IMG/VR virus record: IMGVR_UViG_3300036715_001328
Span: 1 to 38,636 of that record
Reading direction: 5' to 3' (one strand)
DNA from: a virus
DNA length: 38,636 nucleotides
Every line of letters starts with the position of its first letter. Position 1 is the stretch's first letter. Below, piece after piece: positions 1-38,636 of the stretch. Both the position numbers and the translations under genes were made by a program. The notes beneath the pieces are model-generated. The model saw only the letters and a list, made by a program, of their open reading frames with translations, made no database searches and was not told the origin of the DNA.

Positions 1-563
1 GCGATCTGCCGATCAAGCTGATGGCCTACAAGGCACAGCACCCGCAGATCAAGATTCCGCTGGCACTCTTGCTGGTTGGTTCGCAGGGTAGCGGAAAAAC
101 GCTCTGGGCCGACTGCATCGGCGCAGCCTTTTGCCCCTACGGACATGGCGTTCCGCTTGCCGATCTTGGTGCACGGTTCCAGGATTGGCCGGAGACTTCG
201 CTGATAGTGACCGTCGATGACGCGACAGGTCGCGGTCTGAAAAAAGTGGTAGATCCCATCCGGGCGCTGATCGGAAACCAGGCCTATGCATTGCATAAGA
301 AACACATGCCGCCACGAGAGGTGAACCCACTCGGGCAGTTGATCCTAACGTCCAACGACGACGAAGCCGCAGCGGTCGGCGCCGAGAATTTCCCGACCCT
401 TGTCGTGCACACTCCAGCCAAGCGCGAACCGGCGTTCTACGCCCCTATCGTCAAATGGCGTGAGGGCAACGGCCCCAAGCACCTCATGCACTACCTGCTC
501 CACATGGACTTGTGGGGGGCGATTCCCTCCAACGCGGCGATAACATCAGAACCGGGGAATTGA
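1..563 (+). CDS. Primase-helicase, C-terminal part (helicase domain); continues from 37475-38636
   Basis: This is the 3' part of a 553-codon gene that starts at 37475 and crosses the circular join; the frame is continuous once the 63-bp redundancy is removed. The part here carries a Walker A motif, GSQGSGKT (encoded at 78-101), then a Walker B-like segment ending in VDD, and later a sensor-1-like TSND segment. Together these fit an SF3-type (DUF5906/virulence-E-like) hexameric helicase domain that would unwind DNA at the fork. The N-terminal half, described under 37475, carries a TOPRIM-like primase region. The gene opens the replication run that leads into the polymerase. The helicase assignment is firm; the exact subfamily is not. 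Confidence 0.85.
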   Translation, partial: DLPIKLMAYKAQHPQIKIPLALLLVGSQGSGKTLWADCIGAAFCPYGHGVPLADLGARFQDWPETSLIVTVDDATGRGLKKVVDPIRALIGNQAYALHKKHMPPREVNPLGQLILTSNDDEAAAVGAENFPTLVVHTPAKREPAFYAPIVKWREGNGPKHLMHYLLHMDLWGAIPSNAAITSEPGN

Positions 564-566
564 GAC

Positions 567-971
567 ATGCTTGAGAACTGGAAGGCCGGAGCACCGCTCC
601 CGGCGAGTGTGGGTCTGATGGCCGATGAGTACCACGACGTGCGCGCGCTGCGCCTCTTGATGGAGAAGGAAGTCGAGGGGGTCAAGGCTCGGGAGACCGA
701 GTTGAAAGAGGCCATGCTCGATACCCTCTCCGCGTCCGATGACACCGGGGCAAGCGGCGTTCACTACCGGGCACAGGTGGTCAAGAAGCGCAAGGCACAG
801 GTGGCCGACTGGGGCGCATTGACTGCCTGGATCAGGAAGAATGACCGCTTCGACATGCTCCAGCGGCGGCTGTCTGACAAGGCCGCGCTCGACTTCGAGG
901 AAGTGGAAGGCCGCGCCGTCCCAGGCGTGGAGATGCTCTACGTCAAAGACCTATCCATCACCAAGATTTAG
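567..971 (+). CDS. Conserved-looking replication-cluster protein, 134 aa, unknown function
   Basis: A 134-residue, mostly helical, charged protein beginning MLENWKAGAPL. It starts 4 bases after the primase-helicase stop, so it is very likely cotranscribed and translationally coupled with it. I see no enzymatic motif, signal peptide or membrane segment. The C-terminal part (VPGVEMLYVKDLSITKI) looks like a folded end rather than a random tail. Proteins of this size commonly sit between helicase and single-strand-binding genes in phages, so an accessory replication role is possible, but that is position-based inference only. Confidence 0.75.
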   Translation: MLENWKAGAPLPASVGLMADEYHDVRALRLLMEKEVEGVKARETELKEAMLDTLSASDDTGASGVHYRAQVVKKRKAQVADWGALTAWIRKNDRFDMLQRRLSDKAALDFEEVEGRAVPGVEMLYVKDLSITKI

Positions 972-980
972 GAGGCCAAA

Positions 981-1778
981 ATGGCAAATGAACTGATCGA
1001 CTACGAGACCAAGTGGGGTGCAGCTGCGGAAGCGGCTGCAGCCGAGGAACCGGCGCGCATGAGCGGCGTGACGATTTCGACCAAGGGCGGCGTCCTGAGC
1101 GTGGACGGCGTGGCAATGCCGGGCAACCAGATGGCCGCGCTCGTCATCGACGCGACGAATGAAAACCTCTACTTCGCCGAGAAGTGGGTGGAGGGGGTGA
1201 CACAGGCCCCCAAGTGCTACGCCTTCGGGCGTGGCAAGGAGGAGATGGCACCCCACCCCAGCATGGCTGCATACCCCGACACGTTCGAGTCCCAGCACGA
1301 CACCTGCACGGGCTGCCCAATGGGGGAGTTTGGGTCGTCCGAGACCGGCAAAGGACGTGCCTGCAAGCAGACACGCAAGCTGATCCTGCTGCTTGCCGGG
1401 GTCTACTCACCGCGCCCGCGCAGCCGCGACTTTGACCTTGACCTGTTCATGGAGGAACAACACTTCGCCGAGGCCGATCCTGCGTTCCTGCGCTTGCCTG
1501 TCACCAGCGTGAATAACTGGGTTAACTACGTCAACCAGTTGACGAAGAACGTGCATCGCCCCCCCTACGGCGTGTTCACGCGGGTCTATGTCGAGCCGCA
1601 CCCCAAGAACCAGTACGAGGTGAAGTTCGAACTGATCCAGCCTGCGCCGGAGGAGTTCTACAACGTGCTCAGCACGCGGCATGAGGATTTCGTAAACATG
1701 CCGTTCCAAGGCTACCAGCCGCCACAGCAACCCGAGGCGGCACAGGCTGCGGGCAAGTTCCGCCGTCCGGGGGCATGA
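981..1778 (+). CDS. Cys-rich replication-cluster protein, possible single-stranded DNA-binding protein
   Basis: 265 residues with a strong ribosome site (TAGGAGG, 9 bases after the previous stop). The middle holds a cysteine cluster (one Cys in CYAFG, then CTGCP, then ACKQ) that could bind a metal or Fe-S cluster. The C-terminal third reads like a beta-rich fold (YGVFTRVYVEPHP, then YEVKFELIQPAP) and ends in a Pro/Gln/Ala-rich tail. It lies between the primase-helicase and DNA polymerase genes. By position and composition it is a candidate ssDNA-binding or recombination accessory protein, but I do not recognise a named family and the role is inference. Confidence 0.75.
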   Translation: MANELIDYETKWGAAAEAAAAEEPARMSGVTISTKGGVLSVDGVAMPGNQMAALVIDATNENLYFAEKWVEGVTQAPKCYAFGRGKEEMAPHPSMAAYPDTFESQHDTCTGCPMGEFGSSETGKGRACKQTRKLILLLAGVYSPRPRSRDFDLDLFMEEQHFAEADPAFLRLPVTSVNNWVNYVNQLTKNVHRPPYGVFTRVYVEPHPKNQYEVKFELIQPAPEEFYNVLSTRHEDFVNMPFQGYQPPQQPEAAQAAGKFRRPGA

Positions 1779-1782
1779 CACC

Positions 1783-2028
1783 ATGCGCGATGTCATGGTC
1801 TACGAATTGACTGAAACTGACGCGGGCGAGGAGATTGAAGTAGTCGCCCAAGCGTCGCTCGGCGCCGCCCCAGTTATCGACCGGCGCAACCCCGAGTTCG
1901 CTGAGCCGGGCGAGGGGGCGCAGGTCCACAAGCTGACGTTTTACAACGCGGCTGGGATCGAGGTCATGCTTCCCGACGAAGAGGTAGCGCGGATAAAGGG
2001 GTGGGTAGAGGACCGATTGAATGCGTGA
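1783..2028 (+). CDS. Small acidic hypothetical protein, 81 aa
   Basis: 81 residues, acidic, beginning MRDVMVYELTETDAGEE. It starts 4 bases after the Cys-rich protein and its stop codon overlaps the DNA polymerase start by 8 bases, which points to translational coupling into the polymerase. There are no membrane segments or recognisable motifs. The polymerase gene also begins with the residues MRDV; the similarity is too short to interpret. Function unknown. Confidence 0.65.
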   Translation: MRDVMVYELTETDAGEEIEVVAQASLGAAPVIDRRNPEFAEPGEGAQVHKLTFYNAAGIEVMLPDEEVARIKGWVEDRLNA

Positions 2029-3895
2029 CGTGGTGGCTATCGACTTCGAGACCTACCCTATCGCGCAGCGGCCAGCATATCCGCCGCGTCCCGTGGGCGC
2101 CTCGATCAAGCTTCCTGGGGAGGCGTCCCGCTACATGGCCTGGGGCCACGTAAGCGGCGGCAACACCTGCACCGAGGCCGACGCCGCCGAGGTGCTTCAC
2201 AAGGTCTGGGACAGCGGCGCACCGCTGCTGTTCCACAACGCCAAGTTCGACCTGGAGGTGGCACAGGTGGCCTTTGGGCTGCCAATCCTGACGTGGCAGC
2301 GCATCCACGACACCATGTTCCTCGCGTTCCTCGCCGACCCCCATGCCCATAGCCTTGCTCTGAAGCCATTGGCCGAGAAGCTGTTGGGCTGGGCCCCGGA
2401 GGAGCGTGACGACGTGGCTGCATGGGTTTGGGGCCATCGCGCGGCCCTGATAGCCGAGCATGGCGGCACCGTCTCGCGGGCCAAGGCGGGCGCATGGATT
2501 TGGGCAGTTCCGGGTACCGAGGTTGCGCCCTATGCTGAGGGAGACACGGAGCGAACCTTCGCACTTTACCAGCATCTGCTGCCCCAGATCGAACGCGCCG
2601 GGATGGCCGAGGCATACGCCCGTGAACGCCAGCTTCTTCCCATGCTGCTTGCCAACGAGCAGGAGGGGATGCGCGTCGATCTGGAGCGTCTGGAGGCTGA
2701 CATCTACGCCTTTTCCAGCGCCTTTGATGGGGCTGAGGACTGGCTGCGCGGGGAACTGCGGGCCGGGGGGCTTAACTTCGACGCGGATCAGGATGTAGCG
2801 TCCGTGCTGGTGGAGCGCGGCATTGTGATGGAGGGGGATTTCCCCCGCACCGCACCGTCCAAGGCGCACCCCGCTGGACAACTGAGCATGTCCAAAGAAA
2901 ACTTGAGACCTGAATCTTTCACAGGAAATAACGGGGCTCAGATCGCTTCGGTTCTGGGCTACCGAAACCGGCTGGCGACCTGTCTCAAGACGTTCATGAC
3001 CCCGTGGCGGGATCAGGCCCGGATCAATGGCGGCCGCATCACGACCAATTGGAACCAGACACGCGGTGGCGAAGGCGGGACGCGGACAGGTAGGCCGTCC
3101 ACGAACAAGCACAACTTCCTGAATATCAGCAAGTCTTTCGATGGCCGAGATGATGGCTACGTGCACCCCGAGGGGATGCCACCGCTGCCACTCTGCCGTT
3201 CTTACATTATGCCGGATGAAGGACACATCTTCCTGCACCGAGACTTCTCGGGTCAGGAGCTTCGAGTGTTTGCCCACTTCGAGCAGGGCGCGCTTTGGCA
3301 AGCATACCAAGACGACCCAAAGACCGACCCTCACGCGTTCATCGGGGCCGAGCTTTCCGCAGTTACCGGGCGTGAGCTGGGTCGCGGTGTGGTCAAGACG
3401 CTGAACTTTCAAGGCATCTACGGGGGAGGCCTTCCATTGTTGCAGCGCAAGCTGCGTGTTACCCATGCCGAGGCGGCGGAACTCAAGGCGTTCCACAACC
3501 GCGCGCTGCCCGGTCGGCTGATCTTGAACGATGAAATCACGCGGCTTGTCCGGCGCGGTGAGCCGATCAGGACGTGGGGCGGCAGGCTCTACTACCCCGA
3601 GCCGAACGGCCCGGACGGGCGTGACAAGATTTACAAGCTGATAAATTACCTTGTGCAGGGGTCAGCGGCTGACTTGACCAAGCAGGTCATGATCGACTGG
3701 CACGATCACCCGGACCGCACGGCCCGCTTCATGGTCGCGGTCTATGACGAAATAGATGCAAGTGCGCCGACACCGGAAGCCGAGGCACAGATGGCGCTCT
3801 TGCGCGAGGTCATGGAGGCTACGCGCCTGTCTGTGCCGATGCGGAGTGATGGGAAATGGGGGTTGTCATGGGGAAGTCTGACGAAGTGCAACTGA
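2021..3895 (+). CDS. polA: Family A DNA polymerase with 3'-5' exonuclease domain
   Basis: 624 residues; replicates the phage genome. The N-terminal proofreading exonuclease has Exo I (AIDFETYP; Asp8, Glu10), Exo II (FHNAKFD; Asp77) and Exo III (YAEGD; Tyr171, Asp175). The polymerase domain has motif A (RDFSGQELR; Asp408), motif B with Arg455, Lys459, Phe463 and Tyr467 (the E. coli R754/K758/F762/Y766 pattern), and motif C at Asp576-Glu577. There is no 5'-3' exonuclease domain, as usual in phage enzymes of this length. Odd point: motif C reads VYDE where the family normally has VHDE, so the near-invariant His is Tyr575. It overlaps the preceding gene by 8 bases and the next small gene by 28. 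Confidence 0.97.
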   Translation: MRDVVAIDFETYPIAQRPAYPPRPVGASIKLPGEASRYMAWGHVSGGNTCTEADAAEVLHKVWDSGAPLLFHNAKFDLEVAQVAFGLPILTWQRIHDTMFLAFLADPHAHSLALKPLAEKLLGWAPEERDDVAAWVWGHRAALIAEHGGTVSRAKAGAWIWAVPGTEVAPYAEGDTERTFALYQHLLPQIERAGMAEAYARERQLLPMLLANEQEGMRVDLERLEADIYAFSSAFDGAEDWLRGELRAGGLNFDADQDVASVLVERGIVMEGDFPRTAPSKAHPAGQLSMSKENLRPESFTGNNGAQIASVLGYRNRLATCLKTFMTPWRDQARINGGRITTNWNQTRGGEGGTRTGRPSTNKHNFLNISKSFDGRDDGYVHPEGMPPLPLCRSYIMPDEGHIFLHRDFSGQELRVFAHFEQGALWQAYQDDPKTDPHAFIGAELSAVTGRELGRGVVKTLNFQGIYGGGLPLLQRKLRVTHAEAAELKAFHNRALPGRLILNDEITRLVRRGEPIRTWGGRLYYPEPNGPDGRDKIYKLINYLVQGSAADLTKQVMIDWHDHPDRTARFMVAVYDEIDASAPTPEAEAQMALLREVMEATRLSVPMRSDGKWGLSWGSLTKCN

Positions 3896-4041
3896 GTGCT
3901 GCCCACAAGGCCGCGAGGCTGCGATTGCTTCGGAAACGGATGGAAGAAACCTATGGGGCTTTGATGGCAAGGCAGGCTGAGAAGGACATGCAGAGATGGA
4001 AAACACACAACAAGGGATTGCGGACATGGCCGAAGAAATGA
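3868..4041 (+). CDS. Small basic helical hypothetical protein, 57 aa
   Basis: Beginning MGKSDEVQLSAAHKAARLR, highly charged and basic, predicted helical, with no membrane segment. I chose the ATG at 3868 because a GGGGG stretch lies about 6 bases upstream; an in-frame ATG at 3856 would add four residues. It overlaps the end of the polymerase gene by 28 bases and the next small membrane gene (start 3996) by 46. The long overlaps leave some doubt that it is expressed. A small basic protein next to the polymerase might bind nucleic acid, but this is speculation. Confidence 0.5.
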   Translation: MGKSDEVQLSAAHKAARLRLLRKRMEETYGALMARQAEKDMQRWKTHNKGLRTWPKK

Positions 4042-4175
4042 AGCAGGATTTCGAGGATGGGATGCTGTCTCGACTTGAGCCTGCGCCGCCTGTGTGGCTT
4101 GGATGGGCGCTGATCGCTACCGGCCTCATGATCGTCGCGGCTATGGCCGCCTTGGTCTACTGGTGGCCGCTGTGA
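3996..4175 (+). CDS. Small single-pass membrane protein, 59 aa
   Basis: An ATG at 3996 opens a 59-codon frame beginning MENTQQGIADMAEEMK. An acidic N-terminal half is followed by one clear hydrophobic segment (WLGWALIATGLMIVAAM and onward to VYWWPL), giving a tail-anchored layout. Its stop TGA overlaps the GTG start of the nuclease gene (GTGA), the coupling typical of this operon, which supports it as real. The ribosome site is weak. It may act at the host inner membrane; the function is unknown. Confidence 0.6.
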   Translation: MENTQQGIADMAEEMKQDFEDGMLSRLEPAPPVWLGWALIATGLMIVAAMAALVYWWPL

Positions 4176-4840
4176 CCGCGATCCCGCAAAGCTGGTCCTA
4201 CAGCCGCTTCGACGCATGGCGAACCTGCCCGGCCAAGTATCGCTACAAGTTTGTGGACAAGCTGCCCGAGCCCCAAAGCCCCGCCATGGCGCGCGGGTCT
4301 CGTGTCCACTCCCAACTTGAGGCTTACCTGGGAGGCAAGGGAGACCTGCCCGCTGAGGTCAAGGGAGGCTATCACGCGGTGGTCTACGCCATTATCCGCG
4401 CCCACGAGGACAAGGTGGTCGAGGACAAGTGGGGGTTTACCTCTGCGTGGGCCAAGACCGGGTGGATGGCTGGCGATGTGTGGCTGCGGTCCATCGTGGA
4501 CGTGGCGATGCGTCATGCCGACGGATCTATCACGGTCGTGGACCACAAGACCGGGCGGCGCTACGCCAGCAACGATGACCAGATGGAGGTGTTTGCCACG
4601 GCGACCCTGAGCCGCTTCCCGGATGCCCCGCAGGTCGAGACTCGGCTGATATACCTGGAGCAGGACAAGATCGAGCAGATCGCCCTGTTCAAGCGGGATG
4701 ACACGGACAAGCTGCGGGACAAGTGGGCGCGGGCCGTGCAGCCCATGCTCGGCGACCGGGACTTCCCGGCAAGGCCGAACGACAAATGCCTCTGGTGCTC
4801 GTTTTCCCGCAATGCTGGTGGACCCTGCAAGGTGGCATGA
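4172..4840 (+). CDS. PD-(D/E)XK nuclease of the RecB/Cas4-like group, likely Fe-S
   Basis: 222 residues from the GTG at 4172, which overlaps the upstream stop. Visible features in order: SYSRFDAWRTCPAKYRY with Cys19; GSRVHSQLE with His46; Asp110 in SIVDVAM; VVDHKTG with Asp124 and Lys126 (the D-x-K form of the E-x-K catalytic pair); QMEVFA with Gln137; and a C-terminal CLWC...C cluster (Cys206, Cys209, Cys219). The order H-D-D/E-x-K-Q is that of RecB/AddB/Cas4 exonucleases. One N-terminal plus three C-terminal cysteines is the arrangement that holds a 4Fe-4S cluster in AddB and Cas4. It probably processes DNA ends during replication or recombination. Confidence 0.88.
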   Translation: MTAIPQSWSYSRFDAWRTCPAKYRYKFVDKLPEPQSPAMARGSRVHSQLEAYLGGKGDLPAEVKGGYHAVVYAIIRAHEDKVVEDKWGFTSAWAKTGWMAGDVWLRSIVDVAMRHADGSITVVDHKTGRRYASNDDQMEVFATATLSRFPDAPQVETRLIYLEQDKIEQIALFKRDDTDKLRDKWARAVQPMLGDRDFPARPNDKCLWCSFSRNAGGPCKVA

Positions 4841-4841
4841 C

Positions 4842-4967
4842 ATGAAGCATACCAAACTGGACGAACCGGAGGGCGGCGAGATGGAGTGGTGGCAGGTCGT
4901 TTTGCTCTACGCGGTGGCAGCGGTCTACGCGCTTGGCGCGGCTTGGGCTCTGGGGGTTCACCTCTGA
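4842..4967 (+). CDS. Tiny single-pass membrane protein, 41 aa
   Basis: A 41-codon frame beginning MKHTKLDEPEGGEMEWW, followed by one hydrophobic helix (VVLLYAVAAVYALGAAWAL). It starts one base after the nuclease stop, and its own stop overlaps the ATG of the next tiny gene (TGATG). The tight packing and clear charged-then-hydrophobic layout support expression. Unknown function; it is one of several membrane microproteins in the rightward unit. Confidence 0.6.
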   Translation: MKHTKLDEPEGGEMEWWQVVLLYAVAAVYALGAAWALGVHL

Positions 4968-5056
4968 TGTTCGTCAAATGCCCGAAGTGCCTCAAGTGGT
5001 TTCTGATGCTGATCGAGGGCGAGCCCTGCGAGTATTGCGGGTGGAGGGAAGAATGA
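4967..5056 (+). CDS. 29-aa zinc-ribbon microprotein
   Basis: A 29-codon frame beginning MFVKCPKCLKWF, with a second pair CEYC near the end. Two C-x2-C knuckles in so short a chain form a minimal zinc-ribbon or rubredoxin-like knuckle. The start overlaps the previous stop (TGATG) and the stop overlaps the VRR-NUC start (ATGA), with GGAGGGAAGA inside its last codons serving as the ribosome site for the next gene. It may only be a coupling frame, but the paired cysteines argue for a folded metal-binding peptide. Confidence 0.55.
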   Translation: MFVKCPKCLKWFLMLIEGEPCEYCGWREE

Positions 5057-5367
5057 CCCCCGAGGGCCTGATCCAGTCCAAGGTGCTGGCGTTCGCGCGC
5101 CGTCACGGGGTCGAGACACTTCGGCTGGCCCTGATGCCCGGTGTCGCAGCGGGCTGGCCTGACATCCTCCTGCTGTTCCCCGGTGGGCGCGCGGCGTTCT
5201 ACGAGTTCAAGCGGCCCGGTGGCCGGTTGAGCGATTTGCAGAAGGTGCGGCTGGAGCGGCTGCGCGGCTTGGGGTTTACGGCGGAGGTCTTCGATAATGC
5301 GGATGCAGCGTGTAGCGCCGTCGTGGCGTGTCTGGGAACCCCTCCCCTACATGGAGCGGGCAGTTGA
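5053..5367 (+). CDS. VRR-NUC domain nuclease
   Basis: 104 residues from the ATG at 5053, with GGAGGGAAGA upstream. The whole chain is one VRR-NUC fold (PD-(D/E)XK superfamily): a first helix from EGLIQSKVLAFARRHG, then GWPDILLLF with the catalytic Asp37, then AFYEFKRPGG with Glu51 and Lys53, then LSDLQ with Gln63. Stand-alone VRR-NUC proteins in phages act as structure-specific nucleases on branched DNA (the domain of FAN1). Here it sits between a RecB-like nuclease and a SNF2-like helicase and probably resolves replication or recombination intermediates before packaging. Overlaps the helicase gene by 71 bases. Confidence 0.9.
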   Translation: MTPEGLIQSKVLAFARRHGVETLRLALMPGVAAGWPDILLLFPGGRAAFYEFKRPGGRLSDLQKVRLERLRGLGFTAEVFDNADAACSAVVACLGTPPLHGAGS

Positions 5368-7396
5368 TTTCCTCGCCACGCACCCCGTAGCGGGCCTGCC
5401 GCTGCAACCCGGTGGGCGCAAGACGAGCATCACGCTTGCCGCGTTCCGTCGCCTTCTGGACGCTGGGAAAGCCCGCTCCATGCTGGTGATTGCGCCGCTG
5501 CGTGTCGCCCGTCAGACATGGCCCGCCGAGATCGCCAAGTGGGATCAGTTCCGCGACATGCGCGTGGAAGTGCTGCATGGCCCCGACAAGGACGCCGCGC
5601 TGAAGCGGGAGGCCGAGGTTTACCTGATGAACCCCGAGGGGGTGCCGTGGCTGAGCAAGCAGTTTTTCGGCCGCCAGCTTCCCTTCGATGTGCTGTGCAT
5701 CGACGAGTTGACGCGGTTCAAGAACAGCCAGAGCCTGCGAAGCAAGCTGCTGCGCCCTCACACCCAGCGGACACCCTACAAGTGGGGCCTGACCGGCTCG
5801 CTGCGCCCCAATACGCACATGGACCTGTTCGGGCAACAGTTGATGCTCGACCACGGCGCGGCGCTGGGCCGCTTCATTACTCACTACCGTGAGAAGTATT
5901 TCGTGGCGGAGTTTAACGGGTTCAGCTACGCCCTGCGGCAGGGGGCAGAGGCCGAGATCGCCGAGCGGCTGGCCGGGACGTGGTTCTACATGGACCCCAA
6001 GGACTACAGCCAATTGCCGCCGCTGGTGGAGGACATTCGCCGTATCACGCTCAGCCCCGAGGCGCGCAAGGTCTACGACCGGATGCAGTCGGCGCTGGTG
6101 GCCGATCTGTCCGGGCAACAGGTTACGGCGGCGAACGCCGGGGCGCTCTACTCCAAGTTGGCGCAGATGGCCAACGGCGCGGTTTACTCCGAGGGCAAGG
6201 CGTCCGTGATCCACCTGCACGATGACAAGCTGGACGTGCTGGACGAGTTGCTGGAGGAACTTGACGGCGCGCCGCTGCTGGTGGCCTATGAGTTTAATCA
6301 CGACCTTGCCCGCATCCAGGAGAGGTTTGGCAAGCGGATGCCGGGGGGCGTGGTGCCGTGGCTTGGCAAGGGAACTAGCAAGGCACAGGAAACCGAGTGG
6401 ATCGGGGCGTGGAACCGCAACGAGTTGCCGCTGCTGTGCGCTCATCCCGCCTCGGCCGGCCATGGCTTGAACCTCCAGGAGGGTAATGCCCAGCACGTCT
6501 GCTATTTCAGCGTGACGTGGGACTGGGAGCTTTACGACCAGTTCCTGCGTCGTGTGCGCCGCTCGGGCAACGACGCCCAGCAAATCTGGAACTACATCCT
6601 GTTGGTGGAGGGGACCATCGACGAGGACAAGCTGGAAGCCCAGCGCGAGAAGGACGCCGGTCAGGCCCGGCTTCTGCAAACCCTCAACAAGCTGATCCTG
6701 CGCGACTTCGCGCCAAACATGGAGACGACGATGCCGAACGACAAACTACCGACTGCCGGGACGTGGGGCGCGAAGCCGAAGGGCTGGGGTGCTGTGGCCC
6801 CTGTGGAGGCTGAGGAGGCCGCACCTGTGACCGCCAAGGCCAAGCCGAAGGGCTGGGGCGCTGTGGCCCCTGTGGAGGCTGAGGAAGCCGTGCCCGTGGC
6901 CGACAAGGTCAAGCCGAAGGGCTGGGGCGCTGTGGCCCCTGCCGCGCCGGATACGACTGCCCAGCGTGAGAAGATCGCCGAGCGGATCAGCGCGCCGGTG
7001 GAGGATGCGGAAGTGGTGGAGGAGACGTCCCCGCTGCCCGACGAGGTCAAGAACCGCTTTGCCGCGCTCGCCAACCAGATCAAGGCCGCGTCCAGCAACC
7101 CGACCGGGATCGAGGAGCCTGCCGAGCCGGTGAAGGCCACACCGACGCGGGGTCGCCCGCGCAAGGCTGCCGAGCCTGTCGCGGAGGCCCCCAAGATCGC
7201 GGAGGTTGCAGAGGCTGCCGAGGTTTACACTGAACCTGCGGAGGTCGCCCGCGCCTACAAAGCCATCGCAGCCTCGGCGTTAAGCCGCATCGACGCGATG
7301 CACATGGCGCTTAACGCGGTCGAGGATGGCAAGGTATCGGTGGCCGAGGTGATCAAGCTGGCGCGGGAAATCCACGCCTTCGTGTCGGAGGAGTGA
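5297..7396 (+). CDS. SNF2-like superfamily 2 helicase with repetitive, AT-hook-bearing C-terminal extension
   Basis: 699 residues; start set by GGAGG at 5283-5287. The helicase part spans about residues 12-470: degenerate motif I (QPGGRKT; Lys42, Thr43), motif Ia region (VIAPLRVARQTWPAE), motif II IDELT (Asp136-Glu137), motif III GLTGS (164-168), a motif V-like ASAGHGLNLQ (385-394) and motif VI QFLRRVRRSGN (415-425). This is the SNF2/DEAD-like layout common beside VRR-NUC in phages. Residues beyond about 478 are an Ala/Glu/Pro-rich extension with three 23-residue repeats around KPKGWGAVAP and an AT-hook-like RGRPRK at 618-623. An internal ATG at 6731 (Met479) with GGAGA upstream could make the extension as a separate 221-aa protein. 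Confidence 0.9.
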   Translation: MRMQRVAPSWRVWEPLPYMERAVDFLATHPVAGLPLQPGGRKTSITLAAFRRLLDAGKARSMLVIAPLRVARQTWPAEIAKWDQFRDMRVEVLHGPDKDAALKREAEVYLMNPEGVPWLSKQFFGRQLPFDVLCIDELTRFKNSQSLRSKLLRPHTQRTPYKWGLTGSLRPNTHMDLFGQQLMLDHGAALGRFITHYREKYFVAEFNGFSYALRQGAEAEIAERLAGTWFYMDPKDYSQLPPLVEDIRRITLSPEARKVYDRMQSALVADLSGQQVTAANAGALYSKLAQMANGAVYSEGKASVIHLHDDKLDVLDELLEELDGAPLLVAYEFNHDLARIQERFGKRMPGGVVPWLGKGTSKAQETEWIGAWNRNELPLLCAHPASAGHGLNLQEGNAQHVCYFSVTWDWELYDQFLRRVRRSGNDAQQIWNYILLVEGTIDEDKLEAQREKDAGQARLLQTLNKLILRDFAPNMETTMPNDKLPTAGTWGAKPKGWGAVAPVEAEEAAPVTAKAKPKGWGAVAPVEAEEAVPVADKVKPKGWGAVAPAAPDTTAQREKIAERISAPVEDAEVVEETSPLPDEVKNRFAALANQIKAASSNPTGIEEPAEPVKATPTRGRPRKAAEPVAEAPKIAEVAEAAEVYTEPAEVARAYKAIAASALSRIDAMHMALNAVEDGKVSVAEVIKLAREIHAFVSEE
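6773..6940 (+). repeat. Three 69-bp coding repeats in the helicase tail
   Basis: The sequence encoding KPKGWGAVAP recurs at residues 493, 516 and 539 of the helicase, a 23-residue (69-bp) period, with nearly identical DNA. The spacers are acidic (VEAEEA). The repeats stay in frame and are joined by flexible linkers, like beads of a binding motif rather than a folded domain. Confidence 0.85.
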
Positions 7397-7398
7397 GC

Positions 7399-9612
7399 AT
7401 GAGAGACCTGCCAGAAATCAGCAAGACCATCTGGGACATGAAATATCGCTTCACGCCCGAAGATGGCGCGGGCGACCTGACGATGCAGGACACTTGGCAC
7501 CGTGTCGCCAAGGCGCTGGCACGGGGCAACCCGAACCGGCAATCCGCGTTCTTTGAGGAAATGAACTCCGGACGCTTCCTGCCCGCAGGTCGGATCATCA
7601 GCGGGGCCGGGACCGGGCGGCGGGTGACGCTGGTCAACTGCTTCGTCTCGGGCACCATTCCCGACGACATGGGCGGCATCTTCGACAGGCTCAAGGAGGC
7701 TGCGCTGACCATGCAGCAGGGCGGCGGTATCGGGATGGACTTCTCCACCCTGCGCCCCAAGGGGGCCAAGGTCAAAGGGGTTGGTGCGCAGGCCAGCGGA
7801 CCTTTGCCGTTCATGGACACTTGGGACGCCATGTGCCGCACGATCATGTCGGCGGGGGCGCGGCGTGGGGCCATGATGGGTGTTCTGCGCTGTGACCACC
7901 CGGACATCGAGGCCTTCATCGACGCCAAGCGTGACCGGACACGGCTGCGCATGTTCAACGTCTCCGTAGCCGTGACAGATGCTTTCATGGACGCCGTGGC
8001 GGGGGACTTCGAGTGGCCCCTGGTGTTCAATGGCGAGGTCTACAAGACGGTGCAGGCCAAGGCGCTGTGGGACCGCATCATGCGAGCGGCCTATGACTGC
8101 GCGGAGCCAGGGGTGCTGTTCATCGACCGGATCAACGAGGGCAACAACCTGCGCGGGATCGAGGAGATCGCGGCCACGAATCCGTGCGGGGAACAGCCCC
8201 TCGGACCCTACGGGGCTTGTGTCCTCGGCTCGCTGAACCTTGCGCAGTTCATTGAGCACCCGTTCACGGGAAATAAGCTCATTAGCGCCAGCCAGGTTCG
8301 GAGCAGTACCCGGCTTGCAGTGCAGATGCTGGACGCGGTGAACGACGTGTCCGGGTTTCCGCTGTTGAAGCAGGCTGAGGCGGCTCAGGCTAACCGACGG
8401 ATCGGGCTAGGCGTCACCGGAGTTGCCGACGCTCTTGCCATGTACGGGCTCACCTATGGGTCCGAGGAAGCGCAGAGTTGGCTATCAGAGATCATGGCCG
8501 CAATTTCGGAAGAAGCCTACTCCGAGTCGGAGTGCATGGCCGCGGAGTATGGTCCTTTCCCGAACTTCTACCCCAGCGTAGCCGCCGACCTGTCCAAGAC
8601 CTACGCGGGCAAGCGCTCCGCGCCCCGGCGCAACTCGCATCTCCTGTCCATCGCGCCCACGGGGACGATCAGCCTGCTTGCGGGCAACGTGTCCAGCGGG
8701 ATCGAACCCATCTTTGCCTTGGACTATGAGCGCAAGGTGACACAGGCGGACGGGTCCAAGGTGACCGAGTTGGTAGAGGATTACGCGGTCAGGCTCTATC
8801 GGCAGATGTTCCCCGGCAAGCCGCTGCCCGATTACTTCGTGACCGCGCAAGACCTGGAGCCCGGGGCACATCTGGTGATGCAAGCGGCTGCGCAGCGGCA
8901 TGTGGACAGCGCGGTAAGCAAGACGATCAACCTGCCTGCGTCGATCAGCTTCGAGGACTTCGCTCGTGTCTACACGAGAGCATGGCGGCTGGGGTGCAAG
9001 GGCTGCACGGCCTACCGTCCCAACGACGTGACAGGCTCGGTCCTGAGCGTCACGGAGACGGCCAAGGAGGGCGCTCCTGCTGTAGGGGCTACCGATGCAG
9101 CCGCCGAGGGAGATATGCCTCCCAGCGGCCCGCTGAGTGAGCGACCGAGGGTGCTGAGTGGCAAGACCTACAAGCTGCGGTTCGGCGCGGCGCCCCATGC
9201 CTCCTACATCACCGTAACAGACATGGAGAAAGACGGACAGCACCGCCCCTACGAGGTGTTCCTCTCCAGCAAGGGCGTGGAGCATCAGGCGTGGACGATG
9301 GCGCTGACCCGCATGATCTCGGCGGTGTTCCGGCGCGGCGGCGACGTGTCCTTCGTGGCCGAGGAGCTTGCCCAGATCGCGGACCCGATGGGCGGCGCGT
9401 GGATGGATGGGGCGTATGTGCCATCCGAGGTGGCCGCGATTGGCCGTATCCTCAAGGAGCACATGGGCCTTGCGGAGCCAATGCCCGCGCCGCTGCCCGA
9501 GGCTCCATCCGAGCGACCCGGACCGGGCTGCCCAGCCTGTGGAGGGCACAACATGCGCAACGAGAGCGGGTGCCTGACCTGCCCGGATTGCGGCTACAGC
9601 AAGTGTGGCTGA
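7399..9612 (+). CDS. nrdJ: Class II (adenosylcobalamin-dependent) ribonucleotide reductase
   Basis: 737 residues from the ATG at 7399; GGAGG lies 7 bases upstream, while a GTG at 7393 overlaps the helicase stop. Converts ribonucleotides to deoxyribonucleotides for phage DNA synthesis. Visible: NPCGE with Asn261, Cys263 (thiyl radical) and Glu265; the redox pair Cys81 (NCF) and Cys274 (11 residues after Cys263, as in NrdJ); GCKGCTAYRPN typical of the barrel end; a TSCPD-like region about 590-690; and a C-terminal CPAC...CLTCPDCGYSKC Cys cluster (zinc ribbon/redox tail). Class II enzymes need no oxygen and no small subunit, and none is encoded. Last gene of the rightward unit; it converges on the leftward unit 3 bases away. 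Confidence 0.96.
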   Translation: MRDLPEISKTIWDMKYRFTPEDGAGDLTMQDTWHRVAKALARGNPNRQSAFFEEMNSGRFLPAGRIISGAGTGRRVTLVNCFVSGTIPDDMGGIFDRLKEAALTMQQGGGIGMDFSTLRPKGAKVKGVGAQASGPLPFMDTWDAMCRTIMSAGARRGAMMGVLRCDHPDIEAFIDAKRDRTRLRMFNVSVAVTDAFMDAVAGDFEWPLVFNGEVYKTVQAKALWDRIMRAAYDCAEPGVLFIDRINEGNNLRGIEEIAATNPCGEQPLGPYGACVLGSLNLAQFIEHPFTGNKLISASQVRSSTRLAVQMLDAVNDVSGFPLLKQAEAAQANRRIGLGVTGVADALAMYGLTYGSEEAQSWLSEIMAAISEEAYSESECMAAEYGPFPNFYPSVAADLSKTYAGKRSAPRRNSHLLSIAPTGTISLLAGNVSSGIEPIFALDYERKVTQADGSKVTELVEDYAVRLYRQMFPGKPLPDYFVTAQDLEPGAHLVMQAAAQRHVDSAVSKTINLPASISFEDFARVYTRAWRLGCKGCTAYRPNDVTGSVLSVTETAKEGAPAVGATDAAAEGDMPPSGPLSERPRVLSGKTYKLRFGAAPHASYITVTDMEKDGQHRPYEVFLSSKGVEHQAWTMALTRMISAVFRRGGDVSFVAEELAQIADPMGGAWMDGAYVPSEVAAIGRILKEHMGLAEPMPAPLPEAPSERPGPGCPACGGHNMRNESGCLTCPDCGYSKCG

Positions 9613-9615
9613 GGG

Positions 9616-9816
9616 CTATGGCGCTGCGGGCTGATCGGCTTGCAGCGCCGCATAGGCTGCCGGGAACTGCGCGGCGTAGGCGGACCACATCGACGCCGCG
9701 TCCGGGAAGCTCTGCATGGGGGTGGAGTCTTCAAACGTCGTGGTCTGGCCCAAGCTGGTGATAACCGGTTGATCCCCGATGATGTAGAACCCTGCGGGTT
9801 TTTGTACGAGCGTCAT
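9616..9816 (-). CDS. Small protein after the fibre gene, 66 aa, unknown
   Basis: 66 residues beginning MTLVQKPAGFYIIGDQPV. The ATG at 9816 overlaps the stop of the upstream fibre gene (ATGA), so it is the last gene of the leftward unit; a longer frame reaching 9843 lies inside the fibre gene and is not preferred. Soluble, slightly acidic, ending in an Ala/Pro-rich tail. Small genes directly after fibre genes are sometimes fibre-assembly chaperones or fibre tips, but no family resemblance is visible. Overlaps a candidate terminator for the opposite strand. Confidence 0.6.
   Translation of the reverse strand: MTLVQKPAGFYIIGDQPVITSLGQTTTFEDSTPMQSFPDAASMWSAYAAQFPAAYAALQADQPAAP
9788..9803 (+). 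terminator. Candidate intrinsic terminator of the rightward (replication) transcript
   Basis: On the plus strand AACCC, a TGC loop and GGGTT form a 5-bp stem that runs straight into a tract of five T. It lies 176 bases beyond the nrdJ stop, inside the convergent 66-aa gene, and would stop read-through into the leftward unit. The stem is short, so strength is uncertain. Confidence 0.5.
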
Positions 9817-10850
9817 GCCGGGCCTCCATCCGTGATCACCCACGACCGCGCGGAAATCAGATTGGCCCGCGCCGCCGCCGAGGCCGTGCTGTACTTGGCA
9901 AGCCCGAAGTTCGGAGACAGTCCAGCAAAGGGAGTCTGGGCGTTCCAGTTGATCAGGGTCGCGTCATACTGCGCCGTGGTCATCTTCGAGCCGGTCGCGA
10001 AATTGGTCAGCGCGGTCGAGACGTTCAGGTGCGAGAGGTTGAACGACGAGACGTTCAGATTTGCCAAGGCAAAACAGTTGTTGAACATGTTCTGCATCGT
10101 GGTCACGGCGGCGGTGTTGAACGACGAGACGTTCAAGCTGGTCAGGGCAGAGCAGCTTCCAAACATATACGCCATCGTGGTCACGGCTGAGGTGTTGAGC
10201 GACGAGACGTTCAGGCTGGTCAGGGCAGAGCAGCCGCTGAACATATACGCCATCGTGGTAACGGCAGCGGTATTGAACGACGAGACGTCCAAGCTGGTCA
10301 GGGCAATGCAGTTGCTGAACATGACGTACGTCGAGGTCACGGCGGAGGTGTTGAACGACGAGACGTTCAGGCTGGTCAGGGCGGAGCAGCCGCTGAGCAT
10401 AGACGCCATCGTGGTCACGGCGGCGGTGTTCGTCGCCCCGGATACAAACGAGGTCATGTTCGAGCAGCCATAAAAGGCGCTGTTAAGGCGTGTCCACCCG
10501 ACAATGCCAAGCTGGGTAACACTGGTAACCTTGAGCTTGTCGCCCACGTTGTTGAAGTAGATGTTGGGGAAAGTCCCACGAACCTTGATCGTGTATGATC
10601 CCGCAGCCGCGTAGGTATGGGCCAGATTGGCGCTGTTGTAGGTGGTTACGGTAGATTTGGCGCTACCGTCGCCCCAGTCGATCTGCGCGTTGAACACCCC
10701 GACGTTCTGGCATGGGATCGTGAAGGACAGGCTTCCGGCGGTTACGGCGACAGTGAACACGAACGGGAATGGGCTGGACGAAGTGCTTTTCTTCTTTCCC
10801 CTGAGGCGAGTACTAAACTGCCTGTTCTTGGTTTTCGCCGTGATGCTCAT
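9813..10850 (-). CDS. Tail fibre / receptor-binding protein candidate: PKD-like domain plus BspA/DUF285-type repeats
   Basis: 345 residues. A basic, Ser-rich start is followed by a PKD-like beta domain (about 30-95, with IDWGDGSAKS and HTYAAAGSYTIKV). Six 26-residue repeats follow (about 125-275) around CSALTSLNVSSFNT and AVTTMAYMF, the pattern of BspA-like LRR/DUF285 surface proteins, each with one Cys in the same place. The C-terminal part (YDATLINWNAQTPF, LISARSWVITDGG) is the usual end of DUF285 chains. Such proteins bind host surfaces, and the position at the end of the late unit suits an adhesin. The structural fold is well supported; the receptor role is inference. Confidence 0.8.
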   Translation of the reverse strand: MSITAKTKNRQFSTRLRGKKKSTSSSPFPFVFTVAVTAGSLSFTIPCQNVGVFNAQIDWGDGSAKSTVTTYNSANLAHTYAAAGSYTIKVRGTFPNIYFNNVGDKLKVTSVTQLGIVGWTRLNSAFYGCSNMTSFVSGATNTAAVTTMASMLSGCSALTSLNVSSFNTSAVTSTYVMFSNCIALTSLDVSSFNTAAVTTMAYMFSGCSALTSLNVSSLNTSAVTTMAYMFGSCSALTSLNVSSFNTAAVTTMQNMFNNCFALANLNVSSFNLSHLNVSTALTNFATGSKMTTAQYDATLINWNAQTPFAGLSPNFGLAKYSTASAAARANLISARSWVITDGGPA

Positions 10851-11071
10851 CAGATTGCGAAGTACCTGAGTTCGACGGGGTAGATGCTGGTGTTCTTGTA
10901 GTACACCGTCAGGCCTGCGGAGATGATGACCTTCTCGTTGTTGGAGAAGGGTATGAAGGCCGTGTTGTCCGTGCTGAGATAGACAACCCCGGAAGCCGGG
11001 AAGAACAAACTGTCGGAAGCAAGGACTCCGGTGTTGCCGGAAGCGCCTGCGCTAAGGGATACGTTCGGCAT
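10850..11071 (-). CDS. Small beta-rich protein before the fibre gene, 73 aa
   Basis: 73 residues beginning MPNVSLSAGASGNTG, rich in Ser, Thr, Val and aromatic residues in an alternating beta-like pattern; no membrane segment. AGGAGG lies 6 bases before the start, and its stop overlaps the ATG of the fibre gene (TGATG). It may be a virion decoration or a fibre-attachment protein by position, but no family is recognised. Confidence 0.7.
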   Translation of the reverse strand: MPNVSLSAGASGNTGVLASDSLFFPASGVVYLSTDNTAFIPFSNNEKVIISAGLTVYYKNTSIYPVELRYFAI

Positions 11072-11101
11072 AGCTGCCTCCTGATAAGTTGCAAAACCCT
11101 A

Positions 11102-11338
11102 CTACGGGGCTCGGATCACGTCAATCAGCGCCGAGGCGCGGCTGGCCTCACACTGCCGCCCCCGCTTTTCCGCCAGGAGGGCCGAAGCAAGCTGCGCCTC
11201 CGTGGTGGGGGTAGGCCCGCCCCAGCCCGCGCAGCCGCGCAGCAGGGCCGGGGGCACGTCAGGGTGCAGGAACACCTGCGCCGTGGGCTGGGAACACGAG
11301 GCGAGCAGCATGAGACAGGTAAGGGCTGAGAGGGGCAT
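11102..11338 (-). CDS. Outer-membrane spanin lipoprotein (Rz1-like)
   Basis: 78 residues from the ATG at 11338. A short hydrophobic signal (MPLSALTCLMLL) ends in the lipobox LASC, so the mature protein would begin at that Cys as an outer-membrane lipoprotein. The mature part is Pro-rich with two later Cys, as in Rz1 proteins. It overlaps the end of the inner-membrane spanin gene by 80 bases in another frame, the classic overlapped Rz/Rz1 arrangement. With its partner it would fuse inner and outer membranes in the last lysis step, so the host has an outer membrane. Confidence 0.8.
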   Translation of the reverse strand: MPLSALTCLMLLASCSQPTAQVFLHPDVPPALLRGCAGWGGPTPTTEAQLASALLAEKRGRQCEASRASALIDVIRAP

Positions 11339-11618
11339 TACCCCCCTGTTGGGCGTCGATCTGGGCTTGCAGGGCAGCGGTCGCCGCATCGGCTTGGTCC
11401 TTCTGTGCAAGATAGGCGCTTTCGGCCCGGTCAGCGGCTACGCGCCATTGTGCCACGGCGGCTGCGGTGCGCGCGTTCGCAGCGGCCAGAGCCGCCGCCG
11501 TTGCCTGAGCGTCGAAGCGGGCGCGGTAAAGCCAGCCCCCGGCGAAGGATGTGGCCCCGATCAGCGCGCAGGCCGCGACGGTTCGCAGAAGCCCGCTGAC
11601 CCCGAGGACGCCCAGCAC
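11259..11618 (-). CDS. Inner-membrane spanin (Rz-like)
   Basis: 119 residues from a GTG at 11618. One N-terminal membrane helix (about residues 12-31, RTVAACALIGATSFAGGWLY) is followed by a long Ala/Gln/Asp-rich helix or coiled coil (about 36-90) reaching into the periplasm: the Rz/i-spanin layout. Length and overlap with the lipoprotein gene agree. It follows the lysozyme and a 70-aa gene, completing the lysis cassette. Confidence 0.8.
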   Translation of the reverse strand: MLGVLGVSGLLRTVAACALIGATSFAGGWLYRARFDAQATAAALAAANARTAAAVAQWRVAADRAESAYLAQKDQADAATAALQAQIDAQQGGNAPLSPYLSHAARLVFPAHGAGVPAP

Positions 11619-11623
11619 CGGAG

Positions 11624-11836
11624 TCAGCCCGCGAAAGGGGTAGTGGGCTCTGCCAGCGGGGCCGTGGTCTGGAACGCACGGAAGGTCGGCGGAGCCGAAG
11701 CGGCGGCGATCATGCGCTCGGGGGCCTCAAGGGATTTGACACGCTCGACAATGGCACGCATGTGCTCCTGGGTGAGCGTAACGCCGGTGTCGATCACGGC
11801 ATCGAAGTAGGTGGAAAGGTATGTGCTGGCGAGCAT
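11624..11836 (-). CDS. Small lysis-cassette protein, 70 aa, unknown
   Basis: 70 residues beginning MLASTYLSTYFDAV. A perfect AAGGAGGT ends 6 bases before this ATG; a second ATG 3 bases earlier overlaps the lysozyme stop but is too close to the ribosome site. Soluble, helical in the middle (HMRAIVERVKSLE), with a Pro/Thr-rich tail. Lies between lysozyme and spanin genes. No family recognised. Confidence 0.65.
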   Translation of the reverse strand: MLASTYLSTYFDAVIDTGVTLTQEHMRAIVERVKSLEAPERMIAAASAPPTFRAFQTTAPLAEPTTPFAG

Positions 11837-12345
11837 CATTGTACCTCCTTGAGGGATTGCAGACAAAGCTGGCGCTCCGAGGCGCGGCGGATGGCAAGCC
11901 CGCGCAGCAGGATACCGCGCGCATAGGCCCACCGGGGAAACTGGTCGCAGGCCTCGGCGGTGCGGCCTTCGTTGATCAGGCGAACGAGTGTGGAGGAGCA
12001 AGCCGCGCCGGGACCGACGTTGAACGTGAAGTCGCGCAGGGCCACAACGAGCGACGGCCCGAGGGGCTTGGGCGGCTTGACACACGCGGACAGCGGCACG
12101 TCCACCTTGTCGTGCAGATCGGCGGCGAACACCGCGTCACACTGCGCTTTCGTCCAGGTCATGCCCATCTGCACGTCGGGGCCGGTGTGGCCGACACAGA
12201 TCGTGGGCACCCCGGTCGAGTCGTGATAGGCGGCCAGGCGCAGCCCCTCGTTTGCCCCGGTGTAGCCGGTCTGCCAGACGACAAGAGCCGCGACGGCTAC
12301 GCCCCCGATGACGGAGCCTGCCGCCTGCTTTTTGGTTACAGCCAT
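11836..12345 (-). CDS. SAR endolysin, GH24 (T4-type) lysozyme
   Basis: 169 residues. Hydrolyses the peptidoglycan backbone to lyse the host. The catalytic triad is Glu33-(8)-Asp42-(5)-Thr48, exactly the Glu-Asp-Thr spacing of T4 lysozyme (NEGLRLAAYHDSTGVPT). The N-terminus (about residues 8-25, Gly/Ala/Val-rich and only weakly hydrophobic) fits a signal-anchor-release segment as in phage 21 lysozyme, which exports the enzyme by the host Sec system and frees it later. Ribosome site AAGGTG, 6 bases upstream. Overlaps the putative holin gene by 10 bases. Confidence 0.93.
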   Translation of the reverse strand: MAVTKKQAAGSVIGGVAVAALVVWQTGYTGANEGLRLAAYHDSTGVPTICVGHTGPDVQMGMTWTKAQCDAVFAADLHDKVDVPLSACVKPPKPLGPSLVVALRDFTFNVGPGAACSSTLVRLINEGRTAEACDQFPRWAYARGILLRGLAIRRASERQLCLQSLKEVQ

Positions 12346-12578
12346 GCTGGCACCTTTCCCCCGATGGCAGCGCGGAACGCCACGATTTCGATCCCTGTCA
12401 GCAGCACGTCGAAGGGTGAGCTGCCAAACCAGCCTGCCAGCAGCGTGGATGCAGCGTCGAGCGGCGGCAGGAGTGCTGACCCCATCATCACCAGCCCCGC
12501 CACGATCTTGAGTGCCCCGACGCCAAAGGCCAGTGAGCGCGGCTTGATGTAGTAGCGGGCTTGGGCGCGCATCGTCAC
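12336..12578 (-). CDS. Putative holin, two-helix membrane protein, 80 aa
   Basis: 80 residues from a GTG at 12578 that overlaps the preceding stop (an ATG at 12572 is an alternative). Two hydrophobic segments are visible (about 18-40, LAFGVGALKIVAGLVMMGS; about 55-72, PFDVLLTGIEIVAFRAAIG). Size and position directly before a SAR endolysin suggest a holin or pinholin that depolarises the inner membrane, but holins share little sequence, so the call rests on topology and context. Confidence 0.6.
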   Translation of the reverse strand: MTMRAQARYYIKPRSLAFGVGALKIVAGLVMMGSALLPPLDAASTLLAGWFGSSPFDVLLTGIEIVAFRAAIGGKVPAWL

Positions 12579-12967
12579 CTATTCACCCACCCGGATATGA
12601 TCGCGGCGGCGGCGACGCTCGACACGATGGCGAGCCCGGCGATAAGGACGCGGTTCCACCAATAGACAACAAGCTGGCTTGACACCTCGCTGCGCTCAAG
12701 GCTGTTCACGCGGGCCTCCAAGGCCCCCATGCGGGCACCTGCACCGTCCGCGAGGTTCCTCAGTTCTTCCATCCGCTCGGAGGCCGCGATGGACCGGGAT
12801 TCCAGCCGCGCCATAGCGACGAGGATTTCCCCGATCTTGTCCACTTTTTCCTCGATGCGCCCTAGCCTCTGCTCGTCTGCCATGCTCAACTTCATGCTAT
12901 GGTTGTGCCCCGGCATATCCATTTGGACAGGTTTTGTGGGGGTGTCAACGGCTACCGGGCGGATCAT
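12575..12967 (-). CDS. Coiled-coil, tail-anchored membrane protein in the lysis region (XhlA-like layout)
   Basis: 130 residues. After a short N-terminal arm comes a long coiled coil (about 27-90, RLGRIEEKVDKIGEILVAM onward) and one C-terminal membrane helix (about 103-124, WWNRVLIAGLAIVSSVAAAA). That coiled-coil-then-helix layout is seen in XhlA-type lysis accessory proteins and in some virion membrane proteins. ATGA overlap with the gp16-like gene upstream and GTGA overlap with the holin candidate downstream. Function inferred from layout only. Confidence 0.65.
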   Translation of the reverse strand: MIRPVAVDTPTKPVQMDMPGHNHSMKLSMADEQRLGRIEEKVDKIGEILVAMARLESRSIAASERMEELRNLADGAGARMGALEARVNSLERSEVSSQLVVYWWNRVLIAGLAIVSSVAAAAIISGWVNR

Positions 12968-15216
12968 TGCGGAGCTCCTCCGAGTTGGGGTGTGCCAAGT
13001 TGTCCACCATATTGACCGCTCAGGCTGGCCTGCACCCCACGCAGCAACCCTGCCCGTGCCTCTGCGGTCAGGTTGGAGCGATTGATCGCTTCGGTCACGG
13101 CGTTGACTACTTGTGGGCTGCCAGAGGTAAGCATCTTGACCAGCGCCGCCGAGGACTCCGGGGTCAGCCCATTGGCGTTTAAATGGCCTTGAAGCGCGCG
13201 GATCGTGTGGCTGACGACGAGGCGGTACATACCAGTTGCAGCGTCAGCGGCGGCGCTGATGATCTGTCCTTTGGAGACCTGATCCGTCGTTTTCGCGCTG
13301 ACCGGGGGCACGAGACTGCCGAGGGCTTGAGCCTCTCCTACCCGTGCCCCGATCTGGTTCGTGACCTGCGCGGCCTGCTGGGGCCCAACAGCCATGTTCA
13401 GCAAACGCTGGGGCTGGCCGCTCTGCGTCAGGTCATTGGCGACGCCCATCGCCGCCTGCGGGTTCTGTGCGGCTTGTTGGGCCAGTCCCGAGACCACGCC
13501 GGACTGGAACCCCGCTTGCCCCTCGGGCTTGAGGTTGGCAAAGCCTACGGGGTTTCCTGCAATGCCTTGCTCCACGCCGTCGGCGTAGGTCTTGGCGACG
13601 GCAATAGCTTGCAGCCCCGCTGCATAGCTAGGGGAAGCGGCTGTGGCAAGCTGGGCGGTCATGTCGCGCACGGCGGCTGTGTCCACGGGGCTACTGACCC
13701 CCTTGGTTTCCAGCGTGAACGCCCGGTCGGAGAGGACACGGCGCAGGGCGTCCATGTCATGCACAGTCAAGGCATTGGAGGGCTGCCCGGCTGCCAGGTC
13801 TTGCGCAGCCCCCGCCGCGCGCGAGGCCAGGGAGTCCATGCCACTTGTTGCGGATTCGGCAGTCACCTTCCGAATGGCTTGCTGCATCACAGGGCTTTGC
13901 AGATAGTCCAGGTTGTCCGGGGTCAGGGTGACAGGCGTTTTTTTCCAGTCAGCCCCGGCATTGGCCGCAGCTTCGCGGGCAGCGGTCATGTTCGCGCTGG
14001 CAGCCTTGTTGACTGCTTCCGGGTTCTGGATCGCAGGCATCCCCGGCACCACGTCGCCCGGAGTGTTGGCAACCGGGGTCAGCGGGGTCACGGGGCGCGC
14101 AGCGCTGATCGTCCCGGCCACATCGTTTGGCAGAGCCTGCACGTTCTGTTGCGCCGCCTGACCAAGCTGCGCTGTCAGCTCCGGGCTGGGCTTCACCACG
14201 TTTGCCATGATGTTCGCGCGGGACTGCGCGTCCAGCACCTGTGCCAGTGTGGGCGACGCGCCAGACTGAGCGTGGAGCATGGCAGCCTGAGCGGCCAAGT
14301 CCTCGGGGGTCATGCCGATGTGTGGGAGCAGCGCGCCAATGGCCTTCACGCTCGCTGGGTCTTGCAGCAACTCGCTGACCGGCTTCTGGGCAGCCGGGCT
14401 GTTCATCAGCTTGTCCATGATATAGCTCGCGCCGGGCAGGTGCGCTGCGGCGGCCATCGCGACCGGAGCCGCCACGCCACCAAGCCCCGCGCCCAGCGCC
14501 GCCGAGGTAACGGTGTTTCCGGTCACGCCGAGGCCGTTGTTGTATTGGTCCGCGATCACACCAGCCGTGCCGCCGCTAAGAGCGCCGCGCCCCACCGTGC
14601 CCAACATGGTTTCTGCGCCGGGGCCGGTGCCGAACAGGTAGTTGGCCGCCTGAGCGGCCTTGCCAGCCACGGGAACTCCTTCCAGCGCCGCAGCCCCTTC
14701 CCCAATGCCCCGCGCCAGCCCAGCACCACCACTGACCATCCCGGCGCCCCCCGCGAGGGCGGAGGTGATCGGGTTGGCTTGGACAAAAGCGGCGTGGTTC
14801 GCCTCGCTCTGCGCCATCGCGTCCTTGGCCTGCTGCCAGGTCTGCTGCGGGATACCGGGGATCAGCTTTCCAGCGGCATAGCGCACGGCGGGGCCGACGT
14901 CCGCGCCGAAGCCCAAGGTGGCGCTGTTGGCGTAGCTCCCCAGCGCCGCTGCAAGCTGGCCCCCGAAGCTGTTCGGATCGACGTGGACAAGGTAGCCGTC
15001 ACCCTGTGGCGCTGGGGCAGCCGCTGGAGCCGCTTGGGGCTGCGCTGGGGCTTGGGGTGCACCAAGATCAGGGATACCCTGTGCGACGTAATTCTGGGGC
15101 TGCTGCGCGGGGGCTGGGGGCGACGACAGTAGGGCAGCCAGCGCGCTTTGCGGTGCAGGCTGTGCGGAGGCCTGTCCGGTGGGGGATGCGAGGAGGGCTT
15201 CGAGCGCGCTTGCCAT
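12964..15216 (-). CDS. Large DNA-ejection (internal virion) protein, gp16 position
   Basis: 750 residues, Ala/Gln/Gly/Pro-rich. A low-complexity N-terminus (about 1-72, many Ala-Pro-Gln) leads into Gly/Ala-rich hydrophobic stretches (about 150-270) that could insert in membranes, then long Ala-rich helical regions. It is the third of three ejection-protein candidates lying in the same order and size series as P22 gp7, gp20 and gp16, so it probably enters the host with the DNA to form a trans-envelope channel. Sequence similarity to P22 gp16 is not obvious; the assignment is positional. Starts one base after the preceding stop. Confidence 0.7.
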   Translation of the reverse strand: MASALEALLASPTGQASAQPAPQSALAALLSSPPAPAQQPQNYVAQGIPDLGAPQAPAQPQAAPAAAPAPQGDGYLVHVDPNSFGGQLAAALGSYANSATLGFGADVGPAVRYAAGKLIPGIPQQTWQQAKDAMAQSEANHAAFVQANPITSALAGGAGMVSGGAGLARGIGEGAAALEGVPVAGKAAQAANYLFGTGPGAETMLGTVGRGALSGGTAGVIADQYNNGLGVTGNTVTSAALGAGLGGVAAPVAMAAAAHLPGASYIMDKLMNSPAAQKPVSELLQDPASVKAIGALLPHIGMTPEDLAAQAAMLHAQSGASPTLAQVLDAQSRANIMANVVKPSPELTAQLGQAAQQNVQALPNDVAGTISAARPVTPLTPVANTPGDVVPGMPAIQNPEAVNKAASANMTAAREAAANAGADWKKTPVTLTPDNLDYLQSPVMQQAIRKVTAESATSGMDSLASRAAGAAQDLAAGQPSNALTVHDMDALRRVLSDRAFTLETKGVSSPVDTAAVRDMTAQLATAASPSYAAGLQAIAVAKTYADGVEQGIAGNPVGFANLKPEGQAGFQSGVVSGLAQQAAQNPQAAMGVANDLTQSGQPQRLLNMAVGPQQAAQVTNQIGARVGEAQALGSLVPPVSAKTTDQVSKGQIISAAADAATGMYRLVVSHTIRALQGHLNANGLTPESSAALVKMLTSGSPQVVNAVTEAINRSNLTAEARAGLLRGVQASLSGQYGGQLGTPQLGGAPQ

Positions 15217-15217
15217 G

Positions 15218-17044
15218 TCAGAACCCGTAGAGGGACGGGTTTTGCCCGTCTGCTTTCAGTGCAGCCGCGATTGCAGCGGGGTCTCGCCCTTGGGATTTCG
15301 CCTGCGCCACCATCTGGGCAACCGCCGGATCAGGGGCTGCGGCCTGCTGGCCTTGAGGGGCCATGGCCTGCTGGTCTTGAGGGGCCATGGCCTGCTGGTC
15401 TTGAGGGGCCATGGCCTGCGGGGGTGCTTGCCCAAACCCAGCTTGCTGCTCTACGCCGAGGTAGTCTCTGTAGTGCCCAAGAACCGTGGAAATGTAGTTC
15501 GGAATGGTTGAGTGATGGTCCGTGATGCCTCTCCGGGCTTTATCCGCCCAGTCTGTCCCTGCAAACCATTCCCCGGCTGCGCCCTGTAGCCCGACTTTCG
15601 GAACCCTGTCGGACAAGAACCCCTGTAGCACGGTGTCCTGTGCCCTCGGGTTCGCAATGAACTGCTCAGGGGTGAGCGTTTGTCCGTAGTATTGCTTCGT
15701 CCACGCCGGAATGTTGAAGTACATGACCTGACCGGCCCCATGAGCCCCGATGGAGTTCACGTTGTTGTAATCCCCCTGCGGGCTGCCGGTCTCCATTGTC
15801 TTGATCGCGGAGCCGAGCGCGCTGAGGCTGACGGTTGACCCATCCGGGGCCTTGGTGAACCCCCACTGCTGGGGCGGAAGCGGCGCGGTGGGTTGGCCGG
15901 GCTGCTGTGCCGCAGTGCCTGTCGTGCCAAGGACTGCCCCGGTCAGGCTGTTCGCGGTCCCCATGACCGCGTTCGGATTGGTTGTGGACGCGGTGAACTG
16001 AGCCGCTTTCTGCTGGTTCGACAAGACAGAATCGAGTGTGGGGCCAAGGCTTTTGAACTGCAACAGTGCGTTCTTGATCTGCTCCTTGTTGCCGCTGCCA
16101 AGGGCTGTGGAAATCCCATTGATCTGGCTGGAAAGGGCTGGAGACATACCCCCCGACGCCACCAATCCCTGAAGCTCCGGGACGAGGGCACCCATGTAGC
16201 CTTGGACGACTTTCCCAGCCCCTCCCATCCGCGTTAGAATGTCGTTGAACGCGATGTTATTTGGCATGGCGTCGATGACCGGGAGCATCTGGTCGATCCC
16301 CGTCGTGGTCAGGGACTGTAAGGCTTGTCGAGCCGCTGCCGCCGACTGATAGCCGGACACTGCGTTGGCCGAGGTTTGCCCTGTCCCGGAAATCGCTGCC
16401 GCCGCATCTGTGGCGATGCGGGGAACCCCGGCAAGGGCTACGGTCGTGTTCGCCTGATCCGGCAGCGGAAGGTTGGCATACTTGAGGGTTTGAGTCATGT
16501 TTCTGACAGCCGAGCCGGGTTGGCCGACAAGACCGCCAAATTCGGTTTTGATCGCGTTCGGGTCTTGGCCTGACTGAATGCCAGCCCTGCGCGCCGCCTC
16601 GTCCGGGGGAACCCCCTGATAGACCAGGTCGAGAAAAGCCGCGCCAGCCGCAGATTTGGCAGTCCCTGACCCCAGCATGGAAGCATACTGTGCAGCGTAA
16701 TTCGCGGCGTTTTTTGAGGCGATGCCAGAGGGCATGGTAAGGAACGCGGTCTGCCCCGCAGCCGTCGCCGCGCCCGCGTTGCCATAGGCCGTTTGGACGG
16801 TCGGAGCGATCATACCTTGGTCAAGTTGGTTTTTCAGACCAAGGTTGGTGTTCACCAAGCCCTGCTGCTGGGCCAGGAGCGGGTTCATCACCAGCGCCTG
16901 CTGGTTGGCAAGGACGCCTTGGGTCTGGGTCGGGTCGCCTGCCGTTGGTCCGTATTGGGCCATGAGGGCTTGGCGCGCGGTAAGCTGGTTTACCGTGTTG
17001 AAGTTATCAGCGAAGGCGTTCTGGTTTACCGAAAACTCGACCAT
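15218..17044 (-). CDS. Ejection protein with lytic transglycosylase domain (gp20 position)
   Basis: 608 residues. The first 380 are Ala/Gln/Asn-rich, like other injected internal proteins. From about 400 to 535 there is a transglycosylase SLT-like domain: SAIKTMETGSPQGDYN with a likely catalytic Glu in METG, then GAHGAGQVMYFNIPAWTKQYYG, TPEQFIANPRAQDTVLQGFL and an AAGEWFAGTDWAD helix. It would cut peptidoglycan locally so that the ejection channel can cross the cell wall. Three copies of the octapeptide MAPQDQQA link this domain to a C-terminal helix. It lies between gp7- and gp16-position genes. P22 gp20 itself has no such domain, so this is a fused variant. Confidence 0.8.
   Translation of the reverse strand: MVEFSVNQNAFADNFNTVNQLTARQALMAQYGPTAGDPTQTQGVLANQQALVMNPLLAQQQGLVNTNLGLKNQLDQGMIAPTVQTAYGNAGAATAAGQTAFLTMPSGIASKNAANYAAQYASMLGSGTAKSAAGAAFLDLVYQGVPPDEAARRAGIQSGQDPNAIKTEFGGLVGQPGSAVRNMTQTLKYANLPLPDQANTTVALAGVPRIATDAAAAISGTGQTSANAVSGYQSAAAARQALQSLTTTGIDQMLPVIDAMPNNIAFNDILTRMGGAGKVVQGYMGALVPELQGLVASGGMSPALSSQINGISTALGSGNKEQIKNALLQFKSLGPTLDSVLSNQQKAAQFTASTTNPNAVMGTANSLTGAVLGTTGTAAQQPGQPTAPLPPQQWGFTKAPDGSTVSLSALGSAIKTMETGSPQGDYNNVNSIGAHGAGQVMYFNIPAWTKQYYGQTLTPEQFIANPRAQDTVLQGFLSDRVPKVGLQGAAGEWFAGTDWADKARRGITDHHSTIPNYISTVLGHYRDYLGVEQQAGFGQAPPQAMAPQDQQAMAPQDQQAMAPQGQQAAAPDPAVAQMVAQAKSQGRDPAAIAAALKADGQNPSLYGF
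15342..15413 (-). repeat. Three 24-bp tandem coding repeats
   Basis: Three consecutive 24-bp units (15342-15365, 15366-15389, 15390-15413) differ by one base and encode an eight-residue Met-Ala-Pro-Gln-Asp/Gly-Gln-Gln-Ala linker downstream of the transglycosylase domain. Near identity indicates recent slippage or duplication. Confidence 0.9.
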
Positions 17045-17049
17045 GCTGA

Positions 17050-17685
17050 TCAGCTACCCTTTGTTGAGGTGACGTTGCGCTGGTTGTACAGCGTACCTAC
17101 TGCTTGGCCTAGCGAGTTGAACCCGGACTGAATGCCAGAAGCAGCCGCATTCGCTGCGTTGCCCAGGTTGGCTCCGACCACACCCGCACCTGCTGCGCCG
17201 CCATTCGTGCCCGCGCTGCCGATGGTGTTCAGCGTTTGCTGCCCTGCGCCCGACAAGCCTCCAAGCTGGCCGAGGTAGGTGTTGAAGTAGTTTCCTGCGA
17301 GGCCTTGCCCATATTGCTGGAGCGATTTGAGTGTTCCGCCGCTGTTGAGCATCCCAGCCGCCGCCGCGTTGCTGTTCACCGCATTCTGCCCCTGCCCAAG
17401 CTGGAACAGGTAGCCGGTGCTGCCGAGGTATTTATTGAACGCACCCGTTGCTTGAGGCGTGTTGCCGCCGAGGCCGAGAAGCGCGCTTTGAGCCGAGTTG
17501 GCCTCCTGCCCGGTGTTCATCAACTGATTGGCGTAGCCGCTGCCCGCCCCGGTGGTCAGGTAGTTATAGCCGGTCAGTGCAGTCTGCCGGGCCTGATCGG
17601 CTGCGTATCGCTGTGCACTGGCTTGCTTGTTCGCGGCGGCGACGCTGCCGATACCCCCAATGAGCCCACCGATAATTCCACCCAT
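17050..17685 (-). CDS. gp7-like DNA-ejection protein
   Basis: 211 residues. Begins with a Gly/Ile-rich segment (MGGIIGGLIGGIGSVAAAN), then an Ala/Gln-rich helix (QRYAADQARQTAL) and long Gly/Asn/Ala-rich regions. The YAAD...Q motif, the Gly-rich hydrophobic end and the size match gp7-type ejection proteins of P22-like phages. It is the first of three adjacent ejection-protein genes. Its first 112 bases overlap the end of the GNAT-like gene in another frame, an unusually long overlap for this genome; the start is nevertheless supported by the typical N-terminal motif. Confidence 0.75.
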   Translation of the reverse strand: MGGIIGGLIGGIGSVAAANKQASAQRYAADQARQTALTGYNYLTTGAGSGYANQLMNTGQEANSAQSALLGLGGNTPQATGAFNKYLGSTGYLFQLGQGQNAVNSNAAAAGMLNSGGTLKSLQQYGQGLAGNYFNTYLGQLGGLSGAGQQTLNTIGSAGTNGGAAGAGVVGANLGNAANAAASGIQSGFNSLGQAVGTLYNQRNVTSTKGS

Positions 17686-18095
17686 CTGCTTCGCTCCATC
17701 CGGTAGGACACGCAGTCGCGGCCCGAGGTGTCAACTCTTTCGCCAACGGGGAGGAACCCAAGGGCGCGTGTGACTGCTCGCGCTGCCCGATTGTCGAGAG
17801 ATACGTCCCCTACGATAGCCGATGCGCCACGAACCGTAAAGGCGAAGTCGAGCGCGGCGCGCAAGAAGCGCATGGCCTTGGCCCCGCGCAGGGCATAGGT
17901 CAGCAGGTAGTGGCCCTCATAGACCCCCTCCCCGCGATCCGCGAAAAGAACGCAGCCGCCATTTGCCGAGACCATCACGTTTCCGGGGGACTCAAAGAAC
18001 CCCGACATGTCCACAGATGCGTAGCCGGGGGCGACGTGGCGCAGCACCTCCGGGCTGTTCGCGATCTCGTTCAGATAGGCGGCTTTGTTGCTCAT
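17574..18095 (-). CDS. GNAT-fold protein in the gp14 position (DUF2824-like)
   Basis: 173 residues. The central part reads like a GNAT acetyltransferase fold: beta strands (GGCVLFADRGEGVYEGHYLL), a helix (AKAMRFLRAALDFAFT), then the VSLDNRAARAVTRALGFLPVGERV end that normally contacts acetyl-CoA. P22 gp14-type proteins (DUF2824) have this fold and sit in the same position before gp7, so it is probably a virion assembly protein rather than a metabolic enzyme. The last 37 codons overlap the gp7-like gene and look less protein-like, so the functional chain may end near residue 140. Confidence 0.75.
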   Translation of the reverse strand: MSNKAAYLNEIANSPEVLRHVAPGYASVDMSGFFESPGNVMVSANGGCVLFADRGEGVYEGHYLLTYALRGAKAMRFLRAALDFAFTVRGASAIVGDVSLDNRAARAVTRALGFLPVGERVDTSGRDCVSYRMERSRWVELSVGSLGVSAASPPRTSKPVHSDTQPIRPGRLH

Positions 18096-18096
18096 C

Positions 18097-19044
18097 TTAC
18101 CCCCACGCGAGCCAGATCATCTGGTTTAGGAACGAGGCACCGCCGAGGGTAGCCCCCACTGTCGGGGTGAGCAACGCCGTGTTGCTGCAAAGTTCCCATA
18201 CCCCCGGAATTGGTTGAAGATAGGTGAACGTCGCGAACTTCAGGAGAGGGTTCGTTGTCGCAAGACTATCTGTTCTGGTGATAATCGCGGCGTAGGTCGC
18301 GCCAGCCGAAACAGATACCACGCCACCGCCTTCGCCGCTGTTGAACTCCAGCGTGTGTGGGGTCGCGATAGCGCCTTGGGGAGACGGGACATTGCTCGTG
18401 CCAAGCTGAGTCACGGCCGTTACGGTCGGGCTGAGGCCGTTGTTCGACAAGGTGGCCAGCCATGCCGAAAAGGTAGCCCCTGCCGTGTAGGAAAAGAACC
18501 CAAAGATACCATAGACCTTGAAACTGCGCGTGGGGGTGAAGTGCATCGCGCGCATGGCATAGGCATCACTTGTCACAGAAAAACCGCCGTTCGGCATGTG
18601 CGGCGTGGAGTTGATTGCGCTTGCTCCCCCGCCGCCCGCTGGGGTGGACCAAGCCCCCGTGCCGTCAAGATACTGCGTAGCCACGGCGGGGGCTTTTGGA
18701 ACGAAGCCATGCTTGGCCGCGCTGACGTTGTTGGTCGTGTTGTCGGCGAAAAACAGGTCAGTATCCTTGACCTGTGCGAAAGACGGGCTGGCTGCGCCAT
18801 TCAGGAACCGGGTTGCATCCGAAGGCGGCGCAAGACCACCCCATGCGACCGAGGTGCGCAGCAGCAGTGATCCCGGTGTGGACGTGACCAGGTCAAGAAC
18901 CGCGCTGACCGCCGTGCTGGTGGATAGCGCCGGGATCGTGGCGTTGACGTTGATCTGCTCCTGCCACTTGCGCAGAAACTCGGCGGACGGGGTGCCATCC
19001 TCGTTTACGATGGGGACGTTGTAGGCGAGGGGTGCCTGTGCCAT
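18097..19044 (-). CDS. Tail fibre-like protein, 315 aa
   Basis: 315 residues. The N-terminus has the short motif typical of phage fibre or tail-base attachment (PIVNEDGTPSAEFLRKWQEQ). The middle and C-terminal parts are Thr/Ser/Ala-rich and beta-like (FKVYGIFGFFSYTAGATFSA, VVSVSAGATYAAIITRTDS), as in fibre tips or jelly-roll folds. It overlaps the preceding tail gene by one base and lies between tail and ejection genes. Likely a virion fibre or spike component; the receptor specificity is unknown. Confidence 0.7.
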   Translation of the reverse strand: MAQAPLAYNVPIVNEDGTPSAEFLRKWQEQINVNATIPALSTSTAVSAVLDLVTSTPGSLLLRTSVAWGGLAPPSDATRFLNGAASPSFAQVKDTDLFFADNTTNNVSAAKHGFVPKAPAVATQYLDGTGAWSTPAGGGGASAINSTPHMPNGGFSVTSDAYAMRAMHFTPTRSFKVYGIFGFFSYTAGATFSAWLATLSNNGLSPTVTAVTQLGTSNVPSPQGAIATPHTLEFNSGEGGGVVSVSAGATYAAIITRTDSLATTNPLLKFATFTYLQPIPGVWELCSNTALLTPTVGATLGGASFLNQMIWLAWG

Positions 19045-19931
19045 CAGCCCGGCCCTGCTTGTGCGTCGTCGTAGCCGTCAACGAAAGCGTCCGCGCCGTC
19101 GATGCGGATCGGGCCACCGCTGTCGCTCAGTTCAAACACGCGACCGGGCGACATGAAGCTGCCAAGAGACCGGAAGGAAACCTCGGTAGAGTTAGCCCCC
19201 TCTGTCAGAGTGACGGAGAAGTAGTCTGACCACGACTGCCCCTGGTCATCGCTGAACCGCAGGTTGATCGTGGCCCCGCTGGTATCGGTCAGCGCGCCAA
19301 CCGAGGCGATCACGCGCACCGCATCGCAGGAGAGATAGGTGCGCGAACGAGTCGGCAAGCCACCGGTGGCGCAGTGCTGCACGTCTCGGAACCCCTCGTC
19401 CAGCAGCGCATCGGGCACAAGCTCCCAGATGAACCCGCTGCCCGAGTCCGCCCCGGCAATCCGGGAGTTGGCGAACTGTGTCCCGTTGCGCATGTTCCAG
19501 CCAGTGAATCCGGTTGTCTGGAACTGGCACCATTGCTGAGTGGCGAGGTCGTAGGCGAAGGTTCCCTGGGCTCCAAGGTCGAGGACATAGAACGTGTGGC
19601 CGTCGAGCGTGAAGCTCCACGCCCGGCTGCGCGTCTCGGTCGGGACGAAGTCGGCCCAGACAGCCATGATCGCCGCTTGGGAGGGCTTCGGAGAACCGCC
19701 GCTGCTGGTGACGTAGGGGGCCATGACCCATGCCTGTGAGGCGTTCACGTCGCGCGACTGCGGGGGCGCATAGGCTACCAGCGCGGCAGCCTGACCCATG
19801 TTGAACCCTTTGGCCAGTGGAGGGCTGTAAGGTGCCAGCAGCGCGCTCTGGGAGCCGCGCATGAGGGTGCCGTTCACGTCGGGCGTGTAGACCGTCAGAA
19901 GGGCTACCTGCGTGGAGTGAAGATTGCCCAT
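19044..19931 (-). CDS. Virion tail protein with five N-terminal 19-residue repeats
   Basis: 295 residues. About the first 100 consist of five repeats of roughly 19 residues, recognisable by STQVALLTVY, GSQSALLAPY, MGQAAALVAY, ASQAWVMAPY and PSQAAIMAVW, each followed by a Pro/Asp turn. The rest is beta-rich, with segments such as WSFTLDGHTFYVLDLGAQGT and TFAYDLATQQWCQF that look like blades of the propeller seen in gp10-type tail proteins. It lies two genes downstream of the gp10-like gene and may be a split or duplicated part of that tail needle platform. Function inferred from position and fold hints. Confidence 0.65.
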   Translation of the reverse strand: MGNLHSTQVALLTVYTPDVNGTLMRGSQSALLAPYSPPLAKGFNMGQAAALVAYAPPQSRDVNASQAWVMAPYVTSSGGSPKPSQAAIMAVWADFVPTETRSRAWSFTLDGHTFYVLDLGAQGTFAYDLATQQWCQFQTTGFTGWNMRNGTQFANSRIAGADSGSGFIWELVPDALLDEGFRDVQHCATGGLPTRSRTYLSCDAVRVIASVGALTDTSGATINLRFSDDQGQSWSDYFSVTLTEGANSTEVSFRSLGSFMSPGRVFELSDSGGPIRIDGADAFVDGYDDAQAGPG

Positions 19932-19939
19932 GTCTCACC

Positions 19940-22195
19940 TCACGATGTGCGGTTGATGCGCAGCATGGCCTGTGTGATGACTGCCGGTGACAGCGGATTG
20001 GCCGGGCTATCCGGGTCCACTTCGAACGTGTCGAGATAGACAGTCGGGGCCGTGCTGACCGTGTGGGTTGCGCCGGTGTTGAGGCCACCCAGCCGCCCGC
20101 GCAGCGAGTTGACCACGGTCGCCGTGCCCGCGTCGGTTTTCCACATGCGCGTCGCAATGGTCACGCTGTCCACGAGGGTAGCGTTGGACGGCAGGCGCTG
20201 GTAGCCAAACTGGCTGTAGGCGGGGATGTCAACGCCGCCGTAGAGGTGTGCACTGTCCCAAGCGGTCGCGGTGCCGGTGCGTGTGGAAGCCAGCGAGTTC
20301 CCGACCGTCCCGGCAACGTTGGCTACGACGTTCATGATCGGGCCGGGGTTGGCATAGGCCACCACGTTGTAGTTGGCCACGGTGCCGGTCCCGTAGGTCG
20401 TGCCGACGCCAACGCCGCCGTTGATCGCGTTCGTCAGGTTCGCCGCGCAAGCCGTGGTGGTTGCGCCGATCAGCACGTCATAGGCCGAGGCCAGCGTGGT
20501 TTTCCACGTGTAGACCGCCGCTGCCACCCCGTCCTTGGTCGCCACGGTCACGGTGTCACCGTTCACCGGGATGCTGGAGAACGAGAGGTTGGCCTGCGCG
20601 GCCACGAAGTCGGCGGAGAGGAAAACCTGGTCGTTCGGCGGCACGTTGTCCATCGACTGGAAGTTGTAGGCCCCGTCTGTCACCGCGACCGTGGTTGCTT
20701 GGGCTTGCAAGACGCAAAGGTGCACAAACTGCGAGTAGTCCGTGGTCGTCTGGTCATCGAAGGTTAGCCGAAGCGCGACGTTCGACCACAACGGATCAGA
20801 CCCCGAGCCAATGGGAAGCGCGACAGTCGGCTTGGCGAAGTTCGACGTGTAGCGGCAAGCCCCCAAGGTCCAGCGAATGTCGTCGATCCAGAGATAAGCC
20901 GCAGAAACGGAAGTATATCCGCCCGGATCGACACTGCCAAGGTAGCCTTCCTTCTTGGTGTAGCCGTAGGTCATCACGTCGGTGGCAACGGGGCCAAGCT
21001 GCTGGCCGTCGACGTAGACCGTGACAACACCGCCGCTGCGGCAAAGCGCGATGTGATACCAGGTGTCGAGAACCGGGGCCCAAGGGTAAGTCCAGATTGT
21101 CTGGGCGTTGGCGTAGGTGCCGTCCGGCGAAGCTTTCAGGAACAATTGCCCGTTGTTCAGGCTTTGGCTGCCAAGGGCAAAGAGCCAGTCCCCGGCGGCG
21201 TAGGACGAGGTTTGCTGCCACGAGGCGAAGATCGGGTTGAATGCCGTGCCGGATGGGAGCGCGGAGAAGCGCACTTGGCCCTCCAGCGTGTAGTCACTGG
21301 CTCCGATCTTGAAGCTGTTCGCGACCCGCTCAGTGCATTCGAGAAAAGCGTATCCCTTCGTGAGGTCCAGAAGTCCAGCGCCGAACTTCTTGATCGGGTG
21401 GTTGATCCAGTTCTGGTGCGCCGGGTCGTCCGCGTTGACCATAAGCGTTGCCACGCGACGGTCGCCCGTGATCGCCTTGTTGTAGGTGCCCGTCGTGTCG
21501 CGGATAATCAGGTTGCCAAGATACTGCTGGGGCCGGAACACGTTGGCTTCGAACTTGCAGGGGAAGAACCGAAGCTGTGCGGTGGGGTTGATGCTGAGAA
21601 CACCAAGCCCCGTTGCCGTGATCGCTGCCACCTCGTTGACATTGAGCGTGAACGTCCCGGCTGTGGGAGAGAACTTCATCTCCAGATGATAGGCCTGTTC
21701 GGCGACGATAACCGGGCCGCTCGTCTGAGCCAGAATCGAAGTGCCTGCGGCGTCCCGAAGCTGCAAGCCACCAGAGGCGGTCAGAAACAGCCACGCGGCG
21801 ACGGTGTTGGAGGAATCCGCAAAGCCGACAATGACGGCCTCCTGCGGGGGCAGATAACTGATCGCGTAATACACCGACAGGATGACCGGGTCAGCCGTGA
21901 CCGGCAGCACACGCCGAAAGCAGGACGAGTTCACATAGCTGCTCTCACCCGAGTTATACGTCGCCGTGCAGCGCGACAGGTAGAGGTCGGTGTCAGCCGG
22001 TGCCCAAGGCAGCGTGGAAATTGCAGGCTCGGGCAGCGTCGTGCCGCCGGGGGCGCTGCTTGTGCCAATCTGTGCCCAGACCCCGGATAGCATGGCCGTG
22101 CCGACTGCGGTTGGAGTGTTCGGGTAGGAGTAATTCCCAACCGAAGTCGGGCCGAAGCCATAGGTTGCGAAGCCATCCACGACAAGCTGAGCCAT
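19940..22195 (-). CDS. Large tail protein with LamG/concanavalin-like domain
   Basis: 751 residues. Beta-rich throughout. The central region (about 270-470) has LamG/concanavalin-type features: YTLEGQVRFSALPSG, then DTWYHIALCRSGGVVTVYVD (the W-x-H-I-A-L-x-R and V-Y-V-D pattern of jelly-roll lectins), then YLWIDDIRWTLGACRY. Such domains bind glycans, so the protein is a good candidate for host polysaccharide recognition or a tail shaft component. An earlier stretch (about 100-220, AYHLEMKFSPTAGTFTLNVN) looks like a second jelly roll. Start overlaps the gp10-like stop (TAATG). Confidence 0.72.
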   Translation of the reverse strand: MAQLVVDGFATYGFGPTSVGNYSYPNTPTAVGTAMLSGVWAQIGTSSAPGGTTLPEPAISTLPWAPADTDLYLSRCTATYNSGESSYVNSSCFRRVLPVTADPVILSVYYAISYLPPQEAVIVGFADSSNTVAAWLFLTASGGLQLRDAAGTSILAQTSGPVIVAEQAYHLEMKFSPTAGTFTLNVNEVAAITATGLGVLSINPTAQLRFFPCKFEANVFRPQQYLGNLIIRDTTGTYNKAITGDRRVATLMVNADDPAHQNWINHPIKKFGAGLLDLTKGYAFLECTERVANSFKIGASDYTLEGQVRFSALPSGTAFNPIFASWQQTSSYAAGDWLFALGSQSLNNGQLFLKASPDGTYANAQTIWTYPWAPVLDTWYHIALCRSGGVVTVYVDGQQLGPVATDVMTYGYTKKEGYLGSVDPGGYTSVSAAYLWIDDIRWTLGACRYTSNFAKPTVALPIGSGSDPLWSNVALRLTFDDQTTTDYSQFVHLCVLQAQATTVAVTDGAYNFQSMDNVPPNDQVFLSADFVAAQANLSFSSIPVNGDTVTVATKDGVAAAVYTWKTTLASAYDVLIGATTTACAANLTNAINGGVGVGTTYGTGTVANYNVVAYANPGPIMNVVANVAGTVGNSLASTRTGTATAWDSAHLYGGVDIPAYSQFGYQRLPSNATLVDSVTIATRMWKTDAGTATVVNSLRGRLGGLNTGATHTVSTAPTVYLDTFEVDPDSPANPLSPAVITQAMLRINRTS

Positions 22196-23460
22196 TACGG
22201 GAACCCTTTTTCTGCGCGGATTTGCCGCCTGATCCGTTCTTCAATACCATGAGTGCTCACGCGCTGCAAACCACCGTACGCCGGGTTCCCGGCGCCGTAG
22301 ACCACGCCGTCGTTGCCCACCATCAAGACCTGATCCTTGACGTTCACCGCCGTACCCGCGATGACCCCTCGCGCCACGGCGCGCCCGGCAATGGGGCCGA
22401 CGGGGTTGTTGTTGTCGCCCGTGGCATACCATGTCTCCATCGAGCCCTCACCCAGCACCATCACCACATCTCCAACCGTCACGAGATCAACAACGGGGTC
22501 CGGGTTGTTCTCTTTCTCGGCAAAGTCCAAGCCGTCCATGACCACGCTGCCGGGGCGAAGGTAGAACATTTTCTGCGACCCGCTGACTGCGCACATCACG
22601 AAGTGGTTGATCGTCGCCAGCGCGCCGATCCCCTCGCCGGTCGGAACGACGATCTGCGCCAAGGTCTCTGTGCCGCCTCCGGTCAACGTCGAAGCACCCC
22701 ATGCCACGCTGGCCCCAGAGTAGACGCTGGTCGTGATCGCATTGCCCAGCGCCGTGTCGGTAATGGCCGTGATGACAAGCGCCGTGGCCGGGGGACCCCC
22801 CGTGACCGTCGCCGTCACCTGGTTGTTGGGGCCGGGCAGTGCGGACGAGAAGTCCACGCCGGGCGTTCCGCCATAGGCCAGCAGGATCGACATGTTCAGA
22901 AGCGGGTCAGTGCCGGGGTTGCACAGCCACGGGTGGGCCGCAGAGCCGTCCGGGCTGTTGGTGTTCACCAGCGAGTTCCACGAGTAATACTGGCCGCCGA
23001 TCTCGATGACCTGGTTCGTGATCGTGCCCGAGCGCGTTAGCGTCCCTGTCGCGTGAGTTCCGCCCGCGTAGTATTGCAGCTTCACGCCATCCGAGAAGAA
23101 GATGCGCTCGTAGCCGATGCCCTTGTCCCATGTTGCGTAGGGACGACCGGTGCCTGAGAGTGAGCCGCCGATCTGGAACGCGCTGCCGGTCGTGGCGTTG
23201 ATCCGCCACAGGTTCGACCCGACAACGGCGAACAGGTCGTCATTGAACAGGCCGGTCTTGCTGTAAAGGCCGCGCGGGGCATCTGTCGGCACAGTACCGG
23301 AGGCGTAGCTGAACACCTGCGTTGCTGGCCGGGCGAGCAGCGCGACCTGATTCACGAGGTTCGTCGGGTTCGTCTCCAGAAACCTGTTGATCAGCTTGAT
23401 CTCCGGCTCTGACGCCGATTGGCGGGCGTAGGCAAAGACCCCAAGCGGCAACGTCGTCAC
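22195..23460 (-). CDS. gp10-like tail (packaged-DNA stabilisation) protein
   Basis: 421 residues from a GTG at 23460 that overlaps the gp4-like stop (GTGA), with a G-rich ribosome site upstream; an earlier TTG at 23496 is less likely. It begins TTLPLGVFAYARQ and continues with alternating beta blades (LYSKTGLFNDDLFAVVGSNL, GYERIFFSDGVKLQYY, VVDLVTVGDVVMVLGEGSM, VNVKDQVLMVGNDGVVYG), the pattern of P22 gp10-type proteins that form the tail hub after DNA packaging. Length and position directly after gp4 agree with P22. Confidence 0.82.
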   Translation of the reverse strand: MTTLPLGVFAYARQSASEPEIKLINRFLETNPTNLVNQVALLARPATQVFSYASGTVPTDAPRGLYSKTGLFNDDLFAVVGSNLWRINATTGSAFQIGGSLSGTGRPYATWDKGIGYERIFFSDGVKLQYYAGGTHATGTLTRSGTITNQVIEIGGQYYSWNSLVNTNSPDGSAAHPWLCNPGTDPLLNMSILLAYGGTPGVDFSSALPGPNNQVTATVTGGPPATALVITAITDTALGNAITTSVYSGASVAWGASTLTGGGTETLAQIVVPTGEGIGALATINHFVMCAVSGSQKMFYLRPGSVVMDGLDFAEKENNPDPVVDLVTVGDVVMVLGEGSMETWYATGDNNNPVGPIAGRAVARGVIAGTAVNVKDQVLMVGNDGVVYGAGNPAYGGLQRVSTHGIEERIRRQIRAEKGFP

Positions 23461-24221
23461 AGTAACCACCCCCACGACGTGCCATAGCTTTGCCAAGAGC
23501 CGGGAATGTCAGCACCGCGATACTGCGTGTCAACTTCCTGGTGAAACCGTGCTCGCGCAACAGCCTGCATCCGCTTGATCGCAGCCAAGGTTTCCGGGCT
23601 AAGCTGCTTGTTGTAGCGCCCCGCCAGCCTCATCGCCAGAAGGCCGATCCACAGATCGTCCAAGTCCGACATGAACGGGCAGTCATCCGTCAGGGCAAGG
23701 GCCTTGAACGTTATCCACTGGCCCAGATCGGCGCGGTAGAGCCACTGCTGCGCCGCTGCGCCATAGGCAATCTGCACTGTGGGCGTCCCGTCGATCAAGC
23801 GACCGTTTCCGTCCAGCGTGAGGATGGACCCTGGGGCGCCGTTGTCACCAGCCCCTGAGCCCTGCACGAAAGCCATGCGGCTTCCGTCGTTCGGTTTCTC
23901 AGGGAACCAGATCGTGCCCGTCACTGCGCCCCAGACGATCCGCGTGTTCTTCGGCGGGTAAGGGATCACATAGGGCAAGTAAGGGGTTACGCTCACCACC
24001 GGAAGCTGCGGGAAGTTTGCCTCCACGATAGCCGTGCGCTGGGGTGCCGGAAAAATCCAGTCCTCCAGTGGCTCACCCATCCCGAACCCGAAGAAGCTCG
24101 ACATGAGGGAGTTGAGACGGCTCAAAGCTTCTGACTGCTCGTCAGTGGTCGGCTGCTTCCCGGATGGGATGATGTTCCCCTCCCGGTAGGCCTGCTGAAT
24201 CAGATCACTGACAAGAGTCAT
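23457..24221 (-). CDS. gp4-like head-to-tail adaptor (tail accessory factor)
   Basis: 254 residues. The N-terminal helical part (VSDLIQQAYREGNIIPSGKQ, then EQSEALSRLNSLMSSF) is the hallmark of P22 gp4-type adaptors, which bind beneath the portal ring and seal DNA in the head. The middle carries beta segments, and the C-terminal third is helical (DLDDLWIGLLAMRLAGRYNK, TLAAIKRMQAVARARFHQEV). Position between coat and gp10 matches P22. It is longer than P22 gp4 (166 residues), mainly through the middle insertion. Confidence 0.88.
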   Translation of the reverse strand: MTLVSDLIQQAYREGNIIPSGKQPTTDEQSEALSRLNSLMSSFFGFGMGEPLEDWIFPAPQRTAIVEANFPQLPVVSVTPYLPYVIPYPPKNTRIVWGAVTGTIWFPEKPNDGSRMAFVQGSGAGDNGAPGSILTLDGNGRLIDGTPTVQIAYGAAAQQWLYRADLGQWITFKALALTDDCPFMSDLDDLWIGLLAMRLAGRYNKQLSPETLAAIKRMQAVARARFHQEVDTQYRGADIPGSWQSYGTSWGWLL

Positions 24222-24631
24222 CAGGCAAGCTCCATCACCTTTGCGTAGAGCGTCTTGAGGTCGTCGCCCGCGCTGAACGCCGCGCCGTGCAGGGTCAGCG
24301 CCGATTGCAGGCTTTCCCGCAGCACTCCGGCCAGCACGTCCGTATCGTCGTTCGGGTCGTAGGGCACTTCACCACTGACCAGTGCGTTGATGATGTCCAT
24401 GCGGGACATGTCGCTAGCAGGCGCTGGGGCCTTGCTGGAGCGGGTCTGCTTGGGTGGGGCGGCTTGGGGTGCCTCGGGCGCGGTATCGGGCTCCACGGGC
24501 GTCTCCGGGGCGCTGGCGGGGGCTGCGTCGCCGGGGTGACTGTTCAGGTAGTCAGGAGAGTCCTTAGACGCGTTCTCAACGAGGATGCACTCCCCGGCGG
24601 CGGTCCATTTGAAAGCGGGGTAATCCGACAT
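24221..24631 (-). CDS. Hypothetical protein between coat and adaptor genes, 136 aa
   Basis: 136 residues from the ATG at 24631, chosen because GAGGG lies about 6 bases upstream; an ATG at 24643 has no ribosome site. A short folded N-terminus (MSDYPAFKWTAAGECILVEN) is followed by a Pro/Ala/Glu-rich disordered linker (about 35-70) and a helical C-terminus (SRMDIINALVSGEV, then LRESLQSALTLHG, LKTLYAKVMEL). It overlaps the gp4-like start by one base. Possibly a head-completion or connector-associated protein; no family recognised. Confidence 0.72.
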   Translation of the reverse strand: MSDYPAFKWTAAGECILVENASKDSPDYLNSHPGDAAPASAPETPVEPDTAPEAPQAAPPKQTRSSKAPAPASDMSRMDIINALVSGEVPYDPNDDTDVLAGVLRESLQSALTLHGAAFSAGDDLKTLYAKVMELA

Positions 24632-24648
24632 GGCGTCCCTCATGAAAC

Positions 24649-24676
24649 GACGCCCGCAGCATGTGCCACGGGCGTC
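24649..24676 (-). terminator. Hairpin after the coat gene (weak terminator or attenuator)
   Basis: In the transcript, GACGCCCG and CGGGCGTC form a perfect 8-bp GC-rich stem with a 12-base loop, 16 bases after the coat stop, followed only by GTTTC, so it lacks a long U tract. A partial terminator or 3'-end stabiliser here would raise coat protein output relative to downstream tail genes. Confidence 0.55.
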
Positions 24677-24692
24677 AGGTTGGCAAGTCCGA

Positions 24693-26018
24693 TCAGGACT
24701 CGGAGCCGGTGATCCGCGTCCCCCACGACTCCTGCGTGATCGCAGCGCCGAACGCGCAGTCCCAGCGGTGGATATGGTTGCCGGTGTTGATGTCCGACTG
24801 GCGCCAGTAGCGAATGCTGATGCCGGTATCGGAGTCGGTCGCATAGGCAAAAGTGCCCGAGAAAGGCTTCACCAATGGAAGCGATACCATCGCAATGGCG
24901 CTCTTGTGGAACACCAGACGCTGCCGAAGCTTGGCCAAGGGCGACCCGACAAACTGGATGTAGGCGTTGGCGGCGGGCAGCGTGTCCACGGTGCCGTAAG
25001 CCGTGTTTGTGTCGGTGCTGACGCCGTCGTTGGTGCCCTGCACGATGATCGCGGGCTTGATCGTCAAAACCGCGTTACCCGCTCCATCCGCAGTCGTCGA
25101 TGTCAGGACGGTGAACTGCTGAAGGTAGGGCAGCGACTGTGGCAAACGCCCATCCCAAGCGTAACAGCCTTGGATCGTGAACACTTCACCGGCGGAGACA
25201 GTCGCACCAGCCCCTAGTGCCGTGACGTTCAGCGTTTGAGTGTTGATCGATTTGACGGCGCGGAAGTTGACGTTCTGGTTTGCACCGGAAATCTGGCCGC
25301 CAGTAGACGAGCCGTTGCCCTGTGCCCGCGTTCCGGTGGTGAGAACAGGCAGCTGCTGCGTGGGATACCATCTCATGTCCGAGATCAGCGGGATTCGTAC
25401 TCGCTCCAGTGCATCCTCGTTGAGTGTCGGCGTGTAGCTTCCCAGCAAGCTGCCACGAATCAGTTCTGCGTCGTCATAGGTCACAACACCGTTGATGTTG
25501 CGGTCGTTCATAACGCCGTTGTTCATGAGGCGCGTGTGTGCGCTCATGGACTCGGCAGACGAATGGATCGGGGCCGCCCCGGTTGTCGCGTTCAGACCGC
25601 CCGTGCCACCCGTCTTGCCCCCTGCGACCCAGGAGTTGAACTGGAGTGCGAGGCCAGCAAGATAGCCGTCGATCTGGGTGGCAAGGTGCGCCCCTGCCGA
25701 CATCATCGAAGTGTGCCGCACAAGCTCGTTGACACTGGTAACTGACTCGATGTCACCGAAGTTGATGTGTGTTTTCGCGAACTGATTCACACTCAGCGTG
25801 GTCGAGCCCATCACCACGTCCTGAAGGGCGAGGTTCATTGTACCATCGCTCTTGTTCACGAAGCGCGGGGGCTTTTTCACGCTGATGGTGGCACCGTTGA
25901 AGTCGGTCACCTGGTTGCGGAATTGTCCGTCAACCAGTCTTCCCATCACGAGGGTGTTCTTCGCCAGGTAGAGCGCCGTGTCCGCGAACACCTGGTCTGT
26001 AAGAAGTGCGTTTGCCAT
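24693..26018 (-). CDS. Major capsid protein, P22 coat (gp5) family
   Basis: 441 residues (P22 gp5 has 430). Begins MANALLTDQVFADTALYLAK and contains FNGATISVKKPPRF, the TYDDAELIRGSLL segment, and near the end VFHKSAIAMVSLPLVKPFSG and IRYWRQSDINTGNHIHRWD, which match the P22_CoatProtein family pattern. It builds the icosahedral shell with an HK97-type fold plus inserted domain, guided by the scaffold gene just upstream (3 bases between stop and start). A GC-rich hairpin follows the gene. Confidence 0.93.
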   Translation of the reverse strand: MANALLTDQVFADTALYLAKNTLVMGRLVDGQFRNQVTDFNGATISVKKPPRFVNKSDGTMNLALQDVVMGSTTLSVNQFAKTHINFGDIESVTSVNELVRHTSMMSAGAHLATQIDGYLAGLALQFNSWVAGGKTGGTGGLNATTGAAPIHSSAESMSAHTRLMNNGVMNDRNINGVVTYDDAELIRGSLLGSYTPTLNEDALERVRIPLISDMRWYPTQQLPVLTTGTRAQGNGSSTGGQISGANQNVNFRAVKSINTQTLNVTALGAGATVSAGEVFTIQGCYAWDGRLPQSLPYLQQFTVLTSTTADGAGNAVLTIKPAIIVQGTNDGVSTDTNTAYGTVDTLPAANAYIQFVGSPLAKLRQRLVFHKSAIAMVSLPLVKPFSGTFAYATDSDTGISIRYWRQSDINTGNHIHRWDCAFGAAITQESWGTRITGSES

Positions 26019-26021
26019 TGG

Positions 26022-26975
26022 TTACTGCCTTTGCTGCCGCATCCGTGCCTCGAACGCTCGAAAGGCATCGGTGTCAGGTTGATCCCCGGTTGATCCCCCA
26101 AACCCCCGAGCCCTGATTGGCAGGGGCTCCGGGGCCTTGCTACCGCCGCGCGGCGATGCGGCGGCAGGTTTCTTCACCTCAAGCATCGCCTCTTGGCGGC
26201 CAAACCACGCGGCCTGCTGGGCAAGGGGCAAAGAGGCGATGCGATTTGCTTCGGCGGGGTTGCTGCCAAGCGCGTAAACAATATCGGCTCCGTGCTCAGA
26301 GCCGAGGATCAAGTCGCCAATCTCCGGGACCATTTTCCACGCTCCCGACTGGAAGCCTTTCACAACGACGTCCTCGAAATCGTCGTACTTCGCTTTCCCG
26401 ACCCCCACGAGGGCATCGGCCTTGGTATTGGCCTCCTTGATGGCCTCGGCAAGGGTGGCCTCCTGAACAGTGCGGGCCTGCGCCTCGCGCTCGGACATGA
26501 TCTCCTTGCGGGCGGTATACCGCGCGGCGTCCAAGAGATACCGCGCGTCGATCTCGCCCAGCGGATACTTGGTCGGATCGGGGGCGTCGGGATCAACGAC
26601 AGGGGCCTGCGGCACAACTTCCTGTGGCTTGCGGGATGCTTCGATCATCCCCTCAAGCTTGGCGAGCCGCTCGCGCAGTTCCCGGTTTTCGGTAGCGCGA
26701 GCTTCCTCGACCAGACGGGCGTTGCGAGCCTTGGCGGTCTCTTTTGGCTCGGGTTTCTCTGGTTCAACCGCCTCAGGTTCGTTCGGTTTGGACTCATCCG
26801 ACGCAGCCTCGGCAGCTTCCACCGGCGGCGCAGCTTGATCGTCGGCCACCTGGGCGGCTTTGCTGCTGCTGTCCTCCGAGTGTATGATCTTGGCAAATTC
26901 CTTCGCCATATGAGCGTCCATGACCTCGCCAAAGATCATTTCCGGCGCAGCGGTGGTTTCAGTTACATCAGCCAT
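26022..26975 (-). CDS. Scaffolding protein, P22 gp8-like
   Basis: 317 residues (P22 gp8 has 303). Highly charged and helical; Glu/Pro/Lys-rich N-terminal third (about 50-85), a coiled-coil stretch (ARLVEEARATENRELRERLA), and a short basic C-terminal helix ending AFEARMRQQRQ, which in P22 is the type of element that binds coat protein. It directs procapsid assembly and leaves before packaging. The start overlaps the portal stop by 8 bases and the coat gene follows 3 bases after its stop, as in P22. Confidence 0.87.
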   Translation of the reverse strand: MADVTETTAAPEMIFGEVMDAHMAKEFAKIIHSEDSSSKAAQVADDQAAPPVEAAEAASDESKPNEPEAVEPEKPEPKETAKARNARLVEEARATENRELRERLAKLEGMIEASRKPQEVVPQAPVVDPDAPDPTKYPLGEIDARYLLDAARYTARKEIMSEREAQARTVQEATLAEAIKEANTKADALVGVGKAKYDDFEDVVVKGFQSGAWKMVPEIGDLILGSEHGADIVYALGSNPAEANRIASLPLAQQAAWFGRQEAMLEVKKPAAASPRGGSKAPEPLPIRARGFGGSTGDQPDTDAFRAFEARMRQQRQ

Positions 26976-28980
26976 TCCCAGCCCCCATTTTCAGAACTTC
27001 GATGTGGTCCCGCATCTGCCGGGCAACCACTTCCGACGCGGCACTCGCCGCCTTGATCTTCATGTCCGCAGGCGCGAGTTGCGTCTGGGCCTCATAGTGC
27101 TGCGCTCGCGCCATATTCAAGGCAGCCTGCGATTGCGCAACCCCAAGCTTACTCTGCGCCATTGCTTCTTGCAACTGCTGCTGTTGCTGTTGCTGTTGTG
27201 CCTGTTGCTGCTGGGCAGCGGCGACTTGTGGCGACATCTGCGAGGGGTCGAGAAGTCCGGGGGGCAAGCGCGCTCGCAACCGTTCCGCGATCTGCTTGGC
27301 ACCGGGCCAGTTCTGCGCTTCGACCACGAGGTCGGCAGCGTCAGCAAACACCTGCGGCATGGCGGTGTACATCTGCGCCATGTTCTCAGCCTGCTCGTCA
27401 AGCTTGGTGGCGTAGCTGGGGCCGGTCGTGACTGTGACGGCGTATTTCCCAAGCGTGATATCGATGGAGTTCTGATTGCCCATCGCATTGATGAGCACTG
27501 CGTTTGTTTTGGCGTCGTCTCCCACGGTCTTGATGATGCGGGGCGTGTCGTAAGCGATGGGGATCAGGTCGTTGATGACCTTCCCTGCTTCTTCGATAGC
27601 GTCGGTGACGTTGTCCATGTAGATCGCTGTCGCAGAATCGCTGACTGCTTGGCGGGCCTTGATCGCAACCCCGCTGACCTCATTCGACGGCATCCCGAGG
27701 TTGGCCTCATGGATGTTGGACACGTCCTTGATGTCCTGCGTCGTCAGGTTGGCTTGGGTCAGGAAGGCAGGCTCCATCTGCGCAGGCTCGACGCGGCGTG
27801 GCTCTTGCCCAGCGTCGGCGTTCCAGATCAGTAGTGCGTCATCACTCAAATGGCTGTTTCGCCACGCATTCTCCCGTCCTGCGACGGCGTCGGCGGTCGC
27901 AGTCCACACAGCGCGCGGGGTCTGCATCAGGCGCTCAGCCAGCACGGATCGGTAGTAGTTATGCAGTCGCTGAGGGTCTTTCAGGAAGCGCACGATGCCA
28001 TTGCGGTAGACCTGTGCCCCGATCCGCGTTTCCCAGCCGATGGCCCGGAACACTGGGATACGCTTGATCGGAAGGTTGTAGGGGCCTGCGAGAATGTCGG
28101 TACCGGAGCAGACATATTTCTGCGCGTAGGGCCGGTTGACCTCGCGCATGAAGGGGCTGCCATCCGGCTTGAGGGCGATGTTCGCCAGCACTGTCGGGTC
28201 ACCAACGTCGGTGACGTCCACCGTGCTGCCGTCCTGCATCATGGCAAGAACACGCTTTTCCGTCCGCATGACCCAGTATTCCACCACGCGGACCATGCCC
28301 TGTGCATACCAGCCCTGCCCCCAAAGCTGGTTGCTCATGGTCGAGTCGGTCATGAGGTCGGAAGGCTGCGCCCACGGGTAAAGCCGGTCGAAGTCTTTCT
28401 TGTCGATCATGTCGATCACGAAAGCATGGCGCGCGTCCTGCCCCGTGGGGTCGGTGCAGGCGCGGTCCCAGACGACGGCAAGGTGGTCCATGATCGGTCG
28501 GATCATGATCGTTTGATCGAAAACGTCGCTGTCCTCGTACTCCAAGTCAACGCGGAAGTTACCGACCCCGCAGATCACAGCCCCGGCGAGTGCGTTGTTG
28601 TAAGCAAATTCTGCCTTGGAGATTTTCTGGATGTTTCGAACCAGATCTTCCCGAAGCTGGGCAATCTGCTGCGTTCCGCCGTTGTCCGGCTCGAACTTGA
28701 TCGTGGTCTCGTTGAGGCGGCGCATTCCCAGCACCTGGGCAATGAAAGCCGGGATGCGGTTGATAGTCAGAACCGGCTTGAGTGCCCGCTCCCTCTTTGC
28801 CCGCATCCTCTGGTCCCACTGATCGCCAGCAGCGAACGCCAAGTCCTCCATCGCGGCGGTGCGGTTAAGCGAGTCAGCCCCGACGTCAAGGGAAAACTCC
28901 TCTCGCATCTCCGCCAGGAAATCATGCTCGCTGTCGTAGCCTTCTGGCAGTTTGATCTTGGGTTTGCGGTCTGCCATCAT
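26968..28980 (-). CDS. Portal protein, P22 portal family
   Basis: 670 residues (P22 gp1 has 725). Forms the dodecameric ring through which DNA is packaged and ejected. Typical segments: EFSLDVGADSLNRTAAMEDL near the start, FAAGDQWD, RAKRERALKPVLTINRI, a core with VFRAIGWETRIG and FLKDPQRLHNYYRSVLAER, then the KDVSNIHEANLGMPSNEVSG helix. The C-terminal region is a Gln-rich helix (a run of 4 Gln, Ala, then 8 Gln at 27175-27213 in the DNA), fitting the helical barrel of P22-type portals. Its ATG overlaps the large terminase stop. Confidence 0.93.
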   Translation of the reverse strand: MMADRKPKIKLPEGYDSEHDFLAEMREEFSLDVGADSLNRTAAMEDLAFAAGDQWDQRMRAKRERALKPVLTINRIPAFIAQVLGMRRLNETTIKFEPDNGGTQQIAQLREDLVRNIQKISKAEFAYNNALAGAVICGVGNFRVDLEYEDSDVFDQTIMIRPIMDHLAVVWDRACTDPTGQDARHAFVIDMIDKKDFDRLYPWAQPSDLMTDSTMSNQLWGQGWYAQGMVRVVEYWVMRTEKRVLAMMQDGSTVDVTDVGDPTVLANIALKPDGSPFMREVNRPYAQKYVCSGTDILAGPYNLPIKRIPVFRAIGWETRIGAQVYRNGIVRFLKDPQRLHNYYRSVLAERLMQTPRAVWTATADAVAGRENAWRNSHLSDDALLIWNADAGQEPRRVEPAQMEPAFLTQANLTTQDIKDVSNIHEANLGMPSNEVSGVAIKARQAVSDSATAIYMDNVTDAIEEAGKVINDLIPIAYDTPRIIKTVGDDAKTNAVLINAMGNQNSIDITLGKYAVTVTTGPSYATKLDEQAENMAQMYTAMPQVFADAADLVVEAQNWPGAKQIAERLRARLPPGLLDPSQMSPQVAAAQQQQAQQQQQQQQLQEAMAQSKLGVAQSQAALNMARAQHYEAQTQLAPADMKIKAASAASEVVARQMRDHIEVLKMGAGNG

Positions 28981-30617
28981 CCCATCCAGCCGTAAGGCCC
29001 GTAGTCCGGAGCATAGGCGATCATGTTGCCCGAATAACCTGGATCGTCAAGGGCCCTGTGCTGTGCGGGTTGGCCAGGGGCAGCCTCGTTCCACCCCTTG
29101 AAGAACTCCCGGAACGCGAAGGTCAGGGCCACCGCATCACCCAGATCGGGCGACCGGATACCCCGCTTGCGCATGTCCTCCTTGCTCTCCAGCAAAAAGT
29201 CGTTGTCCAGCATCGGCTTGCGCTTGGGGGCCGACAGGTCTGCCTGCAACTCGTCGTTGTCGGGAAGTTTTACGGCCACCTCTCCGGAAAGCCACTCCCG
29301 CAGCCGATCCCACATCTCAGCGCGCCGGTTACGCGGGCCAGGCCGCTTCGGGTTTGCCAGCTTGGACTCCGACGTGCCGCCGAAGTTCACCCCCCGGACC
29401 ACCAGGGCCACGGCGGGGCTGACAGACCGCAGCGAGGACACGATGGCAGAGCCGATGCTCCCGGCGTCGATGCACATGCGGTCAGGGTGCTCCTCCTCGA
29501 TAATGTAGCGCAGCCACGCCACGGCCTCCAGGTGCCCGACCTTGTCGCGGTGCCGGACCCAGAGAACCACGTTGCCGCGCCGTGCCGCTACGGAGAACCG
29601 ATCTCCCCCATTGGCCGCCGGGTCTACCCCGATGACGAGGGGGCCCGACGGGCTGACCCCCGTGCGCTTGCGGGCGCGCAGCACGTCCAGGGGGGTGATG
29701 AACGGCTCGTGGCCCGGTGGGGCCGTCCACGCCTCGTTGACCGTGGCGGGATACTCCCGGCGGAACAGCAAGGGGTCGCGCAGCTCATGGATCTTGCTGC
29801 GCCGCCAAGCCATTTGCTCGTTGTCCAGCCCGAACATGGCGGCGTACTCCACCTCGGACAACTCGCCCTCCATGGCCTCGTCCGACAAGTGGAACTCTGG
29901 CCCCACGGGTCTCCGATACTCGTCGCTCAACCACCACGGCAGGAACACCGGGATGTAGTCCCCTCGCCCGGCCATGGCGTCCTGATACCGCTCGTAATAC
30001 TCACCCCCCGCCCCTGCCGACGTGCTCTCGATCAGCACCTCCGTGCCGGGCATGAGGGGAACACCCTGCACCGAGGCGGCGAAGTGCTCGGCGGCATTGG
30101 GCCAGAAGGCGGCCTCGGAGGCATGGAACAGGGACGTCGCGCGGCCCCGGCCCCCGGCTTTTGCGCCCGCCGTGGCAACCACATAGCTGCTGTCAAGCAG
30201 GCTGAACTCAAGCTCCTTGGCGTTGGACGCCCCGACCCTCGGCGCAATCGGGTTGTTTCGCTGGAACCGATCCACGATCCCGAACAGGTTGTCGGACGCG
30301 GATTGCTCATGGGCCAGGATGTAGACGTTGACCCCCTTGTTCATCGCGGCGCGATTGTAGAACCGTGCCGCCGTGTAAGTGCTGATCCCCTGCTGCCGCC
30401 CCTTGAGAATGATCGCCCGGACGAACCCGGTGCGCGCGCGCTGGGCCTCAAGGGCCTCGTGGAGCACGAGCTGGGCGCGGTTCAGGATCAGTGGTGCAGT
30501 GCTGGCATCCTTCTGCCTGACCTTGAGGCAGGTCCGCGCAAAAAGGCTCAGATCGCCGCGCATCGCAGCCACGAACTGTGCGGGGTCAGAGAAGGATTTT
30601 GGGCTGGTATTGGTCAT
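28977..30617 (-). CDS. Terminase large subunit (packaging ATPase-nuclease)
   Basis: 546 residues. Translocates DNA into the procapsid and cuts it. The ATPase domain has a deviant Walker A (KGRQQGIST, 72-80) and Walker B ending in LFHASE with Glu168, followed by an ESTSAGAGG coupling segment. The RNase H-like nuclease domain has three acidic points: VIGVDPAANGGD, RMCIDAGSIGSA and SPDLGDAVALTF. Its ATG overlaps the stop of a possible 24-aa leader frame, and its start region lies in an inverted repeat. No strong ribosome site is visible. Confidence 0.93.
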   Translation of the reverse strand: MTNTSPKSFSDPAQFVAAMRGDLSLFARTCLKVRQKDASTAPLILNRAQLVLHEALEAQRARTGFVRAIILKGRQQGISTYTAARFYNRAAMNKGVNVYILAHEQSASDNLFGIVDRFQRNNPIAPRVGASNAKELEFSLLDSSYVVATAGAKAGGRGRATSLFHASEAAFWPNAAEHFAASVQGVPLMPGTEVLIESTSAGAGGEYYERYQDAMAGRGDYIPVFLPWWLSDEYRRPVGPEFHLSDEAMEGELSEVEYAAMFGLDNEQMAWRRSKIHELRDPLLFRREYPATVNEAWTAPPGHEPFITPLDVLRARKRTGVSPSGPLVIGVDPAANGGDRFSVAARRGNVVLWVRHRDKVGHLEAVAWLRYIIEEEHPDRMCIDAGSIGSAIVSSLRSVSPAVALVVRGVNFGGTSESKLANPKRPGPRNRRAEMWDRLREWLSGEVAVKLPDNDELQADLSAPKRKPMLDNDFLLESKEDMRKRGIRSPDLGDAVALTFAFREFFKGWNEAAPGQPAQHRALDDPGYSGNMIAYAPDYGPYGWMG

Positions 30618-30688
30618 TGTGGCGTCCGCACGGCAAGGGCTTGGGGCTTCGTTCCGGCGACCGGGGAGGACGGCTCGGATATGCGCAC
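30614..30688 (-). CDS. Possible 24-codon leader peptide coupled to the large terminase
   Basis: A GTG at 30688, preceded by GAGGTGG at a 5-base spacing, opens a 24-codon frame (MRISEPSSPVAGTKPQAL and on) whose TGA overlaps the terminase ATG (ATGA). The terminase lacks its own clear ribosome site, so translation of this frame could deliver ribosomes to it. The ends of the frame coincide with the arms of a perfect 9-bp inverted repeat (30620-30628 and 30688-30696). Peptide function is doubtful; a regulatory role is more likely. Confidence 0.4.
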   Translation of the reverse strand: MRISEPSSPVAGTKPQALAVRTPQ

Positions 30689-30726
30689 GGACGCCACCTC
30701 ACAAGTGCCCTGCTGATTTCAGCTTG

Positions 30727-31050
30727 TCAAGCCTCGTCGTCATCTTTGGTATCCTCGCCCCAAGAGGCTGCGGCGTTGATGACACGGGCGCTGTCCCCGG
30801 CGTCAAGTCGGGAAAGGATCGCCTCCACGGACTCCGAAGCATGTATCTCCGTGGTGCTGGACTTGCTTGCCCCCCGCGCCCACAGCCTGAAAAATTCCTT
30901 GTAGTTGTCGTCGTTTTCCTCGATCCAGTCCTTGGCGCGCTCGGCACCCCCGGTGGCCTGAAACAGGTAATCCATGGTATTCATCCGCATTCTGGCGGAG
31001 ACGAACGGCATCATGTCAAAGGAGGATGGCTGGGGAGCTTGCGTGAGCAT
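30727..31050 (-). CDS. Putative terminase small subunit
   Basis: 107 residues from the ATG at 31050 (AGGG about 8 bases upstream). Helical, with DYLFQATGGAERAKDWIEEN, DNYKEFFRLWARGA and ESVEAILSRLDAG, a pattern (GG-x-E-x-x-x-x-W, then F-x-x-L/W) seen in small DNA-recognition proteins that precede phage large terminases. It would recognise the packaging site. The same frame stays open upstream and reads protein-like back to about 31135 (IETLSDLQAKDGPTYGLYPF), so the true start may be a CTG overlapping the upstream stop, or the gene may be a frameshifted continuation of 31110-31403. Confidence 0.6.
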   Translation of the reverse strand: MLTQAPQPSSFDMMPFVSARMRMNTMDYLFQATGGAERAKDWIEENDDNYKEFFRLWARGASKSSTTEIHASESVEAILSRLDAGDSARVINAAASWGEDTKDDDEA

Positions 31051-31109
31051 GGACGTGCCCTGGAACGGATACAGGCCATAAGTGGGCCCATCTTTGGCTT
31101 GCAGATCGC

Positions 31110-31403
31110 TCAGCGTCTCGATTTCCTTTGTCCCTGGTCGTGCATGGAGTGAACCGCCTGCTCGATCCCGGTCAAGCCCGATGTCGCTGGCATCCTCCGC
31201 GTCGTCTGGGTGGGCGGCGTGGGCAAGGCGCTCCCAGCCTGCGGCGGCATGGAGGGGTAGGGCTGCATGGCTGGGGGCGAGGTCGCTGTCATCGGGGCAG
31301 CCACGGGCTTGGGCGTGATCGCGAACGGCGGGGTTCCGGGTCGGGGCATTGCCCGCTCCAGCGGTCCCATCGGGGCTTTGTTTGTCGGGTTCTTGTCGGT
31401 CAT
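31110..31403 (-). CDS. Pro/Met-rich small protein, first gene of the late unit, 97 aa
   Basis: 97 residues beginning MTDKNPTNKAPMGPLERAMP; rich in Pro, Met, Thr and Ala, so probably disordered, with a short helix near the end (GLTGIEQAVHSMHDQ). GAGGA lies upstream of the start. A perfect -35 box lies upstream, making this the likely first gene of the virion transcript. Its C-terminus runs into the reading frame of the small terminase region in the -1 frame, so the two may be parts of one protein split by a frameshift. Function unknown. Confidence 0.55.
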   Translation of the reverse strand: MTDKNPTNKAPMGPLERAMPRPGTPPFAITPKPVAAPMTATSPPAMQPYPSMPPQAGSALPTPPTQTTRRMPATSGLTGIEQAVHSMHDQGQRKSRR

Positions 31404-31424
31404 GCATCGCGTCCTCTTTGGCGC

Positions 31425-31452
31425 ATGGTGCCATGCTTTCCGTCGGTGTCAA
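31425..31452 (-). promoter_or_regulatory. Candidate promoter of the leftward (virion) unit with overlapping dyad
   Basis: On the minus strand a perfect TTGACA (31447-31452) is followed after 16 bases by CACCAT (31425-31430), a weak -10. The -10 lies within a dyad, GCATGG-TG-CCATGC (31423-31436), that could be an operator. The first late gene starts 22 bases further on. The -35 is convincing; the -10 is poor, as in an activator-dependent or repressed promoter. Confidence 0.4.
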
Positions 31453-31574
31453 GGCCTTTTTGGTAATGGGGTTACAAGGGGTCTGGGAAAATTGGGATTC
31501 GTTGGGATTTGGTCCATACGGAACCGAACCCCAAGTCTATCGAAGGTCACCCCCCAGCCCCGGCACCCTGATAA

Positions 31575-31590
31575 CATTGTTGCAACAATG
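31575..31590. promoter_or_regulatory. Perfect 16-bp palindrome, operator candidate
   Basis: CATTGTTGCAACAATG is identical to its own reverse complement. Twelve bases downstream lies TTGACA on the plus strand (31602-31607) with TATAGC 15 bases later, a possible weak rightward promoter. The palindrome could bind a dimeric regulator controlling transcription out of the intergenic region. Confidence 0.5.
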
Positions 31591-31862
31591 CAAGATTTAC
31601 CTTGACAGCCTAGACGGCGTTGTATAGCCGCGCCCACCCTTGATTCGCGGGGCCCGGGGCCTGGACATCTGGTCGGGCTTGGTGGGATTTGCTGCCCGAT
31701 CGCGCGCGGGCCACCAACGCGGGCCGTGGAGCGGGGTAACGTGGTCGCGGGGTATCTGAGAGGGGCCGGTGATGGAGGAGGGCTGCCAGCTGGGTGCTGA
31801 TAGGCTGTGGAGAGCGATATGTTCGGCTGGATATATCGGGGGCTGAGCTGGTGGGGGCTATA

Positions 31863-31883
31863 TAGGTCATATATACTGACCTA
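31863..31883. promoter_or_regulatory. 21-bp dyad, operator candidate
   Basis: TAGGTCA (31863-31869) and TGACCTA (31877-31883) are perfect inverted copies around a 7-base TATATAC spacer, at the left edge of the AT-rich island. One helical turn between half-site centres suits a dimeric DNA-binding protein. Confidence 0.5.
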
Positions 31884-31935
31884 AGCACAACTCTCTCCGC
31901 GCACGTAACAGCCGCACACATGATCTGTTAGTCAA

Positions 31936-31996
31936 ATTTATTGATATTATATATATATATCTTATAGTAATACAAAATAATATATTATCAATAAAT
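31936..31996. repeat. AT-rich inverted repeat at the core of the candidate origin
   Basis: ATTTATTGATA (31936-31946) and TATCAATAAAT (31986-31996) are perfect 11-bp inverted copies separated by 39 bases made almost wholly of A and T, including a run of alternating TA. This is the lowest-stability point in the genome and a plausible unwinding element. Confidence 0.65.
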
Positions 31997-32006
31997 CTGA
32001 GCAACA

Positions 32007-32044
32007 GTACGCGCGCGCAGCTGCGCGCCTGCGCGCCCGCGTAC
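32007..32044. repeat. GC-rich inverted repeat with nested 16-bp palindrome
   Basis: GTACGCG (32007-32013) and CGCGTAC (32038-32044) bracket a run of alternating GC containing the perfect palindrome GCGCGCAGCTGCGCGC (32013-32028). It lies directly next to the AT-rich repeat, so a very stable and a very unstable element are side by side. Confidence 0.6.
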
Positions 32045-32151
32045 GCGTAGGAGGAAGAAAGCTAACAAAATCAAACACTTATAATTATTTACAATTTAGT
32101 TTACAACCCCCTACCAAACGCGACGCCAAAGACCCCCTCCAAGGTAGCAAT

Positions 32152-32173
32152 GTGATAAACAAAATTGTATCAC
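32152..32173. promoter_or_regulatory. Small dyad before the rightward unit
   Basis: GTGATA (32152-32157) and TATCAC (32168-32173) are perfect inverted copies around 10 A/T-rich bases. Between here and the first rightward gene a weak promoter can be drawn (TTGCGC, 16 bases, TATACC ending near 32226), so the dyad could be its control site. Confidence 0.35.
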
Positions 32174-32259
32174 TAAATGTTACAAGGTAAGAGTAAGTAT
32201 TGCGCCCCTCCCCACTCCGTGTATACCTGCCCTGATAAAACGCAACCGTGGAGCAAATT

Positions 32260-32490
32260 ATGACCACCAACGACGCGACCGACCTGACCAAAGCAGAAGC
32301 CTACGCCGCCTTCGAGGCCACCGACACTGCTTGGCAAGCGGAACTCACACGCGTGTTTGGCAAAGACGCCTATGTGGCTCGGTATCTCAAAGATGGGCGT
32401 GGAACATTTGAAGACGCACTCGGGGTGGCTTTTCTTGCCCGCGACAAGGCGCGCCTGATCGCAGAGCAATTCATCGGGCAGCAAGGATGA
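32260..32490 (+). CDS. First rightward gene, 76-aa soluble protein, unknown
   Basis: 76 residues from the ATG at 32260 (GGAGC 5 bases upstream; an in-frame GTG at 32248 lies before the ribosome site). Begins MTTNDATDLTKAEAYAAFEA; helical and acidic, with an aromatic middle (VFGKDAYVARYLKDGRGTFE). The ribosome site and first 12 codons are nearly identical in DNA to those of dnaN (33464-33508), although the rest of the two proteins is unrelated. As the first gene after the control region it is probably made earliest and may act in host takeover or regulation. No family recognised. Confidence 0.65.
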   Translation: MTTNDATDLTKAEAYAAFEATDTAWQAELTRVFGKDAYVARYLKDGRGTFEDALGVAFLARDKARLIAEQFIGQQG

Positions 32491-32642
32491 CGAAGATGCT
32501 GACCATCTGTGCCCCTTCCGCCCTTGCCTGCCACCTTCACACAGCCACTGCGGCTATGAGCGGCCCCGCGCTGCCCTCCGCTGCCATACTGTCTGCCCTC
32601 GCCATTGCCTTCACACTCTCAACCCTCTGGAGCAAATCATGA
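32487..32642 (+). CDS. Membrane microprotein ending in the shared WSKS junction, 51 aa
   Basis: 51 codons beginning MTKMLTICAPSALACHLH, with a C-terminal hydrophobic helix (ALPSAAILSALAIAFTLSTL). The ATG overlaps the previous stop (ATGA). The last codons, Trp-Ser-Lys-Ser-stop, contain the GGAGC ribosome site and the overlapping ATG of the next gene, an LRR protein. The same ending recurs in the 31-aa gene at 35186. It may be a genuine membrane peptide or mainly a translational coupling frame. Confidence 0.55.
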   Translation: MTKMLTICAPSALACHLHTATAAMSGPALPSAAILSALAIAFTLSTLWSKS

Positions 32643-33307
32643 CCCCCAACGACTGGGCTATCCTCGCCAAATACGGAGTCACCCCTGACAACCTCGATGT
32701 AGGGGGAGATCTCGGTCTATCCTATTGCGCCAGCCTGCCCGAGGGGATCAGCATGGGTGGCTCGATACAGTTCCCCTATTGCGCCGACCTTACCAGCCTG
32801 CCCAAGGGGCTCAGAGTGGGTGGCTCGCTCTACCTCTACGGCTGCGCCGACCTTACCAGCCTGCCCAAGGGGCTCAGAGTGGGGGGCTTCCTCGATCTAT
32901 CCTATTGCTCCGGTCTGACCAGCCTGCCAGAGGGGCTCAGAGTGGGAGGCTCGCTCTGGCTAAACGGCTGCACCGGGCTGACCGGCCTGCCAGAGGGGCT
33001 GCACGTGGGTGGCGCGCTCTACCTCTCCGGATGCACCGGTCTTACCAGTCTGCCAGAGGGGCTCAGAGTGCGTGGCTCGCTCTGGCTCAACGGCTGCACC
33101 GGTCTCACCAGCCTGCCAGAGGGGCTCAGAGTGGGCAGATCGCTCAACCTATTCGGCTGTACCGGTCTGACCAGCCTGCCCGAGGGGCTCAGAGTGGGGG
33201 GCGCGCTCAACCTACTCCGCTGCACCGGCCTGACCAGCCTGCCCAAGGAGATGAGCGTGGGCGGGCGTACCCTCGGCGCTGACCACTTGAGATGGAGCAA
33301 ATCATGA
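32639..33307 (+). CDS. Leucine-rich-repeat solenoid protein 1, 222 aa
   Basis: 222 residues. A short N-terminal cap (MTPNDWAILAKYGVTPDNL) is followed by about nine 21-residue repeats with the pattern GLTSLPEGLRVGG then SLxLxGCT, each with one Cys, and a C-terminal cap ending RWSKS. LPEGL-type repeats form a curved or beta solenoid, and the single Cys per repeat would stack in a column. No signal peptide or membrane segment, so probably cytoplasmic and protein-binding. The first repeat is 3 residues short. One of four related genes in 32.6-36.8 kb. Role unknown; inhibition or redirection of a host protein is conceivable. Confidence 0.85.
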   Translation: MTPNDWAILAKYGVTPDNLDVGGDLGLSYCASLPEGISMGGSIQFPYCADLTSLPKGLRVGGSLYLYGCADLTSLPKGLRVGGFLDLSYCSGLTSLPEGLRVGGSLWLNGCTGLTGLPEGLHVGGALYLSGCTGLTSLPEGLRVRGSLWLNGCTGLTSLPEGLRVGRSLNLFGCTGLTSLPEGLRVGGALNLLRCTGLTSLPKEMSVGGRTLGADHLRWSKS

Positions 33308-33444
33308 CCACCAACGACTGGTCTATCCTCGCCAAGTATGGAGTCACCCCGGATAGCCTCGACGTGGAGGGCTCGCTATGGCTCTTCGGCTGCCCCAGCC
33401 TGACCAGTCAGCCGGACAACCTCAGCGTTGGCGGAAAAATTTAA
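33304..33444 (+). pseudogene. Degenerate LRR paralogue with one repeat and an early stop
   Basis: The 46-codon frame begins MTTNDWSILAKYGVTPDSL, the same cap as its paralogues, has one repeat (SLWLFGCPSLTSQPDNLSVGG) and stops at TAA (33442-33444). Beyond the stop the same frame continues GPNHLTRSKS to a TGA that overlaps the dnaN ATG, matching the ADHLRWSKS end of LRR protein 1. So an ancestral LRR gene has lost most repeats and gained a nonsense codon 11 codons before its original end. It may still be translated as a short peptide and still provides the ribosome site for dnaN. Confidence 0.75.
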
Positions 33445-33473
33445 GGCCCTAACCACCTTACCAGGAGCAAATC

Positions 33474-34523
33474 ATGACCACCTGCAACGCGACCGACCTG
33501 ACCAAAGCCCTGCGTCTCCTCAAGCCGCTGATCTGGGCCAAGGGGTCAATCCCGATCCTGAAATGTGTCCACTTGTCTGCGCAGGACGGGCACCTGTCCA
33601 TCACCGCAACCGACCTTGATGCCGAGATGACCACGACCATTGAGGCATCCGGCGATCTGTCGCCCTGCGTTCTCCCCCATGCTGACCTCATGGCAGTCCT
33701 CAAGGGGGTCAAGGGAAACGTCACACTGGCCGAGGATGGAGCCTTTACCGCTGAGGGCACTACGGCTCAGCTGACGCCTCTGTCAGTGGAGGACTGGCCC
33801 TCCATGTTCATGGGCAAGGAAACTGCACCCGCAGCGACGTGGCCTTGCGACGGCGCGGTGTTCCGTTCAGCACTGGAGCTTGCCTCTCGCGCCATGTCGA
33901 GCGAGGAAACACGCTATTACCTGCGAGGCGTGTTCTTCGACCCTCCGCGCCCCGGCTGCCCTGCACGCATGGTTGCGACGGATGGGCATGTCCTGGCCTA
34001 CCATGCCCTGCCAGAGGACTACCCGGACACCGCCCCCGAATCTATCCTCCCAAGGGAAAGCGTGGCTCTTGCTCTGGCCGCAATCCCGGCCAAGGGTGTT
34101 CCACCCGTACACGTCCAGTTTTACCCCAGCCGCATGACGATCACCTGCGGCGAGGCTGTCATCCGATCCAAGCTGATCGACGGAACTTTCCCAGACTACC
34201 GCCGCGTCGTCCCAGCCCAAGACAACGCCATGCATATAGACCTGGCAGCTGGAGATGTGCAGAGGATCAAGATCCTTGCTACCAGGGATCAGGCGCGCGT
34301 CATCATCGACCCTGCCAACGGCACGGCGACACATACACTCCGGACCCTCGCCCTGATCCCCGGCACCGGACAGCCCTTCGGCGTCAGCGGCATTCTTCTG
34401 CACCGCCTGCTGGGCTCCGAGGACGCTACCTTGTCCAACAACGATAAGCGAGGCGATCCGATCCGCGTAACCTGGCCGCATCGGCCAGAGGCTCTGGGCG
34501 TCATCATGTCCATGACGATTTGA
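33474..34523 (+). CDS. dnaN: DNA polymerase III beta subunit-like sliding clamp
   Basis: 349 residues (E. coli DnaN has 366). Diagnostic segments: SSEETRYYLRGVFF (142-155), MVATDGHVLAYH (166-177, the family's VATDGHRLA motif), SKLIDGTFPDYRRVVP (232-247), and the hydrophobic C-terminus GVIMSMTI corresponding to the VMPMRL end that lines the protein-binding groove. The clamp would tether a polymerase or other partner to DNA. The phage polymerase is family A, so the clamp may serve it, recruit host repair factors, or compete with the host clamp. It shares ribosome site and first codons with the 76-aa gene at 32260 and lies between LRR genes. Confidence 0.9.
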   Translation: MTTCNATDLTKALRLLKPLIWAKGSIPILKCVHLSAQDGHLSITATDLDAEMTTTIEASGDLSPCVLPHADLMAVLKGVKGNVTLAEDGAFTAEGTTAQLTPLSVEDWPSMFMGKETAPAATWPCDGAVFRSALELASRAMSSEETRYYLRGVFFDPPRPGCPARMVATDGHVLAYHALPEDYPDTAPESILPRESVALALAAIPAKGVPPVHVQFYPSRMTITCGEAVIRSKLIDGTFPDYRRVVPAQDNAMHIDLAAGDVQRIKILATRDQARVIIDPANGTATHTLRTLALIPGTGQPFGVSGILLHRLLGSEDATLSNNDKRGDPIRVTWPHRPEALGVIMSMTI

Positions 34524-34533
34524 GGAGGAAATC

Positions 34534-34881
34534 ATGACCAGAGAGGAAATCTTTGACAAGGCAATCCTTGGCCTCATGGCGCAAGGAAAGCTGGGGAGGC
34601 GCGGCAAGTTCTGGAACTCCTACACCGACGGCTGCGCGATCGGTCAGTTGATGGCAGAGGAGCAGCGCATCAAGTATGACGAAGCCAGGTGCGCCTTTGT
34701 TGAAAATATCGTTCGGGACTTCCCTAATGATAAGCTGGCGCTGGAACTAGCCCCAGAAACTGAATTCTGCGCCGAGCTGCAATTTGCACATGACGTCGCA
34801 GATGACCTTTGTGACTTCATCAAGCAGGCCAAGCAACTTGCCACGAAGTACAACCTCACGTTTCCTGGAGAACTGAAATGA
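34534..34881 (+). CDS. Uncharacterised early protein with CAIGQLM motif, 115 aa
   Basis: 115 residues; strong AGGAGG ribosome site 5 bases before the ATG. Begins MTREEIFDKAILGLMAQG and contains the segment YTDGCAIGQLMAEEQ, a Cys-Ala-Ile-Gly motif that recurs in small uncharacterised phage and plasmid proteins. Helical, acidic, soluble, with three further Cys. Its stop overlaps the next start (ATGA). Function unknown. Confidence 0.7.
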   Translation: MTREEIFDKAILGLMAQGKLGRRGKFWNSYTDGCAIGQLMAEEQRIKYDEARCAFVENIVRDFPNDKLALELAPETEFCAELQFAHDVADDLCDFIKQAKQLATKYNLTFPGELK

Positions 34882-35189
34882 CCGAGAAGAAGTACAAGAC
34901 CGTGCTGTGTGGTAACGAAGCCAAGCTCTTGGACGGCAACATGGGCGGCGATCTTCCACTTCTGTGGAAAGTGAACAATGGCAATAATTGGATCACCATG
35001 CAGACCGACCGCGATTTTACGTATTACGGTGTACCTTATATCGTCGAGGTCCGCGAGCCCCGAACGCGATGGATAAACGAGTATCCAACTGGTCTTTCAC
35101 AAGTTAATTATGATTCTAAAGAAGAGGCTGATTTGTCAGCAACATCTAACCGCATCGCCTGTCATGCCTTTCAGATGGTGGTGAAATGA
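34878..35189 (+). CDS. Hypothetical early protein of lower GC content, 103 aa
   Basis: 103 residues beginning MTEKKYKTVLCGNEAKLL, mixed charge, Tyr/Trp/Asn-rich (LLWKVNNGNNWITMQ, FTYYGVPYIVEVREP). The gene uses many A/T-ending codons, for instance across 35010-35140, unlike its G/C-ending neighbours, suggesting recent acquisition. ATGA overlaps join it to both neighbours. No family recognised. Confidence 0.65.
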   Translation: MTEKKYKTVLCGNEAKLLDGNMGGDLPLLWKVNNGNNWITMQTDRDFTYYGVPYIVEVREPRTRWINEYPTGLSQVNYDSKEEADLSATSNRIACHAFQMVVK

Positions 35190-35281
35190 CCACCTGCGAC
35201 GTCTCACCGGTCCTCGCCCTCGCCGCGGAACTTGTCCTCATCGTTGTCCTCGTCATCGTGATCATCTGGAGCAAATCATGA
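35186..35281 (+). CDS. 31-aa membrane microprotein ending in the shared WSKS junction
   Basis: 31 codons beginning MTTCDVSPVLALAAEL, then an unbroken hydrophobic helix (VLIVVLVIVIIW) and the end WSKS-stop. The start shares its first 12 bases with dnaN (MTTC). The stop overlaps the ATG of the next LRR gene, and the final codons contain the GGAGC ribosome site. It may be a membrane peptide or a coupling device; the strongly hydrophobic core argues for the former. Confidence 0.55.
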   Translation: MTTCDVSPVLALAAELVLIVVLVIVIIWSKS

Positions 35282-35892
35282 CCCCTGACGACTGGGCCCT
35301 CCTCGCCAAATACGGAGTCACCCCTGATAATCTCATCGTTGGCGGCGATCTCATCCTCTCCTGCTGCACCAGCGTTACCAGTTTGCCTGAGGGTCTGCAC
35401 GTTGGCGGATCACTATGGCTCTACGACTGCACCGGCCTTACCAGCCTGCCCGAGGGGCTGCACGTGGGTGGCTCGCTCGACCTATCCAACTGCACCGGCC
35501 TCACTCACCTGCCCGAGGGGCTGCACGTGGGTGGTTATCTCGACCTCACCGGCTGCACCGGCCTGACCAGCCTACCCAAGGGGCTCAGCGTGGATGGCTC
35601 ACTATCGCTTACCGGCTGCACCGGACTTACCAGCCTGCCCGAGGGGTTCAGAGTGGCTCGCTCGCTCGACCTCACCGGCTGCACCGGCCTGACTAGCCTG
35701 CCCAAGGGGCTCAGCGTGGATGGCTCACTATCGCTTACCGGCTGCACCGGCCTCACCAGCCTGCCCGAGGGGTTCCTCGTGTGGGGTGATCTCTGGCTCA
35801 CCGGCTGCACCAGCCTGACCAGCCTACCGGACAACCTCCGCGTGGGCGGGTACACCTATGCCCCTGACCACCTTATTAGGAGCGAAACATGA
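35278..35892 (+). CDS. Leucine-rich-repeat solenoid protein 2, 204 aa
   Basis: 204 residues with the same cap (MTPDDWALLAKYGVTPDNL) and eight Cys-bearing 21-residue repeats (GLTSLPEGLHVGG, SLDLSNCT and variants), ending APDHLIRSET. A two-repeat block has been duplicated in tandem (35545-35670 copied at 35671 onward). Overlaps the next LRR gene by 4 bases, with AGGAGC near its end as ribosome site. Predicted cytoplasmic. Same unknown role as its paralogues. Confidence 0.85.
   Translation: MTPDDWALLAKYGVTPDNLIVGGDLILSCCTSVTSLPEGLHVGGSLWLYDCTGLTSLPEGLHVGGSLDLSNCTGLTHLPEGLHVGGYLDLTGCTGLTSLPKGLSVDGSLSLTGCTGLTSLPEGFRVARSLDLTGCTGLTSLPKGLSVDGSLSLTGCTGLTSLPEGFLVWGDLWLTGCTSLTSLPDNLRVGGYTYAPDHLIRSET
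35545..35775 (+). repeat. 126-bp near-identical tandem duplication inside LRR gene 2
   Basis: The 126-bp block from 35545 (two 21-codon repeats) is followed directly by a copy from 35671 that stays nearly identical for about 105 bases, until 35775. Only a few, mostly silent, differences are seen. This is a recent unequal-crossover or slippage event that changed repeat number by two. Confidence 0.85.
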
Positions 35893-36821
35893 CCACCAAC
35901 GACTGGGCTATCCTTGCCAAATACGGAGTCATCCCTGATAATCTCAGCGTTGACGGCGATCTCGACTTCTCCGGCTGCACCAGCATTACCAGCCTGCCAG
36001 AGGGGCTCAGAGTGGGCGGCTCGTTCTGGCTCACCTGCTGCACCGGCCTGACCGGCCTGCCCGAGGGGCTGCGCGTTGGCGGCGATCTCGATCTATCCGA
36101 CTGCACCGGCCTAACCAGCCTGCCCGATGGGCTCAGCGTTAGCGGCGATCTCGACCTATCCGGCTGCACCGGCCTGACCAGCCTGCCCGATGGGCTCAGC
36201 GTTAGCGGCGATCTCTGGCTCACCGGCTGCACCGGCCTGACCAGCCTGCCCAAGGGGCTGCGCGTTGGCGGCGATCTCGGTCTATCCTATTGCACCGGCC
36301 TGACTAGCCTACCCGAGGGTCTGCATGTGGGGGGCTCACTATCGCTTATCAGCTGCACCGGCCTGACCAGCCTACCCGAGGGACTCAGAGTGGGCGGCTC
36401 ACTCTATCTAGTCCGCTGCACCGGCCTCACCCGCCTGCCCGAGGGGCTGCGCGTGGGTGGCTCGCTCTGGCTCACTGACTGCGCCAGCCTAACCAGGCTG
36501 CCCGAGGGTCTCAGAGTGGGTGGCTACCTCGACCTCTTAGGCTGCACCAGCCTGACCCGCCTGCCCGAGGGGCTCAGCGTGAGCGGTGATATCAGTCTAT
36601 CCTATTGCACCGGCCTGACCAGCCTGCCCGAGGGGTTCAGAGTGGCTCGCTCGCTCCGGCTCACCGGCTGCACCGGCCTCACCAGGCTGCCCAAGGGGCT
36701 GCGCGTTGGTGGTGATCTAGCCCTCTCCGGCTGCACCGGCCTCACCAGCCTGCCCGAGGGGCTCAGAGTAGGCGGGCGTATCCTCGGCGCTGACCACCTG
36801 ACATGGAGGCGACCAGCATGA
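35889..36821 (+). CDS. Leucine-rich-repeat solenoid protein 3, 310 aa
   Basis: The longest paralogue: cap MTTNDWAILAKYGVIPDNL, then thirteen 21-residue repeats with one Cys each (SGC, TCC, SDC, SGC, TGC, SYC, ISC, VRC, TDC, LGC, SYC, TGC, SGC), and the end GADHLTWRRPA. A block around 36630-36660 is identical in DNA to one in LRR gene 2 near 35640-35665 (encoding EGFRVARSL), pointing to exchange between paralogues. Its last codons contain GGAGG, the ribosome site for the overlapping membrane gene downstream. Predicted cytoplasmic solenoid; function unknown. Confidence 0.85.
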   Translation: MTTNDWAILAKYGVIPDNLSVDGDLDFSGCTSITSLPEGLRVGGSFWLTCCTGLTGLPEGLRVGGDLDLSDCTGLTSLPDGLSVSGDLDLSGCTGLTSLPDGLSVSGDLWLTGCTGLTSLPKGLRVGGDLGLSYCTGLTSLPEGLHVGGSLSLISCTGLTSLPEGLRVGGSLYLVRCTGLTRLPEGLRVGGSLWLTDCASLTRLPEGLRVGGYLDLLGCTSLTRLPEGLSVSGDISLSYCTGLTSLPEGFRVARSLRLTGCTGLTRLPKGLRVGGDLALSGCTGLTSLPEGLRVGGRILGADHLTWRRPA

Positions 36822-36988
36822 CAACACCTGAGCGCATCGGGCTCCACCTCCTCCTGGGGGTCATCATCCCGCCCTATGGGCTGCTTCTTGGCATGGTCGC
36901 GCCGTTCATGCTTCTAGCGGCCTATGACAAATGGGCTGAGGCCCACAATGACAGAAGAGCAAAGGAGAAAGCCAATGCCGGACATTGA
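36818..36988 (+). CDS. Small membrane protein after the LRR array, 56 aa
   Basis: 56 residues from the ATG at 36818 (GGAGG 8 bases upstream, inside the end of LRR gene 3; ATGA overlap). One long or two short hydrophobic segments (IGLHLLLGVIIPPYGLLLGM, VAPFMLLAAY) broken by a Pro-Pro pair, then a charged tail (EAHNDRRAKEKANAGH). A hairpin membrane protein is likely. Like other small genes here, it follows an LRR gene directly. Confidence 0.62.
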   Translation: MTTPERIGLHLLLGVIIPPYGLLLGMVAPFMLLAAYDKWAEAHNDRRAKEKANAGH

Positions 36989-37466
36989 CACCGCCGCCGC
37001 CCGCCTCTTGCCCCCCATAGCCGCCGCCGCCGAGAAGCTGGCACAGAACTACCGTGGCGGACACGCTGCCGCCTATCACGCGATCCTGCATCGCCTCGCC
37101 AAGCTGGGGCCTGAGCGCTTGTCTGATGGCCGCGCCGCCACATGGCACTGTCGGCTGCGCCTGTATGATCTAGCCAAGAGCCCCACATCCCCCGAGGCAG
37201 ATACAGACAGCGGGGCTGATGACACAAATCCCGGCCACACAATCCTCAGGGGCTTCGGGGCGATCAGCACAGGGGCCGCCAGCTTGATCAAGGAGTGGCA
37301 TGGCCGTATGCCGGAATCCCTTGACACCGCAGACCTGCGTCGGCGTATTGAGAACTTGCGGCCTACGCTGAGCCGCAGGGGAGGCATTGTCGCCGCCCGC
37401 CTTCCCTACACCGCGCCCGATGGGTCGGCATGGCTGGCGCGGATCGACATCTGCCGTGCGGATTAG
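36975..37466 (+). CDS. Hypothetical protein before the primase-helicase, 163 aa
   Basis: 163 residues from the ATG at 36975, chosen because AGGAG lies 7 bases upstream; in-frame ATGs at 36948 and 36924 have no ribosome site. Begins MPDIDTAAARLLPPIAAAAE, with a helical N-terminal half (HAAAYHAILHRLAKLG), an acidic linker (about 75-90) and a C-terminal part (LRRRIENLRPTLSRRG, RLPYTAPDGSAWLARIDIC) resembling a small alpha-beta domain. Located 8 bases before the primase-helicase. A replication-accessory role is possible from position; no family recognised. Confidence 0.65.
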   Translation: MPDIDTAAARLLPPIAAAAEKLAQNYRGGHAAAYHAILHRLAKLGPERLSDGRAATWHCRLRLYDLAKSPTSPEADTDSGADDTNPGHTILRGFGAISTGAASLIKEWHGRMPESLDTADLRRRIENLRPTLSRRGGIVAARLPYTAPDGSAWLARIDICRAD

Positions 37467-37474
37467 GGGCTTTC

Positions 37475-38636
37475 ATGGACTTGGCGACTGAGCAGTTGGC
37501 ACGTTGGGGGATCACCCCGGCACAAGCGACAGAGGCAGCACTCTTCCCGGTGGATCATGCCTCCGAGGTGTACCGGGAAATGCCAGACTTCCCAGCAATC
37601 GTGATTCCCTACTTCGATGCCAATGGAGCGCAGGTCACATTCAAGCGCGACGGTCATCCGGTGCCCTACGCGCGCCTGCGCCTGCTGGGAGAGCCCCCAA
37701 AGTCCACATGGGTAAAGCGCCGCCCGCTGCGCTACCTCCAGCCCAAGGACACACCTGTGTTGCCCTACTACTGGCCCGGTGCTCCGTGGTCACAGATCAT
37801 GACGGACGCCACAACGCCGCTTCTGATCACAGAGGGCGAAGCCAAGGCCATTCGGGGCTGCATCGCAGGGTTCTCGGTCTTGGCACTGGGCGGCGTCTAC
37901 AACTTCACAACCCCCTCGGGCGCGCTCATACCGGCACTGGCCGAGGCGGTCTGGGAGGGCCGGGACACCTACATTGTCTATGACTCCGACGCGGCGACGA
38001 ACCCCCAGGTGATGGCAGCTGAGGCGCGCCTGATCGACCATTTGCAGCGTGAGCGCGGGGCGCGCTGCCGCATCGTGCGTCTGCCCCCTGGGCCGGATGG
38101 CTCAAAGGTGGGGTTGGACGACTTCATCAACACGCGGGGCGCGGGGGCACTGGAGCAACTGCTGGAGGGAGCGCCGCTCCTCGGCGCACTGGGCCGCAAG
38201 ATATTGGGCCTCAACCAGCATATCGCATGGATTCGCCGCGAAGGGCTGGTGTATGACATCAAGGCTCGCCTGTTCATGACCAAGGACAACCTCGTATCAG
38301 GAGAGTCCTATTCGAGCCTCAAGCACTGGGTCGCTGGAGCGAGCGAGCGCAGCGTGGGGAAGGAAATCAGTGTCGCTAAGGAGTGGCTGACAAGCCCCGG
38401 CGCGCAGAGATACGACGAGGTTCTTTTCCGGCCCGGCCAAGGTCCTGTGATCCAGGGGGAGGACGGCGCACAGGCGCTCAACCTGTTCACCGGGTTCCAA
38501 GCTATACCTGGCGACGTGAGCCCATTCCTGCGGCTCTCGGAGTATCTGTTCAGCGGCTTGCCACCGTCGCTCCGCGATCTGCCGATCAAGCTGATGGCCT
38601 ACAAGGCACAGCACCCGCAGATCAAGATTCCGCTGG
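37475..38636 (+). CDS. Primase-helicase, N-terminal part (TOPRIM-like primase domain); continues at 1-563
   Basis: The gene starts at the ATG at 37475 (AGGGG about 6 bases upstream) and continues past the circular join to 563, 553 residues in all. The N-terminal half has a DUF3854/TOPRIM-like arrangement: LLITEGEAKAIRG with Glu120 and Glu122, then TYIVYDSDAATN with Asp170 and Asp172, then VGLDDFI with Asp215-Asp216, matching the acidic metal-binding points of TOPRIM primases. The helicase domain follows (see 1-563). No N-terminal zinc finger is visible. It would prime and unwind at the phage replication fork. Confidence 0.87.
   Translation, partial: MDLATEQLARWGITPAQATEAALFPVDHASEVYREMPDFPAIVIPYFDANGAQVTFKRDGHPVPYARLRLLGEPPKSTWVKRRPLRYLQPKDTPVLPYYWPGAPWSQIMTDATTPLLITEGEAKAIRGCIAGFSVLALGGVYNFTTPSGALIPALAEAVWEGRDTYIVYDSDAATNPQVMAAEARLIDHLQRERGARCRIVRLPPGPDGSKVGLDDFINTRGAGALEQLLEGAPLLGALGRKILGLNQHIAWIRREGLVYDIKARLFMTKDNLVSGESYSSLKHWVAGASERSVGKEISVAKEWLTSPGAQRYDEVLFRPGQGPVIQGEDGAQALNLFTGFQAIPGDVSPFLRLSEYLFSGLPPSLRDLPIKLMAYKAQHPQIKIPL
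38574..38636. repeat. 63-bp terminal redundancy, identical to 1-63
   Basis: Bases 38574-38636 are identical to bases 1-63, and the primase-helicase frame is continuous when the two are merged. This marks a circular or circularly permuted molecule of 38,573 bp. The short length, ending inside a gene, suggests an assembly overlap rather than natural direct terminal repeats. Confidence 0.95.

Follow-up and report, generated by a model that had tools for sequence, protein, structure and literature searches.

Why should a run of very different genes in one phage operon begin at nearly the same short sequence? The question arises in a 38,636 nt window, by which we mean the whole stretch of DNA analysed here; it is probably a complete phage genome. 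A sequence-only reading had noticed a shared joint at the borders of leucine-rich repeat (LRR) genes, microprotein genes and dnaN, and had proposed that units are copied or swapped there by cassette exchange. The joint is real. Across the 38.6 kb genome, GGAGCAAATCATGACC is found in four exact copies (starting at 32629, 33294, 33464 and 35268) and three copies with one or two mismatches, all on a single strand between 32250 and 35894, all at gene starts, and absent from the rest of the genome. Relaxing the match to at most three mismatches gives 8 matches in the window vs 0.33 expected, and none of the shuffled sequences reached 8. The joints and the genes of the island are as follows.

32250..32265, + strand: joint copy 1, GGAGCAAATTATGACC, 15/16; precedes the operon's first gene, with no gene upstream
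32260..32490, + strand: gene 1, 76 aa, MTTNDATDLTKA...; its 5′ end nearly duplicates that of dnaN
32487..32642, + strand: microprotein 1, 51 aa, ending in WSKS-stop within the joint (ORF translation)
32629..32644, + strand: joint copy 2, exact (sequence match)
32639..33307, + strand: LRR1, 222 aa, 21-residue (63 nt) leucine-rich repeats (repeat and family search)
33294..33309, + strand: joint copy 3, exact (sequence match)
33304..33444, + strand: LRR2 remnant (46 aa), cut short by a premature TAA, past which the frame still reads GPNHLTRSKS-stop
33464..33479, + strand: joint copy 4, exact, intergenic (sequence match)
33474..34523, + strand: dnaN-like sliding clamp, 349 aa (PF02767 2.4e-12, PF00712 5.6e-7, phrog_947 6e-41)
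34524..34539, + strand: joint copy 5, GGAGGAAATCATGACC, 15/16; after the dnaN stop
34534..34881, + strand: orfA, 115 aa
34878..35189, + strand: orfB, 103 aa; its leader resembles the joint of the sister phage L068
35186..35281, + strand: microprotein 2, 31 aa, ending in IIWSKS-stop; starts ATGACCACCTGC like dnaN, without the joint leader
35268..35283, + strand: joint copy 6, exact (sequence match)
35278..35892, + strand: LRR3, 204 aa (ORF translation, family search)
35879..35894, + strand: joint copy 7, diverged, GGAGCGAAACATGACC (sequence match)
35889..36821, + strand: LRR4, 310 aa; modelled confidently (mean pLDDT 91.9) as an LRR solenoid whose N-cap is helical
36804..36823, + strand: far-diverged joint TGGAGGCGACCAGCATGACA before microprotein 3 (sequence comparison)
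36818..36988, + strand: microprotein 3, MTTPERIG..., 56 aa; has a conserved counterpart in L068 (79% aa)

The repeat comprises a Shine-Dalgarno core at normal spacing, the spacer, the start codon and the second codon, and the likeness between copies stops 10–16 nt upstream of the ATG. Upstream stop codons overlap several of the joints. Since this overlap is seen at some copies only, the joint is a start-side element rather than a gene-end signature. The gene ends had been described as Trp/Arg-Ser-Lys-Ser-stop; this is so for W-S-K-S-stop at 32642, 33307 and 35281, while the ends at 35892 and 36821 read R-S-E-T-stop and W-R-R-P-A-stop, and the latter (the LRR4 end, 36804–36821), taken before as a diverged joint, is only loosely alike (GGAGGCGACCAGCATGACA). 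The gene end placed at 33463–33476 does not exist: the LRR fragment there stops at its TAA about 20 bases earlier, and the R-S-K-S-stop is an in-frame remnant behind it. On the other hand, joints at 32250 and 34524 had been missed, as had a divergent copy upstream of the start at 34878 (GGAGAACTGAAATGACC).

The genes so preceded are of several unrelated kinds. The dnaN product has the N-terminal and central domains of the clamp (PF00712, PF02767) above cut-off. The LRR proteins are predicted to form solenoids, as judged from their 63-nt repeats, the model of LRR4 and best PDB matches that are mostly LRR proteins; the four LRR genes share an N-cap (36–42 of 45 nt after the ATG) and a C-terminal module. 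Neither gene 1 nor microprotein 1 has a Pfam or PHROG match, and comparison of the array proteins with defence systems gave no convincing match. A near-identical joint occupies the ribosome-site position of several unrelated genes. All seven copies lie on the + strand, among non-structural genes; the portal, terminase and other late-side genes are on the − strand and lack it.

Had the joint stood at most ribosome sites of the genome, it could have been dismissed as an ordinary consensus. It is present at 0 of the 27 candidate starts listed outside the array, and no 8- or 10-nt start leader recurs three or more times elsewhere in the window; the phage's ribosome sites in general do not follow the joint, and we rejected that interpretation. 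Under the same counting rule, no 8- or 10-nt start leader was repeated at least three times in 161 control loci (2.1 Mb: 74 loci of 0.60 Mb and 87 further loci of about 1.47 Mb), vs 10-nt counts of 4 in the window and 3 in L068. Two loci chosen as positive controls for the exact-leader count, lambda nin and TM4, do not score: the nin start leaders are not identical, and the TM4 spacer is variable, its GATAGGAG core being found nine times in the stretch. Two further ideas were set aside. The exact 16-mer is found in 60 viral stretches, nearly always singly and before unrelated genes of unrelated phages, which speaks against a widespread mobile element, and LRR genes at the loci L094/L095 and L069 lack the joint, which speaks against a fixed property of the LRR family.

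A sister phage, L068 (polymerase 93% identical), allows comparison. The two genomes are otherwise collinear and the island is their variable section (flanks 82–85% nt, dnaN 72%). L068 shares the operon framework, which runs from a first gene through LRR, dnaN and another gene to the MTTPERIG microprotein, with one LRR gene where the window has extra copies, and it has its own uniform joint, GGAGCAACTGACATGACC, at 8008, 8168 and 9033, with diverged forms at 11998 and 10094. A relative with the same genes and no shared joint would have counted against the earlier proposal; what L068 offers is half of that, the same framework with the joint spelled differently. The first gene and the post-dnaN gene are unrelated between the two phages, and the outer side of each of their joints is homologous (upstream flanks 58/89 for gene 1 and 69/85 for the post-dnaN gene). 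The dnaN joint has homologous flanks on both sides (65/90 upstream, 82/90 downstream), and the downstream flank of the microprotein 3 joint matches at 75/90. In the window, the leaders of gene 1, LRR1 and dnaN are 5–6 edits from their L068 orthologs and 1–3 from each other; the three L068 leaders at these sites are identical. Joints at three orthologous sites therefore resemble their same-genome neighbours more than their orthologs, the pattern of concerted evolution, here in two genomes. Label permutation, with leaders treated as independent, gives p=0.0019 for all leaders, p=0.009 for five sites per phage and p=0.029 without LRR genes. The difference between the phages includes a 2-nt indel that alters spacing, so the same change would be needed at each site. 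Searches with dnaN, its 163-aa neighbour, the polymerase and the LRR proteins returned L068 as the only close relative; with two genomes, each phage-specific joint is a single-lineage observation. EBPR podovirus 1, an LRR match, was discarded as a relative, since at 1e-3 none of the remaining array proteins had a detectable counterpart there.

A second line of evidence comes from gene 1 and dnaN. Their 5′ ends (dnaN, 33464–33508) are identical at 41 of 45 nt, a block spanning the joint and 11 codons of each gene, past which the similarity ends abruptly and the encoded proteins are unrelated. After the ATG the match is 29/32, a value reached by 2 of 200,000 random ATG pairs from the window.

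With moderate confidence, we favour a reading of these sequences in which the joint is a phage start-associated sequence (SAS), serving ordinary translation initiation and also supplying short homology for recombination and duplication within an accessory island. The joint would be a ribosome-binding site whose spacer, start codon and second codon are fixed, and most genes in a single accessory operon would use it. Its direct role would be ordinary initiation, with stop and start overlapping wherever the joint contains the stop of the gene upstream. Being almost identical, and in some cases reaching into the coding start, the copies may double as short homologies. LRR genes could then be duplicated along with their own joints, single genes swapped out between joints, and a change in one joint spread to others via unequal recombination or short gene conversion. 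The matching spelling within each phage suggests that copying or recombination during gene duplication and swapping maintains the likeness of the copies, and we infer that selection alone does not account for it. On the other side, the window joint before microprotein 3 is not homogenised and the starts at 34878 and 35186 are without the joint, and LRR gene duplication alone accounts for the LRR1–LRR4 joints. A bolder version, in which the start-site sequence is a reusable socket, continually homogenised by annealing recombination that shuffles, duplicates and replaces the genes behind it, so that entrants are translated correctly at once, strikes us as distinctly unlikely.

It is also possible, though unlikely, that selection acts alone, each copy being independently selected for the same initiation rate at one optimal, translationally coupled start. 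The Shine-Dalgarno core and the stop overlaps fit such a view, as does the presence of the same 16-mer elsewhere, where unrelated genes begin in phages that are themselves unrelated; there, 57/61 matches open at least 30 codons vs 69% for background ATGACC. It does not readily explain why the spacer bases (AAATC or CAACTGAC), which lie outside the Shine-Dalgarno core, are uniform within each phage and different between sister phages, why the phage's other genes do not use the leader, or why the gene 1/dnaN identity continues about 30 nt beyond the start codon into unrelated proteins. More doubtful again is a binding site for a translational regulator of the whole operon, protein or RNA, from phage or host, with site and regulator co-evolving and so differing between phages. 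A joint confined to one operon and uniform per phage would suit it, and the same option is left open for the SAS of cluster K (PMC3203893). However, the joints show no significant RNA fold (z-scores between −1.1 and 1.7) and no Rfam match, no regulator was identified, and the dnaN codons within gene 1 are left unexplained. We consider it very improbable that plain tandem duplication of an LRR unit with its upstream and downstream joints is the whole story, the other copies being chance or weak similarity. The shared N-cap and C-terminal module and the single LRR gene of L068 are as expected, but the joints of gene 1, dnaN and orfA, none of which is an LRR gene, match at 15–16 of 16, and the corresponding L068 sites carry the L068-type leader. 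As for a dedicated, integron-like exchange system with site-specific recombination at the joint, the uniform joints, gene replacement and copy-number difference would fit, but with no integrase recognised in the scanned proteins, no structured recombination site at the joints examined and 16-mer matches elsewhere nearly always single and unlinked to island genes, it is scarcely credible.

Copying and swapping at the joints, as first proposed, thus gain support from the L068 comparison, the 41/45 block and the extra LRR copies; the dedicated mechanism does not. The machinery bears on the favoured reading in both directions. In its favour, phage recombinases of the Rad52-like group are reported to work on diverged homologies, with about 30 bp as the minimum for Red-beta (PMC3945230); against it, the 16-nt joint core falls short of that length. 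No annealing recombinase was identified in the proteins examined; a candidate at 981–1778, next to the polymerase, was dropped, as it belongs to no named family and its model was unusable (pLDDT 34).

The closest known parallels are the SAS of cluster K mycobacteriophages and cluster EF Microbacterium phages. These too are short and asymmetric and sit where the ribosome site lies, in front of many genes that are not related to one another. Almost all point the same way, they occur in the non-structural section of the genome, and some contain the upstream stop; they are conserved beyond ribosome-site need and have been proposed as possible homologous recombination targets (PMC3203893, PMC7302621). 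Their consensus differs (GGGATAGGAGCCC or GGGAAAGGACCCC), with 10–19 copies over half a genome (PMC3203893, PMC7302621), whereas the window has four exact and three near copies of another sequence, in one operon only and spelled differently between close relatives. In TM4 the distance to the start codon is not fixed, unlike in our repeat, and the window joint has no linked upstream extended SAS, which in cluster K consists of 17-bp imperfect inverted repeats. The joint is a start-associated sequence in kind (several unrelated genes, one orientation, non-structural) and lies outside the cluster K/EF family proper. In phage mosaicism by relaxed homologous recombination, likewise, exchanged segments are bordered by diverged homology that phage annealing proteins use; there, exchange is between phages at pre-existing homology, whereas the homology proposed here is a repeat within one genome (PMC3945230).

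If the favoured reading is right, the island offers a testable case for an old question about phage gene borders: are they recombination points by way of shared translation signals, or is this only an appearance left by the loss of broken genes? A pair of sister phages that share the operon but spell its uniform joints differently would separate these ideas better than a single genome. The reading would also give an LRR/microprotein island a means to take up and shed members while expression is kept. In the interlinked genes of lambda ninR, and at lambdoid boundary sequences, stops and starts overlap in a chain and short shared sequences have been proposed for gene replacement; by the exact test, however, the nin starts share no common 8-nt leader, and the nin genes are not LRR paralogs.

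LRR genes of the same repeat type occur on plasmids, as in Acetobacter and Deinococcus, and in phages, as with gene 47 of Edwardsiella phage Edno5; some of them come with DUF6745. No repeated joint was seen in the LRR loci of Edno5, L069 and L094, the capped LRR gene of L094 having a different leader. L068 resembles these LRR/DUF6745 loci, for the place that orfA takes in the window's operon is held in L068 by a DUF6745 gene.

Here, we find that a short translation-start sequence (ribosome site, spacer, ATG and second codon), the joint GGAGCAAATCATGACC, recurs before genes of one operon, at these positions:

32250, plus strand, joint with one mismatch
32629, plus strand, exact joint
33294, plus strand, exact joint
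33464, plus strand, exact joint
34524, plus strand, joint with one mismatch
35268, plus strand, exact joint
35879, plus strand, joint with two mismatches

An open reading frame begins at each of the seven copies, and the genome outside this array has no copy. Shuffles of the window give an expectation of 0.33 matches of this quality, and no shuffle reached eight. Repetition of the joint and its confinement to the array are established. The sequence-only reading had proposed a recurring stop/ribosome-site/start junction; its repeated joint is real, with exact or near copies at starts, but the list needs three corrections. It omitted the joints at 32250 and 34524; the gene end it placed at 33463 does not exist, as the upstream leucine-rich repeat (LRR) fragment stops earlier, at a TAA at 33442–33444; and its joint at 36804, though present, is too diverged for recognition by itself. 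Therefore, the stop overlap belongs to some joints only, and what all of them have in common is the start side.

The window and a sister phage, L068 (19.8 kb), are collinear. Nucleotide identity is 83% on the terminase side; towards the primase and polymerase, it is 82.5% and 85%. Amino acid identity is 93% for the polymerase, 81% for the 163-aa neighbour and 69% for dnaN (33474–34523 versus L068:9045–10091). Flanked by these collinear regions, L068 has its own version of the island, which reads first gene, one LRR gene, dnaN, a DUF6745 gene, a 108-aa reading frame and a microprotein beginning MTTPERIG. In L068, the first gene, LRR gene and dnaN have the joint GGAGCAACTGACATGACC, the microprotein has GGAGTAACTGACATGACG, and the position following dnaN has GGAGGCAGCTGACATGG; joint spelling therefore differs between the two phages and is largely uniform within each. 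The leader of orfB in the window (GGAGAACTGAAATGACC, 34862–34895) is closer to the L068 joint than to the window joint, and is possibly a relic of an older spelling.

Flank alignments set the correspondence between joints of the two phages. At gene 1, the upstream flank is homologous (58/89) and the genes are not; at dnaN, homology extends over both flanks; after dnaN, it covers the upstream flank, with different genes beyond the joint; and at the microprotein, it covers the downstream flank. Genes have therefore been replaced beyond orthologous joints. The DUF6745 gene (L068:10107–11588), which occupies the slot held by orfA in the window, encodes a 493-aa protein in which a long series of four-residue repeats (QATA/QATY/QATD/LATA, 12-nt units) is joined to the DUF6745 domain. 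The 12-nt window leaders at gene 1, LRR1 and dnaN lie 5–6 edits from their L068 orthologs and 1–3 edits from each other, while the three L068 leaders at the corresponding genes are identical. When phage labels are permuted, p=0.0019 with all 16 leaders, p=0.009 with five sites taken per phage and p=0.029 with LRR left out; these are all the versions run, and they treat leaders as independent. The difference between phages includes a two-base indel, and the same change is unlikely to have arisen independently at three or more sites. The pattern requires either one change spreading among copies or selection on all copies.

Short-homology recombination, or duplication carrying the joint, would keep the copies alike and would permit gene replacement; we infer this cause from sequence comparison of two genomes. 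It is also possible that selection on a common start site explains the likeness, or that a regulator binding the joint does so, and either may act alongside copying. In the 45 nt that begin with the joint and reach codon 11, gene 1 and dnaN match at 41 positions, with background similarity beyond; their proteins have no visible similarity past this common 5′ end, and the first gene of L068 lacks the stretch. This block is explained by a copied or recombined 5′ end, not by a ribosome-site requirement. Microprotein 2 and dnaN have only ATGACCACCTGC in common, without the leader, which may be chance. Between the phages, the first 30 codons of dnaN are 90–93% identical in nucleotides and the remainder mostly 60–80%, which agrees with a breakpoint and also with strong constraint on that end. 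Phage annealing recombinases are reported to be active on diverged homology, with a minimum of about 30 bp for one of them, Red-beta (PMC3945230). The bare 16-mer joint is shorter than this; the needed length is reached by the 45-nt block of gene 1 and dnaN, and by the LRR joints when their caps are included. No recombinase was identified in this phage.

LRR1–LRR4 have a common N-cap, MTxxDWAxLAKYGVxPDNL or a near variant, and LRR1, LRR3 and LRR4 a common C-terminal module, around 21-residue repeats. The window exceeds L068 by LRR3, LRR4 and the second microprotein, so that LRR copy number differs between the phages. In the LRR2 remnant (33304–33476), hardly any repeats separate the cap from the C-terminal module; a TAA lies 10 codons before the old stop, and the module is readable behind it. 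LRR4 is predicted with confidence to be a solenoid with a helical cap; LRR proteins make up most of the best PDB matches of the model, with low TM-scores, and the matches are uninformative on function. Other phages and plasmids also carry related LRR genes, and those checked lack the joint. Two Acetobacter plasmids (NZ_CP039845.2, NZ_CP014688.1) carry large LRR gene sets, each with 38–40 separate places matching the LRR query.

How unusual is such a leader? We counted identical 10-nt leaders that precede a start-like ATG, contain a Shine-Dalgarno core and are spaced by 100 nt or more; the maximum is 4 in the window and 3 in L068. It is at most 2 in the rest of the window, in 74 control loci, mostly viral (0.60 Mb), and in 87 further loci, mainly from bacterial genomes (~1.47 Mb); the control loci had been retrieved for other purposes and do not form a random sample. 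Among unrelated viral loci, L055 (3496–4420) has the start leader GGAGCAAATCATG three times, counting copies 72 nt apart, and L083 (764–1563, reverse-complement coordinates) has GGAGCAACTGACATG twice plus variants; L077 and L083 look like one phage. Because L055 came from a scan selected for the window 16-mer, and L077/L083 from one selected for the L068 joint, they give no rate. Repeated start leaders may be common and uncatalogued. The joint resembles the start-associated sequences of cluster K mycobacteriophages in its position and orientation and in being restricted to non-structural genes, but differs in sequence and copy number and has no extended element; in cluster K, the consensus of that linked element differs among subclusters (PMC3203893). 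Therefore, the joint is a variant of this known kind, with a fixed spacer and start and common 5′ codons as new features, to which the comparison between phages is added.

The window is an entire viral record of 38,636 bases with a 63-base direct terminal repeat (1–63 = 38574–38636), and therefore, judging by this repeat, most likely a genome of ~38.6 kb that is complete and circularly closed; the primase gene is divided between its ends. With genes called as open reading frames (no trained gene finder), the minus strand encodes a P22-like portal and terminase, and the plus strand a DUF5906-type primase, family A DNA polymerase, SNF2-type helicase, PD-(D/E)XK and VRR nucleases and ribonucleotide reductase. 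The array is flanked by the terminase side and the primase, with a single promoter-like site 5′ of it (31941–31968, a consensus match only). Just 5′ of the operon, a non-coding AT-rich stretch and then a CG-alternating tract (31900–32160), similar in kind to L068:7650–7960, form a candidate promoter or replication origin. Directly before the polymerase, 981–1778 encodes a 265-aa protein (87% in L068) with conserved cysteines, by position possibly a single-strand DNA binding protein; it gave no family match and no usable structure model. Near the late genes, 9813–10850 (minus strand) encodes a second, different LRR-like protein, possibly a fibre or receptor-binding protein; its leucine-rich repeats are of the DUF285/BspA type, and it has a weak PKD match.
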